From a virus, in IMG/VR virus record IMGVR_UViG_3300024343_000009, positions 1-64,000 of that record: a stretch of 64,000 bases of DNA. One strand, 5' to 3'. The notes beneath the pieces are model-generated. The model ran no database searches, was not told the DNA's origin, and worked only from the letters and a program-made list of their open reading frames with translations. Shown here piece after piece: positions 1-64,000 of the stretch. The translations under genes were made by a program, and so were the position numbers. Position 1 is the first letter of the stretch. Every line of letters begins with the position of its first letter.

Positions 1-1
1 T

Positions 2-130
2 ACTGATAACTCAGGCGGAGCAGGTAGAGATGGAACAGGCTCAGGTGGCGGAGGAAATAATCACACAGGTGGTAATGGTGCAAAGGGAGGAAACGGCGTA
101 GCTATTATTACATACTACGTTAAGGCATAA
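2..130 (+). CDS. Glycine-rich tail protein, C-terminal fragment (5' end outside window)
   Basis: The reading frame is open from base 2 to a TAA at 128-130 and encodes 42 residues rich in Gly, Asn and Thr, ending IITYYVKA. The end closely matches the last residues of the glycine-rich protein at 656-1591 (KITYWVKA), so this is the tail of a paralogue whose start lies upstream of the window. Such proteins resemble the glycine-rich tips of phage tail fibres, where polyglycine loops contact the receptor. The role is inferred from composition and position in a tail gene cluster. Confidence 0.7.
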   Translation, partial: TDNSGGAGRDGTGSGGGGNNHTGGNGAKGGNGVAIITYYVKA

Positions 131-132
131 TT

Positions 133-411
133 ATGAGAAATTACGTATTTATTAATGAAGACGGTACAGTTCATAACATATTAAACCTAGTTGGCCCAGA
201 AGCAATTGCTGCAAATGATGATTTAAAGGATTTGCTACATTTTGATTACACAGATTGGGCAGAAGAAGACAAGCCAGCCCCAAGCTGGACATATAACAGA
301 GAAACAGAACAATGGAATAAGATTTTGCCATTTACTGCACCAATTCCAACAACACATCTTGTAGAGATTACAGAGCCAGCAGCGGATGAATTAGCAGGAG
401 GTAATGAATAA
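133..411 (+). CDS. Small hypothetical protein of the tail-fibre cluster (92 aa)
   Basis: Unrecognised acidic protein. It starts 2 nt after the preceding stop and its own stop overlaps the next start by one base, so it is translationally coupled. It opens with a YVFINEDG..HNIL strand pattern, has a Trp-rich middle (W..Y..ETEQWNK) and a flexible Pro/Ala end. The shape (short beta-strand, then W-x-Y before a variable end) recalls small tail-fibre assembly or fibre-cap proteins, and the next gene has the same build. Function is inferred from position only. Confidence 0.6.
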   Translation: MRNYVFINEDGTVHNILNLVGPEAIAANDDLKDLLHFDYTDWAEEDKPAPSWTYNRETEQWNKILPFTAPIPTTHLVEITEPAADELAGGNE

Positions 412-656
412 TGTCAAAGACATGGGCAATTTTAGTAGATAATGTTATTGGAAATGTTGTAGTTGCAGACCAGGAGTTTATTGAGTCTCATCCAGATTTT
501 TCACAGTTAGATAAAATTGATATTACTGATTATGATCCAATGCCAGGAGTAGCATGGAAATTAGAAGATAATAAATTTATTGCACCAGAGCATGTAAAGC
601 CAAAAGCAGATCATGTTCTAGATGACGGACTTCATGAAATCGAGGTAAAAGCATAA
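411..656 (+). CDS. Small hypothetical protein, tail-fibre-assembly-like (81 aa)
   Basis: Opens MSKTWAILVDNVIGNVVV, followed by an acidic stretch and a motif of the type P-x-P-G-V-A-W-K-L-E-D-N-K-F. This resembles the W-x-x-x-D-G/N-K-F element of small phage tail-fibre assembly chaperones. It looks like a diverged sister of the 133-411 product and sits directly before a glycine-rich fibre protein with a one-base stop/start overlap. A chaperone role for the neighbouring fibre is a guess from context. Confidence 0.6.
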   Translation: MSKTWAILVDNVIGNVVVADQEFIESHPDFSQLDKIDITDYDPMPGVAWKLEDNKFIAPEHVKPKADHVLDDGLHEIEVKA

Positions 657-1591
657 TGGCAACATACGGAACAATTAATCAAATTTATGTACCAGGATTA
701 GATACAGCAATTCAATCTGCAACAACAACTCTTTCAACATCAGTTGCTGTTCCGCTAATTGCTGCAAATCTTGCAGGGTTTTATAATGCTTATGAAGTAA
801 CAATTCTAAGCGGAGGATCATGGGTGAGACCAGTAAACAGCGCACCAATGGTAGAAGTAACACTCGTTGGCGGTGGCGGTGGCGGAGGCTGCACAAATGG
901 ATCTGTTAATCATGGTGGCGGTGGAGCAGGACAACTTTTAAAAAGAATTGTGAGCATTGCTTCAGTACCAGTTGGACAAGGAATTTCAATTGGAATTGCA
1001 GGAGGCGGAACTTGTAATGCACAGGGTGGAAACTCAACATTTGGAACTTCAGGACAGCCATTCTATATGGTTGCATATGGTGGAGGATCAACACAAGGTA
1101 ATGGTCAATCTGGTTCATGTGGTCCAGGAGCAGATAATATTACAGGAATTGGCTCAGGTGGCGGAGGTCAAGGAGAATGGGTAAACTCATGGGGAGCAGG
1201 CGGTGGCGGTGGCGGAGCAGGCGGTGCTGGACATCAGCCTAACGTTCACTTTACAAGCTCAGGAGGATACTCAGGATACTTTGGTGGATCAAGAGCATCA
1301 TCAGAAGGATCTTCAGGCGGTGGCCCAGGATGGGCAAACTCAAATGATTCTGGAAGACGTGCACAAGGTGGACAAGGTGGTTCAGGACTTTATGGACTTG
1401 CTGGCGGTGGCGGAGGATCAGGAAGAGGCACAGGTGGCGGAGGATCAAATGGCGGAGGCCAAGGTTATGGAGACTACATTGGAACACCAAGAGCAGATGC
1501 ACAACCAAATACAGGTTCTGGTGGCGGTGGCGGTGGAGGAAACACTGGTGGTTCAGGAGTCTGCAAGATTACCTATTGGGTAAAAGCTTAA
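656..1591 (+). CDS. Glycine-rich tail fibre protein
   Basis: 311 residues. The first ~80 form an ordinary N-terminal domain that presumably attaches to the tail. Residues ~80-295 are extremely rich in Gly, with runs of 4-7 glycines separated by Ser, Asn, Gln and aromatic residues. The last ~15 residues form a conserved cap (KITYWVKA). Polyglycine sandwich tips of this kind form receptor-binding ends of some tail fibres (known for T-even adhesins); here the assignment is by composition. The C-terminus is shared with the truncated gene at 2-130, showing a tandem paralogue pair. No enzyme motif is visible. Confidence 0.75.
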   Translation: MATYGTINQIYVPGLDTAIQSATTTLSTSVAVPLIAANLAGFYNAYEVTILSGGSWVRPVNSAPMVEVTLVGGGGGGGCTNGSVNHGGGGAGQLLKRIVSIASVPVGQGISIGIAGGGTCNAQGGNSTFGTSGQPFYMVAYGGGSTQGNGQSGSCGPGADNITGIGSGGGGQGEWVNSWGAGGGGGGAGGAGHQPNVHFTSSGGYSGYFGGSRASSEGSSGGGPGWANSNDSGRRAQGGQGGSGLYGLAGGGGGSGRGTGGGGSNGGGQGYGDYIGTPRADAQPNTGSGGGGGGGNTGGSGVCKITYWVKA

Positions 1592-1618
1592 TAATTAAAG
1601 AAATAAAAGGAGAATAAA

Positions 1619-2056
1619 ATGCCAGTATCAATGACCCCACAGGCTGTTACACCATCTTTGTGGACATACACATACCTTCAAGCACCAATTAATGGTCAAG
1701 GGTTTACATACTTTAACATTCCAGTAGAGTTTTCTGATTTGGGAACAAGAAACGCTGGAGGAACAGCAACCTGCGATTTATCAGCAGCTGGGGTATTCAA
1801 GGTGATTGCAAACGGAAATATGACTGTAGCATTCACAAACTTTCCATCAACAGCAAAAGCTGCTTTTTGGCAAGTTGAAATCAAGGCTGGTGGATCATAC
1901 ACAATTACATGGCCAGGAGTCGTTAAGTGGGATGGTGGCGGAGCTGCAAACGTAGCACCACTTCTATCAACAAATACAACACTTTTGAACTTCTACACAA
2001 AAGACGGTGGAGCAACTGTCTACGGCGGATACGCATTCGCTGATCTATTTATTTAA
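1619..2056 (+). CDS. Hypothetical tail structural protein (145 aa)
   Basis: Preceded by a good Shine-Dalgarno (AAAGGAG, 7 nt from ATG). The protein is beta-rich with many Thr, Gly and aromatic residues and a WPGVVKWDGG segment, a pattern common in small structural domains of phage fibres and baseplates. It has no signal peptide, membrane segment or catalytic motif. Its place between fibre genes supports a virion role; the exact role is unknown. Confidence 0.6.
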   Translation: MPVSMTPQAVTPSLWTYTYLQAPINGQGFTYFNIPVEFSDLGTRNAGGTATCDLSAAGVFKVIANGNMTVAFTNFPSTAKAAFWQVEIKAGGSYTITWPGVVKWDGGGAANVAPLLSTNTTLLNFYTKDGGATVYGGYAFADLFI

Positions 2057-2073
2057 TATTAAAAGGGGAATCC

Positions 2074-2517
2074 ATGTACGCAATAGTTAAGGATAAAGAA
2101 ATCATCAACGTTGGTGAAATAACAGTATTATTTCCAAATACTTCATTTCCTGCTAGTGGCGACTATGGAGACTTTATAAAAGAAAATGATCTATATCCAG
2201 TTGTTACTGATTTAGATTATGATTCAAATACTGAAAAGCTAGTACCATGTGCTCCTTACATTAAAAGCAAAAAGGTTTATAATGTTGAAGTTCAACCAAT
2301 TTCTGCAGAAGATCAAAAAGATATTTTGCTGGCGCATATCGACTTTGAACTTATTTCTACAGAAGGCTTGGAAACAAAATCTGATTTATCTGCAAAAGAT
2401 AAGCAGGCGTGGGTAAAGTATAGAGAAAAGCTTAACTTATTAAAAGAATATTCAAATGTATCAGAGATTACATGGCCAGAAAAGCCTGTAGTTTATGGTG
2501 GAACAGAGGAAAACTAA
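2074..2517 (+). CDS. Hypothetical tail-fibre-assembly-like protein (147 aa)
   Basis: Starts at ATG after an AAAAGGGG ribosome-binding site. The N-terminal half describes a small strand-rich domain (MYAIVKDKEIINVGE). The C-terminal half is helical and charged and ends with a W-P-E-K-P motif, a feature often seen near the end of phage tail-fibre assembly proteins. The stop codon abuts the TTG start of the lectin-like fibre gene. A chaperone for that fibre is a reasonable guess, not shown. Confidence 0.55.
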   Translation: MYAIVKDKEIINVGEITVLFPNTSFPASGDYGDFIKENDLYPVVTDLDYDSNTEKLVPCAPYIKSKKVYNVEVQPISAEDQKDILLAHIDFELISTEGLETKSDLSAKDKQAWVKYREKLNLLKEYSNVSEITWPEKPVVYGGTEEN

Positions 2518-3234
2518 TTGCTACCTAATCAGCGTTCAAATTTTCGTAGAGCTAGATTTACAACATTAGGTCTAAGACTGCATTTAGATGCTTCTCTTCC
2601 AGCGACAGTCATTAGAGACGGATCTAACTTTGTTTCAGCATGGAACGATAAGTCTGGCGCAGGAAGACACATGGTACAAGCAACACAGGCGAATAAGCCA
2701 CAATTTCAAGTAACAGGACTAGGTGGACTCGGTGCCATTCAGTTTGATGGTGTGGATGATTTTATGACTTTCTCAGATCAAACCCTGGCATATATTGCTG
2801 GAAGATCTTTTACAATTTTTTATGTTGCATCAAAACCAGCAAATAATAATACATGGGTTTTTGGTGGAACAAATACAGGAACAAGAACAAATCTTTATGC
2901 AGGCAACTTGACAGCTAATACACACAGAGTTGGATTTTATAATGACGATCAAGGATCTATTGTCACAGCAGCTGCTTCAGGAATAACAGAAATTTATACA
3001 ATTATTTATGATTCATCAAATAACCAGAGAACTATAAGAAGAAATAGGGTTGAAGTATCTCGTGCCGTAACTAGTGGATCAGTTGCTTCAATGACTGGCC
3101 AAGCAATTGGTAGATATGTGTCATCTTATGGCAACTTTAAAATTGGAGAATTCTTAATTTACGATAGAGCTTTACAGTTTGCAGAACAAGAAACTGTTGA
3201 AAAAGATCTAATATCTAAGTGGTCTATAGTCTAA
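2518..3234 (+). CDS. Concanavalin-A-like/LamG-type tail fibre protein
   Basis: 238 residues starting at TTG immediately after the upstream TAA; a GAGG lies about 10 nt upstream. The sequence contains the elements L-x-L-H-L-D-A-S, S-A-W-N-D-K-S-G-A-G and I-Q-F-D-G-V-D-D-F seen in jelly-roll lectin-like (LamG/concanavalin A) domains, followed by alternating strands and a C-terminal I-G-E-F-L-I-Y-D-R-A-L element typical of the end of such folds. It probably binds host glycans as part of a fibre. It is a single-domain relative of the larger LamG-like protein at 6697-8457. Confidence 0.7.
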   Translation: MLPNQRSNFRRARFTTLGLRLHLDASLPATVIRDGSNFVSAWNDKSGAGRHMVQATQANKPQFQVTGLGGLGAIQFDGVDDFMTFSDQTLAYIAGRSFTIFYVASKPANNNTWVFGGTNTGTRTNLYAGNLTANTHRVGFYNDDQGSIVTAAASGITEIYTIIYDSSNNQRTIRRNRVEVSRAVTSGSVASMTGQAIGRYVSSYGNFKIGEFLIYDRALQFAEQETVEKDLISKWSIV

Positions 3235-3247
3235 GGGGGATTAAAGT

Positions 3248-5617
3248 ATGTCATATGCTCCAATTAGATTTGCAGGACCTTCTTTAATCCCAGCATCTCC
3301 AGCTAAAATTTACACAGCTGTATCTACAATAATCATTAAAGAATTTACCGTAACAAATTTTAGCGGTTCAACTTTGCCGTTCAGCATATTTTTATTAGGT
3401 GAAAATGGCGATCAAGTAATTAATCTTTATGGTGTAAATAGATCTAGTTTGGATCCCTATACACTTTATGGAAATGTAAATGTACAAAATAACACAACAC
3501 TTAAACTAGAACATTCATTAATTTTAAATGCTGGAGAGTCAATTGCAGCAGTTACAACAACACCAAATTGCTACTCATTAACAATATCTGGAGTTGATCT
3601 TTCAGGTACACTTTCAGGTGGAGGATCAGGCGGAGGAACAACAGGAGCATCAGGAGCAGGTTATTCAGATATTACTTCAATAACAACAAATGCTGTAACA
3701 ACAGGATCAAAAGTATTTTATGTAAATAATAGCGGGGCTTATACTGCAGGACAACGTGTGCGTGTAATTAATCCACTTGCACTAACAACTTATGTTGAGG
3801 GTACAATTACACAAGTTGTAAAAAATGTAAGTATAACTGTAGCAGTAGATGCAAAAAATGGAACAGGTACTTATTCTGATTGGGTATTTGCTGTAACTGG
3901 AAATCCAGGAGTTAATGGCACAATTGGAGTTAATGGTGCAGCTGGCCCAACTGGTCCAACTGGAGCAGCGGGAGCAACAGGCCCAACTGGTTCTACAGGC
4001 GCAACTGGACAAGGACTGACACTTCAAAATGTTGTTGCTAACGTTGGAGCACTACCAACAACAGCACCACTTGGCGCAGCATATATAATTTCATCAACTC
4101 AAGAAATTTATATTTATAGTGGGCTTGCCTGGGTAAATGGTGGTACATACAAGGGGCCAACAGGTTCTACTGGGCCAACAGGTTCTACTGGGCCAACAGG
4201 ATCAACAGGAGCAACTGGCGCAGCTGGAAGATCAATTAATGTTAAAGGCACAAAAGCCAATGTTGCAGCTTTACCATCTTCAGGAAATGTTTCTGGAGAT
4301 TCATGGATTGTTTTAACAGACTTACACTTGTATGTTTGGGATGGAACAGCTTGGTTAGATGCTGGGCAGTTCCAGGGCCCAACAGGTGCAACTGGACCAG
4401 CAACGATATCTATTGGAACAGTTACCACTACAGGACCAACAGGCGTTGCATCTATAACAAATTCTGGTTCAGGCACAGTTGGAGTTTTTGATTTTGTTTT
4501 ACCACAAGGACCAGTAGGAGCAACTGGAGCAACTGGAAATGCTGCAACTGTCGCAATAGGAACTATAACATCTACTGGGCCAACTGGAATTCCTTCTGTT
4601 ACAAATGTTGGAACACCAACAGCAGCACTTCTAGACTTTTTATTAAAACAAGGTCCAACAGGCCCAACAGGTCCAGCAGGTCCAACAACCATAACAATTG
4701 GATCGGTAACCCCAACAGGCCCAACAGGTGTTCCAGGGATAACAAATTCAGGTACTACAACAGATCTTGTTTTAAATTTCACACTAGCACAAGGTCCAAC
4801 AGGTGCAGTAGGAGCTACAGGACCTACAGGTGCAGCAAGCACAGCAGTAGGCCCAACTGGCCCAGCAGGTGTCACAGGTCCTACAGGTGCAACAGGAACA
4901 GCTGGGGCTGATGGAACATCAGTAAGAATATTAGGCACCTATGCATCAGAAGCTGCACTTAACGCAGCACGTCCAACAGGAACATTGGGTGACGGATACT
5001 TAATTACTGGACAACTTTATGTTTGGACGGGATCTGCTTGGGTAAATGTTGGAAGCATTCAAGGCCCAACAGGCTCAACAGGGCCAACAGGTGCATCTAT
5101 TACAGGGCCAACAGGCCCAGCAGGCGCAACAGGTGCAACTGGCTCAAACGGCTCTAGCATTCAGGGACCAACAGGTCCAGCAGGTGCAACGGGCCCAGCG
5201 GGACCAACAGGTGCAACAGGTGCAACTGGGTCAGGCTTACAGGGACCAACAGGTCCTACAGGCGCAACAGGGCCTTCTGGAGGACCAACTGGCCCTACTG
5301 GAGTAAGTATTGTACAGAATTTCCAGGTAACAAATAGCGGTTCAAGCGGATATTCTGTTGATGGAACAAACAATAAAGCTTTAACATTAGTAAGAGGCCA
5401 AACATATTTCTTTACTATAAATGCTGCAGGACACCCGTTCTGGATTAAAACAACACAATCTACAGGCACAGGTAACCAGTATAATACTGGAGTAACTAAT
5501 AACGGATCTGAAGTTGGTGGAATTACATTTACTGTTGACGCAACTGCCCCAAATACGTTATACTATATTTGTCAGTTCCACTCTTCAATGACAGGTGCCA
5601 TAAATATAATTGGCTAA
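3248..5617 (+). CDS. Collagen-like tail fibre with C-terminal cupredoxin-like domain
   Basis: 789 residues. An N-terminal ~130-residue globular domain and a beta-rich linker are followed by several blocks of G-P-T-G / G-A-T-G collagen triplets (about residues 218-258, 300-325, 375-385, 470-480 and 600-685). The blocks are separated by repeated small globular modules, several containing Y-I/L-x-x-x-x-A-W. The last ~100 residues look like a blue-copper (cupredoxin) fold: His729 in GHPFW and a C-terminal [10 protein letters not shown] with Cys775, His778 and Met781, the ligand set of plastocyanin-type domains. The collagen region should form a trimeric stalk with the cupredoxin-like domain at its tip. 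Copper binding is inference. Confidence 0.8.
4154..4200 (+). repeat. 18-bp direct tandem repeat, 2.6 copies, inside the collagen-like fibre gene
   Basis: The unit GGGCCAACAGGTTCTACT occurs twice in perfect tandem, followed by a partial third copy. It encodes G-P-T-G-S-T. Slippage here would change stalk length in whole collagen triplets without breaking the frame. Confidence 0.85.
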
Positions 5618-5635
5618 ATAAAAGTCAGGATGTAA

Positions 5636-6697
5636 ATGAAAATAGCAGTATACACAATTGCTTTAAATGAAGAGCAATTTGTTGAGCGTTGGTACGAGTC
5701 TGCAAAATATGCTGACTGTTTATTAATTGCAGACACAGGCTCTACAGATAAAACAAAAGAAATAGCATCAAAACTTGGTATAGAAGTTCATTCTATATCC
5801 GTGGCTCCCTGGCGATTTGATGATGCTAGAAATGCAGCACTTGCATTAATTCCTTCAGATATAGATTACTGCATATCTTTAGATATGGATGAGATATTAT
5901 CAGAAGGTTGGCGGGAAGAATTAGAAAAACTGCCATCTACAGTAACAAGACCAATACATAGGCTTGTAACATCATTTGATGAAAATGGAATTCCAGGCGT
6001 TGAGTTTGATGCATTAAGAATTCACTCAAGACATGGACATCGGTGGAAATATCCAATTCATGAATCTGTTGCATTTTATGGCATAGATGAAGTAAGACAG
6101 GATGTGGATATTAAAATATTTCACCATCCAGATAATAATAAATCTAGAGGACAGTACTTGCCTTTGCTGCAAATGGCAGCACAAGAAGATCCAACAAGCG
6201 ATAGATGTGCTCATTATTATGCAAGAGAATTGTACTACTATGCCAGGTATGAAGATGCAGCAGCAGAATTTAAAAGACATTTATCGCTGCCTTCCGCATT
6301 CTGGAAACCAGAAAGATGTGAGTCAATGCGCTACATTGCAAAGTGTGAGCCTAACGATAGAGAGTATTGGCTTAGACTGGCTATTGCAGAGTGTCCAGAA
6401 AGAAGAGAGCCTTTTGTAGATCTTGCTCAATATTTTTATGAGCTTAAAGAGTGGGATAGAGTAAAAGAGTACTCACAGCTTGCCTTGAATATAAAAGAAA
6501 AATTCTTGGGTTATTTTTGTGAAACAGATGCTTGGGGCTGGAAGCCTCATGATCTAATGGCTTTGGCCAACTACAATTTAGGGCTAGATGAAGAGGCATT
6601 ACTTCATGGTAAAATTGCATTAGATCTTAATAATGATGATAGGCTAAAAAAGAATGTAGAATTCTACGAGCTAGCCTTGTCAAACAATGGAGAGTAA
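5636..6697 (+). CDS. Family 2 glycosyltransferase with C-terminal TPR-like helices
   Basis: 353 residues. The start M-K-I-A-V-Y-T-I-A-L-N-E-E and the following D-T-G-S-T-D-K-T element are the nucleotide-sugar-binding signature of GT-A family 2 transferases. The D-M-D-E near residues 83-86 is the DxD metal/UDP-sugar site. The second half is helical with repeated Tyr-rich A-x-Y-Y-A-R-x-x-x-Y-x-x-A motifs like tetratricopeptide repeats, as in SunS-type glycosyltransferases. It sits inside the tail-fibre operon and overlaps the next fibre start by one base. It may modify fibre proteins or host surface glycans; the substrate cannot be read from sequence. Confidence 0.85.
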   Translation: MKIAVYTIALNEEQFVERWYESAKYADCLLIADTGSTDKTKEIASKLGIEVHSISVAPWRFDDARNAALALIPSDIDYCISLDMDEILSEGWREELEKLPSTVTRPIHRLVTSFDENGIPGVEFDALRIHSRHGHRWKYPIHESVAFYGIDEVRQDVDIKIFHHPDNNKSRGQYLPLLQMAAQEDPTSDRCAHYYARELYYYARYEDAAAEFKRHLSLPSAFWKPERCESMRYIAKCEPNDREYWLRLAIAECPERREPFVDLAQYFYELKEWDRVKEYSQLALNIKEKFLGYFCETDAWGWKPHDLMALANYNLGLDEEALLHGKIALDLNNDDRLKKNVEFYELALSNNGE

Positions 6698-8457
6698 TGT
6701 CATATCGCTTAAAGGTAATAAAAGATAGCCCTATTGGTTTCTGGATGCTTGATGAATCATCAAGCAGTACAGTGGCTATGGATTATTCTGGTTGCAATAA
6801 TAATGGATCGTATACAGGTTCTCCTGCAACAAACATGTTGCCTTTAGTAACAGGCGGAGGATCAGGTACAAAAATTACTAACTCAGCATATGTAACTTTT
6901 CCATTAACAAACAACTATTATACAAGCACAACAACACCTGGGATGGCAACTAAATACTCATCCGATAACGATTTTACTATTGAATGCTGGATTAATCAAT
7001 CAATTAAGTCTAGCTCAAAAACAATATTGTTTGCTGACGATACAAACAAGATTGGTCTGTATTGGGATAACGGAGATATTGTTTTTAACATTTCTCAAAA
7101 TGATGAAATTAGATACCCAGTCACTTACTCAAAAAGATCAATGCATATAGTAGGAGTTTATTCTATATCTTCATTTTCCTTATATGTTGATGCAAGGCTT
7201 GTTGCAACAAAAGCATTATCTCCAGAATTTAAATTTACAAATACATCAATATCTTTGACATCAGGACCTACATCTAGCGCATTAGATTCTTTTGTGTTTG
7301 ATGCTCCAGCAGTATATAGATATTCTTTATCTCCTCAGTCTATATTAAATCATTACAATGCAGGAAGCGTTTCTGCCTCAGCAATACAAATTGTAGCTCC
7401 AGACGAAGGCGTACTATTTTCTGGAACAGACGCATCTATAAGAGCTCAGTTTCAATACTCCTATCCTATAAATAGAAGGTGGACTGAGTTTCTGGATGAA
7501 AATACTTATTATGATGAAAATGCAGGTTATATTTCTTTTTACAAAACAGATACCTCTACATCAAGAACTTTTGTAATTAATGATTTTCTTATGGTTCCAA
7601 GCGGTATACCTTATACAACTTCTAAGGTGGAGTGGAGAAATGATTTAAATATTTCTGTTGAGTCCAGCGTAGATGGAACGTCCTGGTCAAATTGCACAAA
7701 TGGAATGCCTCTGCCTCAGTATACAAAAGATTCGTTTAGCACAACAGGCTTAGTCTATATTAGAATAACAATGACAACACCTGATGCAAGCAAGTATCTT
7801 CCAAGGCTTGCTTATTTTGCTATTAGTTTTTATACAAACAAAGACGTATATGCAGATAATGGGGGATACAAAATAACCTCTCCCACAGAATACTATATAG
7901 GCTCATTAAATTATCCTGTGCTTTCAAGACATTACGATAATGGAATTAGAACAAAGCCAGGGTCTGGATTTAACCTGTCCGCTTCTTCTAACGTGCATGC
8001 CATAGAAATGCTTTTTACGCCCTCTACAAGCGCCGCTAACACCCTTATATATATTCCCGCAAGTGGATCTGTGGCAGAAACAAAGTATGCCTGGAATGGC
8101 TCAGGAACGGTTTCTAAGGCCAATGTGCTAGAAGTATTTGTAAATGGTGTAGACAGGACGGCAGCAACAAATATAAGCTCATTCCTAGTTCCAGAAGAAA
8201 TTCACCATATTGTAATTACTTTAGCTAGCCCAATAAAGGGAGATATACAGTTTAATTATTTAGTATCTGGTGGACCAACGTGTCTATATAACAATATAGC
8301 TGTATATCCAGACGATATAACTCAGCAGATTGCAATAAACCACTACAACCTATATATCGGAAAAATAATAACATCAGTATCCGATCCGTCCATTGTTGTA
8401 ACAGAAAAGCCATTCAAGGCTTACAATAATGACTGGATAGTGTTACAAAGTATATAA
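6697..8457 (+). CDS. Large LamG/concanavalin-like tail fibre or spike protein
   Basis: 586 residues, coupled to the glycosyltransferase by a one-base overlap. The N-terminal ~220 residues match the LamG pattern: S-P-I-G-F-W-M-L-D-E, then S-D-N-D-F-T-I-E-C-W-I and Y-R-Y-S-L-S. A second similar beta domain lies at about 400-560 (A-I-E-M-L-F-T-P and N-N-I-A-V-Y). The middle is strand-rich with no visible motif. It is likely a multidomain adhesin with two carbohydrate-binding jelly rolls. No lyase or hydrolase motif is evident. Confidence 0.7.
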   Translation: MSYRLKVIKDSPIGFWMLDESSSSTVAMDYSGCNNNGSYTGSPATNMLPLVTGGGSGTKITNSAYVTFPLTNNYYTSTTTPGMATKYSSDNDFTIECWINQSIKSSSKTILFADDTNKIGLYWDNGDIVFNISQNDEIRYPVTYSKRSMHIVGVYSISSFSLYVDARLVATKALSPEFKFTNTSISLTSGPTSSALDSFVFDAPAVYRYSLSPQSILNHYNAGSVSASAIQIVAPDEGVLFSGTDASIRAQFQYSYPINRRWTEFLDENTYYDENAGYISFYKTDTSTSRTFVINDFLMVPSGIPYTTSKVEWRNDLNISVESSVDGTSWSNCTNGMPLPQYTKDSFSTTGLVYIRITMTTPDASKYLPRLAYFAISFYTNKDVYADNGGYKITSPTEYYIGSLNYPVLSRHYDNGIRTKPGSGFNLSASSNVHAIEMLFTPSTSAANTLIYIPASGSVAETKYAWNGSGTVSKANVLEVFVNGVDRTAATNISSFLVPEEIHHIVITLASPIKGDIQFNYLVSGGPTCLYNNIAVYPDDITQQIAINHYNLYIGKIITSVSDPSIVVTEKPFKAYNNDWIVLQSI

Positions 8458-8483
8458 TTCTGTCACACTAGTTGACAAAAAGC

Positions 8484-8512
8484 TGGACTTGAGTAGATAA
8501 TAATGGTAAAAT
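8484..8512 (+). promoter_or_regulatory. Sigma-70-type promoter before the head module
   Basis: TGGACT (8484-8489), 17-nt spacer, TAAAAT (8507-8512). The -10 ends 8 nt before the ATG at 8521, leaving no room for a ribosome-binding site, so the transcript should be leaderless. An alternative pair, TTGACA at 8472-8477 with GATAAT at 8496-8501 (18 nt), is also possible and would give a short leader. Confidence 0.6.
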
Positions 8513-8520
8513 AAAGACCT

Positions 8521-8862
8521 ATGGATATTAATAACACTAAGTATAAAGTACTTGATGAAGAGAGCACACTAGGCATCTATGTCTGGGAGATGCCAGACGG
8601 ACGTTGGATTGGAGACGATGATGGGAATTTTCTTTCAGTCACGTCAAAAAAGAACAACCGATCAAGAATGGATGCTTTGGCTAGAGAAGTTCGCTCATAC
8701 GGTATTTATGAGGGCCAACCTAAATTCCTTTCTGCAAGAAGAAAAATTGATGACGAAGAATTTGAATACCAAAAACAAAGACTAAACTGGGGATTAATTC
8801 CAGACCCTATGGATATTGGTAATTACAAAGATGAAATGAAAAAGATGGGTGGCATGAGATGA
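8521..8862 (+). CDS. Hypothetical protein upstream of portal (113 aa)
   Basis: Unrecognised charged protein beginning MDINNTKYKVLDEES. It carries a W-E-M-P-D-G-R-W-I-G-D-D-D-G-N motif, a basic segment rich in Arg and Lys, and a Met/Lys-rich end. Its stop overlaps the portal start by 4 bases (ATGA), so it is coupled to head assembly. No DNA-binding or enzymatic motif is clear. Confidence 0.7.
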   Translation: MDINNTKYKVLDEESTLGIYVWEMPDGRWIGDDDGNFLSVTSKKNNRSRMDALAREVRSYGIYEGQPKFLSARRKIDDEEFEYQKQRLNWGLIPDPMDIGNYKDEMKKMGGMR

Positions 8863-10433
8863 TTGAATTTCAAGAAGAAGACGGAAGCACAATTGATATA
8901 TCAAACACAGCAGACTGGTTTTCTTTTAAAAAAGAGCAACCAACAAATGACCCATTTTCTATAAGCGGAGATGACCTAAGAAAAGTCAGAGGTTTGGGAG
9001 CATCTTTTAAGAGAAAGATTAATCGAGAATTCTCAAAATCATTTACAGGAATTGAAGGCGTAGGCACACAACAAAATCTTCTTGCACAAGCTATTAGCGG
9101 CTATGCAATGTTTGATCTTATTGAACCACCATACAATCAAGAATATCTGTCTAAAATCTATGAGGTCTCAACATATAATTATGCAGCAATCAATGCAAAG
9201 GTTGCTAACATTGTTGGATTAGGCTATGACTTTATTGAAACAAAAAAGACAAACGATGCATTTGATTCAATTACAGATGAAAAGCAATTAGAAAGAGCCC
9301 GTAAGAAGCTTAACAAGCTGCGTCAAGATTTGCACTCATGGCTTGATACAACAAATGAAGAGGATACCTTTACTCAAACACTAATTAAGGTTTATACAGA
9401 TTTAGAAGCAACAGGCAATGGCTACATTGAAATAGGAAGAACAACAGGCGGAAACATTGGATATATTGGGCATATTCCCGCAAAGACAATGCGTGTTCGC
9501 AGATTAAGAGATGGTTTTATTCAATTGCTTTATGGTAAGGCAGTTTTCTTTAATAATTTTGGTGATTCAGAAACAGAAAATCCTATTGCTGGACAAGAAG
9601 ACCGACCAAATGAAATTATTCATTTAAAGAAATATACACCAATGAACAATTACTATGGCGTTCCAGATATTGTAGCAGCACAAGTCGCCCTAACTGGTAA
9701 TGAATTTTCTGGAAGATACAACCTAGACTATTTTGAAAACAAGGCGGTCCCAAGATATATCATTACAGTAAAGGGAGCAAAGCTTTCACCAGAGTCAGAA
9801 AGAAAGCTTCTTGAGTTTTTCCAAGTTGGCCTTAAGGGCAAAAATCATAGATCCCTCTATGTACCACTGCCATCAGATACTCCAGACTCAAAGGTTGAGT
9901 TTAAGATGGAGCCAATTGAAGCGGGCAATCAAGAAGGCTCATTTGAAAAGTATCGTAAATCAAATAGAGATGAAATACTTCTTGCTCACCGTGTACCAAT
10001 TAATAAGATTGGAACCCCAGAAGGAGTTAATTTAGCAGTTGCTCGTGATGCAGATAAGACATTTAAAGAGCAGGTTTGCCGTCCAGCACAAATGATTTTA
10101 GAAAAGAAAATCAATAAAATATTTGACGAGAAGACAGATGCCTTAATATTAAAGTTTAATGAGCTGACATTGACCGATGAAGATACTCAGTCTAAAATTG
10201 ATGAGAGATATTTACGCATGCAGGTTATTACGCCTAATGAGGTTAGAATCAGAAAGGGCATGATTCCAATTGATGGTGGAGACCAGGTTGTTGAATTAAA
10301 GCCACAAGCAGCAGCAGAAGCAAAAGCCCAAGCTGGAAATACCAGACAAAGATCACAAGATCGCCAAGCAACCGCTCCAGATGTCTCTGGAGAAGGCAGA
10401 AATGCCAAGGGTGATGGCAGACAAGTTGACTAA
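8859..10433 (+). CDS. Portal protein
   Basis: 524 residues, the usual portal size. The middle has the signature of HK97/PBSX-type portals: T-G-N-G-Y-I-E-I-G followed by I-G-Y-I-G-H-I-P-A-K-T-M-R-V-R-R, a conserved D-R-P-N-E-I-I-H-L-K-K-Y, and later H-R-V-P-I-N-K-I-G-T-P-E-G. It forms the dodecameric ring at the capsid vertex through which DNA passes. The C-terminal ~45 residues are Gln/Ala/Arg-rich and probably disordered inside the capsid. It is followed by the protease, as in HK97-type head operons. Confidence 0.92.
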   Translation: MIEFQEEDGSTIDISNTADWFSFKKEQPTNDPFSISGDDLRKVRGLGASFKRKINREFSKSFTGIEGVGTQQNLLAQAISGYAMFDLIEPPYNQEYLSKIYEVSTYNYAAINAKVANIVGLGYDFIETKKTNDAFDSITDEKQLERARKKLNKLRQDLHSWLDTTNEEDTFTQTLIKVYTDLEATGNGYIEIGRTTGGNIGYIGHIPAKTMRVRRLRDGFIQLLYGKAVFFNNFGDSETENPIAGQEDRPNEIIHLKKYTPMNNYYGVPDIVAAQVALTGNEFSGRYNLDYFENKAVPRYIITVKGAKLSPESERKLLEFFQVGLKGKNHRSLYVPLPSDTPDSKVEFKMEPIEAGNQEGSFEKYRKSNRDEILLAHRVPINKIGTPEGVNLAVARDADKTFKEQVCRPAQMILEKKINKIFDEKTDALILKFNELTLTDEDTQSKIDERYLRMQVITPNEVRIRKGMIPIDGGDQVVELKPQAAAEAKAQAGNTRQRSQDRQATAPDVSGEGRNAKGDGRQVD

Positions 10434-10450
10434 CTTTACTCAACTGTTAT

Positions 10451-10479
10451 TTGCCTTTTTATATATAAGTCGCTAAAAT
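10451..10479 (+). promoter_or_regulatory. Promoter of the prohead protease gene (leaderless)
   Basis: TTGCCT (10451-10456), 17-nt spacer, TAAAAT (10474-10479). The ATG at 10487 follows after only 7 nt. The same two hexamers with the same spacing recur before the major tail protein (16112-16140), suggesting a shared structural-gene promoter type. Confidence 0.65.
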
Positions 10480-10486
10480 TAAGCAT

Positions 10487-11842
10487 ATGAATATTGAAAA
10501 GTCTTTGTGGTCCAGTCATGGCGACAACATCAGTCTATCGGTTCCCTTTACTAAGGTTAACCGTGAAAAAAGAACGGTGTCTGGATTTGCCACATTAGAT
10601 AACGTTGACCAAACAGGTGACGTTGTTACAGCAGAAGCAAGCATGAAAGCTTTTGAAAATTTCAGAGGGAACCTTCGTGAGATGCATAATTCTGTTGCTG
10701 TTGGAAAAGTTGTTTCTTTTAAACCAGAAACTTATTATGATCCAACTACAAAAAAGTTTTATAATGGCGTTTATGTAGATGCTTATATTTCAAAGGGTGC
10801 ACAAGATACATGGGAAAAGGTTCTTGACGGAACTCTTTCAGGTTTTTCAATTGGCGGAAAGATTAATGATTCAGATAAAGAAGTTAATAAGTCAAACGGT
10901 CAAACAGTAAGATTTATTAAGGATTACGATCTAATTGAACTTTCTATTGTTGATTCACCAGCAAACGAACTATGCAATATCATTTCTATTCAAAAAGTAA
11001 ATGGTGCATTGATGTTTAAAGGAATTGCAACTGAAGTTACAACTGAAAATATTTTTTATTGTGAAGATAGTAATTCTGTTTTTATCTCAACAGAAAAAAC
11101 ATATGACTCACCAGTATCTGGAAAGCCAGCTCAACTAATTGGTTGGGTTGAAAGTTCAGATATTAATAAGTCAAAAGAGATTGATAAGATTCTTGATGCA
11201 TATAAGCACTCAAGATTTACGTTGCCTGATACACAAATAGCAAAACAGGCAAACGCAGAAGGAGGTAATGAAGTGTCAGAAAATACAGAAAACGTAGTTG
11301 TCGAAGATGCAGCAGTCGAAGCAGCAGCTGAAGCAGTAGCACCAGAAGCAACCGTAGAAGAGACAGCAGTAGTTGCAGATGATGCAGCACCTGCAGTCGA
11401 AGATGCTCCTGCAGAAGAAGCAGCAGCAGAAGACACAACTGCCGAGACTCTGGAAAAAGCAGCCGACGTATCAGAAGATAAGGTTGATGAACCTGATTTT
11501 GCAAAGATGTTAGGCGATCTAAAAGGCTTTTTTTCAGAAACTCTAAACAAGGCATCAGAAGTTAATGCAGCACAAGTAACAACAATCCAAGAGACTGTTG
11601 AAGCTTTTAGCAAGAGCGTAGATGCTAGAATTTCAGAGTTGGCAGAACAACACACAGTGCTTTCAAGCGCTGTAAAAGATATCAAGAGCACGATTGATGG
11701 TGTACAAAAGCGTGTCGATGCAGTAGAGTCCGAGACTGCAATTAAGAAGTCTTCTGATCTTGGCCGATCAGAGGAAGTAACAATCAAGAAATCTAAATGG
11801 AACGGTTCTTTCCTCGGTTCCGTGAACGAAATATTTAACTAA
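10487..11842 (+). CDS. Prohead maturation protease with in-frame C-terminal scaffold domain
   Basis: 451 residues. Residues ~15-170 resemble XkdF/S78-type prohead serine proteases: V-S-G-F-A-T-L-D-N-V-D-Q-T-G-D-V-V, a candidate catalytic His67 in R-E-M-H-N-S, the serine-containing L-S-G-F-S-I-G-G near residues 117-124, and E-L-S-I-V-D-S-P-A-N. Residues ~265-330 are almost pure Ala/Glu/Val and the end is a coiled coil, the composition of a scaffold. The gene sits between portal and capsid. A strong ribosome-binding site inside the gene should also produce the scaffold alone (11273-11842). The promoter at 10451-10479 makes the full-length mRNA leaderless. Confidence 0.88.
   Translation: MNIEKSLWSSHGDNISLSVPFTKVNREKRTVSGFATLDNVDQTGDVVTAEASMKAFENFRGNLREMHNSVAVGKVVSFKPETYYDPTTKKFYNGVYVDAYISKGAQDTWEKVLDGTLSGFSIGGKINDSDKEVNKSNGQTVRFIKDYDLIELSIVDSPANELCNIISIQKVNGALMFKGIATEVTTENIFYCEDSNSVFISTEKTYDSPVSGKPAQLIGWVESSDINKSKEIDKILDAYKHSRFTLPDTQIAKQANAEGGNEVSENTENVVVEDAAVEAAAEAVAPEATVEETAVVADDAAPAVEDAPAEEAAAEDTTAETLEKAADVSEDKVDEPDFAKMLGDLKGFFSETLNKASEVNAAQVTTIQETVEAFSKSVDARISELAEQHTVLSSAVKDIKSTIDGVQKRVDAVESETAIKKSSDLGRSEEVTIKKSKWNGSFLGSVNEIFN
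11273..11842 (+). CDS. Nested capsid scaffold from an internal GTG start (189 aa)
   Basis: Inside the protease gene, AAGGAGGT at 11259-11266 is followed after 6 nt by an in-frame GTG at 11273. This is among the strongest Shine-Dalgarno matches in the window and lies in the middle of a reading frame. The product would be just the Ala/Glu-rich region plus coiled coil, ending at the same stop. Lambda makes Nu3 scaffold from an internal start in the C protease gene in the same way; the parallel is established knowledge, the use of this site is inference. Confidence 0.65.
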   Translation: MSENTENVVVEDAAVEAAAEAVAPEATVEETAVVADDAAPAVEDAPAEEAAAEDTTAETLEKAADVSEDKVDEPDFAKMLGDLKGFFSETLNKASEVNAAQVTTIQETVEAFSKSVDARISELAEQHTVLSSAVKDIKSTIDGVQKRVDAVESETAIKKSSDLGRSEEVTIKKSKWNGSFLGSVNEIFN

Positions 11843-11857
11843 GGTAGGTAAAATAAT

Positions 11858-12907
11858 ATGAGCAATGAACTATTAGAAAAAGCAGCCGCAGCTGGTGCAA
11901 CAGTATCAACTGGATTTGGCTCAACAACTGGTGGAACAGGAGTACACAGAGCTTCCGAAAACGGAAACGGTGGACTACTTAACCCAGAACAATCTGCTCG
12001 CTTCCTAGACTATATGTTCGACGCAACCGTAATCGGTAAGGTTGCCCGCACAGTTAGACTTAAGGCAGACACAGCAGAGATTGACCGCATGTCAATTGGC
12101 GAGAAGCTTATGCGCCTCGCATCAGAAGGAGAAAACACTGGTGAAAACAGTGCAGTAACTTTCTCAAAGATCTCTTTGACAACAAAGAAGCTTCGTATGG
12201 ACTGGGAGCTTTCAACAGAGTCTCTAGAAGACAACATTGAAGGTGCAGACCTTGAAGATCACATTGCCCGCTTGATGGCAACACAAGCAGGAAATGACAT
12301 CGAAGATGTTATCCTTAACGGAAACACAGCTCTAACAGGAGATGCTCTTTACAAGTCATTTGATGGCGTTGTAAAGAAGGCAAAGGCATCAGGACGTGTC
12401 GTAGACGCAAACGGTGCTGGAGTTTCTCGTGAAGTATTCAACAAGGCACTTAAGGCTATGCCACGTAAGTACAAGCAGCGTCGTGGAGACCTTCGCTTCC
12501 TTGCTGGATCAAACTTGATTCAAGACTTCCTATATGCTAACAGCATTGGAACAAATCAGACAATTCCACAAGATATCGCTTCAAGCGTTATCCGTGGAGG
12601 AGTTGCACCACTAGGTGGACCTGCAGGATATGTGGCACCATTCGCATTTGGTATTCCAATTGTTGAAGTTCCACTTCTTCCAGAGACACAAGCTGGAGAT
12701 TACTCAGGACAAACTGGTTCACACGGAGATATCCACTTGACATTCCCAAATAACGTAGTTATTGGTATCAAGCGTGATGTAACTGTTTACCGTTTCTTCT
12801 GGCCACGTAAGGACTCAATCGAGTACACAATGTACACACGTGTTGGCGTCCAGATCGAACAAGCTGATGCTTGGGTAGTCGTAAAGAACGTTAAGGTTGC
12901 TTCTTAA
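11858..12907 (+). CDS. Major capsid protein (HK97 fold)
   Basis: 349 residues directly after the protease/scaffold. The start is rich in Ala/Gly/Ser. Downstream are elements typical of HK97-family capsids: L-L-N-P-E-Q-S-A-R-F-L-D-Y-M-F at residues ~40-54, D-W-E-L-S-T-E-S-L-E-D in the spine region, and a C-terminal R-D-V-T-V-Y-R-F-F-W followed by R-V-G-V-Q-I-E-Q-A-D-A-W. Codon use is more C/G-ending than in neighbours, consistent with high expression. A strong terminator follows 20 nt after the stop. Confidence 0.93.
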   Translation: MSNELLEKAAAAGATVSTGFGSTTGGTGVHRASENGNGGLLNPEQSARFLDYMFDATVIGKVARTVRLKADTAEIDRMSIGEKLMRLASEGENTGENSAVTFSKISLTTKKLRMDWELSTESLEDNIEGADLEDHIARLMATQAGNDIEDVILNGNTALTGDALYKSFDGVVKKAKASGRVVDANGAGVSREVFNKALKAMPRKYKQRRGDLRFLAGSNLIQDFLYANSIGTNQTIPQDIASSVIRGGVAPLGGPAGYVAPFAFGIPIVEVPLLPETQAGDYSGQTGSHGDIHLTFPNNVVIGIKRDVTVYRFFWPRKDSIEYTMYTRVGVQIEQADAWVVVKNVKVAS

Positions 12908-12927
12908 TTAGAATTAACCCTAGAAAG

Positions 12928-12953
12928 GCCCCCAATTAATTTTGGGGGCTTTT
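12928..12953 (+). terminator. Rho-independent terminator after the capsid gene
   Basis: GCCCCCAA (12928-12935) pairs with TTGGGGGC (12942-12949) across a short AT loop, followed by TTTT. It limits read-through from capsid into the connector genes and abuts the next promoter. Confidence 0.9.
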
Positions 12954-12978
12954 CATTTTAATTTAACAATGCTATAAT
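12950..12978 (+). promoter_or_regulatory. Promoter of the connector operon
   Basis: TTTTCA (12950-12955), 17 nt, TATAAT (12973-12978). The -35 region is the T-tract of the preceding terminator. The leader is about 20 nt and contains AAAGGAG before the ATG at 13004. Confidence 0.6.
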
Positions 12979-13003
12979 TGAAGAACCTAACAAAGGAGAA
13001 TAT

Positions 13004-13411
13004 ATGTCATTTGAGACATTAAAAGTTGCAGAACTCAGAAAAATTGCAGAGGACTTTGCAGTTGATACTGATGGAATTAAGAACAAGGCAGACGTTATTG
13101 CCGCACTTGCCGAAGAGGGCGTAACATGGTCTGTATATCAAAAGACAATTAAAGATGTTGAAGAGGCGGCTGAAGAGTTTGCTGAAACAGAAGAAATCCT
13201 TCCTAGATTTGATCCAAAGTCAGATAAGCCAGAGGACACAGTTCTAGTTAGAATGACTAGAGAAAATTATAGATACGATATAGTTGGATACACTTTTACA
13301 AAGGAGCACCCTTTTGTTGCAATGACAGAAGAAGATGCTCAGAAAATTTTTGACAAGGAGGAAGGTTTCCGCATAGCAACCCCTAAAGAAGTTCAGGATT
13401 ACTACGCTTAA
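13004..13411 (+). CDS. Head protein with N-terminal Rho-N/SAP-like helical domain (135 aa)
   Basis: The first ~45 residues (L-K-V-A-E-L-R-K-I-A-E-D-F, then K-A-D-V-I-A-A-L-A-E-E-G) fit the small helix-extended-helix folds (HeH/LEM/SAP, Rho N-terminal) often attached to phage head-tail genes. A central acidic stretch follows, then a beta-rich C-terminal part with Y-R-Y-D-I-V-G-Y-T-F and P-F-V-A-M-T-E-E-D-A-Q. Its position directly after the capsid gene suggests a head decoration or connector-associated protein. Role inferred from order. Confidence 0.65.
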   Translation: MSFETLKVAELRKIAEDFAVDTDGIKNKADVIAALAEEGVTWSVYQKTIKDVEEAAEEFAETEEILPRFDPKSDKPEDTVLVRMTRENYRYDIVGYTFTKEHPFVAMTEEDAQKIFDKEEGFRIATPKEVQDYYA

Positions 13412-13421
13412 CCTTTATTAA

Positions 13422-14402
13422 ATGGAGATATTAGTAGGTACAAACTCACCAGTAAAGCACAAGGTTTATTGGAAGGGCTCTCCAAGAGATGCTGATAGTC
13501 TTCCTGTTGTTAGAGTTTATGACATAACGGAAGACCCAGCAATAACTCCTGCTATAAATCCAGGAACACTTCTTACAACATTAACTCCAACAAAAATGGA
13601 AACAGATATTGGTGTTTATGAGGTGTATCCACCACACTCACTAACAGATAGAAATAAACAGTTAAAGCTTGTTTGGCAATATAGCGTAGATGGAACTACT
13701 ATTACAAAAGAGCATAAGCTTTTTGTTGTAACTCCTTATGTTGATATTACTCAAGCAGGAGATGTCTTAAAGTTGGGGTCGGATCCTTCTGACCCAAACT
13801 ACAAGTCTTATTTTGAAATTGCAGAAGCTGAAAGATATGCAAGAAAGATAATTGAAAATTATACTGGACAAACATTTAGTCTCTACGACGATGTCCATAC
13901 CGTATACGGTGCAGGAGCAGATGTATTGCCTTTGCCATTTAAGCTTGCAGATTTACATGAGCTTTATCAAAATGACGTGTTGCTAGTTGACACTATTAAC
14001 AATGTAAATAACTGGAACTACAGCACTATTATTTCTGAAAGCGGTTTTGGGCTAAGAATTAATCGTGTAGATATGATTGACAACACAGTCTATGTGGCAA
14101 ATGGTATGATTCCTCCATCTATAAATGACATGGGTAACGGAGCATTTGCAAAAGATAGCGTATATCGTGTTGCAGGTAGATACGGTTGGGATCAAGTTCC
14201 AGATGAAGTTGAGCTTGCAGCAATTGAGCTTATGAAAGATTATTTCTCAAAGGATAAGGTCTGGAGAGACAAGTATATGAAGAGCATATCAACATTTGAC
14301 TGGAAGTTTGAATATAATTCTGAGACATACAGGGGCACTGGAAACGTTTATGTTGACCAAATTCTATTGCCTTATGTAATCAATCAGATGGTAGTTATCT
14401 AA
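13422..14402 (+). CDS. Head-tail connector (adaptor) protein
   Basis: 326 residues. The N-terminal ~105 residues look like an added Ig-like beta domain (Y-W-K-G-S-P-R-D-A-D, T-D-I-G-V-Y-E-V). From ~120 a helical segment, F-E-I-A-E-A-E-R-Y-A-R-K-I-I-E-N-Y-T-G, resembles the gp6/gp15-type adaptor that docks under the portal. It ends with E-L-A-A-I-E-L-M-K-D-Y-F, another adaptor-like helix. The stop overlaps the next start by one base. Order capsid, adaptor, stopper, neck, terminator is the standard siphovirus order. Confidence 0.7.
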   Translation: MEILVGTNSPVKHKVYWKGSPRDADSLPVVRVYDITEDPAITPAINPGTLLTTLTPTKMETDIGVYEVYPPHSLTDRNKQLKLVWQYSVDGTTITKEHKLFVVTPYVDITQAGDVLKLGSDPSDPNYKSYFEIAEAERYARKIIENYTGQTFSLYDDVHTVYGAGADVLPLPFKLADLHELYQNDVLLVDTINNVNNWNYSTIISESGFGLRINRVDMIDNTVYVANGMIPPSINDMGNGAFAKDSVYRVAGRYGWDQVPDEVELAAIELMKDYFSKDKVWRDKYMKSISTFDWKFEYNSETYRGTGNVYVDQILLPYVINQMVVI

Positions 14403-14830
14403 TGTTTAATATTATAGATTCAGTATTAAGCATGAAGATGGATGTTTACAAGCAAGTAGACTACCAAGACTCAAATACTGGTGCTCTTAAAAGAGAGTGG
14501 CAATATGACAGAAGTATGGCATGTCATGCAAAAGGCGTCATATCAAACTCTGCTTCAACAAGAACTGGTGATAAGCAGGTCTTAAGTAATAGATATACAA
14601 ATGATCAGATTCTTCAAATTAGAACAACAGAAAAAGTAAGCCTTCGTGAAAAGATTACAAACATACTTGGCTCAGATGGCACAAGCATCTGGGTAGAGGC
14701 AAACTTTCCAACAGACACCCCAACAGTTTTTGAGGTTATGGGATCAACACCAATGACAGATCCTTTCGGAACTGTTGTTGGCTACAATACTACTGTGAAA
14801 AGATCGGAAAATCAAACAATTGGATACTAG
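14402..14830 (+). CDS. Head closure / head-tail stopper protein
   Basis: 142 residues: D-V-Y-K-Q-V-D-Y-Q-D-S-N-T-G-A-L-K-R-E-W followed by strand-rich segments. This matches the size, basic character and position of siphovirus head-closure proteins (SPP1 gp16-like) that seal the connector after packaging. Assignment rests mainly on gene order and size. Confidence 0.55.
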   Translation: MFNIIDSVLSMKMDVYKQVDYQDSNTGALKREWQYDRSMACHAKGVISNSASTRTGDKQVLSNRYTNDQILQIRTTEKVSLREKITNILGSDGTSIWVEANFPTDTPTVFEVMGSTPMTDPFGTVVGYNTTVKRSENQTIGY

Positions 14831-15614
14831 TGCCGTATTAGTAAAAGCAGCCAGTGGTTTACAGAAAACCATGGGTGGAACTAAGGGCACAATTTTACAA
14901 GATAGCACAGTAGCTCAAATATCTGCAGCTATATATTATCAAGCATCTGTTGTTTCAAAGATAATAACTAATAAACAATTTCAGTCAAAATTTCAAAGCA
15001 TTTTGTTTTCACAGATTAAAAAAGATTTTGGAAACTATGTAGACTCTCAAGCTAGAACAAACCCTAAAAGTTTGCATCATGTCTACGAATGGAAAAAGGT
15101 TGGAACCCCATCAGCAAGACTATTTGATTTAAAGATAGCTGGAACAGAGGGACTTTCTTTTAAAATTGTTTCTGAATTCAAGCCATCTAAATCAATGGTT
15201 CCAACAAACTTTGGTAAAGCAAGACATGTATTTACAAACAAAGCTTCCGTGATGGAGGCTGGAAATCCAGTAACGATTAGACCTAAAAATGCAGAAAGAC
15301 TTGTTTTTGAAATGGATGGCGTTGTTATTAGAATGCCTAAAGGTATGCCAGTTGTAGTTAAAAGACCAGGCGGCGGAAAAGCTACTGGAAGATATAAGAT
15401 AGAGTACGCTAGATTCTTTACTGGTAATCTTGTAAACCTATCAATCAAAAATTCAAAGTTTCAGCAAATATTTAATTCATCTGTAAGCAAGGCAATAAAA
15501 TTGCCAGCAGATATTAAAAAGGTTAAATATTCTTTTTCACCAAATACAGTCAACATGCAGGCTGAGACAGCCCTTGCACTAGCTTTTGGAGGCTCAAATG
15601 ACAACGGATTATAA
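14820..15614 (+). CDS. Neck / tail-completion protein (264 aa)
   Basis: Probably starts at TTG 14820, inside the end of the previous gene; no ATG or GTG is available near the N-terminus. Basic Lys-rich protein with V-Y-E-W-K-K-V-G-T-P-S-A-R-L-F and a central strand-rich block (R-L-V-F-E-M-D-G-V-V-I-R-M-P-K-G). Its place between stopper and tail terminator corresponds to HK97 gp10-like neck proteins, although it is longer. Function by position. Confidence 0.55.
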   Translation: MDTSAVLVKAASGLQKTMGGTKGTILQDSTVAQISAAIYYQASVVSKIITNKQFQSKFQSILFSQIKKDFGNYVDSQARTNPKSLHHVYEWKKVGTPSARLFDLKIAGTEGLSFKIVSEFKPSKSMVPTNFGKARHVFTNKASVMEAGNPVTIRPKNAERLVFEMDGVVIRMPKGMPVVVKRPGGGKATGRYKIEYARFFTGNLVNLSIKNSKFQQIFNSSVSKAIKLPADIKKVKYSFSPNTVNMQAETALALAFGGSNDNGL

Positions 15615-16110
15615 TTATGATGTAATGCTAGATCTTCGTAAGCATTTATGGAGTCAGCTTAAGTCTAATGACCTATTTGAGGCATCAGATTACTATAGCG
15701 ATAATCTGGGCGAAGAGCTTATTCCAATTATTCCAGTTCAACAGCAACCAGAAATGAATCAGTTTTTGAGCGGAAAAAAGCATATAGTATACGATAAGAT
15801 AGGCATGTCTTACGAGGATAACTGGGTCATATGCTGTGAACAAATCCTATTTACCATATATTCAACAGATATATCTGAGATCAACCAAATTAGAAACCTA
15901 ATGACAGATCTATATAGAAGAATGGATGAGTCTGCAAGGGATGCTAATCGGTATAGCGGAATATCTCAAAAGTTTAAATTTTACAGCATATTTGTAGCAG
16001 ACATATCCCCTACGGCCCCTTCAGAGGAGCTAGCAGGCTTTTTATCAGCAGATGTAATACTTGAAGTAAAGTATGCAAGGCACGTAGGCACAGACGGCAG
16101 ATTCCTATAG
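15598..16110 (+). CDS. Tail terminator protein
   Basis: I place the start at ATG 15598, because GGAGG at 15588-15592 sits 5 nt before it; a TTG four codons earlier (15586) overlaps that ribosome-binding site. The 170-residue product has E-Q-I-L-F-T-I-Y-S-T-D and F-K-F-Y-S-I-F-V-A-D-I-S-P-T-A-P, the alternating strand-helix pattern of lambda gpU-like terminators that cap the tail tube before joining the head. Position directly upstream of the major tail protein supports this. Confidence 0.65.
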   Translation: MTTDYNYDVMLDLRKHLWSQLKSNDLFEASDYYSDNLGEELIPIIPVQQQPEMNQFLSGKKHIVYDKIGMSYEDNWVICCEQILFTIYSTDISEINQIRNLMTDLYRRMDESARDANRYSGISQKFKFYSIFVADISPTAPSEELAGFLSADVILEVKYARHVGTDGRFL

Positions 16111-16111
16111 T

Positions 16112-16140
16112 TTGCCTTTTGGGGCATTATACACTAAAAT
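16112..16140 (+). promoter_or_regulatory. Promoter of the major tail protein
   Basis: TTGCCT (16112-16117), 17 nt, TAAAAT (16135-16140): the same hexamers and spacing as the protease promoter at 10451-10479. Transcription would begin near 16147 and give an ~80-nt leader ending in a strong AGGAGGT before the ATG at 16228. Nothing else is evident in the 117-nt gap. Confidence 0.6.
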
Positions 16141-16227
16141 TGGATATAGAGGAAAGGGCCTAGCCAGCCACGATTTCAAAAAAGTTTAACAATATATATA
16201 TATTTTTAAAACAGGAGGTAAGACACA

Positions 16228-16914
16228 ATGGCATTTAACTCAGCCAAAAATATTCTTGTGGGAGCTTCACCGCTTTACATCTCGAATTCAGATTCATCAG
16301 TAACAGGTTATGTTGAAAACCAAGAGCCAGGTGTTGCAAAGGTTGCAACAGCTGGAAAGAAAGACGGAGTACCAGCATATTCATCATCTGCTTCATACCG
16401 TACAACTCTTGATGCAGCACAAACTACAGCAGATAATGCTTACCGTAACGTAGGTTATACAAACAATGGTCTTCAGATCACTTATAACCCAACTTACGAT
16501 TCAGTAACTGTTGACCAGTTGCTTGATACAGCAAAGCTTTTCAAGTCTGCGATGGAAGTTATGATCGCAACAGAAATGGCAGAAGGAACACTAGAGAACG
16601 TTCTAGTTGTTTTCGGACAAGGACAATCAACTCTTACAAATTCAGGTAAGACACTTGGATTGGAAGCAGGTGCTCTTGGAGTTGCTCCAACAGAACGTCA
16701 GCTAATCGCAATTGGACAAGCTCCAACTGAGACTTCAGCTACAACAGAGCGTATTTACTATGCACGTCGTGTATTGTCTGTACAACAGACACAATTCTCG
16801 CTTGCACGTAATACTCCAACATCATTCCCAGTAACATTCCGTCTGCTACCAGACGCAGGTTACACTGGTTCAGAATACGGAAAGATTATTGACCGTACTT
16901 GGACAGTAGCTTAA
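16228..16914 (+). CDS. Major tail (tube) protein
   Basis: 228 residues with its own promoter, a strong AGGAGGT ribosome-binding site 8 nt upstream, and a terminator right after the stop, all as expected for a highly expressed tube subunit. Codon use is shifted to C-ending codons like the capsid gene. The sequence is strand-rich: L-Q-I-T-Y-N-P-T-Y-D-S-V-T-V-D-Q-L-L-D, A-M-E-V-M-I-A-T-E-M-A-E-G, and an F-P-V-T-F-R-L-L-P-D-A end. It lies between the tail terminator and the frameshifted chaperones, the standard location. Confidence 0.85.
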   Translation: MAFNSAKNILVGASPLYISNSDSSVTGYVENQEPGVAKVATAGKKDGVPAYSSSASYRTTLDAAQTTADNAYRNVGYTNNGLQITYNPTYDSVTVDQLLDTAKLFKSAMEVMIATEMAEGTLENVLVVFGQGQSTLTNSGKTLGLEAGALGVAPTERQLIAIGQAPTETSATTERIYYARRVLSVQQTQFSLARNTPTSFPVTFRLLPDAGYTGSEYGKIIDRTWTVA

Positions 16915-16930
16915 TTAAATTTAAGTAAAT

Positions 16931-16958
16931 AAAGCCCCCAGAAATGGGGGCTTTATTG
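16931..16958 (+). terminator. Rho-independent terminator after the major tail protein
   Basis: AAAGCCCCCA (16931-16940), GAAA loop, TGGGGGCTTT (16945-16954), then ATTG. A perfect 10-bp stem with a GNRA-type tetraloop. The next promoter's -35 begins 5 nt after the stem. Confidence 0.92.
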
Positions 16959-16987
16959 TTGTACTGTTAACTGCAATATGTTATAAT
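16959..16987 (+). promoter_or_regulatory. Promoter of the chaperone/tape-measure operon
   Basis: TTGTAC (16959-16964), 17 nt, TATAAT (16982-16987). A short leader contains AGGAGG before the TTG start at 17015. Confidence 0.6.
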
Positions 16988-17014
16988 AATTAAGACGATC
17001 CTAGGAGGATTAAA

Positions 17015-17347
17015 TTGGCAACTACAGTATATAGTGTAGAAGAAATTACACTACAAGATGGCTCAACAGCTAAGCTAAAGCCCCTAAGCATTAAAGAGCT
17101 TAGAGAGTTTATGAAGGCACTACAAGGTGCAGCAGATTCAACATCAGAAACAGAAACACTAAATGTTTTAATTGATGCAGTAGCAGTAGCACTGAAAAAG
17201 CAACTACCAGATTTGGTAGCAGATAGAGATGCACTTGAAGATGCACTTGACGTACCCACAATTAATCGCATCCTTGAGGTATGCGGTGGGATTAAGATGG
17301 ATGACCCAAACCTACTAGCGGCAGCGGTTCTGGCTGGTCAGAACTAG
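17015..17347 (+). CDS. Tail assembly chaperone, short form (gpG-like)
   Basis: 110 residues from a TTG start with a strong AGGAGG ribosome-binding site. The N-terminal part is strand-rich (V-E-E-I-T-L-Q-D-G-S-T-A-K-L-K-P-L-S-I) and the rest helical, as in tail assembly chaperones that coat the tape measure before tube assembly. It lies immediately between tube and tape-measure genes. Ribosomes that do not slip at C_CCA_AAC (17305-17311) end at the TAG 17345-17347. Confidence 0.82.
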   Translation: MATTVYSVEEITLQDGSTAKLKPLSIKELREFMKALQGAADSTSETETLNVLIDAVAVALKKQLPDLVADRDALEDALDVPTINRILEVCGGIKMDDPNLLAAAVLAGQN

Positions 17348-17685
17348 ATCTTGCCGCTTTAGAGGGTGAAGTATTTCTTTTAGGAAACTGGAGGAACTAC
17401 GAAGAACTAGAAGAAAATCTTTCAATGCCAGAGCTTATTCAAACATTGAAATCTTTTAAGAAGCAAAAGTCGGAAGACAGAAAATTTGCTGCAGGACTTA
17501 AAGGAATAGAACTTAATATAGATGAAGATGAAGAAGAAGTTCCGCAAGGAAAAACCTTTGAAGATATTCGAAGAAAAGCATTAGGTATTAATGCATCAGG
17601 TGATGATATACTTTCATTACAAGGTCCATTAGCATCAGATGCAGGATTTGGAATCGGAGCTGGTTTAGGTTATTCAAGGGAGTAG
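17015..17685 (+). CDS. Tail assembly chaperone, long form by -1 frameshift (gpGT-like)
   Basis: After the slippery heptamer at 17305-17311, the -1 frame is open from just past a TGA at 17302-17304 to a TAG at 17683-17685. The joined product is about 223 residues: 99 from frame 0, then P-T-S-G-S-G-S-G-W-S-E-L-D-L-A-A and a long acidic/basic helical domain containing Q-T-L-K-S-F-K-K-Q-K-S-E-D-R. The coding run before the first ATG of that frame (17425) makes good protein sequence, which argues that the frame is reached by slippage, not by new initiation. Such G/GT pairs are a hallmark of long-tailed phages. Confidence 0.82.
17305..17311 (+). other. Programmed -1 ribosomal frameshift site C_CCA_AAC
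   Basis: The heptamer fits X_XXY_YYZ in the zero frame (Pro CCA, Asn AAC) and lies 34 nt before the zero-frame stop and 1 nt after the -1-frame stop. I did not identify a convincing downstream pseudoknot by eye, although GC-rich codons (GCG GCA GCG) follow. Confidence 0.82.
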
Positions 17686-17696
17686 TATATAGATAA

Positions 17697-20600
17697 ATGG
17701 CTGATGAAAATATTGTAACTAATATAGTTGCCAATGCTGATTTTTCAGGTCTTATTGCAGATGTCAATAAGGTCACAGCATCACTATCTAAGTTACAAAG
17801 CCAGTTAATTGCTTCAGATGCCAAGCTTGCAAATCAAGTTGCGGTAATGAACAGATCTTTCTCAGAAAACTTGAGAAGAACTGGACAATTTTCTACACAT
17901 TTTGTTACACTAACTTCAGATACTGAAAAGTTTGGTAAAAGCCTCGATGGTGGGAAGCTTAAGCTAAGAGACTACTTTAGAACTTTTCAAGAGCATACAA
18001 AAACTTCAGGCGGAATAATTAGAGATCTCGCTAAGCAGCAGGTAGCTCTACAAAATGCAATTATACAACCCCTGGGCAAAAATGCCCAGGGGCTTATGCA
18101 GTTTAACGTACAGGTTCCACAAGGCCTAGATAACATTAAAAACAAAACTGCTATTGCAAGACAAGAACTTCAGATATTAAATAAAGTAGTTCAAGATGGC
18201 GGAGTTCAACTGATTAACTGGGGTAAGAATACACAGTGGGCAGGACGCCAGCTTACAGTTGGTCTTACAGTACCTCTTGCTGCATTTGGTAAAGCGGCAG
18301 CAGATGCATTTAGAATGGCTGATGCAGAACTTACAAGATTAACAAAGGTGTATGGTGGAGTAGCCGCTACATCCGCAACAGAACTTTCTAAAATAAGAAA
18401 TGAAGTTTCTTCAACCGCAGCGGAGTTGTCAAAGGGTTACGGAGTATCTTTTAAAGAAACTATTGCGTTAGCAGCAGACATAGCAGCAACTGGAAAAACA
18501 GGAAACGAATTGCTTTCTTCTGTTAAAGAAACAAGTAGACTTGCAGTTCTGGGTGAAGTTGATAGACAAGAGGCGATGAAAGCAACTCTTGCAATTCAAA
18601 GTACTTTTAAACAAAATACAGAACAGCTTGCAGAATCAATTAACTTTTTAAACTCTGTTGAAAACCAAACTTCAACAAGTCTTGCAGATTTAGTAGAAGC
18701 TATTCCAAAAGCAGGTCCAGTAATTCAGGGAATGGGTGGAAGCGTTAAAGATCTTGCTCTGTACTTAACTGCAATGAAAGAAGGCGGAATTAATGCATCA
18801 GAAGGCGCTAATGCACTAAAGTCTGCTCTTGCATCTTTAATTAATCCAACTAAGGTTGCTAAAGAAAAATTTGCAGAGATGGGTATTGATCTAGGTGGAA
18901 TCGTTGCACAAAATGCAGGAAATCTAACAGGAACAATACTTGCTCTTCAATCAGCACTAGATGAGCTGGACCCATTAAAAAAGCAACAAGCAATCGAGCA
19001 GTTGTTTGGAAAGTTTCAGTTTGCAAGACTAAATGCTTTGTTTGCTAACTTAGGAAAACAAGGAAGCCAGACCCTTCAAGTTATGGATTTAATGAAGACC
19101 AGCTCTCAAGATCTTGCAAATGTTGCAGGACGAGAATTAAGTATGGTAACAGAGTCTGCATCTGGTAAATACAACAGAGCAATAGAAGGCCTAAAGGCAG
19201 ATCTTGCGGGTATTGGCGAAGAATTCCTTAAGGTTCAAACATTTTTTATAAACGTTGTAGATGGAATTATTGACTTTACAACTAGCTTGCCAAAACCTAT
19301 TAAGCAAATTTTAACTTTTGCAGGAGGCCTAACAGCAGTTATTGGTCCAGTTATTATGTTAACTGGTGTGCTTGCAAACTTCTTTGGATATGTAATTAAA
19401 GGTGTATCTCACTTTAAAGCATTATTTAAAGGCGGAGAAGGCTGGAAGATGCTTACTCCAGAAATCCTTGCTGCTCAAAAAGCAGGAAGCCTTGTGGAGA
19501 AAACATTTTATAGCGATGCTGCAGCAGCAACAGTATTAAAAACTGCAATAGAAGGACTAGTTGCAGAATTTACTATATTGCAATCAAAGGCTCAATCTGG
19601 AGCAATTTCAGTTGCACCAGCACTAAAGGGTATGGTTGCAAATGCAACAATGCAAAGAGTTGTAAATCCAGATCACCCATTATTGAGTCCTCAAGATACA
19701 AGATCAATGTCACATATGAATCCAGTTGGAAGAATGACTGCGGATCAAAAAGAAGGACAAACAATATTTGGAGTTGTACCTGGAGCACCTAAAGTAAATC
19801 AAGTAATAGGTAACAACCCACAAATTTATGCTAATGCCGATTTGCCAGATGTTCCAGGACTAACTAGAATTGGAAAAGCTTCCACTGGAGTTGTTGCTAG
19901 CGAAGCAGCTAAGTGGCATGCAATGACTGGTGCTCTTGCAATGCAATCAGAAGCAGAAATAAAAGCATTAAAGACAGAAGTTTCTAGAACAGGATTAATT
20001 ACACACGAACTTTCTGCTTCGTATCAAGCTCTTTTACCAGAAATGACAAAGCTAACACAAAAAGCAGCAGCAGAGTCTGCAGAAATTGTTGCAGAGCTTC
20101 AAGCAAGCAAAATAACAGTAGATCAAGCAAGAGCAAAAATTATTGCATTAAATGCACAAATAGAAGCAGCAATGGGTGCAGCTGCTACAGATATTGCAGG
20201 ACAACAGGGTAGATCTATTTCTTTAACTTCGGTTCCATTGTTAAGTCAACCAGTTGTAGATAAATCTGGAAAATCTAACATGAAGGAGCTTGCTCGTCCA
20301 GGAAGAACAAGAGGTCTTCTTAATCAAATTGCACGAGGACTTGGCGTTAAAACATTTGGTGCACCATACAGCATAGAAACTACAAGACCAAAGAGATTTG
20401 CAACAGGCAATCTAGTTCCTGGAAGCGGAAATTCAGATACAGTTCCAGCACTCCTAACACCTGGCGAATTTGTTATTAATAAAAAAGCAACAGCCGCAAA
20501 TCTTCCACTACTTGAAGCAATTAATAACGGTGGTCAGGCAAATGGAATGGGAATGGAGTATGGAGGATTCCCAGAAGACAGATATATATCTGCAGAACAA

Positions 20601-23600
20601 TCTAATGTTGTTCTAAGTAAGTTTGGAATTGCAAGCAAGAGTGACAAAGAAGCAAAGCTGCTAGGAAGATGGGGCATGATACTTCCAGGCGGAGTAAATT
20701 CAAATCTTGCTAGACATGGTGTTGATGGGGCAAATCTTAGACAGTATTTTGATGAGCCAGGTAGACTTATTGATCTTGATGACTTTTTAACTCACAACGG
20801 TATTGCTGAAAAAGATAAGCATTCAATACTTTCTTCAGTTGCTTCTCAGATGCAAGGAGAATTAAAAGACGGAGTTGTTTATAAAGATAAAGAGCTTGGA
20901 GACATTGCTTTTAGAACTATAGATAAAGAAATTAAAGCTCTTGAATCAAAATATCCAGGAATAAGCTTAAAGTATCAAAAAGATAGAATGACTCCAGGAA
21001 GAAGAGATACCAGAAAGAGACGTAGGCCTGGAGAAACACAAGCTGAGGCAAATAGAAGAGGTGGCGGAAGTCCTACAGCAACTAATGTTCGAGGTGGAAG
21101 ACCAAGTAACTATAGAACAGAAAGAGCAAAAGCATTTGGAGAAGGCCAAGTATGGGCTCACTTTGATGATCAAATTTTTAATGAAAATGTAGAGCAGTTA
21201 GCTGGCTATCACGGTGTACCATTTGGTTCACTTCCAACAATGACTGGAAGAAATCCTAATGCTGCAAAGTTTCCAGATGCGTACTTATCTCAAGCTCATT
21301 CAAAATCATTTGTTGGAATGCCATTAGTTAGAAGAGGCACAGGATTTGGAAGATTAATGGATACCATTAATACTCTTAATGCTAATAGTCCAAAGCCTTT
21401 CTTACCAAGAGGAACATATACTCCAGGAGCATATAAAGGATTTAATAGAAGAAATAAGGGCGGCATAATTGGATTAAACGCTGGAGGTATGGTTCCAAGA
21501 TATCACGGTGGTGGTTTTGTTGGAGGATTTAACTCACAAGCAGATAAGGGTTTCATTGGAAAAGGAATGCTAAAGCGTCCTGAAGGCGGCGGGATGAGCA
21601 TGGGAGCCCAAATGGGAATGATGATGGGCGGATCAATGGCAGGCCAAGCAATAGGTGGAAACCTTGGTACTGGAATAACAATGGCTGCAAATATTCTTCC
21701 ATGGCTTCCTTTACAAAAAATTATGCCATTAATTGGCAAGCTTATGACAAACCTAAGAACCCTTTCTGGAATAGCAAATATTGCTGGCAAGGCAATGGGT
21801 CTATTATTTAGAGTTGGTCCAGTTGGTGCAGTTGTTACTGCAGTTGGACTTGCTGTACTTGCTTATAGAAAATACACTAAAGAGCTAGAAGAAACTCGTA
21901 GAGAACATATAATGCTAAATGGCATTACCGAAAAGGGTGCTAAAGAAGCAGGAATTAGCTATAAGAATGTAGCTAACTCAATTAAGGGTGTAAGAGAGCA
22001 GTTCAAGCTTCAACAACAACAAGGTTTATCCGCATACGAATCAATGACTGGCTCTGGTGTACAGGGCCTTACATTGACAATTGCACAGCTAAAAGAATTA
22101 AAGAAAACTGCAAAAGATACAATGCCAGAGCTGGTTGGAACTTTTAATACTATAGATACAAGCAAAGTAAATGATCTTGCAGCAAATCTAAAAGCACAGT
22201 TTGTGTCTGCAGGAATGTCTGCTCAAGATGCAACAAATAAAATTTATGCAATTATAGAAGCATCAAATAAAGCTGGAGCAGGACTTGGTGCTATAACTAG
22301 TACAGGGTTTACTGCAATAACAGATAAGGGAAGCGCTGCTTCTACTATTGTTAAAAACTTAATTGATAGTCTTGCAGACATTGAAAATATTGATCCAAAA
22401 GCATTTGCATCAAATATTGACACTGTGATATCAAGCCTAGATGCAGCAACTGCTGCGCTTGTTGGAACAAAAGATGCACAGGGTAACACAATTACTGAGT
22501 CTATGGCAATGACAATGCAATGGGAAAAGCTTGTAAAGCTTGGTGCTGACTATACTCAAATTGGAGAAAAGGCTCTTGCTAACCTAAAGAAAGAAAGACC
22601 TGAGCTTGCTGCAATATTAAAGAGTACAGACACTGTTGCAGGAATGTATGCTAAGTGGCGAGTATTACTAGCTGGAGTTAATATTGATCTTAAGAATATA
22701 ACATCTCAACAAGCAATGGGAATTGCAGCTTATGAGCAGGCTTTAACAATGGCAGCAGATTCTGCTAAGGCAAATACTAATACATCTGGAGCCCTGGGAA
22801 CTGCCAATGCTGCTACAAATAAACTAACAGAGTCTATCAAAAAGGGTGAAAACGCAGTAAAGAAGTATTCAAATACAGAAGCTGGGTTAAGTAAAGCTAG
22901 AATAAAAGCAATTCAAGACGAGATCAAGGCTATCCGTGATCGTGCTGATGAAAAGAAGAAGGCATTAAGAGCAACTGTAGAAACAGAAAATACAGAACTT
23001 GAATTGCAAAAGCTTAAGCTTGAAGCTCAAGGAGCTTTAGCTCGAGGAGATAGAGATGCTTATGAAGCTGCAAATATTGCAATTGCTCAACTTACAAAAG
23101 AAACTCAACTAAAGAAAGCTGAAGATAAGATTGATGCAAATGCTAAGAAAGAAGAGGCTAAGCTTCAGGCACAACTTGATGCAGATCAGGCAAAGAAAGA
23201 TGCAGCAGCGGCACTAGTTGCTGGCGCACAACGTCAAGGCGCTTCAGCTACAGAGACACTTGGAGAAATAAATAGCATTAAGTCTTTGCTAGCACAACTA
23301 GCTATAGACAAAATTGAAAATGATAAACTTAAGGATCCAACTAAGAAAGCAGACGGGCAGAAAGCTCTTGACGGAAGGCTTCAAACTATAGTTGCAACAC
23401 TTGAAAAGTCTTCAGATGCAGTTCAAAAAGCATTCCCAGAATATGTTGATGCAAAAACAAATAAAGGAAAGCTCGGTGGCGGAGGGGGAAGCTACGTTGG
23501 TTCTATGTTTGTTCCAAATGCACAAGGAGAAGGTAATCAAGCTTTTTCTAAATTAGTTAGCGAAATATCAGTTGGAGCAAAAGCAAATTTTGAAAAGTTA

Positions 23601-24242
23601 GGAAAAGAAATTACAGGCGGAGCAAACCTTAAAATGGTTGTAGAGGCAATGGGTGGCAAGGTAGACAAGAGCAAAACTCTTAATCAGGAAGATATTACTG
23701 CCGCAATTATATCTAATCAGGGTAATTCTTCTGGATTCTTAAAAGATCAAACAAAAGATGATGGTTCTCTTGAAGAAGGTGTAAGACAGGCTATTATACA
23801 AAAATATAACTTTAAAGAAGGAGACTCTTTTAAGTTTGGAACCATCACATACAATGTTAAAAAAGGAATGTTTGGCAAAGGACTTCAGGCTGTTAGAAAA
23901 GCACTTGGAGGCGCTGTAGCCGCTGGACAAACCTATACTGTAAATGATAGAATTAACTCATTAGGAGTACAACAAGAAGGCTTTATGCCATTTACTCCAA
24001 AGGTAAGCGGAATGATTTATCCAAATGCAGATACCATGCCTAGATATGATATTGCAAGCGGTGCTGTAACAGGTATGCGTGGAGGAGTTAATAGCTCTTA
24101 TAACAATAACTCATACGCAATTAATATTGCATTAAACGGAACCAACGTAACAGCAGATGATGTAGTAAGAAGATTTAAGGCAGAGATGGCATTAGTTCAT
24201 GCAAAAGAAGGAAGATCGAGATCGGTTGGGGGACAAGTTTAA
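17697..24242 (+). CDS. Tape measure protein
   Basis: 2181 residues; length sets tail length, and at the usual ~1.5 angstrom per residue this implies a very long tail (about 300 nm, an estimate). Residues ~190-410 match the TP901-type core (T-K-V-Y-G-G-V, F-K-E-T-I-A-L-A-A-D-I-A-A-T-G, V-E-A-I-P-K-A-G-P-V-I-Q-G). Hydrophobic segments lie at ~535-570, ~1300-1345 and ~1370-1392. Around residue 921 is the motif D-T-V-P-A-L-L-T-P-G-E-F-V-I-N-K, recurrent in tape measures. Residues ~950-1245 form an unusual polar, non-coiled insertion. A Lys/Glu/Ala coiled coil spans ~1735-1845. The C-terminal ~100 residues are strand-rich, before the distal tail genes. Confidence 0.93.
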   Translation: MADENIVTNIVANADFSGLIADVNKVTASLSKLQSQLIASDAKLANQVAVMNRSFSENLRRTGQFSTHFVTLTSDTEKFGKSLDGGKLKLRDYFRTFQEHTKTSGGIIRDLAKQQVALQNAIIQPLGKNAQGLMQFNVQVPQGLDNIKNKTAIARQELQILNKVVQDGGVQLINWGKNTQWAGRQLTVGLTVPLAAFGKAAADAFRMADAELTRLTKVYGGVAATSATELSKIRNEVSSTAAELSKGYGVSFKETIALAADIAATGKTGNELLSSVKETSRLAVLGEVDRQEAMKATLAIQSTFKQNTEQLAESINFLNSVENQTSTSLADLVEAIPKAGPVIQGMGGSVKDLALYLTAMKEGGINASEGANALKSALASLINPTKVAKEKFAEMGIDLGGIVAQNAGNLTGTILALQSALDELDPLKKQQAIEQLFGKFQFARLNALFANLGKQGSQTLQVMDLMKTSSQDLANVAGRELSMVTESASGKYNRAIEGLKADLAGIGEEFLKVQTFFINVVDGIIDFTTSLPKPIKQILTFAGGLTAVIGPVIMLTGVLANFFGYVIKGVSHFKALFKGGEGWKMLTPEILAAQKAGSLVEKTFYSDAAAATVLKTAIEGLVAEFTILQSKAQSGAISVAPALKGMVANATMQRVVNPDHPLLSPQDTRSMSHMNPVGRMTADQKEGQTIFGVVPGAPKVNQVIGNNPQIYANADLPDVPGLTRIGKASTGVVASEAAKWHAMTGALAMQSEAEIKALKTEVSRTGLITHELSASYQALLPEMTKLTQKAAAESAEIVAELQASKITVDQARAKIIALNAQIEAAMGAAATDIAGQQGRSISLTSVPLLSQPVVDKSGKSNMKELARPGRTRGLLNQIARGLGVKTFGAPYSIETTRPKRFATGNLVPGSGNSDTVPALLTPGEFVINKKATAANLPLLEAINNGGQANGMGMEYGGFPEDRYISAEQSNVVLSKFGIASKSDKEAKLLGRWGMILPGGVNSNLARHGVDGANLRQYFDEPGRLIDLDDFLTHNGIAEKDKHSILSSVASQMQGELKDGVVYKDKELGDIAFRTIDKEIKALESKYPGISLKYQKDRMTPGRRDTRKRRRPGETQAEANRRGGGSPTATNVRGGRPSNYRTERAKAFGEGQVWAHFDDQIFNENVEQLAGYHGVPFGSLPTMTGRNPNAAKFPDAYLSQAHSKSFVGMPLVRRGTGFGRLMDTINTLNANSPKPFLPRGTYTPGAYKGFNRRNKGGIIGLNAGGMVPRYHGGGFVGGFNSQADKGFIGKGMLKRPEGGGMSMGAQMGMMMGGSMAGQAIGGNLGTGITMAANILPWLPLQKIMPLIGKLMTNLRTLSGIANIAGKAMGLLFRVGPVGAVVTAVGLAVLAYRKYTKELEETRREHIMLNGITEKGAKEAGISYKNVANSIKGVREQFKLQQQQGLSAYESMTGSGVQGLTLTIAQLKELKKTAKDTMPELVGTFNTIDTSKVNDLAANLKAQFVSAGMSAQDATNKIYAIIEASNKAGAGLGAITSTGFTAITDKGSAASTIVKNLIDSLADIENIDPKAFASNIDTVISSLDAATAALVGTKDAQGNTITESMAMTMQWEKLVKLGADYTQIGEKALANLKKERPELAAILKSTDTVAGMYAKWRVLLAGVNIDLKNITSQQAMGIAAYEQALTMAADSAKANTNTSGALGTANAATNKLTESIKKGENAVKKYSNTEAGLSKARIKAIQDEIKAIRDRADEKKKALRATVETENTELELQKLKLEAQGALARGDRDAYEAANIAIAQLTKETQLKKAEDKIDANAKKEEAKLQAQLDADQAKKDAAAALVAGAQRQGASATETLGEINSIKSLLAQLAIDKIENDKLKDPTKKADGQKALDGRLQTIVATLEKSSDAVQKAFPEYVDAKTNKGKLGGGGGSYVGSMFVPNAQGEGNQAFSKLVSEISVGAKANFEKLGKEITGGANLKMVVEAMGGKVDKSKTLNQEDITAAIISNQGNSSGFLKDQTKDDGSLEEGVRQAIIQKYNFKEGDSFKFGTITYNVKKGMFGKGLQAVRKALGGAVAAGQTYTVNDRINSLGVQQEGFMPFTPKVSGMIYPNADTMPRYDIASGAVTGMRGGVNSSYNNNSYAINIALNGTNVTADDVVRRFKAEMALVHAKEGRSRSVGGQV
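18069..18092 (+). repeat. GC-rich perfect inverted repeat inside the tape measure gene
   Basis: CCCCTGGGCA (18069-18078), AAAA loop, TGCCCAGGGG (18083-18092): a 10-bp perfect stem, nearly all G/C, in otherwise AT-rich coding DNA. No T-run follows, so it is not a normal terminator. It encodes L-G-K-N-A-Q-G. Confidence 0.9.
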
Positions 24243-24712
24243 TGGCATTAACATTACCTAGAGGTTCAATTTTTAGCATAGAGGCTAAAGATCTTTTGGC
24301 AACTCCAGCAGGAACAACCAACCAGTGGAATAAGGTTACAGAGCATAACCGTACAGACTTTAGCATTAATGTTGAAAGAATTGAAAAAGTAGTAAGAACT
24401 TCAAATGGAACTCTAAGAAAGAATTTTATTAAAGACAAGCGCAAATTCTCAACATCTTGGGACATGCTTCCATCATATAGAACCTTAACAGTAGACGGTG
24501 CATGGGGAGCAGAAGACTTAAGATCATTCTACCTAGGAGAACAGGGACAGGGTAGTTTTAAAATTAGATTAAATATAGCAAAAAATGGAGTCTCACAGGA
24601 GTCATCTGGTTACGAAGAGTATACAGTTGTTATTACAGACTGCAGTTTTGCAATTGCCAAACGAGGCTTACAGCCCCACTGGAATGTATCCCTGAGCATG
24701 GATGAAGTATAA
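24242..24712 (+). CDS. Minor tail protein after the tape measure (156 aa, distal-tail-like)
   Basis: One-base overlaps with both neighbours. Mostly strands, with R-K-F-S-T-S-W-D-M-L-P and a Y-E-E-Y-T-V-V-I-T-D-C-S-F motif. It is positioned where siphoviruses encode the distal tail protein, but is shorter than most Dit proteins, so it could be a tube-like adaptor ring. Role inferred from order. Confidence 0.6.
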   Translation: MALTLPRGSIFSIEAKDLLATPAGTTNQWNKVTEHNRTDFSINVERIEKVVRTSNGTLRKNFIKDKRKFSTSWDMLPSYRTLTVDGAWGAEDLRSFYLGEQGQGSFKIRLNIAKNGVSQESSGYEEYTVVITDCSFAIAKRGLQPHWNVSLSMDEV

Positions 24713-26580
24713 TGCCAGTATATGCAAGCCCATCAGCCAAAACAAAGCTTGAGCAAAGTACATCTTTAAATCTTAACGTAGGTTGTACTATTGAATATAA
24801 TATGAATAGACTTGTAGACAACATAACAGTAACGGGTGCAGATATTGTTAAGCCAGATGGTAGCAAGCCTTTTAAGAAGTTATTTCCTGTAGACTCAATA
24901 ATTAAGGCCAACCGCCCAAATGGAGCGGGAGTTAAGTATGGAATTACTGGAGATGTCTCCGCTGGAACATATAGAGATCCAAGAGCTAGTACATACCCAT
25001 TAAGTTATAGAACATACTACCCAGGTGCAGATACATACTACAAGTACTGGCTAAGTGCAATTAGCACAGGTGTAGATTTAACTATTACATATCCAAAAGC
25101 AATACTAACAAATAAGGTAGTTGCAAAATTTGAAATATCACATTCAACTCCAGGAACCTGGAATATATTTTTAAATGGATCTTCTGTTGCAAATGGAACA
25201 AGTGCACAAATAAAGGCCTTTGGTGCTGGCACATATGATGCTGGTACTCTAACTATTTATTATAATGGAACTTCATGGGTAACTACAGAGCCAGCAGTTT
25301 TAGGTGCTCCAGTAAGCATAACTACATTAAAGCTAACTACAGCAGGAGTTGCAGGGAAGTATATTGGTGTTATTGAGCTTTCTCCTAAATGGGTAGTAGA
25401 TATATCAGAAGCAATTACAGATATGTCTATATCAAAAGAATCTTCTACTAGCTCAGAAGACATACTTCCAATTGGAAAAGTTTCAGCAAACTCTCTATCT
25501 TTAGGTCTTGTATCTTATGAAGCTACACGTAAAATAATTTCTTTTGACAAAACATTTGCATTTGATGCTTCTAAGATTTACCTATATAAGCAGATTGAAA
25601 TAAATCCATACTATAAGCTATACAATTCTGATCAAACTTACGAAAAGATTAATCAAGGAGTTTTCTATCTGGACAATTGGTCTTCTTCAGAGTTTGGAGA
25701 TATATCATTAACAGCTCTTGATGGAGCAAAAATTTTACAAGAAATAATTGCGCCAAGTATTATTTGTGAAGGATACTCAACTACTGCAATCTTAAGAAGA
25801 TTACTTGATACAGTAGGATTTGTAAACTATAAGTTTAATATGTCTGAAACAGATACTTCAATATTTACACCGAGATTCTGGTGGACAGATGATAGTAAAC
25901 CAGTATGGAATGCCATACAAGAGCTTTGCAGAGATTCTCAAATGACGGCTATATTTGATGAAAATAATGTGCTTCAGTTTTATACAAGAGACTACATGTT
26001 TTCTTCAACAAAAGGTATAGACTGGGCATTTAGATATGATGCAGATGGATCTAATTTGCCTAACATAGTTTCTTTTTCTAAAAACGAACTTGCAAGTGCA
26101 AATCAAGTTAAAGTGCTATGGAATAGCGTAACTACATCAGAATATACTGGAAATTCTCAACCTCTGTGGAAGTCTGGAAATACTTCAATGGGCGCTCTAT
26201 CTCTTGATCAAGATTTGCCATCATCAATTGGCGCAGGTGGATATATAAACCTTTCTCCAATAACCGTAAACAGCTATGAAAGCAAAAGGGTTTTATACGA
26301 GTACAGCGGGTACCTAGTAATTGATTCAGAAATTATAGAGTACGATGCAATACAATATGAATATGTTTCTGGAGGAAATAAGACCCAGGTTTGGATAACA
26401 ACAGAGTCTGATGTTTTAAAATATCTAGGGCTTTCAAATGTTGGTTCTGCAAACTACCAACCAACAGGCAAGTATAGAATTAAAACAAGAGGTGCATTTA
26501 ATACAACACCTGCAAATCATTATGCTGCAGCGTCGACTATATTAAATTCATGGAGTGGATATGAGGTGAAGTGGGTCTGA
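24712..26580 (+). CDS. Tail hub / baseplate protein (622 aa)
   Basis: Large beta-rich protein with a lectin-like stretch at ~85-230 (T-W-N-I-F-L-N-G-S-S, G-T-L-T-I-Y-Y-N-G-T-S-W) inserted before a hub-like core. The core has V-F-Y-L-D-N-W-S-S-S-E-F-G-D-I-S-L-T-A, A-I-L-R-R-L-L-D-T-V-G-F, W-N-A-I-Q-E-L-C-R-D-S-Q-M and F-D-E-N-N-V-L-Q-F-Y-T-R-D, typical of gp27/gp44-type hub proteins that close the tail tube. No peptidoglycan hydrolase motif was seen. Confidence 0.7.
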   Translation: MPVYASPSAKTKLEQSTSLNLNVGCTIEYNMNRLVDNITVTGADIVKPDGSKPFKKLFPVDSIIKANRPNGAGVKYGITGDVSAGTYRDPRASTYPLSYRTYYPGADTYYKYWLSAISTGVDLTITYPKAILTNKVVAKFEISHSTPGTWNIFLNGSSVANGTSAQIKAFGAGTYDAGTLTIYYNGTSWVTTEPAVLGAPVSITTLKLTTAGVAGKYIGVIELSPKWVVDISEAITDMSISKESSTSSEDILPIGKVSANSLSLGLVSYEATRKIISFDKTFAFDASKIYLYKQIEINPYYKLYNSDQTYEKINQGVFYLDNWSSSEFGDISLTALDGAKILQEIIAPSIICEGYSTTAILRRLLDTVGFVNYKFNMSETDTSIFTPRFWWTDDSKPVWNAIQELCRDSQMTAIFDENNVLQFYTRDYMFSSTKGIDWAFRYDADGSNLPNIVSFSKNELASANQVKVLWNSVTTSEYTGNSQPLWKSGNTSMGALSLDQDLPSSIGAGGYINLSPITVNSYESKRVLYEYSGYLVIDSEIIEYDAIQYEYVSGGNKTQVWITTESDVLKYLGLSNVGSANYQPTGKYRIKTRGAFNTTPANHYAAASTILNSWSGYEVKWV

Positions 26581-28355
26581 TGTTAGCATATGATTTGATA
26601 GACGGAGGCGGCGGAGTCCCAACAGCACCAGTTCCAGCAGACTATAAGCTGCCATGGATATCTGTTAAGGCAGTATCCCTTACATCAATAGAAATTACAC
26701 TGGGGTCACCAAACGCTACACCTGGAAGCTATGGAGGATCAATAACTACTTTATCTTTTAATGATCCAGATTTTACCTTCACATCTACTTCTCCAGTAAT
26801 TACAAAAATTGGACTGGTCCCTGGACAAAAATATAATATACGTGCAAGATCTTATAGCGGACTAAATGCAACTGGAATGTATGGTGACTACATAACAGAT
26901 ACGTTTACTATGCCAGCATATAATCCGCTTACTGGGATTGTTTCTACAACAACTCCAGTCCTCACTCCTCCAGGATCCACTGGAACAAATCCTACAGTAT
27001 CCTCTGGTAACGGAGTTCAATTAAATAATACTGGATCAGCAGATACTGGAGAAGATGACGCAGTACCAGTTCAATATGTTACTGGATCCTCATCTGCCGT
27101 TAGCGGTAATAGACAGGTTGAAAAGTCTTTATTTAGAGTTACAAATAATTCACCTGATCCTACTGCATACTCTATTGCTACTAAAGACTTTGAGATATCT
27201 ACCTCATACTCACATTATACTTTTGGAACAGGAATGTTTTTTCAAAGTAGTGTTTCAGATGTTAATGCAGCAGGAGGAATGGGATTCTTTACAGATTCGT
27301 TGGGAAAGAACGGATACTACGTATTGCTACAGACTACTTCTAATCTATCAAAAACAGATGATAAAGAAGTAAAAATAATTAAAGTTGTAAACGGTAAGAA
27401 AAAGATTTTAAATGATACTCAAAAAAATAATGCTAAAACGTTAACAGGAATTTTAGGAGCTACATCTTATAAGGTTGACATAAAAGTAAAATGTACTGCA
27501 ACTGTAAGAGTCATTGATGTTTATATTAATAACTTTAAGATTACAGCAACAGATACAAATTCTCCTACTAGCACTGATCCAGTAGATAAGGTTTTGCCAA
27601 TAACTTCTAATGTATCAATGTGTGCAACAACAGGATCAGCTTATTATGACTATGTATACGCAATGCCGATAGAAGAAGCTCAATACAATTCTGGCATTAT
27701 GCAAAATGTATATAACGGCCAATTTAATAATACAATGTTGAGCTTTTTATACGGAGAAAAAGTTTTAAGTAATTTTAATAAGACAACTATTTCAAATGGA
27801 AAGCTTGAAGAGTTTGGAACTGTAGCAAGAGAGCTTAGAAAAGTAAGCATTAAATATGAATCTCGTCCAGGATATCCATTATACCCAAGCTTAGGAATAA
27901 ATAAATTTGTTAATGTCTTAGGTTCTAGATTGACCTCATTTGGAGCAGAAGTGTATTTAATTAATAATGCTGGAACTTGGGTGCCTCTAGATGACTCCTC
28001 ACTGCATTCATTTAGCGTAATCGGTAACTATGTGGTAACTTCGGGTCAGCATGAATACACTGATAAAACAATTAATGAATATTCAAACCCAGAGCCAGTC
28101 ATATTTCAATCCTCATGGATTCAAAAAGAAGATGATGCAAAGTCAATATCTAAATGGATAAAAGATCTATGGTCAAAACAACAGTCTGTTGTAAATATGC
28201 AAGTATTTGGAAACCCGCTGGTATCAGTAGGAGACATTATAACGATTAACTATCCGTCAAATAATTTAGACGGAAGCCAAAAGTTTGTTGTAATGAATGT
28301 AAATAATTCATTTAATGAGGGATTGGAGACATCAATTACAGCTAGGACATTATAG
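26580..28355 (+). CDS. Tail tip / fibre protein with FN3-like N-terminus (591 aa)
   Basis: I choose ATG 26580 because it overlaps the previous stop (TGATG) and has GAGGTG 11 nt upstream; a GTG at 26571 in the same frame lies only 2 nt from that site. Residues ~20-115 resemble a fibronectin type III domain (I-S-V-K-A-V-S-L-T-S-I-E-I-T-L, Y-N-I-R-A-R-S-Y-S). A second, jelly-roll-like domain spans ~185-380. The C-terminal part includes a short strand domain with G-D-I-I-T-I-N-Y-P. Likely part of the tail tip complex. Confidence 0.65.
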   Translation: MLAYDLIDGGGGVPTAPVPADYKLPWISVKAVSLTSIEITLGSPNATPGSYGGSITTLSFNDPDFTFTSTSPVITKIGLVPGQKYNIRARSYSGLNATGMYGDYITDTFTMPAYNPLTGIVSTTTPVLTPPGSTGTNPTVSSGNGVQLNNTGSADTGEDDAVPVQYVTGSSSAVSGNRQVEKSLFRVTNNSPDPTAYSIATKDFEISTSYSHYTFGTGMFFQSSVSDVNAAGGMGFFTDSLGKNGYYVLLQTTSNLSKTDDKEVKIIKVVNGKKKILNDTQKNNAKTLTGILGATSYKVDIKVKCTATVRVIDVYINNFKITATDTNSPTSTDPVDKVLPITSNVSMCATTGSAYYDYVYAMPIEEAQYNSGIMQNVYNGQFNNTMLSFLYGEKVLSNFNKTTISNGKLEEFGTVARELRKVSIKYESRPGYPLYPSLGINKFVNVLGSRLTSFGAEVYLINNAGTWVPLDDSSLHSFSVIGNYVVTSGQHEYTDKTINEYSNPEPVIFQSSWIQKEDDAKSISKWIKDLWSKQQSVVNMQVFGNPLVSVGDIITINYPSNNLDGSQKFVVMNVNNSFNEGLETSITARTL

Positions 28356-28372
28356 TCTGTAAATGGTATAAT
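28344..28372 (+). promoter_or_regulatory. Leaderless promoter inside the tail operon
   Basis: AGGACA (28344-28349), 17 nt, TATAAT (28367-28372), then 6 nt to the ATG at 28379. Only an A-run precedes the start and no ribosome-binding site is present. Confidence 0.65.
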
Positions 28373-28378
28373 AAAAAA

Positions 28379-28774
28379 ATGGCAACTGAGAGAGTATCAA
28401 CCACAAGCGTAACAGCAGACGCACCTATTGCCCTATATACAAATTCTCCAGAAAATGCAGATTTAAGCACGAACTACAAAAAGTTGATACCTGGTAATTC
28501 CGTGGGAGCAATGTATCTTGCTTCAAACGATATAGGGTATAATGAAATAGACGGAACAACTATTGCCATAGAAGAAAGCTCTGCATCATCAGGAGCAGAA
28601 GGTGGTGAGTCTGCAGCAACGGCTGCTGCCCCATCTCTTTCAGATATACAGGTAATCTCAAGAGAAGTTGTATATGATTCAGCAGGCAATCCATCTGTTC
28701 AAGTCGTATTTAAAATTAAAAATTCAAGTGATAAAAAATTAAAAGGAATTAATGCAAGAGTGGAGCTATTATGA
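28379..28774 (+). CDS. Hypothetical tail protein with acidic Ser/Ala/Gly linker (131 aa)
   Basis: An N-terminal ~65-residue strand-rich domain (A-P-I-A-L-Y-T-N-S-P, N-S-V-G-A-M-Y-L-A-S-N-D) is joined by a low-complexity Ser/Gly/Glu/Ala linker to a C-terminal strand domain (V-Q-V-V-F-K-I-K-N-S-S-D-K-K-L-K-G-I). The two-domain-plus-linker build fits a small virion connector. Its mRNA is predicted leaderless, and its stop overlaps the next start (ATGA). Confidence 0.65.
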   Translation: MATERVSTTSVTADAPIALYTNSPENADLSTNYKKLIPGNSVGAMYLASNDIGYNEIDGTTIAIEESSASSGAEGGESAATAAAPSLSDIQVISREVVYDSAGNPSVQVVFKIKNSSDKKLKGINARVELL

Positions 28775-29856
28775 TAACAAAGTTTGGTAAAAGATTTTTA
28801 ACAAGCCACCTAGCTGGATTAGTTGATTTTACAACAAAAGATATAGTTTTAGGAATAGGTGATACAACTCCTAATCAATATGGCAATGACACAAGATTAG
28901 ATTTTGAGTTTTATAGGCTACCAGCAACTTTAAGTAGCATAGATATTAGATCTGCAAACATAACAGGACTATCTACAAATGGATCATCTGTAACATATAC
29001 AGCAGAAAATAATTTTAGTCCAGGACAGACAGTAAAGATAACTGGAATTGTTCCAACTCAATATAATGTTTCATCTGCCGTGGTTACAACAGCAACAAAT
29101 TCAACATTTACAATATCATCAGCAGCATCAGGATCTTACGTATCTGGTGGTTACGCCTCTTCATATTCAGCAATATTTTCAGCCACAATACCGCAGGACG
29201 TATCTGGAGTTATATCTGAAATTGGATTATATCCAGGTTCAAGAAAATCAGCAAATAATTTTGATAGCAAGTTTATAACATCTTTTGATAATAATTTAAA
29301 CTGGACAGATGGTTCCTATAATCCAGGCATCACATATAACTCTGGAGCTTTTCAATCTAAAATTGGCGACAACATGATTACTGTAACTGCTTCAGCAAAC
29401 ACATCAAAAGAATATGGAAATTCACAAACCTACTATGATATTTCTGGATACAGTATAAATGATAGTATAGCTATTGCTTATAAAAAAGTTGATACAAATG
29501 TGTCTAAAATTAGAGTAAAGTTTTACAGTTCACCAACCTCTTATTGCTGGGTAGATTTTACTCCGCTATCTGGAACAGGTGACAAGATACAGTCTTTAAC
29601 TTTAAATAATTTGTTTTCAAACACAACAGCAACTCCTCCAGATCTTACATCAATAATTAAGGTAGGTATAGAGGTTACCGCAGGTTCAGGCGGAGCCACA
29701 ACTGTACACTTTGATGGGATTCGAATTAATGATGAAGACACATTTGATCCGTACTACGGTTTAATTAGCAGATCTGTTTTAACTGGATCTGATATATTAA
29801 CAAAAGTTTCTGGAAGACAAGTGGACATAGAATACAAGCTAGCTCTGGAGTTCTAA
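28771..29856 (+). CDS. Tail fibre/baseplate protein with inserted beta module (361 aa)
   Basis: The N- and C-terminal parts (G-L-V-D-F-T-T-K-D-I-V-L-G-I-G-D-T, Y-Y-G-L-I-S-R-S-V-L) form one domain. It is interrupted at ~65-130 by a module with V-T-Y-T-A-E-N-N-F, G-Q-T-V-K-I-T-G-I and S-G-S-Y-V-S-G-G-Y-A, and at ~165-335 by a jelly-roll-like domain. The first module recurs in the next gene, showing domain shuffling. Likely a fibre attachment protein. Confidence 0.65.
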   Translation: MITKFGKRFLTSHLAGLVDFTTKDIVLGIGDTTPNQYGNDTRLDFEFYRLPATLSSIDIRSANITGLSTNGSSVTYTAENNFSPGQTVKITGIVPTQYNVSSAVVTTATNSTFTISSAASGSYVSGGYASSYSAIFSATIPQDVSGVISEIGLYPGSRKSANNFDSKFITSFDNNLNWTDGSYNPGITYNSGAFQSKIGDNMITVTASANTSKEYGNSQTYYDISGYSINDSIAIAYKKVDTNVSKIRVKFYSSPTSYCWVDFTPLSGTGDKIQSLTLNNLFSNTTATPPDLTSIIKVGIEVTAGSGGATTVHFDGIRINDEDTFDPYYGLISRSVLTGSDILTKVSGRQVDIEYKLALEF

Positions 29857-32703
29857 ATGGCAGATGCATTAGGCGATTTAGCAATAGTTCCAGTAACGAG
29901 TAGTGATACTAATTACTTTTTGCGTAAAGTAACTGGATTAAAAATTGATAAAACTTATTCATTTAAATTTCAATGGGTTTTAGAGGATGGAACAGTAAGT
30001 GATTGGTCTCCAGGATATCAAATAGTAACTCCTACAGAAAGCATACCCACAGCCCCTTCAGCAGTAGTTCCTTCTACTTCAGTTGGTAATATTCCAGTAA
30101 CACTTTCTGCATTCCCAGCAAATGCTAAGCGTGTAGATATATATGTAATAGGTGGAATTTATGGATCAGGTAAAGTTGTTGATTCATTTTTGTCTGCGGG
30201 AACAAAAACAATTTCAATTTCAGAGCCAGGGGAATACTTAGTTACATTAATATCTGTTACTCCATCAGGCATTAATGGAACTCCAACAAATTCATTTGCA
30301 ATTACAGTTTCAGCAAGCAGCGTTGACACCACAGTTCTACCTGGAGCCCCTGCATCAGTTGTTGTAACAGGCTTTAATGAACCATCAGACCCATTAAATA
30401 GAACTGGGTATGTAAACATAAGCTTTACCGCAGGAAGCTCGGCAAAAGGACATACGATTGGTTTATGGACATCAAATCCAGGATCAAATGATCCAGTTAA
30501 AGTAATAACTGCCGACGGCACATCAACAAAAATTGATGGCTTGTTTGTAGGTTCAACATACTATTTTAAAGTAAGATCATTTAATCAATTTAATAACACC
30601 TCTTCCTGGGTTGCACCTCTTGCAAATTATCCAGTTACTATACCTGGAACAATACTGGTGCCTGGCGCAGTTACTATTTCTGGAACAGCTGCACCAAAAA
30701 GTATTGTAGTTTCATGGGGAGATCCATCAAGCAATGCATCTCTTGTAACAAATGGAGGGTATTATGAAGTAAATTTATATACCAATAGTTCTGGAACAGG
30801 ATCACCTATTGAAACTAGAAAAGCTTGGAGTAATCAAGCTTCTTTCTCAGGTTTAACAACAGGAGTTTCATATTGGGTTACAGTTAAACCATATACAGCA
30901 GGAAGCACACCTATTGCTGGAACTCTATCATCAGTTTATGGGCCATTAATTCCTACAGCAATTGATAACCCAGATTTAAAGGGCGACTTTATATTAGCAA
31001 GTAATCAGTTGCAAGTGGGTTCAACAAGCGGGGCAAACGATATACATTTAAGTGCATATACAAAAACTGTAGATTCACTATCCACAGCTGGAAGAATTTA
31101 TATTGGTGGTCCAGAAACTAGCGGAAGTGTTGCGGTAGGACTCTATAATAATTCGGGTACACCATTCTATGCAGATAACCTAGGAAGATTTTCATTAGGA
31201 GATAAACTAACATGGAGTGGTAATTTAGCTACACCAGCACTAAATATAAAAGGAACAATAGATGTAACTGGGCCAAGCACATTCTCTAGCTATGTACTAT
31301 CTGGTGCAACTAGCTCATCTTTTGTTGGAATTGGGTATCAGGTTCCATATAGACTTTCTAATACATTGCAAACTGGTGCAAATGGATTAACTGGTCTTGT
31401 AATTAATAGCAGTGGAACAGTTGCAAATAGTGATTATATAAAATCAGATGGAACATTTAGACTTGCCGCTGGCGCATTAACATTTAGCAGCGGAGTTCTT
31501 GCGGTAACTGGAAATATTACAGCAAATGCTATTGCGGCTAATACAGACATTAGTGGAGCAACGGGAACTTTTACTGGGCCTTTGAGCGTAGGAACAACCA
31601 CTCTTGCAAATATTACAGGGGCATCTTCTGTAACAGTAAATAGCGTTACTAGAGTAAGATTTATTGCTGAAAATGCTTTAAGAGCAAATGATTCTGTTAC
31701 TATAAGTGGTATTGCACAAAACCAAGTCTTTGCTTACTGGGCTGGACCAGGAAATACTAATCCAGTATATAATTATTTTAATAATCCATTTAATTTAGGA
31801 ACAGTAACTGTTTATGAAGCAGGTGCAACCTATTTTGATATTCAAAGCAGTGTAACTGGAACGTATACTTCTGGTGGAACAGCAACTGGAACTGCCTTTA
31901 GAGTAAGTTCTACTGGATTAGTTAGAGGCGCAGCAGGACAAATTGGTGGTTGGGTTATTGATGTAACTAAATTAAGAAGCGCATCAGGCTCAATATCTTT
32001 AGATCCAATAACCCCACAGATAACAATACAAGGATCTGGTGGGTACTCTGGATATAATATAACACTTGCACCTCCAACAGGAATAACAGCAGGATCAACA
32101 TTTTCTGTAACTCCAGCAGGATATCTTACTTCAACAAGTGGTAGTATTGCTGGCTGGTCAATTGGATCAAGCGCTATTTCTAAATCTACTACCTATACCG
32201 ACCCAACCTTTGGTCTAACAACTTTAACAACTACACTCGGATCTTCTGGAAATATTACTATATCATTAGATACAGGCTCAGACTTCTTAAAAAATTCTTT
32301 ATTCGTTGTAAAGAGTACAGCAAGCGAAACTCAAATAGGTCCCTCATATATAAATATGCAAATTGCAGCAGTTCCTGCTTTTTCAGTTCCATCTGGAAGC
32401 ATGTACATGGGTGTGTCAGCTTTGTCGCCAAGTTCATATTCAATATATTGGCAAGGATCATCACAGTCATCTGGGTATTCATCCTTTAAATGGCAATGGC
32501 TTAATTATCAAGGTGCCGAACGAACAGCAAATACTGCAGGAGCACAAGGATATGATACACTTCCTCAAAACGTAAGACCTTTGGTTGTAGATACGCAAGG
32601 TTATCAATGGCTTGGAGCAACAAATTATTTTTCAACAACCCAAACAACAACACCGTCAACTGGCACAGGGCAAGATGGCGACTTCTTCTTTAGTACAGCG
32701 TGA
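29857..32703 (+). CDS. Long tail fibre with fibronectin type III domains (948 aa)
   Basis: The first ~370 residues carry three or four FN3-type repeats (T-Y-S-F-K-F-Q-W-V-L-E-D-G, S-T-Y-Y-F-K-V-R-S-F-N, V-S-Y-W-V-T-V-K-P-Y-T). Then comes a beta-solenoid-like region with repeated I-G-G-W-x-I / I-A-G-W-S-I motifs near residues 695-770. The S-G-T-Y-T-S-G-G-T-A module shared with the previous gene lies at ~585-685. The end, G-D-F-F-F-S-T-A, resembles short trimerisation ends of phage fibres. Expected to be the main side or tip fibre shaft. Confidence 0.72.
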   Translation: MADALGDLAIVPVTSSDTNYFLRKVTGLKIDKTYSFKFQWVLEDGTVSDWSPGYQIVTPTESIPTAPSAVVPSTSVGNIPVTLSAFPANAKRVDIYVIGGIYGSGKVVDSFLSAGTKTISISEPGEYLVTLISVTPSGINGTPTNSFAITVSASSVDTTVLPGAPASVVVTGFNEPSDPLNRTGYVNISFTAGSSAKGHTIGLWTSNPGSNDPVKVITADGTSTKIDGLFVGSTYYFKVRSFNQFNNTSSWVAPLANYPVTIPGTILVPGAVTISGTAAPKSIVVSWGDPSSNASLVTNGGYYEVNLYTNSSGTGSPIETRKAWSNQASFSGLTTGVSYWVTVKPYTAGSTPIAGTLSSVYGPLIPTAIDNPDLKGDFILASNQLQVGSTSGANDIHLSAYTKTVDSLSTAGRIYIGGPETSGSVAVGLYNNSGTPFYADNLGRFSLGDKLTWSGNLATPALNIKGTIDVTGPSTFSSYVLSGATSSSFVGIGYQVPYRLSNTLQTGANGLTGLVINSSGTVANSDYIKSDGTFRLAAGALTFSSGVLAVTGNITANAIAANTDISGATGTFTGPLSVGTTTLANITGASSVTVNSVTRVRFIAENALRANDSVTISGIAQNQVFAYWAGPGNTNPVYNYFNNPFNLGTVTVYEAGATYFDIQSSVTGTYTSGGTATGTAFRVSSTGLVRGAAGQIGGWVIDVTKLRSASGSISLDPITPQITIQGSGGYSGYNITLAPPTGITAGSTFSVTPAGYLTSTSGSIAGWSIGSSAISKSTTYTDPTFGLTTLTTTLGSSGNITISLDTGSDFLKNSLFVVKSTASETQIGPSYINMQIAAVPAFSVPSGSMYMGVSALSPSSYSIYWQGSSQSSGYSSFKWQWLNYQGAERTANTAGAQGYDTLPQNVRPLVVDTQGYQWLGATNYFSTTQTTTPSTGTGQDGDFFFSTA

Positions 32704-32708
32704 TATAA

Positions 32709-34829
32709 ATGCCTAGTATATGGAGAAAAACTGGCGGAAGCTGGGTTAAACTTAAAACAGTTTATAGAAAAACTGGTGGAAGCTGGCAGTCTGTAAAAAG
32801 AGTGTGGAGAAAAACAGCAGGAGCTTGGCAACTTGTTTTTTTGCAAGCGCTAACTCCATCAATTCAAACTAAAGTTACTATATCAGCTTCAACTTCTGCT
32901 ACTCAAACCAGAACTCTTGTCGGAAGAGTTTACTTCTGGTCTAATGCTACGGGGGTAACTTATCAGTTTGCAAAAAGCATAAACGATATATCTTATACAA
33001 ACATCACTGGTGCATCAGGAACATCAACAAACCCTTCATCTGGTGGAAGCAATACCAATGATCAATATTTTTTAAGTCAATCTGATTTAACACCAAATAC
33101 AACAAATTATTATAAATATATCTCTAAGGCAGTCAATTCAACTTTTGGAACAGAGCAAACATCTTCTTCGGATTCTATAGCAATAGAAGCCCCAAGAGAC
33201 TTATCTCTTTCTGCAACAAAGACATCTAAGACCGTAACGGTAAATTTTACAAATGACACCTACTCTGGAAGATACGAATATCAATATAAAAAAACTGCAG
33301 ACACTGCGTGGAGTTCATCTTTTTATGTAGCACCTGGTGCAACTGAAACATCTTTTACTGTTAGTTCTTTAGATAGCAGCACTAATTATAGCTTCCAGGT
33401 AAGAGGCTGGACTGGAACCGCTAATGGTTACGGATATTATGGAAACTGGGCTACTGTATCAGCAACAACAAATGCTCCCGCTGTGCCAAATCCGCCAACA
33501 AACATTACTTATAATACAATATCAAAAGACTCATATTTTATTCAATGGACATCTCCAGTTACTGATGCAACACATGATGCAGCAACAGGATTTGATTTTG
33601 GTTCAAGCTCTAGCAATACAACTCAGCCAGCAACAGAGGTAACCGCCGCTGGAGTTTCAAACACTCAATGGAAAACTATTACAATAGTAGATAGACCAAA
33701 CAACAATGAACTAATAAGCAGCCTAGCAGCTGGCACAACATACTACGGTTGGGTTAGATCAAGAAATGCAGGAGGAGTTTCTGCATGGGCAGTAGGAGCA
33801 GCTGTTACAACAACTGCATTAAAACCACCAAATAATATAACTGGTCTTGCAAAAGATACGACTGTAGATTCAGAAACAAGTTTAAAATTTACTTGGACAG
33901 CTGGCGCTGCTACGAGTACAAATGGAGCCGCAACAAGCTTTATGTATTCTTACAACACCTCAAATACTGCCCCTACAGATGGAGGCACATATGAAACAGC
34001 TGACTCTACAACAAACGTTACTTTAACAGGCTTAACAGCAAATACAACCTATTTTATTTTTATTAAAGCAAAAAATGCTGACGGACTATCAAGCACTTGG
34101 GTTAGCGCAAGTGGAAAAACAAAAGCAACAGCAAATCCTCCAGGTCCCGTAGCAACTGCTTCTGCAGGAAATGCATCACAATCAGGATTTAGATTTTCTT
34201 GGACACAAGGAACTGGAGGAAATCCTACAACATATTTAATTGCATTAAGCACATCAACTACAGAGCCAACTAGTGAAAATATTTTTAGCTATGATAATTT
34301 TTATTATGAATCAGGGACTGGAACAAACTATACATTTTCAGGTCTTTCCTCTAGTACAACTTATTATTGTTGGGTAAAAGCTAGAAATGCAGACGGTACA
34401 TCAACTTCTGTTAGAAGAACGGCAACGACAGCTGCTGCTCCAACTGTAGGAGCCCCATCATGGACTTCGGCAACAAACTTTCAAAGAGTCACATCTGGCA
34501 CGGCAAACTTTAGGTGGGGGTGGGGAAATACAGGCACACTATCTCCAACAACTGGAACTTATACAACAATGACTAGAAACGGAATGTTTTGGGAATTTTA
34601 TACATCGCTTACTGGTACAACCCCTTCCAACTCAGGATATAAATCTCAAACTACAACAAATGACAATAGAGTAGCCGTAAATGGAACTAACTTTCCCTAT
34701 TTATTGTGGAGTGCGGGTACATCTCCAGATGTTACTTATAGCGCCAATCCAAGATATGTTAGAGTTCAAGCTGACTCCTATGATTATGAAGGAAAATTTT
34801 GGCAGTCTGCATGGACGGCACGAATATGA
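32709..34829 (+). CDS. Fibronectin type III fibre protein with triple N-terminal W-R-K-T-G-G-S-W repeat (706 aa)
   Basis: Residues 4-44 contain three copies of a ~15-residue unit (W-R-K-T-G-G-S-W, Y-R-K-T-G-G-S-W, W-R-K-T-A-G-A-W), probably an anchor to a threefold tail structure. At least four FN3-like domains follow, with Y-E-Y-Q-Y-K-K, Y-S-F-Q-V-R-G-W, T-T-Y-Y-G-W-V-R-S-R-N-A-G and T-T-Y-Y-C-W-V-K-A-R-N-A-D-G signatures. The C-terminal ~120 residues are unlike the rest and may be the tip. FN3 domains in virions are thought to bind surface polysaccharides weakly. Confidence 0.7.
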   Translation: MPSIWRKTGGSWVKLKTVYRKTGGSWQSVKRVWRKTAGAWQLVFLQALTPSIQTKVTISASTSATQTRTLVGRVYFWSNATGVTYQFAKSINDISYTNITGASGTSTNPSSGGSNTNDQYFLSQSDLTPNTTNYYKYISKAVNSTFGTEQTSSSDSIAIEAPRDLSLSATKTSKTVTVNFTNDTYSGRYEYQYKKTADTAWSSSFYVAPGATETSFTVSSLDSSTNYSFQVRGWTGTANGYGYYGNWATVSATTNAPAVPNPPTNITYNTISKDSYFIQWTSPVTDATHDAATGFDFGSSSSNTTQPATEVTAAGVSNTQWKTITIVDRPNNNELISSLAAGTTYYGWVRSRNAGGVSAWAVGAAVTTTALKPPNNITGLAKDTTVDSETSLKFTWTAGAATSTNGAATSFMYSYNTSNTAPTDGGTYETADSTTNVTLTGLTANTTYFIFIKAKNADGLSSTWVSASGKTKATANPPGPVATASAGNASQSGFRFSWTQGTGGNPTTYLIALSTSTTEPTSENIFSYDNFYYESGTGTNYTFSGLSSSTTYYCWVKARNADGTSTSVRRTATTAAAPTVGAPSWTSATNFQRVTSGTANFRWGWGNTGTLSPTTGTYTTMTRNGMFWEFYTSLTGTTPSNSGYKSQTTTNDNRVAVNGTNFPYLLWSAGTSPDVTYSANPRYVRVQADSYDYEGKFWQSAWTARI

Positions 34830-35071
34830 TGTTTTCTTTATATGATAAAATAGGTATGGTTGAAGATCGGATAATAACAAAATCCAAAGAAAGAGATTTG
34901 CTGTGGGAAAAAATTAATTCAGAGGGTCTTTATTGGGAGGATATCCCAGACCATGAGTATATGAAGCAGATGGAAGTTTTCAGGGTAGTAATTAATGCTT
35001 TAATGGTAGAAAGAAATACCTTGTATGAAACGATAGAGAATGATATAATGGGTAAAGGAGGTCCACAATGA
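34826..35071 (+). CDS. Small coiled-coil protein (81 aa)
   Basis: I place the start at ATG 34826, overlapping the preceding stop (ATGA); an in-frame ATG follows at 34829 and a longer frame to 34799 would overlap the fibre gene more. Charged, helical: Y-D-K-I-G-M-V-E-D-R-I-I-T-K-S-K-E-R-D, then V-V-I-N-A-L-M-V-E-R-N-T-L-Y-E-T-I. The two genes after it are also short helical proteins, so the trio may be tail accessory or assembly factors. Confidence 0.6.
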   Translation: MMFSLYDKIGMVEDRIITKSKERDLLWEKINSEGLYWEDIPDHEYMKQMEVFRVVINALMVERNTLYETIENDIMGKGGPQ

Positions 35072-35292
35072 CTTATGAACTAGGAAATGAAGAAAAAATT
35101 AATATGGTAAATCAGCATATTAAAAACTTAAGCTACTCTAAGTATGATTTAGAGCTATCAAAGCTGGAGGCTTTGGCAGTACACACAGCCGAAGAGGTTG
35201 CTGCTATGGCATATCAAAATCAAATAGATGAAGTTACATCTAAAATACTAAAATTAGAAGAAATTTTAGACACACTAGCCCCAACAGAATAG
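35068..35292 (+). CDS. Small helical protein (74 aa)
   Basis: Good ribosome-binding site (AAAGGAGG, within the end of the previous gene) and a 4-base overlap with it. Almost entirely helical with heptad-like leucines (L-S-K-L-E-A-L, I-L-K-L-E-E-I-L-D-T-L). Second member of the three-gene coiled-coil set. Confidence 0.6.
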   Translation: MTYELGNEEKINMVNQHIKNLSYSKYDLELSKLEALAVHTAEEVAAMAYQNQIDEVTSKILKLEEILDTLAPTE

Positions 35293-35302
35293 GGATATTA
35301 AA

Positions 35303-35473
35303 ATGGATAAAGCTGAATTAATTATAACTGCATTACAGCAAAGAATAGGTGAAATTGTCTCAAACTACGAGACACAGATTGCAATTCTTCGTGCAGATAT
35401 AACGCAACAAATGCAAGAGTTTGAAGAAAAAGAAAAAGCAGTAAAAGAATTTCAAGATTCTTTAGAGGCATAA
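35303..35473 (+). CDS. Small coiled-coil protein (56 aa)
   Basis: ATG 35303 to TAA 35473. The product begins MDKAELIITALQQRIG and continues as one long helix with Q-Q-M-Q-E-F-E-E-K-E-K-A-V-K-E. Start follows GGGATATTAAA, a weak ribosome-binding site. Same build as the two preceding genes. Confidence 0.6.
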   Translation: MDKAELIITALQQRIGEIVSNYETQIAILRADITQQMQEFEEKEKAVKEFQDSLEA

Positions 35474-35486
35474 GGAGAAATAAAAA

Positions 35487-35906
35487 ATGGCATTTAATGA
35501 CGGAGAGCCAATTGACGCAGCCAAACTTGGCGCATTAGAAACATCTCTTGCAGAAATAAAAGCAAAGGTTCCTCAATTTGGATCCTCTACTACTAATATC
35601 TCAATTGACAATTCAAGCATTCAGAATGCTGTTGTTCCACAGATTTTTGGCGGGGTTAGCGGAGAAGTTTTAATTAATCCAGGACAAACTTCTACATTTA
35701 CAATTAATTATTCTGCAGCTAAACTAACATCACCACCTAAATCTATTATATTAACACCATATAGAAACTCTGGAATTGCACACAATCAGGCTTATGTTGT
35801 AAAGGATTCAGTTAGCAATACAACAGCACAGTGCAAAGTTTTTCAAGAAAAAGGCTATACTGCAGGTAAGACCTTGTTTTATTTCTTAGTAATTCAACAC
35901 TCCTAG
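35487..35906 (+). CDS. Hypothetical fibre-type protein (139 aa)
   Basis: Starts after AGGAGA. The N-terminal ~30 residues (M-A-F-N-D-G-E-P-I-D-A-A-K-L-G-A-L-E) form a helix of the kind that anchors small fibres. The C-terminal ~85 residues are strand-rich with I-N-P-G-Q-T-S-T-F-T-I-N-Y and a final Y-F-L-V-I-Q-H-S. It looks like a short fibre or decoration protein closing the virion operon, just before a terminator. Confidence 0.6.
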   Translation: MAFNDGEPIDAAKLGALETSLAEIKAKVPQFGSSTTNISIDNSSIQNAVVPQIFGGVSGEVLINPGQTSTFTINYSAAKLTSPPKSIILTPYRNSGIAHNQAYVVKDSVSNTTAQCKVFQEKGYTAGKTLFYFLVIQHS

Positions 35907-35908
35907 TA

Positions 35909-35936
35909 TTGACAATTTAAACCTATATGTTACAAT
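35909..35936 (+). promoter_or_regulatory. Promoter at the start of the DNA metabolism region, overlapped by a palindrome
   Basis: TTGACA (35909-35914), 16 nt, TACAAT (35931-35936). A 7-bp inverted repeat, ATGTTAC-N7-GTAACAT (35927-35947), covers the -10 and start site, as an operator would. Confidence 0.7.
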
Positions 35937-35948
35937 TACTGTAACATC

Positions 35949-35973
35949 AAAGTCACGTACCCGTGACTTTTTT
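35949..35973 (+). terminator. Terminator hairpin just downstream of the metabolism promoter
   Basis: AAAGTCACG (35949-35957), TACC loop, CGTGACTTT (35962-35970), then more T. It can end the structural operon. Because the promoter start site is near 35943, it would also be the first element of the new transcript. Confidence 0.8.
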
Positions 35974-35989
35974 CGTATTAAGGTAGACA

Positions 35990-36793
35990 ATGAGTAACGA
36001 TTTAAAATGGATGTTATCATCCGATCAGCAGTTCCCGTATCAAGATGATAAGATGATAGCCCTATGGTTTAAGGTCATGAAGTGGTTTAAGCCAGATGTT
36101 GTGGACTACCTTGGAGATACAGACGACCAAGCCTGCTATAGCAAGTATACTGAAGGACGATCAGCAGAGTTTTTAGAGCATCATAAGAATGATAGCAAAG
36201 ATTTAATTGTTCCAATGATGCGCCATGAAGCAAAGGGCGCTAGAGATTTTTATACAAAAACAAGAGAGATGCTCCCAGACGCACAGCTATTTTCTGCATT
36301 AGGAAATCACGACATCCGTATCTTTGATTATGTTGACAAGAAGCTTCCAGACTATGCAAGCGAAGTAACACCAGAGGCTTTGTGGAGCTTAGACTCTTTG
36401 GGGTACGACTATATTTATTATGATAGTCTTCCACGAAAGCGATTCGGAGATATTCACGTACACCATGGACTTTCAATTGCAGCAGGCGGGGCAGTAAGAA
36501 AAGATATGGAAGACATGCAGGTATCTTTAATTAGAGGACACTCTCACAGAATTGCATCGCATATGGTAACATATGAACTTAGAAACAATGGTGAGGGAGA
36601 GACCTTGCGTGGATACGAAATCGGTCACATGTGTGATGAAAAGGGTCCAGGCATGAAGTATACTCAACACCATGATTGGCAAAAAGGTTTTGCCATTGCA
36701 CATATTGAAAATGGAGAGTACCCACACGTTCAAATGATTCATGTGTCTCCTAATTATACTTGTGTAGTTGATGGAAAGATGTTTAGCTTATAA
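35990..36793 (+). CDS. Calcineurin-like metallophosphoesterase
   Basis: 267 residues carrying the full metal-binding motif set of the superfamily: S-S-D-Q-Q-F near 10-15 (replacing the usual D-x-H), Y-L-G-D-T-D-D near 40-46, G-N-H-D near 104-107, H-V-H-H-G near 155, and G-H-S-H near 183. The first motif has Gln where most members have His, as in some phage-encoded relatives. The substrate is unknown; nucleic acid ends or nucleotides are likely given its position at the head of the replication genes. Confidence 0.85.
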   Translation: MSNDLKWMLSSDQQFPYQDDKMIALWFKVMKWFKPDVVDYLGDTDDQACYSKYTEGRSAEFLEHHKNDSKDLIVPMMRHEAKGARDFYTKTREMLPDAQLFSALGNHDIRIFDYVDKKLPDYASEVTPEALWSLDSLGYDYIYYDSLPRKRFGDIHVHHGLSIAAGGAVRKDMEDMQVSLIRGHSHRIASHMVTYELRNNGEGETLRGYEIGHMCDEKGPGMKYTQHHDWQKGFAIAHIENGEYPHVQMIHVSPNYTCVVDGKMFSL

Positions 36794-36978
36794 TGTGGTG
36801 CGGTAAATGTGGAGGAAGAGTTTTTGTTGATAGAGTATTTTCACAAAAACTTCATTGTGAGCTTTTCTGCGTTATGTGCGGAAAACGCTGGATGGTTAAT
36901 AAGGAAACGAGTGTTTTTGGTAAATGGTTAGACGCAAAAGAAACGGCAACCTTAAAGAACTACGGTATTTCTTCTTAA
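36793..36978 (+). CDS. Small zinc-ribbon protein (61 aa)
   Basis: Starts at the last base of the previous stop. C-G-K-C at residues 3-6 and C-V-M-C near 26-29 form a two-knuckle zinc ribbon (Cys pairs ~20 residues apart), followed by W-M-V-N-K. Small zinc ribbons of this kind bind nucleic acid or polymerase. It is one of several in the window. Confidence 0.65.
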   Translation: MWCGKCGGRVFVDRVFSQKLHCELFCVMCGKRWMVNKETSVFGKWLDAKETATLKNYGISS

Positions 36979-37409
36979 ACGATAAGATACATAAAGTTTT
37001 AAGGTCATCTAGATCTAAAGATGAACTTGTTGCTTGGTGCTATCCAGACAGCAAAAGAGTTTTATATTCTTATTCTCAGGTGTATAAGCATTTGGGTAAA
37101 GCCTACAGCGTAAAGCAAGTAGGATTACTTTTAAATAAACATAGTGTAACTATTCATGATTATATAATTGAAGGTAAAATAAAAACTCCATCAAAGATAT
37201 ATCCAATCGGTGATCCTACAAATGAAAACTGGTCTAAGTATTTATTTAGCGAATCAGACATATTGGACATACATCAATTTATTTTAGACGCTGGGCATTC
37301 AAATAATATGCCATCAAGGGCGGAATTATTGGGGCTTCTCAAACACAACATTATATTGTATACTAAGAGCTCAGAGGGTAAGTTCATACCTGTATGGAAG
37401 GCGGAATAA
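36924..37409 (+). CDS. DNA-binding protein with MerR-like winged helix (161 aa)
   Basis: The start at ATG 36924 overlaps the previous gene by 55 bp; a later start cannot be excluded. Residues ~58-95 (Y-S-V-K-Q-V-G-L-L-L-N-K-H-S-V-T-I-H-D-Y-I-I-E-G-K-I) fit a helix-turn-helix followed by a wing, as in MerR/excisionase-type proteins. A later S-E-S-D-I-L-D-I-H-Q-F matches the usual 'f-s-e-x-d-i' helix. Likely a transcriptional regulator or a DNA-binding replication accessory. Confidence 0.6.
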   Translation: MVRRKRNGNLKELRYFFLNDKIHKVLRSSRSKDELVAWCYPDSKRVLYSYSQVYKHLGKAYSVKQVGLLLNKHSVTIHDYIIEGKIKTPSKIYPIGDPTNENWSKYLFSESDILDIHQFILDAGHSNNMPSRAELLGLLKHNIILYTKSSEGKFIPVWKAE

Positions 37410-37519
37410 TGGCAAGCAGTCGTATAGTTATATGCCCTGAGTGTAATAAAGAGCTTGAAGTAAGATCTGATTTTGCACACATGACATTATCTAACCATAT
37501 TAAGAAGGAGCACAGATGA
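37409..37519 (+). CDS. Tiny C2H2 zinc-finger protein (36 aa)
   Basis: ATG 37409 overlaps the previous TAA; stop TGA 37517-37519 overlaps the next ATG. Product contains C-P-E-C near the N-terminus and H-I-K-K-E-H at the end, spaced as in a classical C2H2 finger. The coupling on both sides supports that it is real despite its size. Confidence 0.65.
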   Translation: MASSRIVICPECNKELEVRSDFAHMTLSNHIKKEHR

Positions 37520-37716
37520 CAACAAGAGTTAAAGTAGACCTATCATTCACACGCAACCTTGGTAACTATGAAAGCATTAAGATTGGCGTAGGGGTTGAAG
37601 ACGATATCCGTGATGGAGAAAGCGTAGATTCGGCTACTGAAAGAGTTTATAAGTTTGTTGAAGACAAGCTTATTGAAAAGACTCGTGAGGTGGAAGAAGA
37701 ACTAAAGCGTGGCTAA
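37516..37716 (+). CDS. Conserved-looking small hypothetical protein (66 aa)
   Basis: Good GGAG ribosome-binding site. M-T-T-R-V-K-V-D-L-S-F-T-R-N-L-G-N-Y-E-S followed by a helical charged end. Strands at the front and a C-terminal helix; no motif identified. It lies in the operon leading to the helicase. Confidence 0.65.
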   Translation: MTTRVKVDLSFTRNLGNYESIKIGVGVEDDIRDGESVDSATERVYKFVEDKLIEKTREVEEELKRG

Positions 37717-38026
37717 TGAAAAACAGCCATATATTCTTATCGGGTTATATCTTTCTTTATACAAAGAGAAGTATAACAAAACCGTAACTATTAACAAGTT
37801 CCGTGAAAAATGGGCTATGCAAGATGTAATTGATAGTGTAGGATATGATCGTGCAGTAGAGCTGTTACAGTACTACTTCAAGACGAATAAGTCTGGGCAT
37901 CCGTTAAACTTCTTTTACAATAACTTTGATAGGATTGACCAGCTAGAAAAAGAAATTAAAAAGGATAAGGCAGTTCGCAGTATTCTGTTAGAGGAAACTA
38001 AAAAGATGGTGGAGGGCAAAGAGTGA
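37709..38026 (+). CDS. Hypothetical protein directly upstream of the helicase (105 aa)
   Basis: Starts at GTG 37709 and overlaps both neighbours by 4-8 bases. Helical with aromatic residues: I-G-L-Y-L-S-L-Y-K-E-K-Y, W-A-M-Q-D-V-I-D-S-V-G-Y-D-R-A, F-F-Y-N-N-F-D-R-I, then a Lys/Glu helix. Its tight coupling to the DnaB-like gene makes a helicase loader or replisome accessory plausible, but no loader motif is recognisable. Confidence 0.6.
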   Translation: MANEKQPYILIGLYLSLYKEKYNKTVTINKFREKWAMQDVIDSVGYDRAVELLQYYFKTNKSGHPLNFFYNNFDRIDQLEKEIKKDKAVRSILLEETKKMVEGKE

Positions 38027-39267
38027 ATACAGAAGCAACTTTAATTTCTGCCGTATGTAAGAATAAAGATATCAGTACACTACTTGCAGACAATGTAGAT
38101 GAGCTATTTACTTCTCACAAAGATATTTGGGAAGGCCTAAAGTCATACTACTATAAGTTTAAGGCTGTGCCAGAAGCTGGAATCCTTCAAGAAAAGTTTA
38201 AAGACTTTGAGCCAGTAGAAGCCAAGGCAGAGACTGGATATTACTTAGACCAACTTAAGAATGAGTTTATATCAAATAAACTGAAGAGCATTATTATTCG
38301 TGGTGGCTCAGCATTAAAAGAAGATGCAGCATCTAGAGTGCTTGCACAAATGCAAAGCGACTTGGCAAACCTAAGTCGTTTTACAAACAATGTCAGAGAC
38401 TTAGATATTATTGATGTTGAAAATGCAGCACGACATTACGAGGCAGTTAAAGAGAGATCATCTGTAATGGGTGGCGCACCAGGAATCCTAACTGGCTTCA
38501 GTGCAATTGACAAGGCTTATCCTACAGGAATGGCCCCAGGCCACCTTATTGTGGCTATTGGCTGGCCAGGACGTGGTAAGACATGGTTTACATCATATCT
38601 CGCCTGCAAGGCTTGGGAGCAGGGCTTTAAGCCAATGATTGTATCTCTTGAAATGTCTCCAGAAAATATGCGTGACCGTATCTTTACAATGCTCGGCTCA
38701 GGATTATTCCGTGCAAGTGATTTGTCAAAGGGAGACATTAACATTGATGATTTCCGATCATGGGGAAATAAAAAGTTTGAGGGCAAGAACAGCTTTGTAC
38801 TAATTTCAAATGAAGGTGCTGCAGAAGTTACTCCTGCAACAATTCAAGGCAAGATTGATCAGCATAAACCAGATCTAGTTATTCTTGATTATCACCAGCT
38901 ATTTAACGATAACAAGCGAAGCAATTCTGAAGTTGAACGTAACCGAAATGTTTCTCGTGAGTTTAAAATGCTTGCAGTTTCAAACAACATTCCTATTATT
39001 GATATTACTGCAGCAACTGCAGATGATGTGTCAGACCAAGACAATCCGCCAATGATGTCTCAGGTTGCATGGTCAAAAGCAATTGAGTACGATGCAGATA
39101 TGGCTCTTGCTGTACATAGATATCCACAAACTAATATGATTGAGATTGTGTCTAGAAAAAATAGACATGGTCATGACTTTAATTTCTATCTAGACTGGGA
39201 TATCAACCGTGGTATCGTCAAAGAGATTTACGAGAACCCATTCCAGAATGACGCACAAAAGAATTAA
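38023..39267 (+). CDS. DnaB-like replicative helicase
   Basis: 414 residues from GTG 38023. An N-terminal helical domain is followed by a RecA-like ATPase core: Walker A G-W-P-G-R-G-K-T near 180-187, Walker B V-I-L-D-Y-H-Q near 287-293, I-V-S-L-E-M-S and S-R-K-N-R-H-G typical of DnaB family helicases. It unwinds the fork ahead of the phage polymerase and is paired with the primase two genes on. Slightly shorter than bacterial DnaB (~450-470). Confidence 0.9.
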   Translation: MNTEATLISAVCKNKDISTLLADNVDELFTSHKDIWEGLKSYYYKFKAVPEAGILQEKFKDFEPVEAKAETGYYLDQLKNEFISNKLKSIIIRGGSALKEDAASRVLAQMQSDLANLSRFTNNVRDLDIIDVENAARHYEAVKERSSVMGGAPGILTGFSAIDKAYPTGMAPGHLIVAIGWPGRGKTWFTSYLACKAWEQGFKPMIVSLEMSPENMRDRIFTMLGSGLFRASDLSKGDINIDDFRSWGNKKFEGKNSFVLISNEGAAEVTPATIQGKIDQHKPDLVILDYHQLFNDNKRSNSEVERNRNVSREFKMLAVSNNIPIIDITAATADDVSDQDNPPMMSQVAWSKAIEYDADMALAVHRYPQTNMIEIVSRKNRHGHDFNFYLDWDINRGIVKEIYENPFQNDAQKN

Positions 39268-39547
39268 AAGATTTCAAATTGATGTAGAGTTTCATGATAA
39301 TGCTCAACTGATTAGCTTAAAGCCACAGTACGAGACACTATTAACTCATGACATGAGATCAAAAGGATATGCTAGGGTACTTGACATAGACACTGCATTT
39401 TCGGTAGAATTTACAGGAGAGACGTGGAAGTTCTTAATGACACTTCACGGAGTATACGTTGGAAAGAAGCAGGCATGGCTATCAGAGGGTATAACGCAAG
39501 GAAAGTTGATTCCACGCACTATGCGCCAAACCACATCAAGTCAATAA
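39248..39547 (+). CDS. Hypothetical protein between helicase and primase (99 aa)
   Basis: The best start is ATG 39248 (MTHKRIKRFQIDVEF), overlapping the helicase by 20 bp; the open frame reaches 39209 but would overlap more. Strands and a Trp near the middle (F-T-G-E-T-W-K-F-L-M-T-L-H-G-V-Y-V-G-K-K). Its end overlaps the primase start by 73 bp. Unknown function, probably replication-associated. Confidence 0.6.
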   Translation: MTHKRIKRFQIDVEFHDNAQLISLKPQYETLLTHDMRSKGYARVLDIDTAFSVEFTGETWKFLMTLHGVYVGKKQAWLSEGITQGKLIPRTMRQTTSSQ

Positions 39548-40473
39548 TTAAAGCTTTAGGGCTAGACATTGTTGCTGAACCAGGTAATGAGGTTATGTTC
39601 TACTGCCCATTTCATTCTAACCGACATACCGCAAGTTGTTGTATAAATAAATCATCAGGTGTTTGGCTTTGCTTTAACCCATCATGCGGAGAGGCTGGCA
39701 GTTTAACAGAGCTTGTAAGACGTGTATTGCATAAGAATGATTTTGAGGCTATTAGATTTATTGCTGCTCAAGAACAACAAGCATTAAATAACTTTGACGA
39801 AGTGATAGCAGGTTTGTTTGAAGAGAAGCCAGACTTTGAAGAGTTCTCACAAGAAACTCTTGATAGACTACATGCAGATTTAGCAGGCAATAAAAGTGCA
39901 AGAGACTACCTTGAGTCCAGAGGAATAAACAAAGACTCAGTAGATTACTTTAGATTGGGGTATTCGCCAGGGATGAATATGGTAATTACACCAGTACATA
40001 GTCCAGATGGAATGCCAATAGGATTGGTTGGAAGATCAATTGAGGGAAAGTCATTTAAGAATAGTACTAACTTGCCAAAGAGCAAAACATTATTTAATGT
40101 TCACCGTGCTAAGAAAATTGGCGAGCATGTAATTGTTGTTGAATCTAATTTTGATGCTGTTAGAATTCATCAGGCTGGGTTTCCTAATGTGGTAGCAGTT
40201 TTGGGCGGGGTGCTTTCAACAGAACAGCACAAAATATTAAATAGATATTTTAATAAAATAACTATAATGACAGATGCAGATTTGGCTGGCAGAGAGCTAG
40301 GCTTGAGCATAGCCAATAGATTGAGGAACAAAGACATCTTGTGGGCTTCCTATGAATATGGTAGAATATATCCACATGATGCAAAAGATGCTGGCGATAT
40401 GACAGATGAAGAAATAAAAACATGCATTAAGAATGCAGTTTCTGACATAGAGTACAGGTCTTGGACCCCATAA
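39475..40473 (+). CDS. dnaG: DnaG-like primase
   Basis: I choose ATG 39475, preceded by GGAAAG, over GTG 39424. The zinc-binding domain shows C-P-F-H then C-C-I-N and C-F-N-P-S-C-G, the usual CHCC pattern. The TOPRIM core has V-V-V-E-S-N-F-D-A-V and M-T-D-A-D-L-A-G, the metal-binding acidic positions of DnaG. At 332 residues it lacks the DnaG C-terminal helicase-interaction domain, which is usual for phage primases. It synthesises RNA primers for the polymerase at 41455. Confidence 0.9.
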   Translation: MAIRGYNARKVDSTHYAPNHIKSIIKALGLDIVAEPGNEVMFYCPFHSNRHTASCCINKSSGVWLCFNPSCGEAGSLTELVRRVLHKNDFEAIRFIAAQEQQALNNFDEVIAGLFEEKPDFEEFSQETLDRLHADLAGNKSARDYLESRGINKDSVDYFRLGYSPGMNMVITPVHSPDGMPIGLVGRSIEGKSFKNSTNLPKSKTLFNVHRAKKIGEHVIVVESNFDAVRIHQAGFPNVVAVLGGVLSTEQHKILNRYFNKITIMTDADLAGRELGLSIANRLRNKDILWASYEYGRIYPHDAKDAGDMTDEEIKTCIKNAVSDIEYRSWTP

Positions 40474-40522
40474 AGTTAAATATACAGATGGATATATACC
40501 ATCAACTACAAAGGAGAAATAC

Positions 40523-41188
40523 ATGGGAATAGTAAAAGGGTTGAAAGACCTTAACAAGGTAATGGACAAGCCACAGTCTTCAGGTGGAGACGGTACAAAG
40601 GCTCGCTGGGTTAAGTTGGAAGATGGAGAAAGCGTTAAGGTTCGTTTTCTTCAAGAGCTTGATCCAGACTCACCTACATATAATGAAAAGCTAGGTCTAG
40701 GATTTATTGCAGTAGAACACACAAATCCAAAGGACTATCGTCGTAAGGCTCTATGCACAATGGACGATCAAGGAAAGTGCCACGGCTGTGAGCAACATCG
40801 TAAGGACTACAAGGCTGGATGGAAGGGTCGTTCAAGACTTTACATTAATGTTCTTGTTGATGACGGCAAGGAAGATCCATATGTTGGAATCTTGTCTCAA
40901 GGTTCAAGCGGTAAGACAATTACACCTACATTAATTGAGTACGCTGGGGAAATGGGAAGCATCACAAACTTGATGTGGCGCATTAAGCGTACTGGTACAA
41001 AGACAGATACAAGTTACACAATTATCCCATTAGCAAAGGATGAAACTCCTTTTGATGGTTCCTCTCTTGAGCTTTATAAGCTAGAAGAGACTGCAGTCCG
41101 TGATCTTCCATACACCGAACAAGAGTCATTTTTCTCTGGTGAAAACGGTGGAGAAGAGTCAGCTTCATCAAGCAGCGTAGACTGGTAA
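40523..41188 (+). CDS. gp32-like single-stranded DNA-binding protein with zinc site
   Basis: 221 residues after AAAGGAG. V-K-L-E-D-G-E-S-V-K-V-R-F-L is followed by a Cys/His cluster, C-T-M-D-D-Q-G-K-C-H-G-C-E-Q-H, like the zinc ribbon in T4 gp32-type OB folds. The last ~25 residues are acidic and Ser-rich, ending S-S-V-D-W, the kind of tail used to recruit replication partners. A second, bacterial-type SSB is at 46834. Confidence 0.7.
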   Translation: MGIVKGLKDLNKVMDKPQSSGGDGTKARWVKLEDGESVKVRFLQELDPDSPTYNEKLGLGFIAVEHTNPKDYRRKALCTMDDQGKCHGCEQHRKDYKAGWKGRSRLYINVLVDDGKEDPYVGILSQGSSGKTITPTLIEYAGEMGSITNLMWRIKRTGTKTDTSYTIIPLAKDETPFDGSSLELYKLEETAVRDLPYTEQESFFSGENGGEESASSSSVDW

Positions 41189-41198
41189 TATAAATAGT

Positions 41199-41237
41199 TG
41201 CAGGGCTGGTCTATTGACTGGCCCTGCATTATTTGTT
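41199..41237 (+). terminator. Terminator hairpin overlapping the next promoter
   Basis: Stem 41199-41211 / 41216-41228 (TGCAGGGC core, two G-U pairs, 13 bp), loop TATT, then TTATTTGTT. It ends the helicase-primase-SSB operon. Its loop and 3' arm contain the TTGACT -35 box of the following promoter. Confidence 0.85.
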
Positions 41238-41242
41238 AGAAT
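41214..41242 (+). promoter_or_regulatory. Leaderless promoter of the polymerase operon
   Basis: TTGACT (41214-41219), 17 nt, TAGAAT (41237-41242), then 6 nt to ATG 41249. The -35 lies within the terminator hairpin of the upstream operon. Confidence 0.75.
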
Positions 41243-41248
41243 AACAAC

Positions 41249-41455
41249 ATGATCTCATATGAAATACCAGACCCATTTGATACCTTTGTAGCAAACAAGT
41301 ACAAGGACTATAAGGGTATGTTATATGATTTCTTTGCAAAGGAATGGCATATGAAGGCAGCTTGTTGCGGAGAAGATTTATATGCACCAAATAAAAAAAC
41401 AATGACTAAGATTAGACTTTATCATACAAGAAACGAATGCATGGGCGGATACTAA
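41249..41455 (+). CDS. Small Cys-containing protein upstream of polymerase (68 aa)
   Basis: Unrecognised. First gene of a predicted leaderless transcript. W-H-M-K-A-A-C-C-G-E-D-L-Y vaguely resembles the first Cys motif of WhiB proteins (W-x-x-x-A-A-C-x-G), but the later C-x2-C is missing and only one more Cys (N-E-C) follows, so a true WhiB cluster is not supported. Its stop overlaps the polymerase start by one base. Confidence 0.6.
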   Translation: MISYEIPDPFDTFVANKYKDYKGMLYDFFAKEWHMKAACCGEDLYAPNKKTMTKIRLYHTRNECMGGY

Positions 41456-44400
41456 TGAGCTTTACACATCTACACGTTCACTCATATTACTCATTAATGG
41501 ATGGGCTAAACTCACCACTTGAGCTTGTTCAAGCTGCAAAAGCGGCGGGTCAAAAAGCAATTGCCATTACAGATCATGGAACGCTATCCTCTCATCGTGA
41601 AATGCAGATAGCATGTAAAGAAGAAGGCATCAAGCCTATCCTGGGAGTAGAAGCATACATTTCACCAACAGATAGATTTGATAAATCATCAAAGACGGAT
41701 AAGTCAATTCAGGCTTATAACCATATTATCTTGCTAGCAAAAAACAAAAAGGGCTTAGAGAATATTAATATCCTTCAAGAGATTGCTTGGAATGAAGGAT
41801 TCTATCATAAGCCTAGAATCGATAGGGAGGTCCTAAATGAATACTCTGAAGGCATCATCGTACTTTCTGGATGTCTTAATGGTCTTATTTCTAAGGCTAT
41901 CGAAAAGGGCGAATTCTCTGAAGCTAAGATGGTTCTCAAAGATTTTAAAAAGACTTTCGGTGAAGATTTTTATGTTGAGGTTCAATCTCACAACCCCGCA
42001 GAAATAAACTCTAAGTTGCTTGAGCTTGCCGATGAACTAAAAATTAAGGCGGTGGCAACTGGAGATGCACACTTTGCTAAGGAAGAAGACCGTGTACTAG
42101 AAGAGGCAATGCTTATTCTATCAACATCCCCTAAAATGGATAAGGATGCTGACTTTGAAATGTCTAGACAGATTAAAGATATTAATGAAAGATTAAATTA
42201 CCTATACCCAGACCGTAGAATTTCATTTCAAGATTACAATTTATTTATTCAGTCACAATCTGAAATTGAGTCCGATTTCAAAAAGGCTGGAATTACTCGT
42301 ACAGATATATATGAGAATACTATTAAAATTGCTGATAAGGTTGAGGAATACGACTTTAACAGTGGTTTAGACCTGCTCCCAGTACCTAAGACAGATGCCG
42401 ACGAGAAACTGGCTCAGATGGCCTCTGAAGGCCTTAAAAGACTAGGTCTAGCAGAGTCTCAAGTATACATTGATAGGCTTGAGGAAGAGCTATCTGTAAT
42501 TAAAGATAAGTCATTTGCCTCCTACTTTTTGGTAGTTGCAGATATGATTAACTGGGCAAAAGAAAATGATATCAAGGTTGGGCCAGGCCGTGGATCTGCT
42601 GCAGGCTCACTGGTATGCTATGCACTTGGAATTACAGATGTAGACCCAATTAAGTATGACCTACTATTCTTTCGTTTTATTAATCCAGAACGTAATGACT
42701 TTCCAGATATTGATACAGACTTTGAAGACCGCCGTCGTAAAGAAGTTAAAGACTATTTAAAGAAAAAGTTTAAGCACGTTGCATCTATTTCTACATACAC
42801 TTACTTTAAGGATAAGGGTGTTATTAGAGATGCTGCTCGTGTATTTATGGTGCCACTATCTGATGTTAACCGTGCAATGAAGTCTATTGATACCTTTGAA
42901 GATTTTATTGAGTCCCCCAACACAAAAGAATTTAGAACTAAATACCCAGAAGTTGTTTGGCTTGCAGACAGATTGCGTGGAAGAATTAGATCTGTTGGAG
43001 TACACGCAGCAGGAGTTGTTGTTGCAAAAGATGATATTAGAAAGTATGCTCCAGTTGAATCTAGAGCAGATGCAAGTGATTTAGTTTCTGGAAGAATTCC
43101 TGTTGTGGCATACGATATGGATACGGTTGCAGATATAGGTCTTATTAAGCTAGATGCCCTAGGTCTTAAAACTTTATCTGTGATCTCAGATACTTTATCT
43201 TCAATTAAAAAGAGATCAGGTAAAGACATTAATCTTTCTGAATTGCCACTAGATGATGCAAACGTATATAAAATATTAAGCGAGGGCTATACAAAGGGAG
43301 TGTTTCAGGCAGAAGCAACTCCTTATACAAACTTACTTATAAAAATGGGTGTAGATAAGTTTGAAGATCTTGCTGCTTCAAATGCGCTTGTTCGTCCAGG
43401 AGCAATGAATACTGTGGGTGCTTCTTATATTAAGCGTAAGCATGGTGATGAAGCAGTACAGTTTATTCATCCAATCATGAAGCCATTTACAGAAAACACA
43501 TATGGAGTTATTATTTATCAAGAGCAGGTTATGCAAGCTTGTGTACACCTAGGAGGAATGACCTGGTCAGAAGCTGACAAGGTTCGTAAAATTATTGGAA
43601 AGAAGAAAGATGCAAAAGAGTTCGACCAGTTCAAGGATCGCTTTATTGATGGCGCTTCAAAACACATTTCTAAGAAGCAAGCAGAAACGCTATGGCATAC
43701 TTTCGAGGCTCATGCTGGGTATTCTTTTAACCGTTCCCATGCTGTTGCTTACTCTATGCTCTCTTACTATACGGCTTGGCTCAAGACTTATTATCCTTTG
43801 GAGTTTATGTTTTCGATCCTTAAAAACGAAAATGACAAAGACGCCAGAACAGAATATTTAATTGAAGCAAAAAGATTAAAGCTAAGCATAAAGCTTCCAC
43901 ACATCAATGAGTCAGATGTTTTCTTTTCTTTAAAGGGAGACTCAATTCGATTCGGTCTCGGAGAAGTAAAGTTTATTTCAGACAGTATTGCAAATAAAAT
44001 TATTGATCAAAGACCATTTAATTCTTATTCAGAGTTTATTGAAAAGGCTTCTAAGAAAGGGAGTGGAATCAATAGTCGTGCTATCTCTGCACTAAATGCA
44101 ATCGGTGGTGCGGCATTTGAAGATAATCCAAGAAATGGTAATGAGAAAGATAACTACTACGAGTATTTAGGCATACCAACATTTAACTTAGAAGGAATTC
44201 CTCCACGTATTAAATCACAGGCTAGACCAATTGAGGAGTTTGAAGACCTAGGTTCATTTGTAATGTTTGGAATGGTTAAGTCTATTAAGCGTGGCAACGG
44301 GTGGGCACGTATTGAGTTAGTAGATGAAACTGGATCTATTGGCTTGTTCCATACGGAACAAACTCAAATAGAAACTGGACAGATGTATTTTATTCTTGTT

Positions 44401-44724
44401 GGTGATAATAGAATTGCTCGTTATGTAAAGGTAAGCGATATTGATCCTTCAGGCTCTAATTCATTTGTAGATTACCTTTATAAAAAACGATACGACCTTG
44501 ACGAAGATGAGTATGTTGTAGTAGACTTTACTCCGTATGTAACCAAGGCGGGCAAAACAATGAGCCATATTATATTGGCAAATTCTGAAAAGGAATTAAC
44601 TAGAGTAATTGCTTTTCCAACAATGTATAAGATGTCCCTAGCCAAAATGCGTGAGGGAATGAAGTGTAAAGTAGTTCTATCAACATTAGATGATGGAACA
44701 TTAATGGTAAAGGAAATAAAATGA
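41455..44724 (+). CDS. dnaE: DNA polymerase III alpha subunit (family C, PHP domain)
   Basis: 1089 residues from ATG 41455, which overlaps the preceding TAA; an upstream ATG at 41437 would add six unlikely residues. The N-terminal PHP domain has H-L-H-V-H-S-Y-Y-S-L-M-D-G, I-T-D-H-G-T and T-G-D-A-H-F, so the metal-binding residues look intact. The catalytic palm shows G-P-G-R-G-S-A-A-G-S near 378 and P-D-I-D-T-D-F near 416-422. The end has an OB-fold-like segment (M-F-G-M-V-K-S-I-K-R-G-N-G-W-A). This is the phage's own replicative polymerase. No separate proofreading exonuclease is seen, so PHP proofreading is possible. Confidence 0.95.
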   Translation: MSFTHLHVHSYYSLMDGLNSPLELVQAAKAAGQKAIAITDHGTLSSHREMQIACKEEGIKPILGVEAYISPTDRFDKSSKTDKSIQAYNHIILLAKNKKGLENINILQEIAWNEGFYHKPRIDREVLNEYSEGIIVLSGCLNGLISKAIEKGEFSEAKMVLKDFKKTFGEDFYVEVQSHNPAEINSKLLELADELKIKAVATGDAHFAKEEDRVLEEAMLILSTSPKMDKDADFEMSRQIKDINERLNYLYPDRRISFQDYNLFIQSQSEIESDFKKAGITRTDIYENTIKIADKVEEYDFNSGLDLLPVPKTDADEKLAQMASEGLKRLGLAESQVYIDRLEEELSVIKDKSFASYFLVVADMINWAKENDIKVGPGRGSAAGSLVCYALGITDVDPIKYDLLFFRFINPERNDFPDIDTDFEDRRRKEVKDYLKKKFKHVASISTYTYFKDKGVIRDAARVFMVPLSDVNRAMKSIDTFEDFIESPNTKEFRTKYPEVVWLADRLRGRIRSVGVHAAGVVVAKDDIRKYAPVESRADASDLVSGRIPVVAYDMDTVADIGLIKLDALGLKTLSVISDTLSSIKKRSGKDINLSELPLDDANVYKILSEGYTKGVFQAEATPYTNLLIKMGVDKFEDLAASNALVRPGAMNTVGASYIKRKHGDEAVQFIHPIMKPFTENTYGVIIYQEQVMQACVHLGGMTWSEADKVRKIIGKKKDAKEFDQFKDRFIDGASKHISKKQAETLWHTFEAHAGYSFNRSHAVAYSMLSYYTAWLKTYYPLEFMFSILKNENDKDARTEYLIEAKRLKLSIKLPHINESDVFFSLKGDSIRFGLGEVKFISDSIANKIIDQRPFNSYSEFIEKASKKGSGINSRAISALNAIGGAAFEDNPRNGNEKDNYYEYLGIPTFNLEGIPPRIKSQARPIEEFEDLGSFVMFGMVKSIKRGNGWARIELVDETGSIGLFHTEQTQIETGQMYFILVGDNRIARYVKVSDIDPSGSNSFVDYLYKKRYDLDEDEYVVVDFTPYVTKAGKTMSHIILANSEKELTRVIAFPTMYKMSLAKMREGMKCKVVLSTLDDGTLMVKEIK

Positions 44725-44990
44725 CAGAAGAATATGATATTAATGATGTTCAAGCTTCATTAACGGCTAGCAAGGTTCTTGTTGCAATTCTTGAAACACT
44801 AGGTGAAGTAAGAGTTGAAACAAAAACCCTGGTTGGTGCAGAAAATAAAGATAAAGAATTAATTGTTGACTATGATGAGACGGGCCCAGCATTCATTTTT
44901 AGACTTCCAAAGCCAGGGGATCTTGAGTACAATGCAGAAATTGTTCAAGATGTTCCAAGCGAAGAGGAATTGATTAATGACTTCGAATAG
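44721..44990 (+). CDS. Hypothetical acidic protein (89 aa)
   Basis: ATGA overlap with the polymerase gene. Residues ~1-30 are helical, the middle strand-rich (E-L-I-V-D-Y-D-E-T-G-P-A-F-I-F-R-L-P) and the end acidic. Similar small acidic proteins next to phage polymerases are common but unassigned. No motif identified. Confidence 0.6.
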   Translation: MTEEYDINDVQASLTASKVLVAILETLGEVRVETKTLVGAENKDKELIVDYDETGPAFIFRLPKPGDLEYNAEIVQDVPSEEELINDFE

Positions 44991-45324
44991 TATTGTTACA
45001 GAATTTGGACTAGATGCACTTTCTGCAGTTCTCCATGAAACTGCTATTGAAAAGGGTTTCTGGGATGGAACAATTAGTTATGATAAGGTTGGCAACAAGC
45101 TAGCTCTTGTTCATTCAGAGGTAACAGAAGTTCTTGAAGCAATTAGAAAGAATAAAGGATCAGAAGAAGTTGTTGAAGAAATGGCTGACGTAATTATTAG
45201 ATTATTAGACATTTATGCAGCAATGAGAAATTCAGGAGATTTAATTCATAGCCTAGATGACGTTCTAGATAAAAAAATTAATATAAATAAAGAACGACCA
45301 AAGCTTCACGGCAATTTATTTTAA
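44977..45324 (+). CDS. MazG-like nucleotide pyrophosphohydrolase
   Basis: 115 residues; all-alpha. The E-V-T-E-V-L-E-A-I-R and E-E-M-A-D-V-I-I-R-L-L-D motifs are the E-x-x-E / E-x-x-D metal-binding helices of MazG/dUTPase-type NTP pyrophosphatases. Phage MazG-like enzymes hydrolyse NTPs or modified nucleotides to tune pools or the host stringent response. Position between polymerase and recA fits nucleotide metabolism. Confidence 0.8.
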   Translation: MTSNSIVTEFGLDALSAVLHETAIEKGFWDGTISYDKVGNKLALVHSEVTEVLEAIRKNKGSEEVVEEMADVIIRLLDIYAAMRNSGDLIHSLDDVLDKKININKERPKLHGNLF

Positions 45325-45333
45325 TGCTATACT
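45305..45333 (+). promoter_or_regulatory. Promoter of the recA operon
   Basis: TTCACG (45305-45310), 17 nt, TATACT (45328-45333). A leader of about 14-20 nt precedes ATG 45354. Confidence 0.55.
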
Positions 45334-45353
45334 AAGGGAAAGAAAAGGTTTAC

Positions 45354-46358
45354 ATGAGTATATTAATAGATGATGTATTAGCAAAATTAGATCCAAAAAC
45401 AAGAGCAAGAGTCCAATCAGCACAAGATGTTCAAGTTGAAAAACAACTTACACCAAGCATTGGATTAAACTTTGCTTTACGAGGCGGTTTGGGTTATGGT
45501 AGACAGGTTCTTGTCTGGGGAAATAAGTCTGCTGGAAAGTCTTCTTTCTGTTTGCAGATGATTGCAATGGCACAAAAAGAAGGAAAGACCTGTGCTTGGA
45601 TTGATGCAGAGGCATCGTATGATCAGTCGTGGGCAGAAAGCTTAGGAGTAGATTCATCTTCCCTTATCTATTCTCCAGCAAAAACTGTAAACGATATGGT
45701 TGATGTTGGCACAAAGCTTATGGACGCAGGTGTAGACTTAATTGTTGTAGATTCAATCTCTGCACTGCTTCCAGCAATCTATTTTGAAAAAGATGGAAAT
45801 GAAATGAAAGATTTGCAAGACACAAAGCAAATCGGCGCTGAAGCAAAGGATATGACCCACGCAGTCAAGATGTTAAACTATGCAAACAAAAACACACTAC
45901 TTGTTCTCATCTCACAACAACGAAATCAATTTGGATCTATGCATGCTAGTCACATCCCAACAGGTGGCATGGCAGTCAAGTTCTTTTCTTCCACTGTCAT
46001 TAAACTCTGGTCGTCTGAAGCTGAGGCGAATGCTATTAAGGCTGGGATTAAAGTTGGCGACAAGATCATTGAACAAAGGGTTGGACGGCCAGTTAACTGG
46101 ATTATTGATTACAACAAACTCGGTCCCCCAAATCTATCGGGACAATATGACTTTTACTACCAAGGGGAAACTCTTGGTGTAGATCGCATAGGTGAAACAC
46201 TAGATGTTGCAGAGATGTGTGGCATTGTAGAAAAAGGTGGAGCATGGTATACAGTAAATGGAGAACGTTTTCAAGGACGTGCAAAGGCTGTAGCATATTT
46301 AAAGGAAAATCCAGATGTTGCAGACAGCTTGGAAGAAGAGATAAATGCCAAATCTTAA
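45354..46358 (+). CDS. recA: RecA-like recombinase
   Basis: 334 residues. Walker A G-N-K-S-A-G-K-S-S near 56-64, I-D-A-E-A-S-Y-D (RecA-like), L-I-V-V-D-S-I-S-A-L-L-P as Walker B, and I-S-Q-Q-R-N-Q-F-G corresponding to loop 1. The C-terminal domain is short. It catalyses strand exchange in phage recombination and repair. It works with the nearby SSB, Cas4-like nuclease and RuvC-like resolvase. Confidence 0.92.
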   Translation: MSILIDDVLAKLDPKTRARVQSAQDVQVEKQLTPSIGLNFALRGGLGYGRQVLVWGNKSAGKSSFCLQMIAMAQKEGKTCAWIDAEASYDQSWAESLGVDSSSLIYSPAKTVNDMVDVGTKLMDAGVDLIVVDSISALLPAIYFEKDGNEMKDLQDTKQIGAEAKDMTHAVKMLNYANKNTLLVLISQQRNQFGSMHASHIPTGGMAVKFFSSTVIKLWSSEAEANAIKAGIKVGDKIIEQRVGRPVNWIIDYNKLGPPNLSGQYDFYYQGETLGVDRIGETLDVAEMCGIVEKGGAWYTVNGERFQGRAKAVAYLKENPDVADSLEEEINAKS

Positions 46359-46533
46359 TGAATTTTTTGATAAAAAAATTGAGCAAAAAGAATATAGTCT
46401 AGAAAAGCTTCCAGGTCTTAGGGCATGTAACACATGTGATGAGGATGTAAATGGAGCTACATGGGACCCAATAGAGTTAGTAATGTCTTGGAGATGTTCT
46501 AAGGGTCATGAAACAATTTTTAAGGTTCAGTAA
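46345..46533 (+). CDS. Small zinc-binding protein (62 aa)
   Basis: Overlaps the end of recA by 14 bp. C-N-T-C near residue 28 and W-R-C-S-K-G-H-E near 49-56 could form a treble-clef/ribbon site (C-x2-C, then C-x2-G-H). No other motif. One of several small zinc proteins in the recombination operon. Confidence 0.6.
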   Translation: MPNLNEFFDKKIEQKEYSLEKLPGLRACNTCDEDVNGATWDPIELVMSWRCSKGHETIFKVQ

Positions 46534-46841
46534 TGTCAGAAAGAGCAGAAGTAAAAAGAGATGGTGCTAAGGCACAAAAAAATAGTGGCCGTGGTGACTA
46601 TCAAAAAGGTGATGCAAAGTGGAATCAGTTTCTTGTAGACTACAAGGAATCCAAAGCGTCATTTAATTTAAACAAAGATGTATGGGCTAAAATCTGTACA
46701 GATACTTTTAAGGTAAGTCGAGATATGCATCCCGCTCTTAAAATAATTATCGGTGAGGATTCCAAGGTTCGACTTGGAATCATTGAGTGGTCAGTCTTAG
46801 AAGACTTGATCGCATTCTGGGAGGAAAATAAAAATGGCTAA
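46533..46841 (+). CDS. Possible PD-(D/E)XK-type resolvase/nuclease (102 aa)
   Basis: A Lys-rich start, then G-R-G-D-Y-Q-K-G-D-A-K-W-N-Q-F-L-V-D-Y-K-E-S-K: an Asp, a strand and E-x-K, compatible with the PD-(D/E)XK core of small Holliday-junction resolvases. The rest has strands with P-A-L-K-I-I-I-G and R-L-G-I-I-E-W. It lies among recA, ssb and a RuvC-like gene. The fold assignment is tentative; it could instead be a nonenzymatic DNA-binding protein. Confidence 0.45.
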   Translation: MSERAEVKRDGAKAQKNSGRGDYQKGDAKWNQFLVDYKESKASFNLNKDVWAKICTDTFKVSRDMHPALKIIIGEDSKVRLGIIEWSVLEDLIAFWEENKNG

Positions 46842-47229
46842 TCCAACAATTACAATCGTTGGTCGTGTAGGACAGGATCCAGTTAAGCTAAATAATGGCG
46901 GAGTAAGACTTCGTATTGTTTCAAATGATCGTGTAAAGAATGATGCAACCAATCAATGGGATGACAAAGACACATCATGGTGGACGGTGAAGGCCTGGAA
47001 GAGTTTGGCGGAACAAAGTATTGCTACCCTTAAGAAGGGTCAAGAAGTGGTTATTGTAGGTAAGATCTACGAAGAGACATGGAAAGATAAAGAAGGCAAT
47101 AGCAGAACATCTTACGATGTGAATGCAGATACTATTGCTGTAACTACATGGTCTTTGTCTAAGGATGCCCCAAAGTCATTTAGCCCTATTAAAGATTGGC
47201 ATATGGATGATGTAGAGGTTCCTTTCTAA
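46834..47229 (+). CDS. ssb: Single-stranded DNA-binding protein (bacterial SSB type)
   Basis: 131 residues with the OB-fold signature: T-I-V-G-R-V-G-Q-D-P, R-L-R-I-V-S-N-D-R, S-W-W-T-V-K-A-W-K-S-L-A-E, and G-Q-E-V-V-I-V-G-K-I-Y-E-E. It ends in the acidic tip V-E-V-P-F, like the D-D-I-P-F tip that recruits recombination proteins. It has no long disordered linker, unlike host SSBs. This is the second SSB in the window. Confidence 0.88.
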   Translation: MANPTITIVGRVGQDPVKLNNGGVRLRIVSNDRVKNDATNQWDDKDTSWWTVKAWKSLAEQSIATLKKGQEVVIVGKIYEETWKDKEGNSRTSYDVNADTIAVTTWSLSKDAPKSFSPIKDWHMDDVEVPF

Positions 47230-47387
47230 TGAAGGAATTAATCTATACAACACTTACTGGAGTTGCAGTTGGCGGAGTTTTTAGTATATTCAAGCTTCCT
47301 ATCCCAGCACCACCAGTATTTGCTGGGCTCATGGGAATTGTAGGTTTATGGATTGGGTATGCAATTGTTCAAAAGGCTTTTGCATGA
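47229..47387 (+). CDS. XapX-like small membrane protein (52 aa)
   Basis: ATG 47229 overlaps the ssb stop. Two hydrophobic segments: T-G-V-A-V-G-G-V-F-S-I-F and F-A-G-L-M-G-I-V-G-L-W-I-G-Y, separated by K-L-P-I-P-A-P-P. The P-x-P-A-P-P between two short helices is the signature of XapX/DUF1427 family proteins. Family function is unknown. A membrane protein within a recombination operon is unexpected. Confidence 0.65.
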   Translation: MKELIYTTLTGVAVGGVFSIFKLPIPAPPVFAGLMGIVGLWIGYAIVQKAFA

Positions 47388-47488
47388 CATACTTTTTATT
47401 TGGAGTATTGTTGGGATTTTCAATCGGGTACCCCTTTGGATTGTTTATAGACAAGGTAGATAAATGGCAGAAGACAAAAACACGCTAG
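47384..47488 (+). CDS. Tiny membrane protein (34 aa)
   Basis: ATG 47384 overlaps the previous stop; TAG 47486-47488 lies inside the next gene. M-T-Y-F-L-F-G-V-L-L-G-F-S-I-G-Y is one transmembrane helix, followed by a basic tail (K-W-Q-K-T-K-T-R). Tight coupling to the XapX-like gene suggests they act together. Confidence 0.5.
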   Translation: MTYFLFGVLLGFSIGYPFGLFIDKVDKWQKTKTR

Positions 47489-47802
47489 AACTAATCAGTA
47501 ACATTACTGAGTTTAATGACTTGCATGAGTTTATGAAAGATGAACATCTAGATAAAGCATTGGCTATTGTTGTAAAGCTGCTAATGAACCCAGATGTACC
47601 TTCTGCAAAGGCTCCAATGCTTATCATGGAACTTCAGGCAATGTCTACTAAGTTTGCAGTAATGTCTTCAGTTTATTCTACTATTGCCAAAGATAAAGCG
47701 GGAACAGTAAACAACAATAAGAAGAATGTATATTATTCAGTAAAGGAGTCCATAGACAAGCTTGTAGATGCACTCAAGTATGTTGTTAGGTATAATTCAT
47801 AA
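47464..47802 (+). CDS. Hypothetical helical protein (112 aa)
   Basis: All-helical by appearance: L-H-E-F-M-K-D-E-H-L-D-K-A-L-A-I-V-V-K-L, M-E-L-Q-A-M-S-T-K-F-A. Ends V-D-A-L-K-Y-V-V-R-Y-N-S. The next gene (Cas4-like nuclease) begins at the following base, so the two are likely partners in recombination. No motif identified. Confidence 0.65.
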   Translation: MAEDKNTLELISNITEFNDLHEFMKDEHLDKALAIVVKLLMNPDVPSAKAPMLIMELQAMSTKFAVMSSVYSTIAKDKAGTVNNNKKNVYYSVKESIDKLVDALKYVVRYNS

Positions 47803-48594
47803 ATGGCTAGAGATATTGTAAAGAACCTTAAGTTCAAAAAGCATACAGGAAAGTATTTTGATCCTGAGCTTTTTGCTCAGCTACTTGATGAGTCATACCG
47901 AAATACAAAACGTGCCGATGGTGAGATGACAAAGAAATCATTTAGCCCAAGTTCGCTTGGCTATGGGCATGGTAATTGCCCAAGATACTGGTATATGGCT
48001 TTTAGTGGTGCTATGTTTATTGATGATAATGATGCTGTTGCAGTGGCTAACATGGCTCAAGGAACACAAGCTCATGAAAGACTTCAAAAGCTTATTTCTA
48101 CAATGCCGCAGTTTAAAACTGAAGAAGAAGAAATTATAAACGAGTATCCACCCATTAGAGGTTTTATAGATCTTATTATGGAGTATGATGGAGAACTTGT
48201 AATAGGTGAAATTAAGACTGCTAAGCAAGAAGTCTGGGACACAAGACAGTCTGAAATGAAGCCATCTGCTAACCATATGCTACAGCTTTTAACTTACATG
48301 AAGTTAAAGAATGCCAAGGAGGGATTCTTTCTTTATGAAAATAAAAATACTCAAGAGATATTAGTTATCCCAATCAGCATGAATGAACGCAATAAAGAAA
48401 TTATTGAGAGTACATTTAGATGGCTAGAATCAGTATGGGATAACTTTCAAAATGGATATCTTCCAAGAAGACCAGAAGGTGCAACTAAATCAAAGATGCC
48501 TTGTACCTATTGCCCAATTAAAAAAGAATGTTACGCAAAGGGCGGTCCAGAAGGTACTGTAGATCTAGATATATTTGTGGTGCCTAAGATATGA
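47803..48594 (+). CDS. Cas4/AddB-like PD-(D/E)XK exonuclease with probable Fe-S cluster
   Basis: 263 residues. The nuclease core shows G-F-I-D-L-I-M-E-Y and V-I-G-E-I-K-T-A-K (D...E-x-K), then a Gln-containing helix H-M-L-Q-L-L-T-Y-M (motif QxxxY). One Cys near the N-terminus (N-C-P-R-Y-W-Y) and three at the end (C-T-Y-C-P-I-K-K-E-C) match the four Cys of Cas4/AddB-type 4Fe-4S nucleases. It probably resects DNA ends for RecA. Confidence 0.82.
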   Translation: MARDIVKNLKFKKHTGKYFDPELFAQLLDESYRNTKRADGEMTKKSFSPSSLGYGHGNCPRYWYMAFSGAMFIDDNDAVAVANMAQGTQAHERLQKLISTMPQFKTEEEEIINEYPPIRGFIDLIMEYDGELVIGEIKTAKQEVWDTRQSEMKPSANHMLQLLTYMKLKNAKEGFFLYENKNTQEILVIPISMNERNKEIIESTFRWLESVWDNFQNGYLPRRPEGATKSKMPCTYCPIKKECYAKGGPEGTVDLDIFVVPKI

Positions 48595-48869
48595 TTTGTG
48601 CTAACAAGGAATGTGCTAAAGACTTTGAGCCTAAAACTCATAATCAAAAATACTGTACAGACGAATGCTGCAGAGTTGCAACAAATCGTAGAATTATGGA
48701 AAAATATTATGAGAAGAAAGCTATTAGAAATGGAGCAGTTCGTCCATGCAAGAGATGTAAGATACAATTAAGTAGATACAATAAAACAGAATACTGCGCT
48801 ACATGTGAAAAGAATATTGACTTGACCACAAAAGGCAAAGTAAAAAGGATGTTAGATGACATTGGCTAG
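48591..48869 (+). CDS. Double zinc-finger protein (92 aa)
   Basis: ATGA overlap with the nuclease. Two zinc sites: C-A-N-K-E-C with Y-C-T-D-E-C-C, and C-K-R-C with Y-C-A-T-C. A basic helix (R-R-I-M-E-K-Y-Y-E-K-K) lies between them. Probably nucleic-acid-binding; possible partner of the next gene, with which it overlaps by 14 bp. Confidence 0.65.
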   Translation: MICANKECAKDFEPKTHNQKYCTDECCRVATNRRIMEKYYEKKAIRNGAVRPCKRCKIQLSRYNKTEYCATCEKNIDLTTKGKVKRMLDDIG

Positions 48870-49422
48870 TCTTGCAAAGACAAAAGCAAATAGAGTTTTA
48901 GGTATAGATGCCTCAACAAACTCTATTGCTTTCTGCTTGATGGAAGACGACAAGCCATTAAAGTGGGGCAAGATTGAGCTAAATGGTCTAGACATATACG
49001 AAAAAATTTATGATGCAAAAAAGAAAATGCATTCAATGTTAGAAGAACTGAAGTCAGATTACATTGTTGTTGAGGGTGCAGTGTTTGTTAAGTCGGCAGA
49101 TGCTGTAATTAAACTATCATATGTTTATGGAGTTGTTATTGCAGAACTAATGTCTACAGGTGCTAAAGTTATAACTATATCCCCTTCTTCTTGGCAGGCA
49201 TATATAGGTAATAAGAATCCTACCAAGGAAGAAAAGCAGGCAATAAGAACACAGAACCCAGGCTACGCTGATTCCTGGTATCAGAATAAATTAAGAAACA
49301 TGAGAAAGCAGAGAACTGCTGACTACTTTAATAGGAAGTATGATTTAAATGTGGTGGATTTTGACGTTGCAGACAGCTTTGGTATTGCACATTATGCTAA
49401 CAAGGTGCTGACAGAGCGATGA
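48856..49422 (+). CDS. RuvC-like Holliday junction resolvase
   Basis: 188 residues with RNase H-like fold. V-L-G-I-D-A-S-T-N-S gives catalytic Asp18; Y-I-V-V-E-G-A gives Glu73; the D-V-A-D-S-F-G-I-A end gives Asp170/Asp173. Between them is a basic, helical arm (R-N-M-R-K-Q-R-T-A). It would cut recombination junctions so that DNA can be packaged. Length matches RuvC (~170). Confidence 0.82.
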   Translation: MTLASLAKTKANRVLGIDASTNSIAFCLMEDDKPLKWGKIELNGLDIYEKIYDAKKKMHSMLEELKSDYIVVEGAVFVKSADAVIKLSYVYGVVIAELMSTGAKVITISPSSWQAYIGNKNPTKEEKQAIRTQNPGYADSWYQNKLRNMRKQRTADYFNRKYDLNVVDFDVADSFGIAHYANKVLTER

Positions 49423-49565
49423 AGTTATATCAAAATAAAGACTGGTTGTTTAGAAGGTACTCTGTACAAAAGAAAACAATTGTAGAGATTGCCGAAGAGT
49501 GTAAAGTTTCTGCTATGACTATACAGAGATACTTAGAAAAGTTTGGACTGATTAAAAAAAGATGA
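49419..49565 (+). CDS. Small helix-turn-helix protein (48 aa)
   Basis: ATG 49419 overlaps the previous stop and its TGA overlaps the next ATG. K-T-I-V-E-I-A-E-E-C-K-V-S-A-M-T-I-Q-R-Y is a classic helix-turn-helix (recognition helix M-T-I-Q-R-Y-L), and the ends are basic. Probably a DNA-binding regulator or endonuclease-associated domain encoded alone. Confidence 0.65.
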   Translation: MKLYQNKDWLFRRYSVQKKTIVEIAEECKVSAMTIQRYLEKFGLIKKR

Positions 49566-50107
49566 GCAAAGACGTATGGCTAAACGCCAATCAAGAAACA
49601 GCTGGAGATCTTATACTTACTGGGTATCATGGCCCTTTAAGAGATATGCCTGTGTATGATGAGGTAAGATCTTTATTCGGGCACGGATCAACAGCATTAG
49701 ATTTTGGGTGTGGAGTAGGAAGAAACTCTGTAGCCTTATCAGATACATACGACAAGGTTATTTCTTTTGACTTGCCAAGCATGATAGGCTTAGTACCAGA
49801 AGATAACAAGCTAAGCAATATAGCATACACAACTGACTGGGAGTATGTAAAGTCTTTTAAGTTTGATATGGTATTAGCAAGCCTTGTATTTCAGCATATA
49901 GAGGATTCAGAGCTTAATTCATATTTAACTGATTTGTCTCAAATAGCGGACAGATTGGTGCTACATAGCAGAACTTGGATTGATCATTCTGCATCACAGG
50001 TATTGCCAATTGTTGAAAAATATTTTACAATAGATACCATAGAGTATTCAAAAGATCCCAATAATCCTATTGACGATCATTTTATTGCAACATTTAATAA
50101 GAGGTAA
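49562..50107 (+). CDS. Class I SAM-dependent methyltransferase (181 aa)
   Basis: Motif I A-L-D-F-G-C-G-V-G-R-N-S at residues 45-56 binds S-adenosylmethionine; I-S-F-D-L follows, and D-M-V-L-A-S-L-V-F-Q-H-I is the motif IV region. No D/N-P-P-Y/F/W motif of adenine-DNA methylases is present, so a small molecule, RNA or protein target is as likely as DNA. Confidence 0.8.
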   Translation: MSKDVWLNANQETAGDLILTGYHGPLRDMPVYDEVRSLFGHGSTALDFGCGVGRNSVALSDTYDKVISFDLPSMIGLVPEDNKLSNIAYTTDWEYVKSFKFDMVLASLVFQHIEDSELNSYLTDLSQIADRLVLHSRTWIDHSASQVLPIVEKYFTIDTIEYSKDPNNPIDDHFIATFNKR

Positions 50108-50109
50108 AA

Positions 50110-50442
50110 ATGGTGGGCTACCCAAATAAAGATGGCGGATATCAAGCTTGGATTACAGATCTACAGTTAATAGCAACAGATGCCCCTTCAGGACAAAAGA
50201 TTATTAGACAGTGCCTTGAAATTGCAGAGATGCTAATTAATAAAAATATCTCATATGGAGATTCAGCACTCAGTCCAATTCGTATATTTTCTCAGGCGGA
50301 TAACCAAGAGCAGATTAAGATTCGTATCGATGATAAGATTAATAGAATTAAGAATGGATCTGGCTTTGCTGGAGATAATGATATTGATGACATGATAGGA
50401 TACTTAATCCTGCTTAAGATTGCCAAAGCTAATTCTAATTGA
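50110..50442 (+). CDS. Nucleotide-modification-associated (Nmad1/DUF1599-like) protein (110 aa)
   Basis: Helical. K-N-I-S-Y-G-D-S-A-L-S-P-I-R, R-I-D-D-K-I-N-R-I-K-N-G and D-D-I-D-D-M-I-G-Y-L follow the layout of the DUF1599/Nmad1 group (Y-G-D-S, then K-x-x-R, then D-x-x-D). Related all-alpha folds act on nucleotides, as MazG does. Last gene of this operon; a promoter starts within its last codons. Confidence 0.5.
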   Translation: MVGYPNKDGGYQAWITDLQLIATDAPSGQKIIRQCLEIAEMLINKNISYGDSALSPIRIFSQADNQEQIKIRIDDKINRIKNGSGFAGDNDIDDMIGYLILLKIAKANSN

Positions 50443-50467
50443 CATTTTAGTCAACTGAAAGTATAAT
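50439..50467 (+). promoter_or_regulatory. Consensus leaderless promoter of the terminase operon
   Basis: TTGACA (50439-50444), 17 nt, TATAAT (50462-50467): a perfect consensus. ATG 50474 follows after 6 nt. TTGAC-N6-GTCAA (50439-50454) is a palindrome across the -35 and could be an operator. Confidence 0.85.
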
Positions 50468-50473
50468 ATAGTA

Positions 50474-51010
50474 ATGAGCGAAATAGAGTTAGCCCAGCAT
50501 TTTGACCGTATGAATAAGGTCGTAGAAGAACTACTCAAGGGCAATACGCCAACCCAGATTGCCACCATCACTGGATTCCAAAGGAAAGAAGTCCTTGAGT
50601 TCATTGACGAGTGGAAGTCTGTCGTGCATAGCGACAGTGGAATTAGAGATAGAGCAAGAGAGGCTATCTCAGGTGCAGATCAGCATTACGCCATGCTTAT
50701 TAAAGAAGCTTGGAAGACCGTTGAAGATGCAGACACACAGGGAGCCTTGGCGGTAAAGTCAGGAGCCTTAAAGCTAATTGCTGATATAGAGACAAAAAGA
50801 ATAGCAATGCTTCAATCTGTTGGCGTATTAGAAAATAATGAAATAGCTTCACAAATTGTTGAAACAGAACGCAAGCAAGAAGTTCTTGTAAGAATATTAA
50901 AAGAAGTTACAGCAACATGCCCGAAGTGTAAGATGGAAGTTGCAAAAAGATTATCTCAGATTACTGGAATAATTGAATCAGTCCCAGTAGAGGAAGCAGA
51001 TGTCGTTTGA
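50474..51010 (+). CDS. terS: Terminase small subunit
   Basis: 178 residues directly before the large subunit, with an 11-base overlap. Residues ~20-45 (L-L-K-G-N-T-P-T-Q-I-A-T-I-T-G-F-Q-R-K-E-V) are a helix-turn-helix for pac/cos recognition. The middle is helical for oligomerisation. A C-x-x-C pair (C-P-K-C) sits near the C-terminus. Its mRNA is predicted leaderless from a perfect promoter. Confidence 0.8.
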   Translation: MSEIELAQHFDRMNKVVEELLKGNTPTQIATITGFQRKEVLEFIDEWKSVVHSDSGIRDRAREAISGADQHYAMLIKEAWKTVEDADTQGALAVKSGALKLIADIETKRIAMLQSVGVLENNEIASQIVETERKQEVLVRILKEVTATCPKCKMEVAKRLSQITGIIESVPVEEADVV

Positions 51011-52802
51011 TTTTGGTGATCTTATTGACATGCTTGATGGCGAAGAGTTTGACGAAAAGCCAGTCGACTTAAGAACATTTGTAAACCATCCAGAATACTT
51101 AGGCCTTCCACCTTTATCGGAGTATCAGTATACCCTTATAGAAAAAAGCTCACAGATATATAAAGAGTCAACACTGATTAAGCTTTTTGGAGAAGACGAA
51201 GGTAAAGTTAGATTTAAACAAACTGCAAATGAAGTTGTCGCTCAACTTGGTAAAGGATCTGGTAAAGATTACTGCTCAACTATTGCTGTTGCCTATATTG
51301 TTTATTTACTTCTATGCCTAAAGGATCCAGCAACTTATTATGGAAAACCTCCAGGGGACAGCATTGATATTATTAATATTGCTATTAACTCTCAGCAGGC
51401 AAGCAATGTTTTTTTTAAGGGATTTAAGACACGCATTGAAAAATCACCATGGTTTGCTGGCAAGTATAGCGACAAAGCAGCGGAAATTAAATTTGATAAA
51501 GCAATTACAGTTCACTCAGGACACTCAGAAAGAGAAGCCTGGGAAGGTTATAACGTTATTGTAGTTATTCTTGATGAGATCTCTGGCTTTGCTATTGAGA
51601 ATACAACAGGTCATGATCAAGCAAAAACGGGTGGTGCAATCTATGATATGTATAGGGCATCAGTTGATTCTCGTTTTCCAGATTTTGGAAAAGTGATTTT
51701 GCTTTCTTTCCCACGTTATAAGAATGATTACATACAGCAAAGATATGATGCTGTAGTAGCACAAAAAGAAACTATTATTAGAGAGCATAAGTTTAAAATG
51801 GATACGGATCTTCCAGACGGAACAGATGGCAATGAGTTTGAGGTTCAATGGGAAGAAGACCATATAGTTTCTTATAAAATTCCTAAAGTTTATGCATTAA
51901 AAAGACCAACATGGGAAATAAATCCAGTTAGAACTATTGATGACTTTAAGGTTGCATTCTTTACTAATCCAACTGATGCTCTATCAAGATTTGCATGTAT
52001 GCCTCCAGAAGCAGTAGATGCATTTTTTAAATCAAGAGAAAAGGTTGAAAAAGCTTTTAATAAAGGTCACCTTGCAGTTGACACGTTTGGTAGACTGGAA
52101 GAATGGTTTATACCAGATCCCGATAAAAAATATTTCTTGCACGTTGACCTTGCACAAAAGCATGACCACTGTGCTGTTGCGATGGCACATGTAAATAGAT
52201 GGGTAAATGTTAAGGTAACTGATACATACTCTCAGCCAGCTCCAATTGTTGAGATAGATGCCGTAAGATACTGGACTCCAACCTCTGATAAGTCTGTTGA
52301 CTTTACAGAAGTAAAAGATTATATATTATCTCTTAGAACAAGAGGGTTTAATATAAGCGTGTGTACATTTGACAGATGGAACTCTCACGATATGATGCAG
52401 CAGTTAAAGCAATACGGAATAAATACAGAAATTCTTTCTGTTGCCAAGAAGCATTACGATGACATGGCAATGGTTGTCTTAGAAGAAAGATTAACTGGAC
52501 CCCATATTCAATTATTAATTGATGAATTGCTACAGCTTAGGATAATGAGAGATAAAGTAGATCACCCTAGAAAAGGATCTAAAGACTTAGCAGACGCCGT
52601 ATGCGGGTCTATATATAATGCTATTAGTAGAACTAGATTTGATTCAAATCAAGAAGTAAATGTCCATACATACGAGTCTATGGCGTTTGATAATGATTTT
52701 GGAACAGAAGCAGATGGAGAAACAAGTTCCTTCAATATGATTAGGGCTCCAAGAATGCCAGAAAACTTAAAGGACGCAATGGACAGGATGATGATAATAT
52801 GA
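51000..52802 (+). CDS. terL: Terminase large subunit
   Basis: 600 residues. ATPase: Walker A L-G-K-G-S-G-K-D near 83-90 and Walker B V-V-I-L-D-E-I-S near 187-194. RNase H-like nuclease: H-V-D-L-A-Q-K-H-D-H with the first Asp, C-T-F-D-R-W-N-S-H in the middle and K-D-L-A-D-A-V near the end. It cuts and pumps DNA into the prohead through the portal, whose gene lies 42 kb upstream in this window, so packaging and head genes are far apart unless the map is circular. Confidence 0.93.
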   Translation: MSFDFGDLIDMLDGEEFDEKPVDLRTFVNHPEYLGLPPLSEYQYTLIEKSSQIYKESTLIKLFGEDEGKVRFKQTANEVVAQLGKGSGKDYCSTIAVAYIVYLLLCLKDPATYYGKPPGDSIDIINIAINSQQASNVFFKGFKTRIEKSPWFAGKYSDKAAEIKFDKAITVHSGHSEREAWEGYNVIVVILDEISGFAIENTTGHDQAKTGGAIYDMYRASVDSRFPDFGKVILLSFPRYKNDYIQQRYDAVVAQKETIIREHKFKMDTDLPDGTDGNEFEVQWEEDHIVSYKIPKVYALKRPTWEINPVRTIDDFKVAFFTNPTDALSRFACMPPEAVDAFFKSREKVEKAFNKGHLAVDTFGRLEEWFIPDPDKKYFLHVDLAQKHDHCAVAMAHVNRWVNVKVTDTYSQPAPIVEIDAVRYWTPTSDKSVDFTEVKDYILSLRTRGFNISVCTFDRWNSHDMMQQLKQYGINTEILSVAKKHYDDMAMVVLEERLTGPHIQLLIDELLQLRIMRDKVDHPRKGSKDLADAVCGSIYNAISRTRFDSNQEVNVHTYESMAFDNDFGTEADGETSSFNMIRAPRMPENLKDAMDRMMII

Positions 52803-53047
52803 GCACGTATCAAGAAAAAGCAAAAGAATGCAAGTGTTGCGGAAAACACGTTCCGCTTCCTACTGTATTAAAAGAATATAATGGAATAGTTTTATGTCCA
52901 ACTACATTTTCTAACGTAGTTGAATATAAAAGAATATGGATAGCCGCTGGCGCAAGGCCAATGGGCAATATTCGCAAACATTTTTCAGAATATGTACAGC
53001 AAATAGTAGAAGATACTATTGACAAAAATGAAGACGGCACGTTATAA
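52799..53047 (+). CDS. Small zinc-binding protein (82 aa)
   Basis: ATGA overlap with the terminase. C-K-C-C-G-K-H-V-P-L-P with a later L-C-P-T could bind zinc; the rest is helical and ends acidic. The tRNA promoter's -35 and -10 lie in its last codons. Function unknown. Confidence 0.6.
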   Translation: MSTYQEKAKECKCCGKHVPLPTVLKEYNGIVLCPTTFSNVVEYKRIWIAAGARPMGNIRKHFSEYVQQIVEDTIDKNEDGTL

Positions 53048-53048
53048 T
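53019..53048 (+). promoter_or_regulatory. Consensus promoter of the tRNA cluster
   Basis: TTGACA (53019-53024), 18 nt, TATAAT (53043-53048). Transcription would start near 53055, a few nucleotides before tRNA-Met. Confidence 0.8.
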
Positions 53049-53058
53049 ATACTTCTAA

Positions 53059-53132
53059 GCAACAATAGCTTAGTTGGTTAAAGCCCCGAACTCATAATTC
53101 GGTAATCGTAGGTTCAAGTCCTACTTGTTGCA
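53059..53132 (+). tRNA. tRNA-Met(CAT) (or tRNA-Ile2)
   Basis: Acceptor GCAACAA pairs with TTGTTGC; anticodon stem CCGAA/TTCGG with loop CTCATAA gives anticodon CAT (53093-53095). T-arm GTAGG-TTCAAGT-CCTAC. The lack of initiator features suggests elongator Met or an Ile2 that is lysidine-modified. CCA is not encoded. Confidence 0.9.
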
Positions 53133-53144
53133 CGAAAGGCGGAT

Positions 53145-53453
53145 ATGGATAAAGAAGATAAGTTAGACTATTATATTTCTATCGGTGCCGTAGAACTAGC
53201 TGGAGTAGATAAAGATGGAGAGTTTGTTTTTAATATAACAGATGATGCAAAGTATCTTGCTCCAGAACTTTGGGAAGCACATGAAGATCACGTAAATGAA
53301 TCATTGGTTCAGCTTTACGAAAAAGGATTAATTACAGTCACATATAATGATGATCTTGAGGCAGTAATTGAAATGTCTGATGAAGGAAAAAGGGTTGCTC
53401 AAGAGATGGGTTTAATAGAGATGGAAACCAATAACGATATCCCTAACGATTAA
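53145..53453 (+). CDS. Hypothetical acidic protein between tRNA genes (102 aa)
   Basis: Starts 12 nt after tRNA-Met; AAAGG is the ribosome-binding site. Very acidic: Y-I-S-I-G-A-V-E-L-A-G-V-D-K-D-G-E-F-V-F, then W-E-A-H-E-D-H-V-N-E-S-L-V-Q-L-Y-E-K-G-L-I, then strands. The helix-strand pattern resembles a small winged-helix domain. Unknown function; must be co-transcribed with the tRNAs. Confidence 0.65.
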   Translation: MDKEDKLDYYISIGAVELAGVDKDGEFVFNITDDAKYLAPELWEAHEDHVNESLVQLYEKGLITVTYNDDLEAVIEMSDEGKRVAQEMGLIEMETNNDIPND

Positions 53454-53460
53454 ACAAAAT

Positions 53461-53533
53461 GCCTTCGTAGCTCAGAGGACAGAGCAGGACTCTTCTAAGG
53501 TCTTGGTCGCAGGTTCGACTCCTGCCGAAGGCG
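53461..53533 (+). tRNA. tRNA-Arg(TCT)
   Basis: Acceptor GCCTTCG/CGAAGGC; anticodon loop CTTCTAA gives TCT (53494-53496); T-arm GCAGG-TTCGACT-CCTGC. Reads AGA, which is frequent in this genome. Confidence 0.92.
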
Positions 53534-53538
53534 CTATT

Positions 53539-53611
53539 GTCCTTATAGCCCAGCGGTAGAGGCGGTAGACTTAAAATCTATACAGCGTTGGTTCGAATCC
53601 AACTAGGGACA
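53539..53611 (+). tRNA. tRNA with Leu(TAA) anticodon but short variable loop
   Basis: Acceptor GTCCTTA/TAGGGAC with discriminator A; anticodon stem GTAGA/TCTAT, loop CTTAAAA, anticodon TAA. The variable loop between TCTAT and GTTGG is only 5 nt (ACAGC), so the molecule is class I, whereas bacterial tRNA-Leu is class II with a long variable arm. Confidence 0.8.
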
Positions 53612-53615
53612 CAAT

Positions 53616-53689
53616 GCGGATGTTGCATATTGGTAGTGCCTCTGCCTTCCAAGCAGAAGGGGTGAGTTCGATTCTCATCATCCGCTCCA
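53616..53689 (+). tRNA. tRNA-Gly(TCC), CCA encoded
   Basis: Acceptor GCGGATG/CATCCGC; anticodon stem TCTGC/GCAGA, loop CTTCCAA, anticodon TCC. Discriminator T followed by an encoded CCA (53687-53689). Reads GGA, a preferred codon here. Confidence 0.92.
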
Positions 53690-53690
53690 T

Positions 53691-53761
53691 TTCTCACTCG
53701 TCCAACGGCAGGACATCGCCCTTTGGAGGCGAGAATCGTGGTTCGAATCCATGGTGAGAAG
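53691..53761 (+). tRNA. tRNA-Gln(TTG)
   Basis: Acceptor TTCTCAC/GTGAGAA; anticodon stem TCGCC/GGCGA, loop CTTTGGA, anticodon TTG. The D-arm TCGTCCAACGGCAGGA is typical of tRNA-Gln. Starts 1 nt after the preceding tRNA. Confidence 0.9.
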
Positions 53762-53777
53762 CAAAGAAAGGAAATGG

Positions 53778-53783
53778 TATACT
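53778..53783 (+). promoter_or_regulatory. -10 box (TATACT) of leaderless dps
   Basis: TATACT ends 6 nt before ATG 53790. No convincing -35; the expected position falls in the end of tRNA-Gln. Spacing to the ATG is identical to the other leaderless genes. Confidence 0.55.
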
Positions 53784-53789
53784 ATTAAC

Positions 53790-54233
53790 ATGGATATTAT
53801 TTCTAAGATAAGACAACTACAATCTAGTTCTTTTGTATTTTATACAAAAGCACACGGTTATCACTGGAATGTAGAGGGGGTTCTATTTAAAGAACTTCAC
53901 GCATTCTTTAAGGAAATATACGAAGATGTATTTGAATCAATTGATACTTATGCTGAATGGTCAAGAAAACTTAATTCACCAGCTGTTTTTCAGATTGACG
54001 AGATCTTGCAAAATTCAAATATAAAGTATGATTTTCCAACAAACTCACCACTAGAGATGATGAGAAATTTATTTGATTCAAATTCACAAATTATAAATGA
54101 CTTAAAAGATGGGTTTGCTATGGCAAACTCTTTAAATGAACAAGGCCTTGCAAACTTTTTTGCAGAAAGAATTGATAAACATCAGTTCTGGTCATGGCAA
54201 TTGTCAGCCTCATTAAAGACATCAGTAAACTAA
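53790..54233 (+). CDS. dps: Dps-like ferritin (DNA-binding protein from starved cells)
   Basis: 147 residues from ATG 53790; the open frame extends upstream into tRNA-Gln but the -10 box fixes this start. The ferroxidase ligands of Dps are present and correctly spaced: His25 (H-W-N), His37, Asp52 and Glu56. A four-helix bundle is expected. Dps binds DNA and oxidises Fe(II), protecting DNA from peroxide. In a phage it could protect or compact DNA, or sequester iron. No Lys-rich DNA-binding tail is seen. Confidence 0.82.
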   Translation: MDIISKIRQLQSSSFVFYTKAHGYHWNVEGVLFKELHAFFKEIYEDVFESIDTYAEWSRKLNSPAVFQIDEILQNSNIKYDFPTNSPLEMMRNLFDSNSQIINDLKDGFAMANSLNEQGLANFFAERIDKHQFWSWQLSASLKTSVN

Positions 54234-54252
54234 TAAATAGGAGAAATAAAAA

Positions 54253-54864
54253 ATGGCAGCAGAACAAGGATCAGCAGCAAGACTAATAGAAGTAGCACTA
54301 GCTGAAGTTGGAACTATTGAAGGACCAAAGGACAATGAAACAAAATATGGAAAGTTTACAAAGGCAAACTTTCAGCCATGGTGTGGTTCATTTGTTATGT
54401 GGTGTGCAGATCAAGCAGGGGTAAAGGTTCCTAATACAGTCTATACACCAGCAGGAGCACAAGCATTTATTAAAGCGGGAACATGGCAGATGGCAGAAAC
54501 AGCTACACCAGAACCAGGCGATATTGCCTATTTTGATTTCCCATCAGACGGCGTCGATAGAATTTCTCACGTAGGAATCGTTGTTGCAGTAAATGCAGAC
54601 GGAACTGTAGATGTTGTAGAAGGAAACACTTCTTCAGATAAGAAGGGCGATCAAAGAAATGGCGGAGAGTGTTGCCTTAAGAATCGTGCTTACAAGAAGA
54701 AGAACGGATCAAAGCTTCGTAGAAGTCAGATCGTAGGCATTGTAGGATTTGGCAGACCAGCATTTGGCAAGCCTGTAGCTAAGACAGCAGCAGCACCTGT
54801 AAAGAAGGCAGCCCCTGTAAAGAAGGCGGCTCCTGTAAAAAAGGCCGCAGTAAAGAAGAAGTAA
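54253..54864 (+). CDS. CHAP-type endolysin with Lys/Ala/Pro repeat tail
   Basis: 203 residues after AGGAGA. Cys44 in Q-P-W-C-G-S-F-V and His106 in I-S-H-V-G-I-V are the catalytic pair of CHAP/NlpC-P60 amidase-endopeptidases; V-V-E-G-N follows. The last ~35 residues are repeats of A-A-P-V-K-K, a histone-H1-like basic tail that may bind anionic wall polymers. There is no signal peptide, so export needs the holin (59230). It is followed without a gap by a nuclease. Confidence 0.85.
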   Translation: MAAEQGSAARLIEVALAEVGTIEGPKDNETKYGKFTKANFQPWCGSFVMWCADQAGVKVPNTVYTPAGAQAFIKAGTWQMAETATPEPGDIAYFDFPSDGVDRISHVGIVVAVNADGTVDVVEGNTSSDKKGDQRNGGECCLKNRAYKKKNGSKLRRSQIVGIVGFGRPAFGKPVAKTAAAPVKKAAPVKKAAPVKKAAVKKK

Positions 54865-55271
54865 TGTACGAGTATTACGTACGAAAAGTAGAAGCCGTAG
54901 TTGATGGGGACACAATTGATGTCCTCATCGACCTTGGTTTTGATATATTGTTTGCTTCAAGAGTAAGACTTGCTGGAATAGATACTCCTGAATCAAGAAC
55001 AAAAGACCTAGCAGAAAAAAAGCTGGGGCTAGAGGCAAAAGAATATCTTAAGTATAAATTAAAAGATGCAAAGTCTGTAAAGATTAAAACCGAAAAGATG
55101 GATTCTTCTGAAAAATATGGAAGAATACTAGGCTGGCTATTTGTTGATGATCAAACGGTATCAATAAATGAACAGATGATTGCAGACGGATATGCATGGG
55201 GATATCTTGGTGACACCAAGGTTAAAGATTTTCAAGCCTTAGCAAAAGCAAGAGCAAAGTCTGGCAAGTAG
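54864..55271 (+). CDS. Staphylococcal-nuclease-like thermonuclease
   Basis: 135 residues starting at the last base of the endolysin stop. V-V-D-G-D-T-I-D-V, R-V-R-L-A-G-I-D-T-P-E and K-Y-G-R-I-L-G are the three active-site blocks. Arg35, Asp40, Glu43 and Arg87 fall at the same numbers as the catalytic residues of S. aureus nuclease. No signal peptide. Likely degrades host DNA; release with lysis is possible given the coupling to the endolysin. Confidence 0.87.
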   Translation: MYEYYVRKVEAVVDGDTIDVLIDLGFDILFASRVRLAGIDTPESRTKDLAEKKLGLEAKEYLKYKLKDAKSVKIKTEKMDSSEKYGRILGWLFVDDQTVSINEQMIADGYAWGYLGDTKVKDFQALAKARAKSGK

Positions 55272-55275
55272 GCTA

Positions 55276-55304
55276 TTGTAATTCTTTAGTAGAAATGATA
55301 TACT
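55276..55304 (+). promoter_or_regulatory. Leaderless promoter
   Basis: TTGTAA (55276-55281), 17 nt, TATACT (55299-55304), then 6 nt to ATG 55311. Confidence 0.65.
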
Positions 55305-55310
55305 CATTAC

Positions 55311-56033
55311 ATGCTAAACAAAAAAACAATTAAGTTCTATGCTGCAGCGGAAGACATTTACCAAGTAGAGCAGCCTCCAATGCCAGCTAAATTAGCAATA
55401 CCAGAATGGTTTAAAAGAATACCAGCAGAGGATCCTGCAATGAAATGGGGAGACCCAAGAGATGCTGGAACAGTAAAAAAATGTATGCCATTTTTAGACT
55501 CTCTCTCCGCTGGGTATATGGTTGTTACACCGCAAGATATAAAGATTGCAAAAAATGAAACACAGGGAACTATGGCTTATTGGGGAGCAACACCACCAGG
55601 AGCCGATGTTCTTTTTGATTTAGATCAGCCATTACATAGAACAAAAGGAATGCCAGTACCTCATGGCTATAATGAATATGTTTGGCGAATGATTGCATAT
55701 CCAAGAATTGAAACTCCAAGCGGATACAGCGTAATGGTTACTCATCCATTTAATAGGTATGACTTGCCATTCTTAACAATGACTGGAATTATTGATTCAG
55801 ATCAAGTTCATGCAAGGTTAGCCCTCAATATGTGGTTACGTGATGACTTTGAAGGAATTATTGAAAAAGGTACCCCTGTTGCACAGATATTTCCTTTTAA
55901 AAGAGAAGATTGGGTTCATGAGTCTTTGCCACCTTTTAGCAAAAAGCGGGAGCTTCAAGATACATTTAAAGTAAGGTCAGTAATGAATAGGTCCTACATG
56001 CGTCAGTTCTGGCAAAAGAAGTCTTACGAATAA
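55311..56033 (+). CDS. Conserved-looking hypothetical protein (240 aa)
   Basis: Not recognised with certainty. It contains A-K-L-A-I-P-E-W-F-K-R, V-K-K-C-M-P-F-L-D-S-L-S-A-G-Y and Y-P-R-I-E-T-P-S-G-Y-S, with a strand-rich later half and K-G-T-P-V-A-Q-I-F-P-F. The combination resembles a protein family I associate with phages of planktonic bacteria, function unknown. It could be a beta-barrel enzyme, but no complete catalytic motif is visible. It has its own leaderless promoter. Confidence 0.65.
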   Translation: MLNKKTIKFYAAAEDIYQVEQPPMPAKLAIPEWFKRIPAEDPAMKWGDPRDAGTVKKCMPFLDSLSAGYMVVTPQDIKIAKNETQGTMAYWGATPPGADVLFDLDQPLHRTKGMPVPHGYNEYVWRMIAYPRIETPSGYSVMVTHPFNRYDLPFLTMTGIIDSDQVHARLALNMWLRDDFEGIIEKGTPVAQIFPFKREDWVHESLPPFSKKRELQDTFKVRSVMNRSYMRQFWQKKSYE

Positions 56034-56046
56034 ATATCCAATATGC

Positions 56047-56052
56047 TATAAT
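56047..56052 (+). promoter_or_regulatory. -10 box of hsp20
   Basis: TATAAT; the -35 region is weak (TTACGA, 56024-56029 in part). Transcription would begin near 56059 and give a ~50-nt leader. Confidence 0.5.
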
Positions 56053-56107
56053 TATTATACATCCGCCTTATGGGGATGCTAAACTAACTCGCTTAAAAGG
56101 AGCAAAA
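56053..56107 (+). promoter_or_regulatory. 5' leader of hsp20 with 5'-terminal hairpin
   Basis: CATCC-(G)-CC, TTAT loop, GG-GGATG (56060-56078) forms a 7-bp stem with one bulge right at the predicted 5' end. The unstructured rest carries AAAAGGAG before ATG 56108. It could stabilise the mRNA; a thermosensor is less likely because the ribosome-binding site is not in the stem. Confidence 0.5.
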
Positions 56108-56527
56108 ATGGTAAACGCACTAACCCTGGATCTTTTTAGAGATCCTTTTTTTATTGGTTTTAATCGTGAAATGGAAAGAATGGCACATGTTCATCAGGCT
56201 GCAACACGCCAAACATATCCACCATACGATGTATTAAAGCTAGACGAAGATACATATCAGGTATCAATTGCAGTAGCAGGATTCACAAGAAGCGATATTG
56301 ATGTTTCAGTAGATAACGGAACACTTATTGTTAAGGGTGAAATCACAGAAGTTACAGACGGTGAATATCTACATAAAGGTATTGCTGCACGTAAGTTCAC
56401 TAGAACATTTGGGCTAGGTGAATATATGGAAGTAACTGGAGCTTCAATCGAAGATGGAATGTTAAATATCAATGTAGATAGAATTATTCCAGAAGAAAAG
56501 AAGCCAAAGATCATTAAGATCAAATAG
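56108..56527 (+). CDS. Small heat shock protein (Hsp20/alpha-crystallin)
   Basis: 139 residues. Alpha-crystallin domain from ~35: P-Y-D-V-L-K-L-D-E-D-T-Y-Q-V-S-I-A-V-A-G-F and L-I-V-K-G-E-I are hallmark strands; R-K-F-T-R-T-F-G-L-G follows. A C-terminal K-I-I-K-I-K resembles the I-x-I tail. Acts as an ATP-independent holdase, probably during virion or replication protein folding; phages of planktonic bacteria often carry it. Confidence 0.9.
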   Translation: MVNALTLDLFRDPFFIGFNREMERMAHVHQAATRQTYPPYDVLKLDEDTYQVSIAVAGFTRSDIDVSVDNGTLIVKGEITEVTDGEYLHKGIAARKFTRTFGLGEYMEVTGASIEDGMLNINVDRIIPEEKKPKIIKIK

Positions 56528-56596
56528 TCTTTGGTTCGCTACCGAAGGAGACCTGAGCAAGTCATAAAAAGGCTCATTTAACTTAAAGGATAAGTA
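56528..56596 (+). other. Short structured spacer between hsp20 and the FmdB-like gene
   Basis: 69 nt without a gene. TGAGC and GCTCA arms (about 56554-56580) could form a weak hairpin around an A-rich loop; AAAGGA follows as ribosome-binding site for 56597. It may act as a processing or attenuation signal. Nothing stronger is visible. Confidence 0.35.
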
Positions 56597-56785
56597 ATGC
56601 CAGTATACGAATACAAGTGCTCATATGACGATGCACACCCAACAATGTCAACTCATAGATCAATTATGGATGAAGATCCAGGATACACTTGTGTAGAATG
56701 TGAGTCAGAAATGATAAGACACTTTACGCCTTTTGGCATACAGTTTAAAGGAAACGGGTTTTATAAGACAGATAATCCTAAATAG
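56597..56785 (+). CDS. FmdB-like zinc ribbon protein (62 aa)
   Basis: Opens M-P-V-Y-E-Y-K-C, the invariant start of FmdB regulatory zinc ribbons, then C-V-E-C, and ends F-K-G-N-G-F-Y-K-T-D, the family's usual end. The first CxxC is reduced to one Cys (K-C-S-Y-D-D), so full zinc binding is doubtful. Family function is poorly known. Confidence 0.85.
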   Translation: MPVYEYKCSYDDAHPTMSTHRSIMDEDPGYTCVECESEMIRHFTPFGIQFKGNGFYKTDNPK

Positions 56786-56794
56786 CCTCAATGG

Positions 56795-56800
56795 TATAAT
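56795..56800 (+). promoter_or_regulatory. -10 box before the PA14 protein gene
   Basis: TATAAT; no clear -35. The leader (about 56807-56837) carries an imperfect palindrome GCAAGCAAATTGTTTGC (56809-56825) and then TAGGAG before the TTG start. Confidence 0.45.
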
Positions 56801-56837
56801 TAACTAAGCAAGCAAATTGTTTGCGTAGGAGCCATAG

Positions 56838-59006
56838 TTGAAAAAGAATAGGTTATTTAGAATAACAGCATCCATAATGCTTGCATTTGGATGGCTTTTT
56901 ATGTCTCCCGCAGCTGGCGATGATCCGCTAACAGTAGCAGCAAAACAAATTGAAAATTTAAATTCAGCAGTAGATAAGCTTGATTACAAAGAAGGCTTAA
57001 TAGATTTAATTGACATAGCGGAAAATAAGTTTATGTACGCTAAAAATCTTAAGGATGTTAGAGATACAGCAATTGTAGACTACCAAGATGCGGTGGAAGC
57101 AGAAGAATTAGCGTTAGAAGAAGTAAATATCGCTCAGTCAAATGTAGATGAGCAAACAGCCCTAGCATCCTTAGCTCTTGAAAATAAAAATAATGCTCTT
57201 AATGATAAGAATGATGCACAAGATGTACTTGATTTAGCCAATATAAATCTTCAAACAGCACAATCAAATATGCAATCTGCTAGTGGGACAGGTCTTCAAT
57301 ATACAGTATATAATCTAACCAGAACATGGCCAAGCATAGCAACTCCAAGTGGTGTGATTTGTTCTGGCACTTGGAATTCTAGTTCTATGAACCTACCAGT
57401 TTGCGGTAATAGATATGAAAATATAATTGTTAAGTTTACTGGACAAATTACAGTCCCATCATGGTTTACAACAGTAGCATTTGCAGGATACACAGATGAT
57501 GGTTTTAGAATGTTTATTAATGGAAATCTTGCAGTTAACAACTGGGTAGAGCAAGGGGCAAGATGGAGTGCTTGGTCTCCAACATATAATGTAAGTGAAG
57601 ACAAGACTTTAGATGTAGAGATATGGTGGTATAACGGAGGAGGTCCAGGATCGTACCATCTTGGCTGGACAATTCCTGGTGGAATGACTGGTGCAGGATG
57701 TGACTATGCTGGAAATCCAAGAGTATGGGGACAAAATTTTAGTTGTAATTTAAATACATTCTCATCTGGGTCAGGACCAACACAGGCACAAATAGATGCC
57801 TACAACCAAGCACTTGAAACAAGAAATGCAGCACAGCAAGACTATAATAATGCCTCAGCAGAATATAATGATAAACTAAATGTATATAATCAACAGGTTG
57901 CAGTACTAGACTCATTAAATCAAACATTAACTAATAAAGAGTCTGAGTATGATAACGCAGTAAATGATACAGCAAATGCTTTGTCTGAAAAGAATAGTGC
58001 CATAAATGATTTTAATAATGCAGTCAATGATGTCAATGGTGCAATTGATGAAGCATGGCGTTACTATGATGAGCAATCACAAAGAGAAATTCAAAGAGCA
58101 ATTGCTCAAGCAGCAGCCAATGCTGCAGCAAACCAACCTAAGCCAGAGCCAAAACCAACTGTTGAACCAGACAAGCCAAAGCCTTCTTCACCACCAACAG
58201 AGAAGCCAGAGCCAAAGCCAACTAACAATACTGCTACAGAAGAGCCAGGACCAAAGCCAACGCAACCAGGTCCAAAGCCAACACAGCCAGAAGATCCTGC
58301 ACCAAAGCCAGAACCTACAGAAAAGCCAAAACCAGAAGATCCTAAGCCAACACCAGCTCCAACACCTGAAGTAAAGCCAGAACCCACACCAGAGCCTTCT
58401 GCCGAGCCTTCTCCAGAACCTAAGCCATTGCCAAGACCAGATTTTAAACCAGCAGAGAATATTGATCCAGTCATTAAGGATGCAGAGTTAGCAGCACTTA
58501 TTCCAGAAAAAGGTACGGGGAATGCAGAAGATTTATCTGGCGTTATTGCTAATCTTACAAGTAAAGATAATAAATTAGTTAAGCTTTCTCCAGAACAAAC
58601 AGCAGCGGTTAGTCAAACACTTAAGTCTTTAACACAAGAAGCAAAATTAGAAGTTGCAAAAGATCTTGGAATTTCTGCAGGAGAGGTTTCAAAGGTGGCA
58701 GAAATAATGAAATCAAATCCTGCAGTCGCAGCAGCATTTGTTGAGTTTGCAGATAGAGCAGGAGAAGCAGGGGATACCCCAATGCCATTTACATTAGCAG
58801 ATGCAACAACAGAAGTACAAACAGAAGCATTCTTAGCAGACCCGCTTGGAACAGTATTTGCGGTGGATCCTATAGAACTATTATCTAATTTTTCTGAGTT
58901 AGGTATGGATATGACAGATGATCAGAGAGAAAAAGCACAAGAAGTAATTGTCCCAGTGGTCATTGCATCACAAATTGCAGGGGCAGTAATAAGGAGGAAC
59001 AGATGA
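56838..59006 (+). CDS. Exported PA14-domain, coiled-coil, proline-rich protein with C-terminal anchor
   Basis: 722 residues from a TTG start with TAGGAG. Order: a signal peptide or anchor (L-F-R-I-T-A-S-I-M-L-A-F-G-W-L-F) at 5-25; a helical coiled coil to ~150; a PA14-like beta barrel at ~155-305 (V-A-F-A-G-Y-T-D-D-G-F-R-M-F-I-N-G, then W-W-Y-N-G-G-G-P-G); a second coiled coil to ~425; ~100 residues of P-K-P-E-P repeats; a helical domain; and a final hydrophobic V-I-V-P-V-V-I-A-S-Q-I-A-G-A-V with R-R-N-R. This reads as a wall-spanning surface protein with a sugar-binding barrel. It overlaps the first holin-like gene. Roles in superinfection exclusion, envelope disruption or virion attachment are all open. 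Confidence 0.78.
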   Translation: MKKNRLFRITASIMLAFGWLFMSPAAGDDPLTVAAKQIENLNSAVDKLDYKEGLIDLIDIAENKFMYAKNLKDVRDTAIVDYQDAVEAEELALEEVNIAQSNVDEQTALASLALENKNNALNDKNDAQDVLDLANINLQTAQSNMQSASGTGLQYTVYNLTRTWPSIATPSGVICSGTWNSSSMNLPVCGNRYENIIVKFTGQITVPSWFTTVAFAGYTDDGFRMFINGNLAVNNWVEQGARWSAWSPTYNVSEDKTLDVEIWWYNGGGPGSYHLGWTIPGGMTGAGCDYAGNPRVWGQNFSCNLNTFSSGSGPTQAQIDAYNQALETRNAAQQDYNNASAEYNDKLNVYNQQVAVLDSLNQTLTNKESEYDNAVNDTANALSEKNSAINDFNNAVNDVNGAIDEAWRYYDEQSQREIQRAIAQAAANAAANQPKPEPKPTVEPDKPKPSSPPTEKPEPKPTNNTATEEPGPKPTQPGPKPTQPEDPAPKPEPTEKPKPEDPKPTPAPTPEVKPEPTPEPSAEPSPEPKPLPRPDFKPAENIDPVIKDAELAALIPEKGTGNAEDLSGVIANLTSKDNKLVKLSPEQTAAVSQTLKSLTQEAKLEVAKDLGISAGEVSKVAEIMKSNPAVAAAFVEFADRAGEAGDTPMPFTLADATTEVQTEAFLADPLGTVFAVDPIELLSNFSELGMDMTDDQREKAQEVIVPVVIASQIAGAVIRRNR

Positions 59007-59230
59007 AGATAATCAAAAAAGCATTTTCTTTAATCGGTAAAGCTTTAAAAGGATTAATTAAATGGTTTAAAGATGCAGGAATGGAATTAATTGCACAAGC
59101 ATTCACCCTCCTTGGCTTCTTTATTGCATGGTTAACATTAACTGGATCAGCCAGAGATATAGTTGGAATTGCCGTACTGGCAACTACAGTTATTTGGCTA
59201 ATAACAATCCCGTTAAGAAAGGATAAATAA
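59003..59230 (+). CDS. Small membrane protein with basic amphipathic N-terminus (75 aa)
   Basis: ATGA overlap with the PA14 gene. K-K-A-F-S-L-I-G-K-A-L-K-G-L-I-K-W-F-K is an amphipathic basic helix, followed by two transmembrane helices (L-L-G-F-F-I-A-W-L-T-L and G-I-A-V-L-A-T-T-V-I-W-L-I) and a basic end. Holin- or antiholin-like. The next start overlaps its stop. Confidence 0.7.
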   Translation: MKIIKKAFSLIGKALKGLIKWFKDAGMELIAQAFTLLGFFIAWLTLTGSARDIVGIAVLATTVIWLITIPLRKDK

Positions 59231-59520
59231 TGGCAAAAGCGTATATAGAAGAGCCAACACAGGTTGGAAGCGGAGCAATTGCAAGCATAAATAATATATT
59301 TATGAGAATTGTTGCTGTATTTGCAGCATCAGGACTTTCAGTGATTGGAGCAGGAGCAGTGGTTGGAATTGAAACCTACAAGGCTGTGATCCTTGCTGGA
59401 ACATTAGGCGTTGCAACTGTTGTTGAAAAGCTAGCCCGTGGATTCCTAGATGATGGAAAGCTTACCGTTGCTGAGATCAATGCAGCTTTTTCAGCAGTAG
59501 ATAAAAAAGCGGCTAAGTGA
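59230..59520 (+). CDS. Holin (actinophage type)
   Basis: 96 residues with two hydrophobic helices: F-M-R-I-V-A-V-F-A-A-S-G-L-S-V-I-G-A-G-A and Y-K-A-V-I-L-A-G-T-L-G-V-A-T-V-V, then a polar end with F-L-D-D-G-K-L-T-V-A-E-I-N. That last motif is typical of holins from mycobacterial and related phages. It would let the CHAP endolysin reach the wall. Confidence 0.82.
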   Translation: MAKAYIEEPTQVGSGAIASINNIFMRIVAVFAASGLSVIGAGAVVGIETYKAVILAGTLGVATVVEKLARGFLDDGKLTVAEINAAFSAVDKKAAK

Positions 59521-59526
59521 TATAAT
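59498..59526 (+). promoter_or_regulatory. Leaderless promoter overlapping the holin end
   Basis: TAGATA (59498-59503), 17 nt, TATAAT (59521-59526), then 6 nt to ATG 59533. Located in and right after the holin stop. Confidence 0.65.
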
Positions 59527-59532
59527 TTACTT

Positions 59533-59676
59533 ATGAACACCTATACAGTCAAATTAAATGTAGAGCTAGAGGTACAAGCCTTTAATGAAACAGATGCAAA
59601 AGACTATGTATCAGATATATTCAATGTAGATGAAGAGATTAAGGGTGTCAATATAGTAAAGATTATTCAGAAATGA
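59533..59676 (+). CDS. Small hypothetical protein (47 aa)
   Basis: ATG 59533 to TGA 59676. The product (M-N-T-Y-T-V-K-L-N-V-E-L-E-V-Q-A-F) is two strands around a helix with an acidic middle, recalling small inhibitor or DUF proteins with a V-x-A-x-x-E-x-D-A pattern. Its consensus leaderless promoter supports that it is expressed. Confidence 0.6.
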   Translation: MNTYTVKLNVELEVQAFNETDAKDYVSDIFNVDEEIKGVNIVKIIQK

Positions 59677-59807
59677 ATAACCCAGATAAAGAAATTACCC
59701 CTGCTGATATGCAGCAGATATTTGGATACTTAATAGATCCAGTTATACTAGAGATAGACAAAGAGATAGAGGATTTAAAAATCCCAGATGGAGATATTTT
59801 CTTATAA
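59673..59807 (+). CDS. Small acidic hypothetical protein (44 aa)
   Basis: ATG 59673 overlaps the previous TGA. D-K-E-I-T-P-A-D-M-Q-Q-I-F-G-Y-L followed by E-I-D-K-E-I-E-D-L-K. Helical and acidic. Unknown. Confidence 0.5.
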   Translation: MNNPDKEITPADMQQIFGYLIDPVILEIDKEIEDLKIPDGDIFL

Positions 59808-59814
59808 AATATCG

Positions 59815-59844
59815 TTGACAGAGCCGTAGTTTTTACTGTATAAT
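59815..59844 (+). promoter_or_regulatory. Promoter of tRNA-Asn
   Basis: TTGACA (59815-59820), 18 nt, TATAAT (59839-59844). Perfect hexamers, with a large inverted repeat centred on the -10. Confidence 0.8.
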
Positions 59845-59862
59845 AATACATAGAAACTACGG
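59824..59862 (+). repeat. 9-bp inverted repeat centred on the -10 box
   Basis: CCGTAGTTT (59824-59832) and AAACTACGG (59854-59862) are perfect complements separated by 21 nt; the centre is inside TATAAT. Probable operator. Confidence 0.85.
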
Positions 59863-59874
59863 TTTCTGCTTTTT
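59852..59874 (+). terminator. UACG-tetraloop hairpin with T-run just before tRNA-Asn
   Basis: AGAAAC (59852-59857), TACG loop, GTTTCT (59862-59867), then GCTTTTT. C(UACG)G is an exceptionally stable tetraloop. It begins at the expected transcription start, so it may be an attenuator or a 5' hairpin removed during tRNA processing. Confidence 0.6.
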
Positions 59875-59944
59875 GGCCCTTAGCTCAGCGGCAGAGCGGG
59901 AAGCTGTTAACTTCTAGGTCCCTGGTTCGATCCCAGGAGGGCCA
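59875..59944 (+). tRNA. tRNA-Asn(GTT)
   Basis: Acceptor GGCCCTT/GAGGGCC; anticodon loop CTGTTAA, anticodon GTT (59906-59908); T-arm CCTGG-TTCGATC-CCAGG. Separate from the five-tRNA cluster, with its own promoter. Confidence 0.93.
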
Positions 59945-59982
59945 GCAAGATCATCTAGGCGGACTTACTAGATAGGAAAGAA

Positions 59983-60216
59983 ATGCTTAATCTTACACTA
60001 AAGGGTGTAGAGGTCTTCATGGAAAGATCAAAGCATAGCAAGCAAGATTCATATTGGGAAAACTATGACTTACTAATATGGAAAAAAGATCCAGGCGGCT
60101 TTACAAATGTAAAGGGAATGTTTCGAAAAGATTCATGGGGTATTACAGAGAGAATACCAGTAAACGAAAACGGAATTTGGAAGTTGCCTAAGCATTATGT
60201 CAAATATTTTAAATGA
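59983..60216 (+). CDS. Hypothetical protein (77 aa)
   Basis: Starts after AGGAAAG. Basic and aromatic: W-E-N-Y-D-L-L-I-W-K-K-D-P-G-G-F-T-N-V-K and W-K-L-P-K-H-Y-V-K-Y-F-K. Strand-rich; ends inside the WhiB gene by 20 bp. Unknown role. Confidence 0.55.
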   Translation: MLNLTLKGVEVFMERSKHSKQDSYWENYDLLIWKKDPGGFTNVKGMFRKDSWGITERIPVNENGIWKLPKHYVKYFK

Positions 60217-60514
60217 ACTTGGCGTAGATGAAGATGACCTTGACTGGTATCATCTAGCAGCATGCAGAGGCCTTGATACAAATTTATTTTATGATAAGTA
60301 TGAAGCTGATCCAAATATAGCAAAGAGCATTGATGAAGCATGCCTTAGTTGTCCAGTTTCAAAAATGTGTTATGAGTTTGGTGTCAGCAACAGTGAGCAG
60401 GGAGTATGGGGCGGAATATATTTAAACACGGGAGAAGTAGACAGGCCAAGAAATGTACATAAGACACAGGAAGTATGGAAAAGGATAAAGGCTAAAAATG
60501 GAATTCATAAATAA
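60197..60514 (+). CDS. WhiB-family iron-sulfur transcription regulator
   Basis: 105 residues. Cys23 in A-A-C-R-G, Cys49, Cys52 and Cys58 in C-L-S-C-P-V-S-K-M-C ligate the 4Fe-4S cluster, and G-V-W-G-G at 69-73 is the sigma-contacting turn. WhiB proteins are restricted to Actinobacteria and their phages, which fixes the host phylum. It likely redirects host sigma factor or blocks host genes. Confidence 0.93.
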   Translation: MSNILNELGVDEDDLDWYHLAACRGLDTNLFYDKYEADPNIAKSIDEACLSCPVSKMCYEFGVSNSEQGVWGGIYLNTGEVDRPRNVHKTQEVWKRIKAKNGIHK

Positions 60515-60827
60515 AGATAAAGACCATTTTAAACATGGTATAAATCTTTGGAATGGTGAGCCAAATAAGCCTGTATTTTACACAAAAGAAATGTCATCAA
60601 AGATAAGAGAATTAAAAAAGCCAGTACCAGATCTTATGTTGGACATAGTTCAGTACCCAGAGTTTTTAGCAGTAAGACTATATGAAGATAATTTTGTTCA
60701 ATATGAAGGAATCAAAAAAGAACAAGTAATAGATTATGTTGGAAAAGTTAAAAAGCTAATCGAATCTTACGGAGTAAGATGCGAACTTGAAGGGGTACCA
60801 AGTGCGAGAATACTACGAAGTAATTAA
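60498..60827 (+). CDS. Hypothetical protein (109 aa)
   Basis: Overlaps whiB by 17 bp. Charged, with K-D-H-F-K-H-G-I-N-L-W-N-G-E-P-N-K-P-V-F-Y and a strand-rich middle (F-L-A-V-R-L-Y-E-D-N-F). Ends with a helix (K-V-K-K-L-I-E-S-Y-G-V). No motif recognised. Confidence 0.6.
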   Translation: MEFINKDKDHFKHGINLWNGEPNKPVFYTKEMSSKIRELKKPVPDLMLDIVQYPEFLAVRLYEDNFVQYEGIKKEQVIDYVGKVKKLIESYGVRCELEGVPSARILRSN

Positions 60828-60999
60828 TATAGTCTTTATTCATGAGTTAAGACTATGGGGCACATGTGACTCACTTGGCCTATATGCATCAAAAATCAAA
60901 TACCAAAAAGATGGTATTGAATATGAAGAAATGCTAGATAATGAGGAGTTTACAGTAATGGAAGAAATCGTTATAGAGCATCAAGAGGAAGATAACTAA
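60802..60999 (+). CDS. Hypothetical protein (65 aa)
   Basis: The GTG at 60802 follows AAGGGG by 6 nt, better than the TTG at 60787. R-E-Y-Y-E-V-I-N-I-V-F, then an acidic C-terminus (E-E-I-V-I-E-H-Q-E-E-D-N). Unknown. Confidence 0.55.
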   Translation: MREYYEVINIVFIHELRLWGTCDSLGLYASKIKYQKDGIEYEEMLDNEEFTVMEEIVIEHQEEDN

Positions 61000-61235
61000 T
61001 GGAAAAAATATTGTGCTATTGCTGCAATAAAACAAAAAATAAGCTTAATCTAAAGAAGTCTACATTAATTCCAATTAATTTATTTATGTGTGAATCATGT
61101 ATTTCTTCTAAGTTTGAGCCTAGGTGGGTTATTATTTTGGCTGGCAGACAGCTAGGATCTGACTCAGTTAAAGAGTTTATAATTAAGAAACGGTATTGTG
61201 GAGCAGATATTGCTGCATCAGAACTATTAGTTTAA
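60999..61235 (+). CDS. Zinc-ribbon protein (78 aa)
   Basis: Start overlaps the previous stop. C-Y-C-C near residue 6 and C-E-S-C near 31 form a zinc ribbon; a helical second half carries W-V-I-I-L-A-G-R-Q. A phage small zinc protein of unknown role. Confidence 0.6.
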   Translation: MEKILCYCCNKTKNKLNLKKSTLIPINLFMCESCISSKFEPRWVIILAGRQLGSDSVKEFIIKKRYCGADIAASELLV

Positions 61236-61249
61236 AGTTTATTTTAGGG

Positions 61250-61255
61250 TATAAT
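61250..61255 (+). promoter_or_regulatory. -10 box (TATAAT) of the TM/coiled-coil gene
   Basis: Ends 8 nt before ATG 61264; -35 poor. Fits the leaderless pattern with slightly longer spacing. Confidence 0.5.
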
Positions 61256-61263
61256 TAACGTAT

Positions 61264-61560
61264 ATGGATACAACTGCCCTAATATTAACTATAGCAGCAT
61301 CACTATTGAGCGGATTAGCGACAGGTGTAGTTGCTAATTTTAGGGACCACAAAAAAGAAATTAAGCGTAGGGTTGAGAAAGAACAAGATAACCTTAAGCT
61401 TGATTTAAAGGATCTCCAGATTAAATTGTATAAGGTTGAAAAAGACCTAGACGACTGGAAGGCTAAGTATTACGAAGCCCTTCAAGAACTAATTGAAGTT
61501 AAGGGTGAATTAGAGGAAACTCTAATTAGATTAACACATATCGCTCATCACGAGGACTAG
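61264..61560 (+). CDS. Membrane-anchored coiled-coil protein (98 aa)
   Basis: N-terminal transmembrane helix (A-L-I-L-T-I-A-A-S-L-L-S-G-L-A-T-G) then one long charged coiled coil (K-R-R-V-E-K-E-Q-D-N-L-K-L-D-L-K). The topology resembles an inner-membrane spanin or an antiholin-type regulator. In Actinobacteria without a classical outer membrane, its role is unclear. Confidence 0.6.
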   Translation: MDTTALILTIAASLLSGLATGVVANFRDHKKEIKRRVEKEQDNLKLDLKDLQIKLYKVEKDLDDWKAKYYEALQELIEVKGELEETLIRLTHIAHHED

Positions 61561-61580
61561 CGTTTCGAATTTATATTTAG

Positions 61581-61586
61581 TATACT
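61581..61586 (+). promoter_or_regulatory. -10 box (TATACT) of the proteasome-like gene
   Basis: Ends 6 nt before ATG 61593; no clear -35. Confidence 0.5.
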
Positions 61587-61592
61587 AGGAAT

Positions 61593-62150
61593 ATGACCTG
61601 CATAGTTGCCATTGCCCAAAACGGTGTCGTTTACATGGGATCTGATCACGCCGCCTCAGACGATAAGTCTGGATGGATACTTTCACGCAAAGAGCCAAAG
61701 TGTTTTAAGGTTGGCCAATACGCTGTTGCATTTACTGACTCATTTAGAATGGGGCAGATACTTCAATACATGTGGACCCCACCAAAGTATACACCAACAA
61801 AAACTAACTCAGGTTTAGATAAGTTTATGAGAACTAAGTTTATTGATTCAGTTAAGACTGCATTTAAAGAAAACGGATACGGAAGTATTGGGTCATCATC
61901 TGAAGAGGACACGGGTGGAATATTTATTGTTGGTTTATGTGGAAGAATTTTTACAATAGACGAAGACTTTCACGTAGGTGAGAATGTTGTGAATTACATG
62001 GCAGAAGGAAGTGGTGGCCAAATAGCTTTAGGAGCATTGCATGCCACAAAACATCAAAAGAACCCTAGACTACGCATTAAGGCAGCATTAGAAGCAGCAA
62101 CTGAATTTAATATGAGCGTGGCAGCCCCCTATACATACATTCAAGTTTAA
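61593..62150 (+). CDS. Proteasome-beta-like Ntn hydrolase (185 aa)
   Basis: M-T-C-I-V-A-I-A-Q-N-G-V-V-Y-M-G-S-D follows the pattern of 20S proteasome beta/HslV subunits: after Met removal Thr2 would be the nucleophile, then G-S-D-x-A-A-S. Other matches are F-K-V-G-Q-Y-A-V-A-F-T-D-S-F-R, and a G-S-G-G-Q-I-A-L-G-A-L segment with helices. Lys in the R-K-E-P-K-C region could be the catalytic base. It may act as a protease of its own or interfere with the host proteasome. Function is inference; the fold call is fairly strong. Confidence 0.72.
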   Translation: MTCIVAIAQNGVVYMGSDHAASDDKSGWILSRKEPKCFKVGQYAVAFTDSFRMGQILQYMWTPPKYTPTKTNSGLDKFMRTKFIDSVKTAFKENGYGSIGSSSEEDTGGIFIVGLCGRIFTIDEDFHVGENVVNYMAEGSGGQIALGALHATKHQKNPRLRIKAALEAATEFNMSVAAPYTYIQV

Positions 62151-62158
62151 TGTATAAT
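62130..62158 (+). promoter_or_regulatory. Leaderless promoter overlapping the previous gene end
   Basis: TATACA (62130-62135), 17 nt, TATAAT (62153-62158), then 6 nt to ATG 62165. This fixes the downstream start. Confidence 0.7.
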
Positions 62159-62164
62159 GATACT

Positions 62165-62530
62165 ATGAAGTGGTTACTACTTGTATCTATATTGGCATGC
62201 GTGGCTACCTACTGGGTCATGAAAATAAAAACAAACATTAGCTTATTTCTTGATAACTATGAGATAGCCATTATAGACAAAGAAGATGTAGAGCGCACTG
62301 GTAGACATACAAACGACATTTTAGAGTTGCGTCCAGAAAGTTATGACAAGTCTATTGATTTGAGAGGTACACCAACTCATTTATGCCCATGTGGATCAAA
62401 CATATGGAACTTAAAAGTAATCTTTGAAGATTTTGAAATTGCTACATATTTCCTAGATATGGAATGTGTAAGCTGTGGTAGTGTTGCTACGGCACCTACC
62501 CCTGTAGACAGAATGGGAACGGAAGAATGA
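62165..62530 (+). CDS. Membrane-anchored zinc-ribbon protein (121 aa)
   Basis: The frame opens at ATG 62150, but the TATAAT box lies inside those first codons, so the in-frame ATG at 62165 is the likely start (M-K-W-L-L-L-V-S-I-L-A-C-V-A-T-Y). A TM helix or signal anchor is followed by a hydrophilic domain with C-P-C and C-V-S-C that can bind zinc. Unknown role. Confidence 0.65.
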   Translation: MKWLLLVSILACVATYWVMKIKTNISLFLDNYEIAIIDKEDVERTGRHTNDILELRPESYDKSIDLRGTPTHLCPCGSNIWNLKVIFEDFEIATYFLDMECVSCGSVATAPTPVDRMGTEE

Positions 62531-62706
62531 GAAAGTCAGAAAGATTAAGACTGCTTGAAATGCAAGTTGTACGACTTGAGATGATGGTAGAACTATATAC
62601 TCAAACACTATCTAATCTATTAGAATCACAAGGGCTATCTGCACCTACACAGCTTGACGCTGGTAAATGGTACAAGGCAAAACTAGACCAATTAGATAAA
62701 GAATAG
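62527..62706 (+). CDS. Small leucine-rich coiled-coil protein (59 aa)
   Basis: ATGA overlap with the previous gene. R-L-R-L-L-E-M-Q-V-V-R-L-E-M-M-V-E-L is a heptad helix, followed by S-A-P-T-Q-L-D-A-G-K-W-Y-K-A-K-L. Possibly partner of the membrane zinc protein. The -35 of the next promoter begins 4 nt after its stop. Confidence 0.6.
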   Translation: MRKSERLRLLEMQVVRLEMMVELYTQTLSNLLESQGLSAPTQLDAGKWYKAKLDQLDKE

Positions 62707-62709
62707 GTA

Positions 62710-62737
62710 TTGACATCCTGCTTTTATTTAGTAGAAT
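62710..62737 (+). promoter_or_regulatory. Leaderless promoter of the subtilase gene
   Basis: TTGACA (62710-62715), 16 nt, TAGAAT (62732-62737), then 6 nt to ATG 62744. Confidence 0.75.
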
Positions 62738-62743
62738 GTACCT

Positions 62744-63670
62744 ATGAATAAAAAAATAACTACGGCTTTTGTAGCCTTACTACTTGTTGTTCCAACAGCA
62801 TCACATGCTGCATTAAAGAACACATCGCTTGAACCAACGTTAGCAATCCTAGATACTGCGATTGACACATCCTTGCCATCATTTAAGGGCAAGATTATTC
62901 AAGAAGTTTGTCTTTTAGAGCGTGGCCCATGTCCAAATGGTAGCACTTATATGGAGGGTCCAGGGGCTGCATCAATGCCTGCTAACTTCATTACTAAAAA
63001 TGGTTTTGATCACGGTACACAAATGACATACCTTGCTTTAGCAAATAACCCTAACATGAAGGTTTTGTTTATTAGAATTATTGGCAACAATCCAGATGGT
63101 ATCCGTCAGGTTGCAACAGAGGCTGCTGTATATAATGCTTTGCAATGGGTTATTGATAATAAGGATAAGTATAATATTAAAGCAGTAACAATGGCACAAG
63201 CATCAAGCAACTGGGTTGCTGGATCAGATTATTGCCCAAAGACTCCAATTACTCAATCAAAGATCCAAACACTTGTTGCAAGCAACATTCCAGTATTTTT
63301 ACCAGCAGGAAATGACTTTAACTATGAAAAGTTGCGTTGGCCTGCTTGCTTGCCAGAATCAATCGCAGTTGGAGCAACAATGCCAACTAAAGCAGTGGCA
63401 GTGTACACAAACTATGATCCAAAACTAATTGATTTCTTTGCACTTGGAACTACAACAACGTATGGTCCAGGAAATGTAAAGTTACCAATTGCAGGAACAT
63501 CAGCATCAATTCAAGCTGCTGCTGCATCATGGATTGCTGTATCTTCTGCTAAACCATCTTTAACATACAATCAGGTATATGACTTGATTTCTAAAACTTC
63601 TACGCCTACAAGTAATTCAAAAATTAAGGGCGGTAAGTTGATTAATCTAGAGGGAGCACTAAATGGCTGA
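62744..63670 (+). CDS. Exported subtilisin-like (S8) serine protease
   Basis: 308 residues. Signal peptide: K-K-I-T-T-A-F-V-A-L-L-L-V-V-P-T-A-S-H-A, cleavage near residue 22. Catalytic residues Asp37 (A-I-L-D-T-A-I-D), His90 (D-H-G-T-Q-M), oxyanion Asn190 (P-A-G-N-D) and Ser253 (G-T-S-A-S) are all present and in order, so the enzyme looks active. There is no obvious pro-domain (mature start is directly at the catalytic core), and the end is short. It should act outside the membrane, in the wall or medium. Confidence 0.88.
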   Translation: MNKKITTAFVALLLVVPTASHAALKNTSLEPTLAILDTAIDTSLPSFKGKIIQEVCLLERGPCPNGSTYMEGPGAASMPANFITKNGFDHGTQMTYLALANNPNMKVLFIRIIGNNPDGIRQVATEAAVYNALQWVIDNKDKYNIKAVTMAQASSNWVAGSDYCPKTPITQSKIQTLVASNIPVFLPAGNDFNYEKLRWPACLPESIAVGATMPTKAVAVYTNYDPKLIDFFALGTTTTYGPGNVKLPIAGTSASIQAAAASWIAVSSAKPSLTYNQVYDLISKTSTPTSNSKIKGGKLINLEGALNG

Positions 63671-63875
63671 ACAACAAATGACAATTCTTGAAGGAATTAT
63701 TTCAGATTTAGGTAATGAGTTGTATCAGAAATGGTATAACGCTGCCGAAGAAGATCAAAAGACAGAAGAGATGTCAAAGGCTTTAAGAGAGAATGCTACA
63801 CAAACTACTCTTTGGGTTATTCAAGAATTTATGAATAGATTCAACGAAGCAGCAGAATCACTAAAGGATAAGTAA
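63663..63875 (+). CDS. Small helical protein (70 aa)
   Basis: Overlaps the subtilase by 8 bp. Entirely helical with [13 protein letters not shown] and [12 protein letters not shown]. Coupled to the protease and followed 1 nt later by the thioredoxin start. Unknown; could be an inhibitor or chaperone of the protease. Confidence 0.6.
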
Positions 63876-63876
63876 T

Positions 63877-64000
63877 TTGATCGTAACAGATAATTCCTTT
63901 GGTGAAGTAGTATCAACAAATGATTTAGTTTTGGTTGATTTTTGGGCTGAATGGTGTGGGCCTTGTAAAAAGCTTTCACCGATCCTGGATGAGATATCAA
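63877..64000 (+). CDS. trxA: Thioredoxin (3' end outside window)
   Basis: A TTG start follows the previous stop, with AAAGGA upstream. [16 protein letters not shown] carries the thioredoxin active site C-G-P-C with the preceding Trp. Only ~41 residues are in the window. It reduces disulfides and could support phage ribonucleotide reductase or, as in T7, act with a polymerase. Confidence 0.9.

Follow-up and report, generated by a model that had tools for sequence, protein, structure and literature searches.

Organization of the Locus

The window analyzed here is a 64,000-nucleotide stretch (positions 1 to 64,000) of the 71,570-base IMG/VR virus record IMGVR_UViG_3300024343_000009. At 56838–59520, three genes lie head to tail in a coupled operon, where A and B overlap by four bases (ATGA) and B and C by a single base (TAATG). 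An initial annotation, made from the letters alone, had described an exported protein coupled to two membrane proteins at these coordinates, and all of the features that it listed were confirmed by sequence. The genes and associated elements are as follows:

54253–54864, plus strand: CHAP endolysin in the region of A-B-C, adjoining A-B in many relatives
56838–59006, plus strand: gene A, 722 aa, TTG start, an exported PA14/coiled-coil/Pro-rich protein
58991–58997, plus strand: AAGGAGG ribosome-binding site of B, within the end of A
59003–59230, plus strand: gene B, 75 aa, with a basic N-terminal helix and two membrane helices, the partner of A
59230–59520, plus strand: gene C, 96 aa, a holin-like membrane protein

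The hosts of these phages are probably freshwater actinobacteria, as inferred from a WhiB-like gene (60197–60514, identified by sequence), a GC content of 38%, and the Actinomycetia host predicted for the related phage DSL-LC01 (hereafter LC01; PMC10611076). They are also probably monoderm, without an outer membrane.

Several other genes lie close to the operon, including those for a Dps/ferritin-like protein (53751–54233), an HSP20 chaperone (56108–56527), and a weakly proteasome-like protein (61593–62150); the HSP20 gene and the gene at 61593 recur near A in related phages. Downstream of C is a tRNA-Asn (GTT) at 59874–59946, preceded by a full match to TTGACA-18-TATAAT at 59815–59844. The 98-aa product of the gene at 61264–61560 combines a coiled coil with a single membrane helix at its N-terminus. 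It shows weak similarity to the Rz-like spanins of phrog_739 (E = 0.016) and has an i-spanin-like layout in a phage of a probably monoderm host. Some 3 kb downstream of the operon, at 62744–63670, is a subtilase (S8) with a signal peptide, i.e., an exported phage protease, whose relatives are found near A in many loci. Finally, loci of the other leader classes (see below) carry an exported 368-aa protein between terL and A (L009:4783–5889; about 145 loci) that had no Pfam or PHROG match. It looks like a host-type surface-layer protein, and if so, remodeling of the host surface by these phages may be more extensive.

Architecture of the A Protein

The A protein is a linear series of domains, all encoded on the plus strand:

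56838–56918: signal peptide, residues 1–27, with a basic start, a hydrophobic core, and small residues before DDP; conserved in relatives
56991–57275: coiled coil 1, residues 52–146, an AlphaFold2 helix (pLDDT about 95) with heptads, its length covarying with that of coil 2
57294–57746: PA14 lectin-like head, residues 153–303, from Pfam, fold, and PDB profile matches
57783–58130: coiled coil 2, residues 316–431, an AlphaFold2 helix with heptads and covarying length
58134–58451: Pro/Lys/Glu-rich spacer, residues 433–538, from composition and low pLDDT
58470–58907: helical membrane-proximal domain, residues 545–690, among the most conserved parts of A
58935–58991: C-terminal membrane helix, residues 700–718, from hydropathy, followed by RRNR

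An AlphaFold model of the whole protein was weak (pLDDT 65, pTM 0.39), with two helices, 52–146 and 316–431, predicted at a pLDDT of about 95 on either side of a beta domain at 153–284. In both helices, the hydrophobicity of heptad positions a and d exceeded that of any of 2000 shuffled versions. Structure comparison matched the beta domain to PA14 lectins, specifically to a Marinomonas RTX adhesin and, more weakly, to Flo5 and Epa. At the sequence level, the Pfam PA14 model scored the window's A protein at 21.8 bits (E = 1.7e-4), just below the cut-off of 24 bits, while a genome search gave 24.8 bits, and 14 of 15 related records surpassed the cut-off. When a profile of 26 relatives was searched against the PDB, the best match of the head was to RsgI-type anti-sigma factors and their pair of PA14 domains (2.5e-10). 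Profile match and fold together place the head in the PA14 family. PA14 lectins bind sugar at a Ca2+ site having two adjacent Asp residues. The motifs TDDG(F) and WWYNGGG occur in all 130 of the PA14-type A proteins counted, DDG being common in PA14 domains generally.

The spacer contains 41 Pro, 15 Lys, and 15 Glu in its 106 residues. No lipobox cysteine is present near the signal peptide, the first Cys being residue 175, and no LPXTG sortase-anchor motif precedes the C-terminal helix in the conserved C-terminus of A. The signal sequence, the two coiled coils around a PA14-like barrel, the Pro-Lys spacer, and the hydrophobic C-terminal helix with its basic end had all been proposed in the initial annotation and are all borne out. 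In sum, A can with good confidence be regarded as having an exported, membrane-anchored, sugar-binding architecture. Its signal peptide is predicted to be cleaved, and judging from its sequence, the protein probably crosses the cell wall.

The Partner Genes and Their Conservation

By sequence and hydropathy, B consists of two hydrophobic stretches and, at its N-terminus, a basic one, in keeping with its earlier description as a membrane protein with a basic helix that overlaps A by four bases. An AAGGAGG, AGGAGG, or AGGAG sequence precedes B in 117 loci. B had also been called holin-like, an assignment that now seems less apt than a role as membrane anchor, given that a second phage lineage carries a B-like module fused to an A-like protein. 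It is better read as a putative part of A's membrane anchor.

The one-base overlap with C was upheld, but the description of C as a typical holin was not, since its match to the phrog_443 holin family is weak for the window's protein (E = 0.08). The match improves for the C protein of L009 (0.0068) and for the LC01 relative (1.5e-5), and it is through the latter that C can be assigned to a holin family. The best PHROG of C, phrog_26427, is labeled a nuclease, while C and its relatives are small membrane proteins. Considering the holin match of the LC01 relative, this label looks wrong for C.

Relatives of A were confirmed at at least 589 IMG/VR stretches. A scan based on B added at least 76 new loci, and in 76 of 76 the conserved end of A lay directly upstream with the four-base overlap. 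The conserved unit is the pair A-B. Locus counts for the pair derive from the best 80 of each scan and hence describe near relatives; of the 181 loci with enough downstream sequence, A-B is followed by C in 95, by C and an endolysin in 5, by a lipoprotein, a two-helix protein, and an endolysin in 69, and by the lipoprotein and two-helix protein in 12. Stated differently, C is present in 100, the lipoprotein and two-helix protein in 81, and neither in 0. The gene order, whose conservation in related genomes had been proposed as a check, is conserved, but its constant unit is A-B, with C replaced in 81 of 181 loci. A pair comprising a small protein with a YRY-C-QDP motif (a lipoprotein in some cases) and a two-helix protein also recurs near endolysins in three phage groups as a lysis-region cassette (e.g., L065:8297–8912, L083:11990–12516, and L264:2834–3300).

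A full-length database entry, A0A6J5NKY8 ("PA14 domain containing protein" of an uncultured Caudovirales phage), is 72% identical to A. Among the 50,697 records of a phage collection, no relative of A or of the window's B was found, and C had one, from Actinomycetia phage LC01. A bacterial origin of A was considered and set aside, as one scan of genome contigs yielded nothing beyond a short PA14 match, on a contig from Prolixibacteraceae. A-B is a real, conserved, and unusual system of a large freshwater phage family.

The LC01 genome opened a view of the second lineage. It encodes a 944-aa exported protein with a domain related to an alternative form of the A head (BLASTP 1e-10, single comparison) and a C-terminal end that is a B-like module (4e-5, single comparison). 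Relatives of this protein occur on 21 further contigs and, where the sequence suffices, share a plan of signal peptide, lectin-like heads, Thr-rich linkers, helical domain, and fused B module. In one of them, L260, the B part is instead encoded by its own 58-aa gene, overlapping by ATGA, and phrog_29041 is matched by both this B and the LC01 end. Fusion of B in some phages and coupling in others suggests that A and B act together. A more distant search begun from L260 yielded only two new contigs. A C-like gene accompanies most second-lineage loci, either immediately downstream or on the opposite strand, about 3 kb away at most. BLASTP detected no similarity between the C-terminal domains of A in the two lineages, so common descent as whole proteins cannot be claimed.

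Exchangeable Heads on a Probable Stalk

Among 140 distinct A proteins, 131 belong to the PA14-head group, and the other nine carry an unrelated domain in the same position. This alternative head was modeled, at modest confidence (pLDDT 62), as a CBM29-like jelly roll, and no sequence match to it was found in the PDB. When head type was mapped onto a tree of the C-terminal domain, nine changes were counted among the nine bearers, a number best taken as an upper guide because the tree was built on a short domain. The alternative head also occurs with both start-codon classes described below. Such a pattern is expected if heads move by recombination. Heads of the LC01 lineage include PA14 as well as L-type and SUEL lectins, and all head types of the A family are, from sequences and models, predicted sugar-binding folds.

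PA14 occurs once per genome, in A. Receptor mimicry, through a PA14 domain shared with the phage tail, was rejected, there being no second copy of the head in the window and the tested tail proteins carrying FN3. No sequence similarity was detected between the A head and the phage's own tail proteins, and a shared receptor is thus not supported.

The two coils vary in length together. Coil 1 and coil 2 measure 117 and 99 residues in 49 proteins, 124 and 106 or 107 in 73, and 108 and 88 in the nine with the alternative head, while two single proteins deviate by two residues. In nine of nine independent pairs, the lengths shifted in concert by one heptad (p = 0.004), although recombination can move the whole block. 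Such coordinated change would be required of an antiparallel hairpin bearing the head at its tip and, together with the AlphaFold model, supports a view of the A coils as an antiparallel stalk that would carry the head at its end.

Leader and Start Codons of Gene A

What sets the system apart most is the start codon and leader of A, neither of which was mentioned in the initial annotation. Two elements precede A:

56792–56800, plus strand: extended -10 box TGGTATAAT of the A operon, at the same position before A in related leaders
56804–56828, plus strand: 5′ leader hairpin that reaches the Shine-Dalgarno sequence AGGAG (56827–56831) with its 3′ arm

The -10 motif alone does not occur above chance in the window, and the case for the box therefore rests on its conserved position. 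Two of the three classes of leader have the hairpin, which begins close to where the transcript is expected to start; leaders of the third class are very short. An alignment of 31 leaders revealed compensatory double changes at 8 of 10 pairs, and the covariation score was 0.50, versus 0.21 for shuffled alignments and at most 0.15 for slid versions. Of all TG-extended -10-like sites in the window, only that of A has such a hairpin directly behind it, the fold at 56044 seemingly being an element of another kind.

Across 208 loci, A starts with TTG in 122, ATT in 53 (counting L081 and its near copies, which read better as TTG), ATA in 20, and ATC in 13, and never with ATG or GTG. In contrast, genes B (133), C (65), WhiB (75), HSP20 (74), and nuclease (75) of A-bearing loci always start with ATG. 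The terL gene starts with TTG in 69 of the 84 cases counted in related loci, and TTG alone is thus unremarkable in these phages. For the isoleucine codons, 24 of 45 distinct ATT/ATA/ATC contexts lack any in-frame ATG, GTG, or TTG upstream to the stop or within 30 codons. The possibility that these codons are internal residues was rejected for the 24, the other 21 being less certain. Relatives of A thus include genes with only a noncanonical start available, the window's own copy starting with TTG.

The conserved noncanonical start, together with a leader hairpin at the ribosome-binding site, suggests that the level of A is held below those of B and C, B being provided with AAGGAGG and ATG. A start that is never ATG and that includes isoleucine codons is a rare natural case of start-codon choice maintained across a gene family.

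A Possible Surface Lectin of the Infected Cell

The above features can be combined, tentatively and with a little less than even confidence, into a model in which A-B is a wall-spanning lectin that is displayed on the infected cell and masks its surface glycans. Following secretion, A would be held in the membrane by its C-terminal helix and the B hairpin, the Pro-Lys spacer would carry it across the wall, and the exchangeable sugar-binding head would be presented at the tip of the antiparallel coiled-coil stalk. The noncanonical start and leader hairpin would hold A scarce relative to B and C. The head is predicted to bind host surface glycans and mask them, and masking could then block the adsorption of other phages (superinfection exclusion) and keep released progeny from becoming trapped on debris. 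Such a role fits the swapped lectin heads, the surface display, and the lysis-gene neighborhood. Nonetheless, a low level of A would be surprising if masking had to be complete, and the glycan-masking role itself falls somewhat short of an even chance. A search for defense systems with PADLOC gave only weak, compositional matches.

The main rival to masking is that A-B is a lysis effector, a monoderm counterpart of the spanin, which would tether membrane to wall and, with holin and endolysin, break or loosen the surface layer or else tune holin timing. This is rather unlikely but has substance, since a holin-like gene or the lipoprotein and two-helix protein (with or without endolysin) follows A-B in 181 of 181 loci, most second-lineage loci have a C-like gene near the fused A-B, and A-B is translationally coupled to C; weak starts would also suit timed lysis. 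Exchangeable lectin heads and a large extracellular mass are unneeded for lysis, though, and the hosts are probably monoderm, where holin and endolysin usually suffice. The proposal of a Gram-positive spanin equivalent in the initial annotation is weakened by these heads and by the lack of a lipobox in A. Exclusion or release would appear to fit better than a spanin, even if the lysis-gene neighborhood suits masking and a lysis tether alike.

Other roles for A are less probable still. As an adhesin, A would stick infected cells to other cells or particles and give progeny more encounters with new hosts; the structural matches of the head are in fact adhesin lectins (Marinomonas RTX adhesin, Flo5, and Epa), yet the hosts are free-living plankton and the expression of A seems to be kept low, making this improbable. 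It is highly improbable that A is a virion component, such as a fiber or decoration protein, despite the resemblance of a coiled coil and lectin head to tail fibers and the proximity of terL in many loci. A has a signal peptide, a C-terminal membrane helix, and its own promoter, and it is coupled or fused to a membrane module outside the tail genes. The export signal, the membrane helix, and the link to B led to rejection of the idea, and nothing virion-like, which would have undercut the original proposal, was seen in the A sequence. At least as remote is a surface glycan sensor that informs the phage of its host or neighbors through B and C and so times lysis. Here, it is suggestive that, of all PDB sequences, the head best matches the paired PA14 domains of RsgI-type anti-sigma factors (2.5e-10), but few residues of A stay inside and a cytoplasmic signaling domain is absent.

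Returning to masking, it is conceivable, if on the whole doubtful, that A-B represents an undescribed general strategy in which many freshwater actinophages display on infected cells a membrane-anchored, wall-spanning lectin with heads that are exchanged much as receptor-binding proteins are, its dose limited by a hairpin and rare starts, isoleucine codons among them, and possibly tied to IF3. If true, this would be a new means of regulating infection of, or attachment to, cells that are already infected, and host surface glycans can be predicted directly from the head types. The probable hosts, freshwater actinobacteria, are among the most abundant bacteria of lakes.

Comparison with Known Systems

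No published account of the A protein family or the A-B system was found in the papers searched, in agreement with the initial impression that the trio was unfamiliar; the entry A0A6J5NKY8 carries no stated function. Parallels exist for individual features. The small two-helix membrane proteins LysF1a and LysF1b cluster with an endolysin in actinophage lysis cassettes, which can hold two or more holin-like membrane proteins (PMC13056207), but the abstract of that report mentions no A-like protein, and B is tied to A rather than to a lysin. Spanins, including u-spanins, share with A an N-terminal export signal, a C-terminal membrane helix, and the vicinity of lysis genes, whereas A is several-fold larger, lacks a lipobox, bears lectin heads, and occurs in phages of hosts probably without an outer membrane. 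The PA14 lectin domains of the Marinomonas RTX adhesin, the Flo/Epa proteins, and RsgI-type sensors resemble the A head in fold and sequence, but the latter is phage-encoded, inserted between two coils, and tethered with B.

For the start codon, the closest parallels are infC, whose ATT is an IF3-controlled noncanonical start, and, in an actinobacterium, Streptomyces sigR, where IF3 represses a GTC start that determines the ratio of this gene to the next (PMC5472188). As with these, A opens a coupled gene pair and has a noncanonical start that likely governs dose and ratio. Unlike them, A is a phage gene, its family uses TTG or isoleucine codons throughout, and a leader hairpin is added, with IF3 control only a candidate. 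With regard to role, the nearest counterpart is Llp of phage T5, a superinfection-exclusion lipoprotein that prevents phages from adsorbing to infected cells or to fragments of lysed ones (PMC9586334). The likeness lies in the proposed role only, that of a phage protein in the envelope that blocks a receptor and spares progeny, and no sequence relation is claimed. Llp is a small periplasmic lipoprotein directed at one protein receptor in a Gram-negative host, while A would be a large, exported, stalked lectin with swappable heads.
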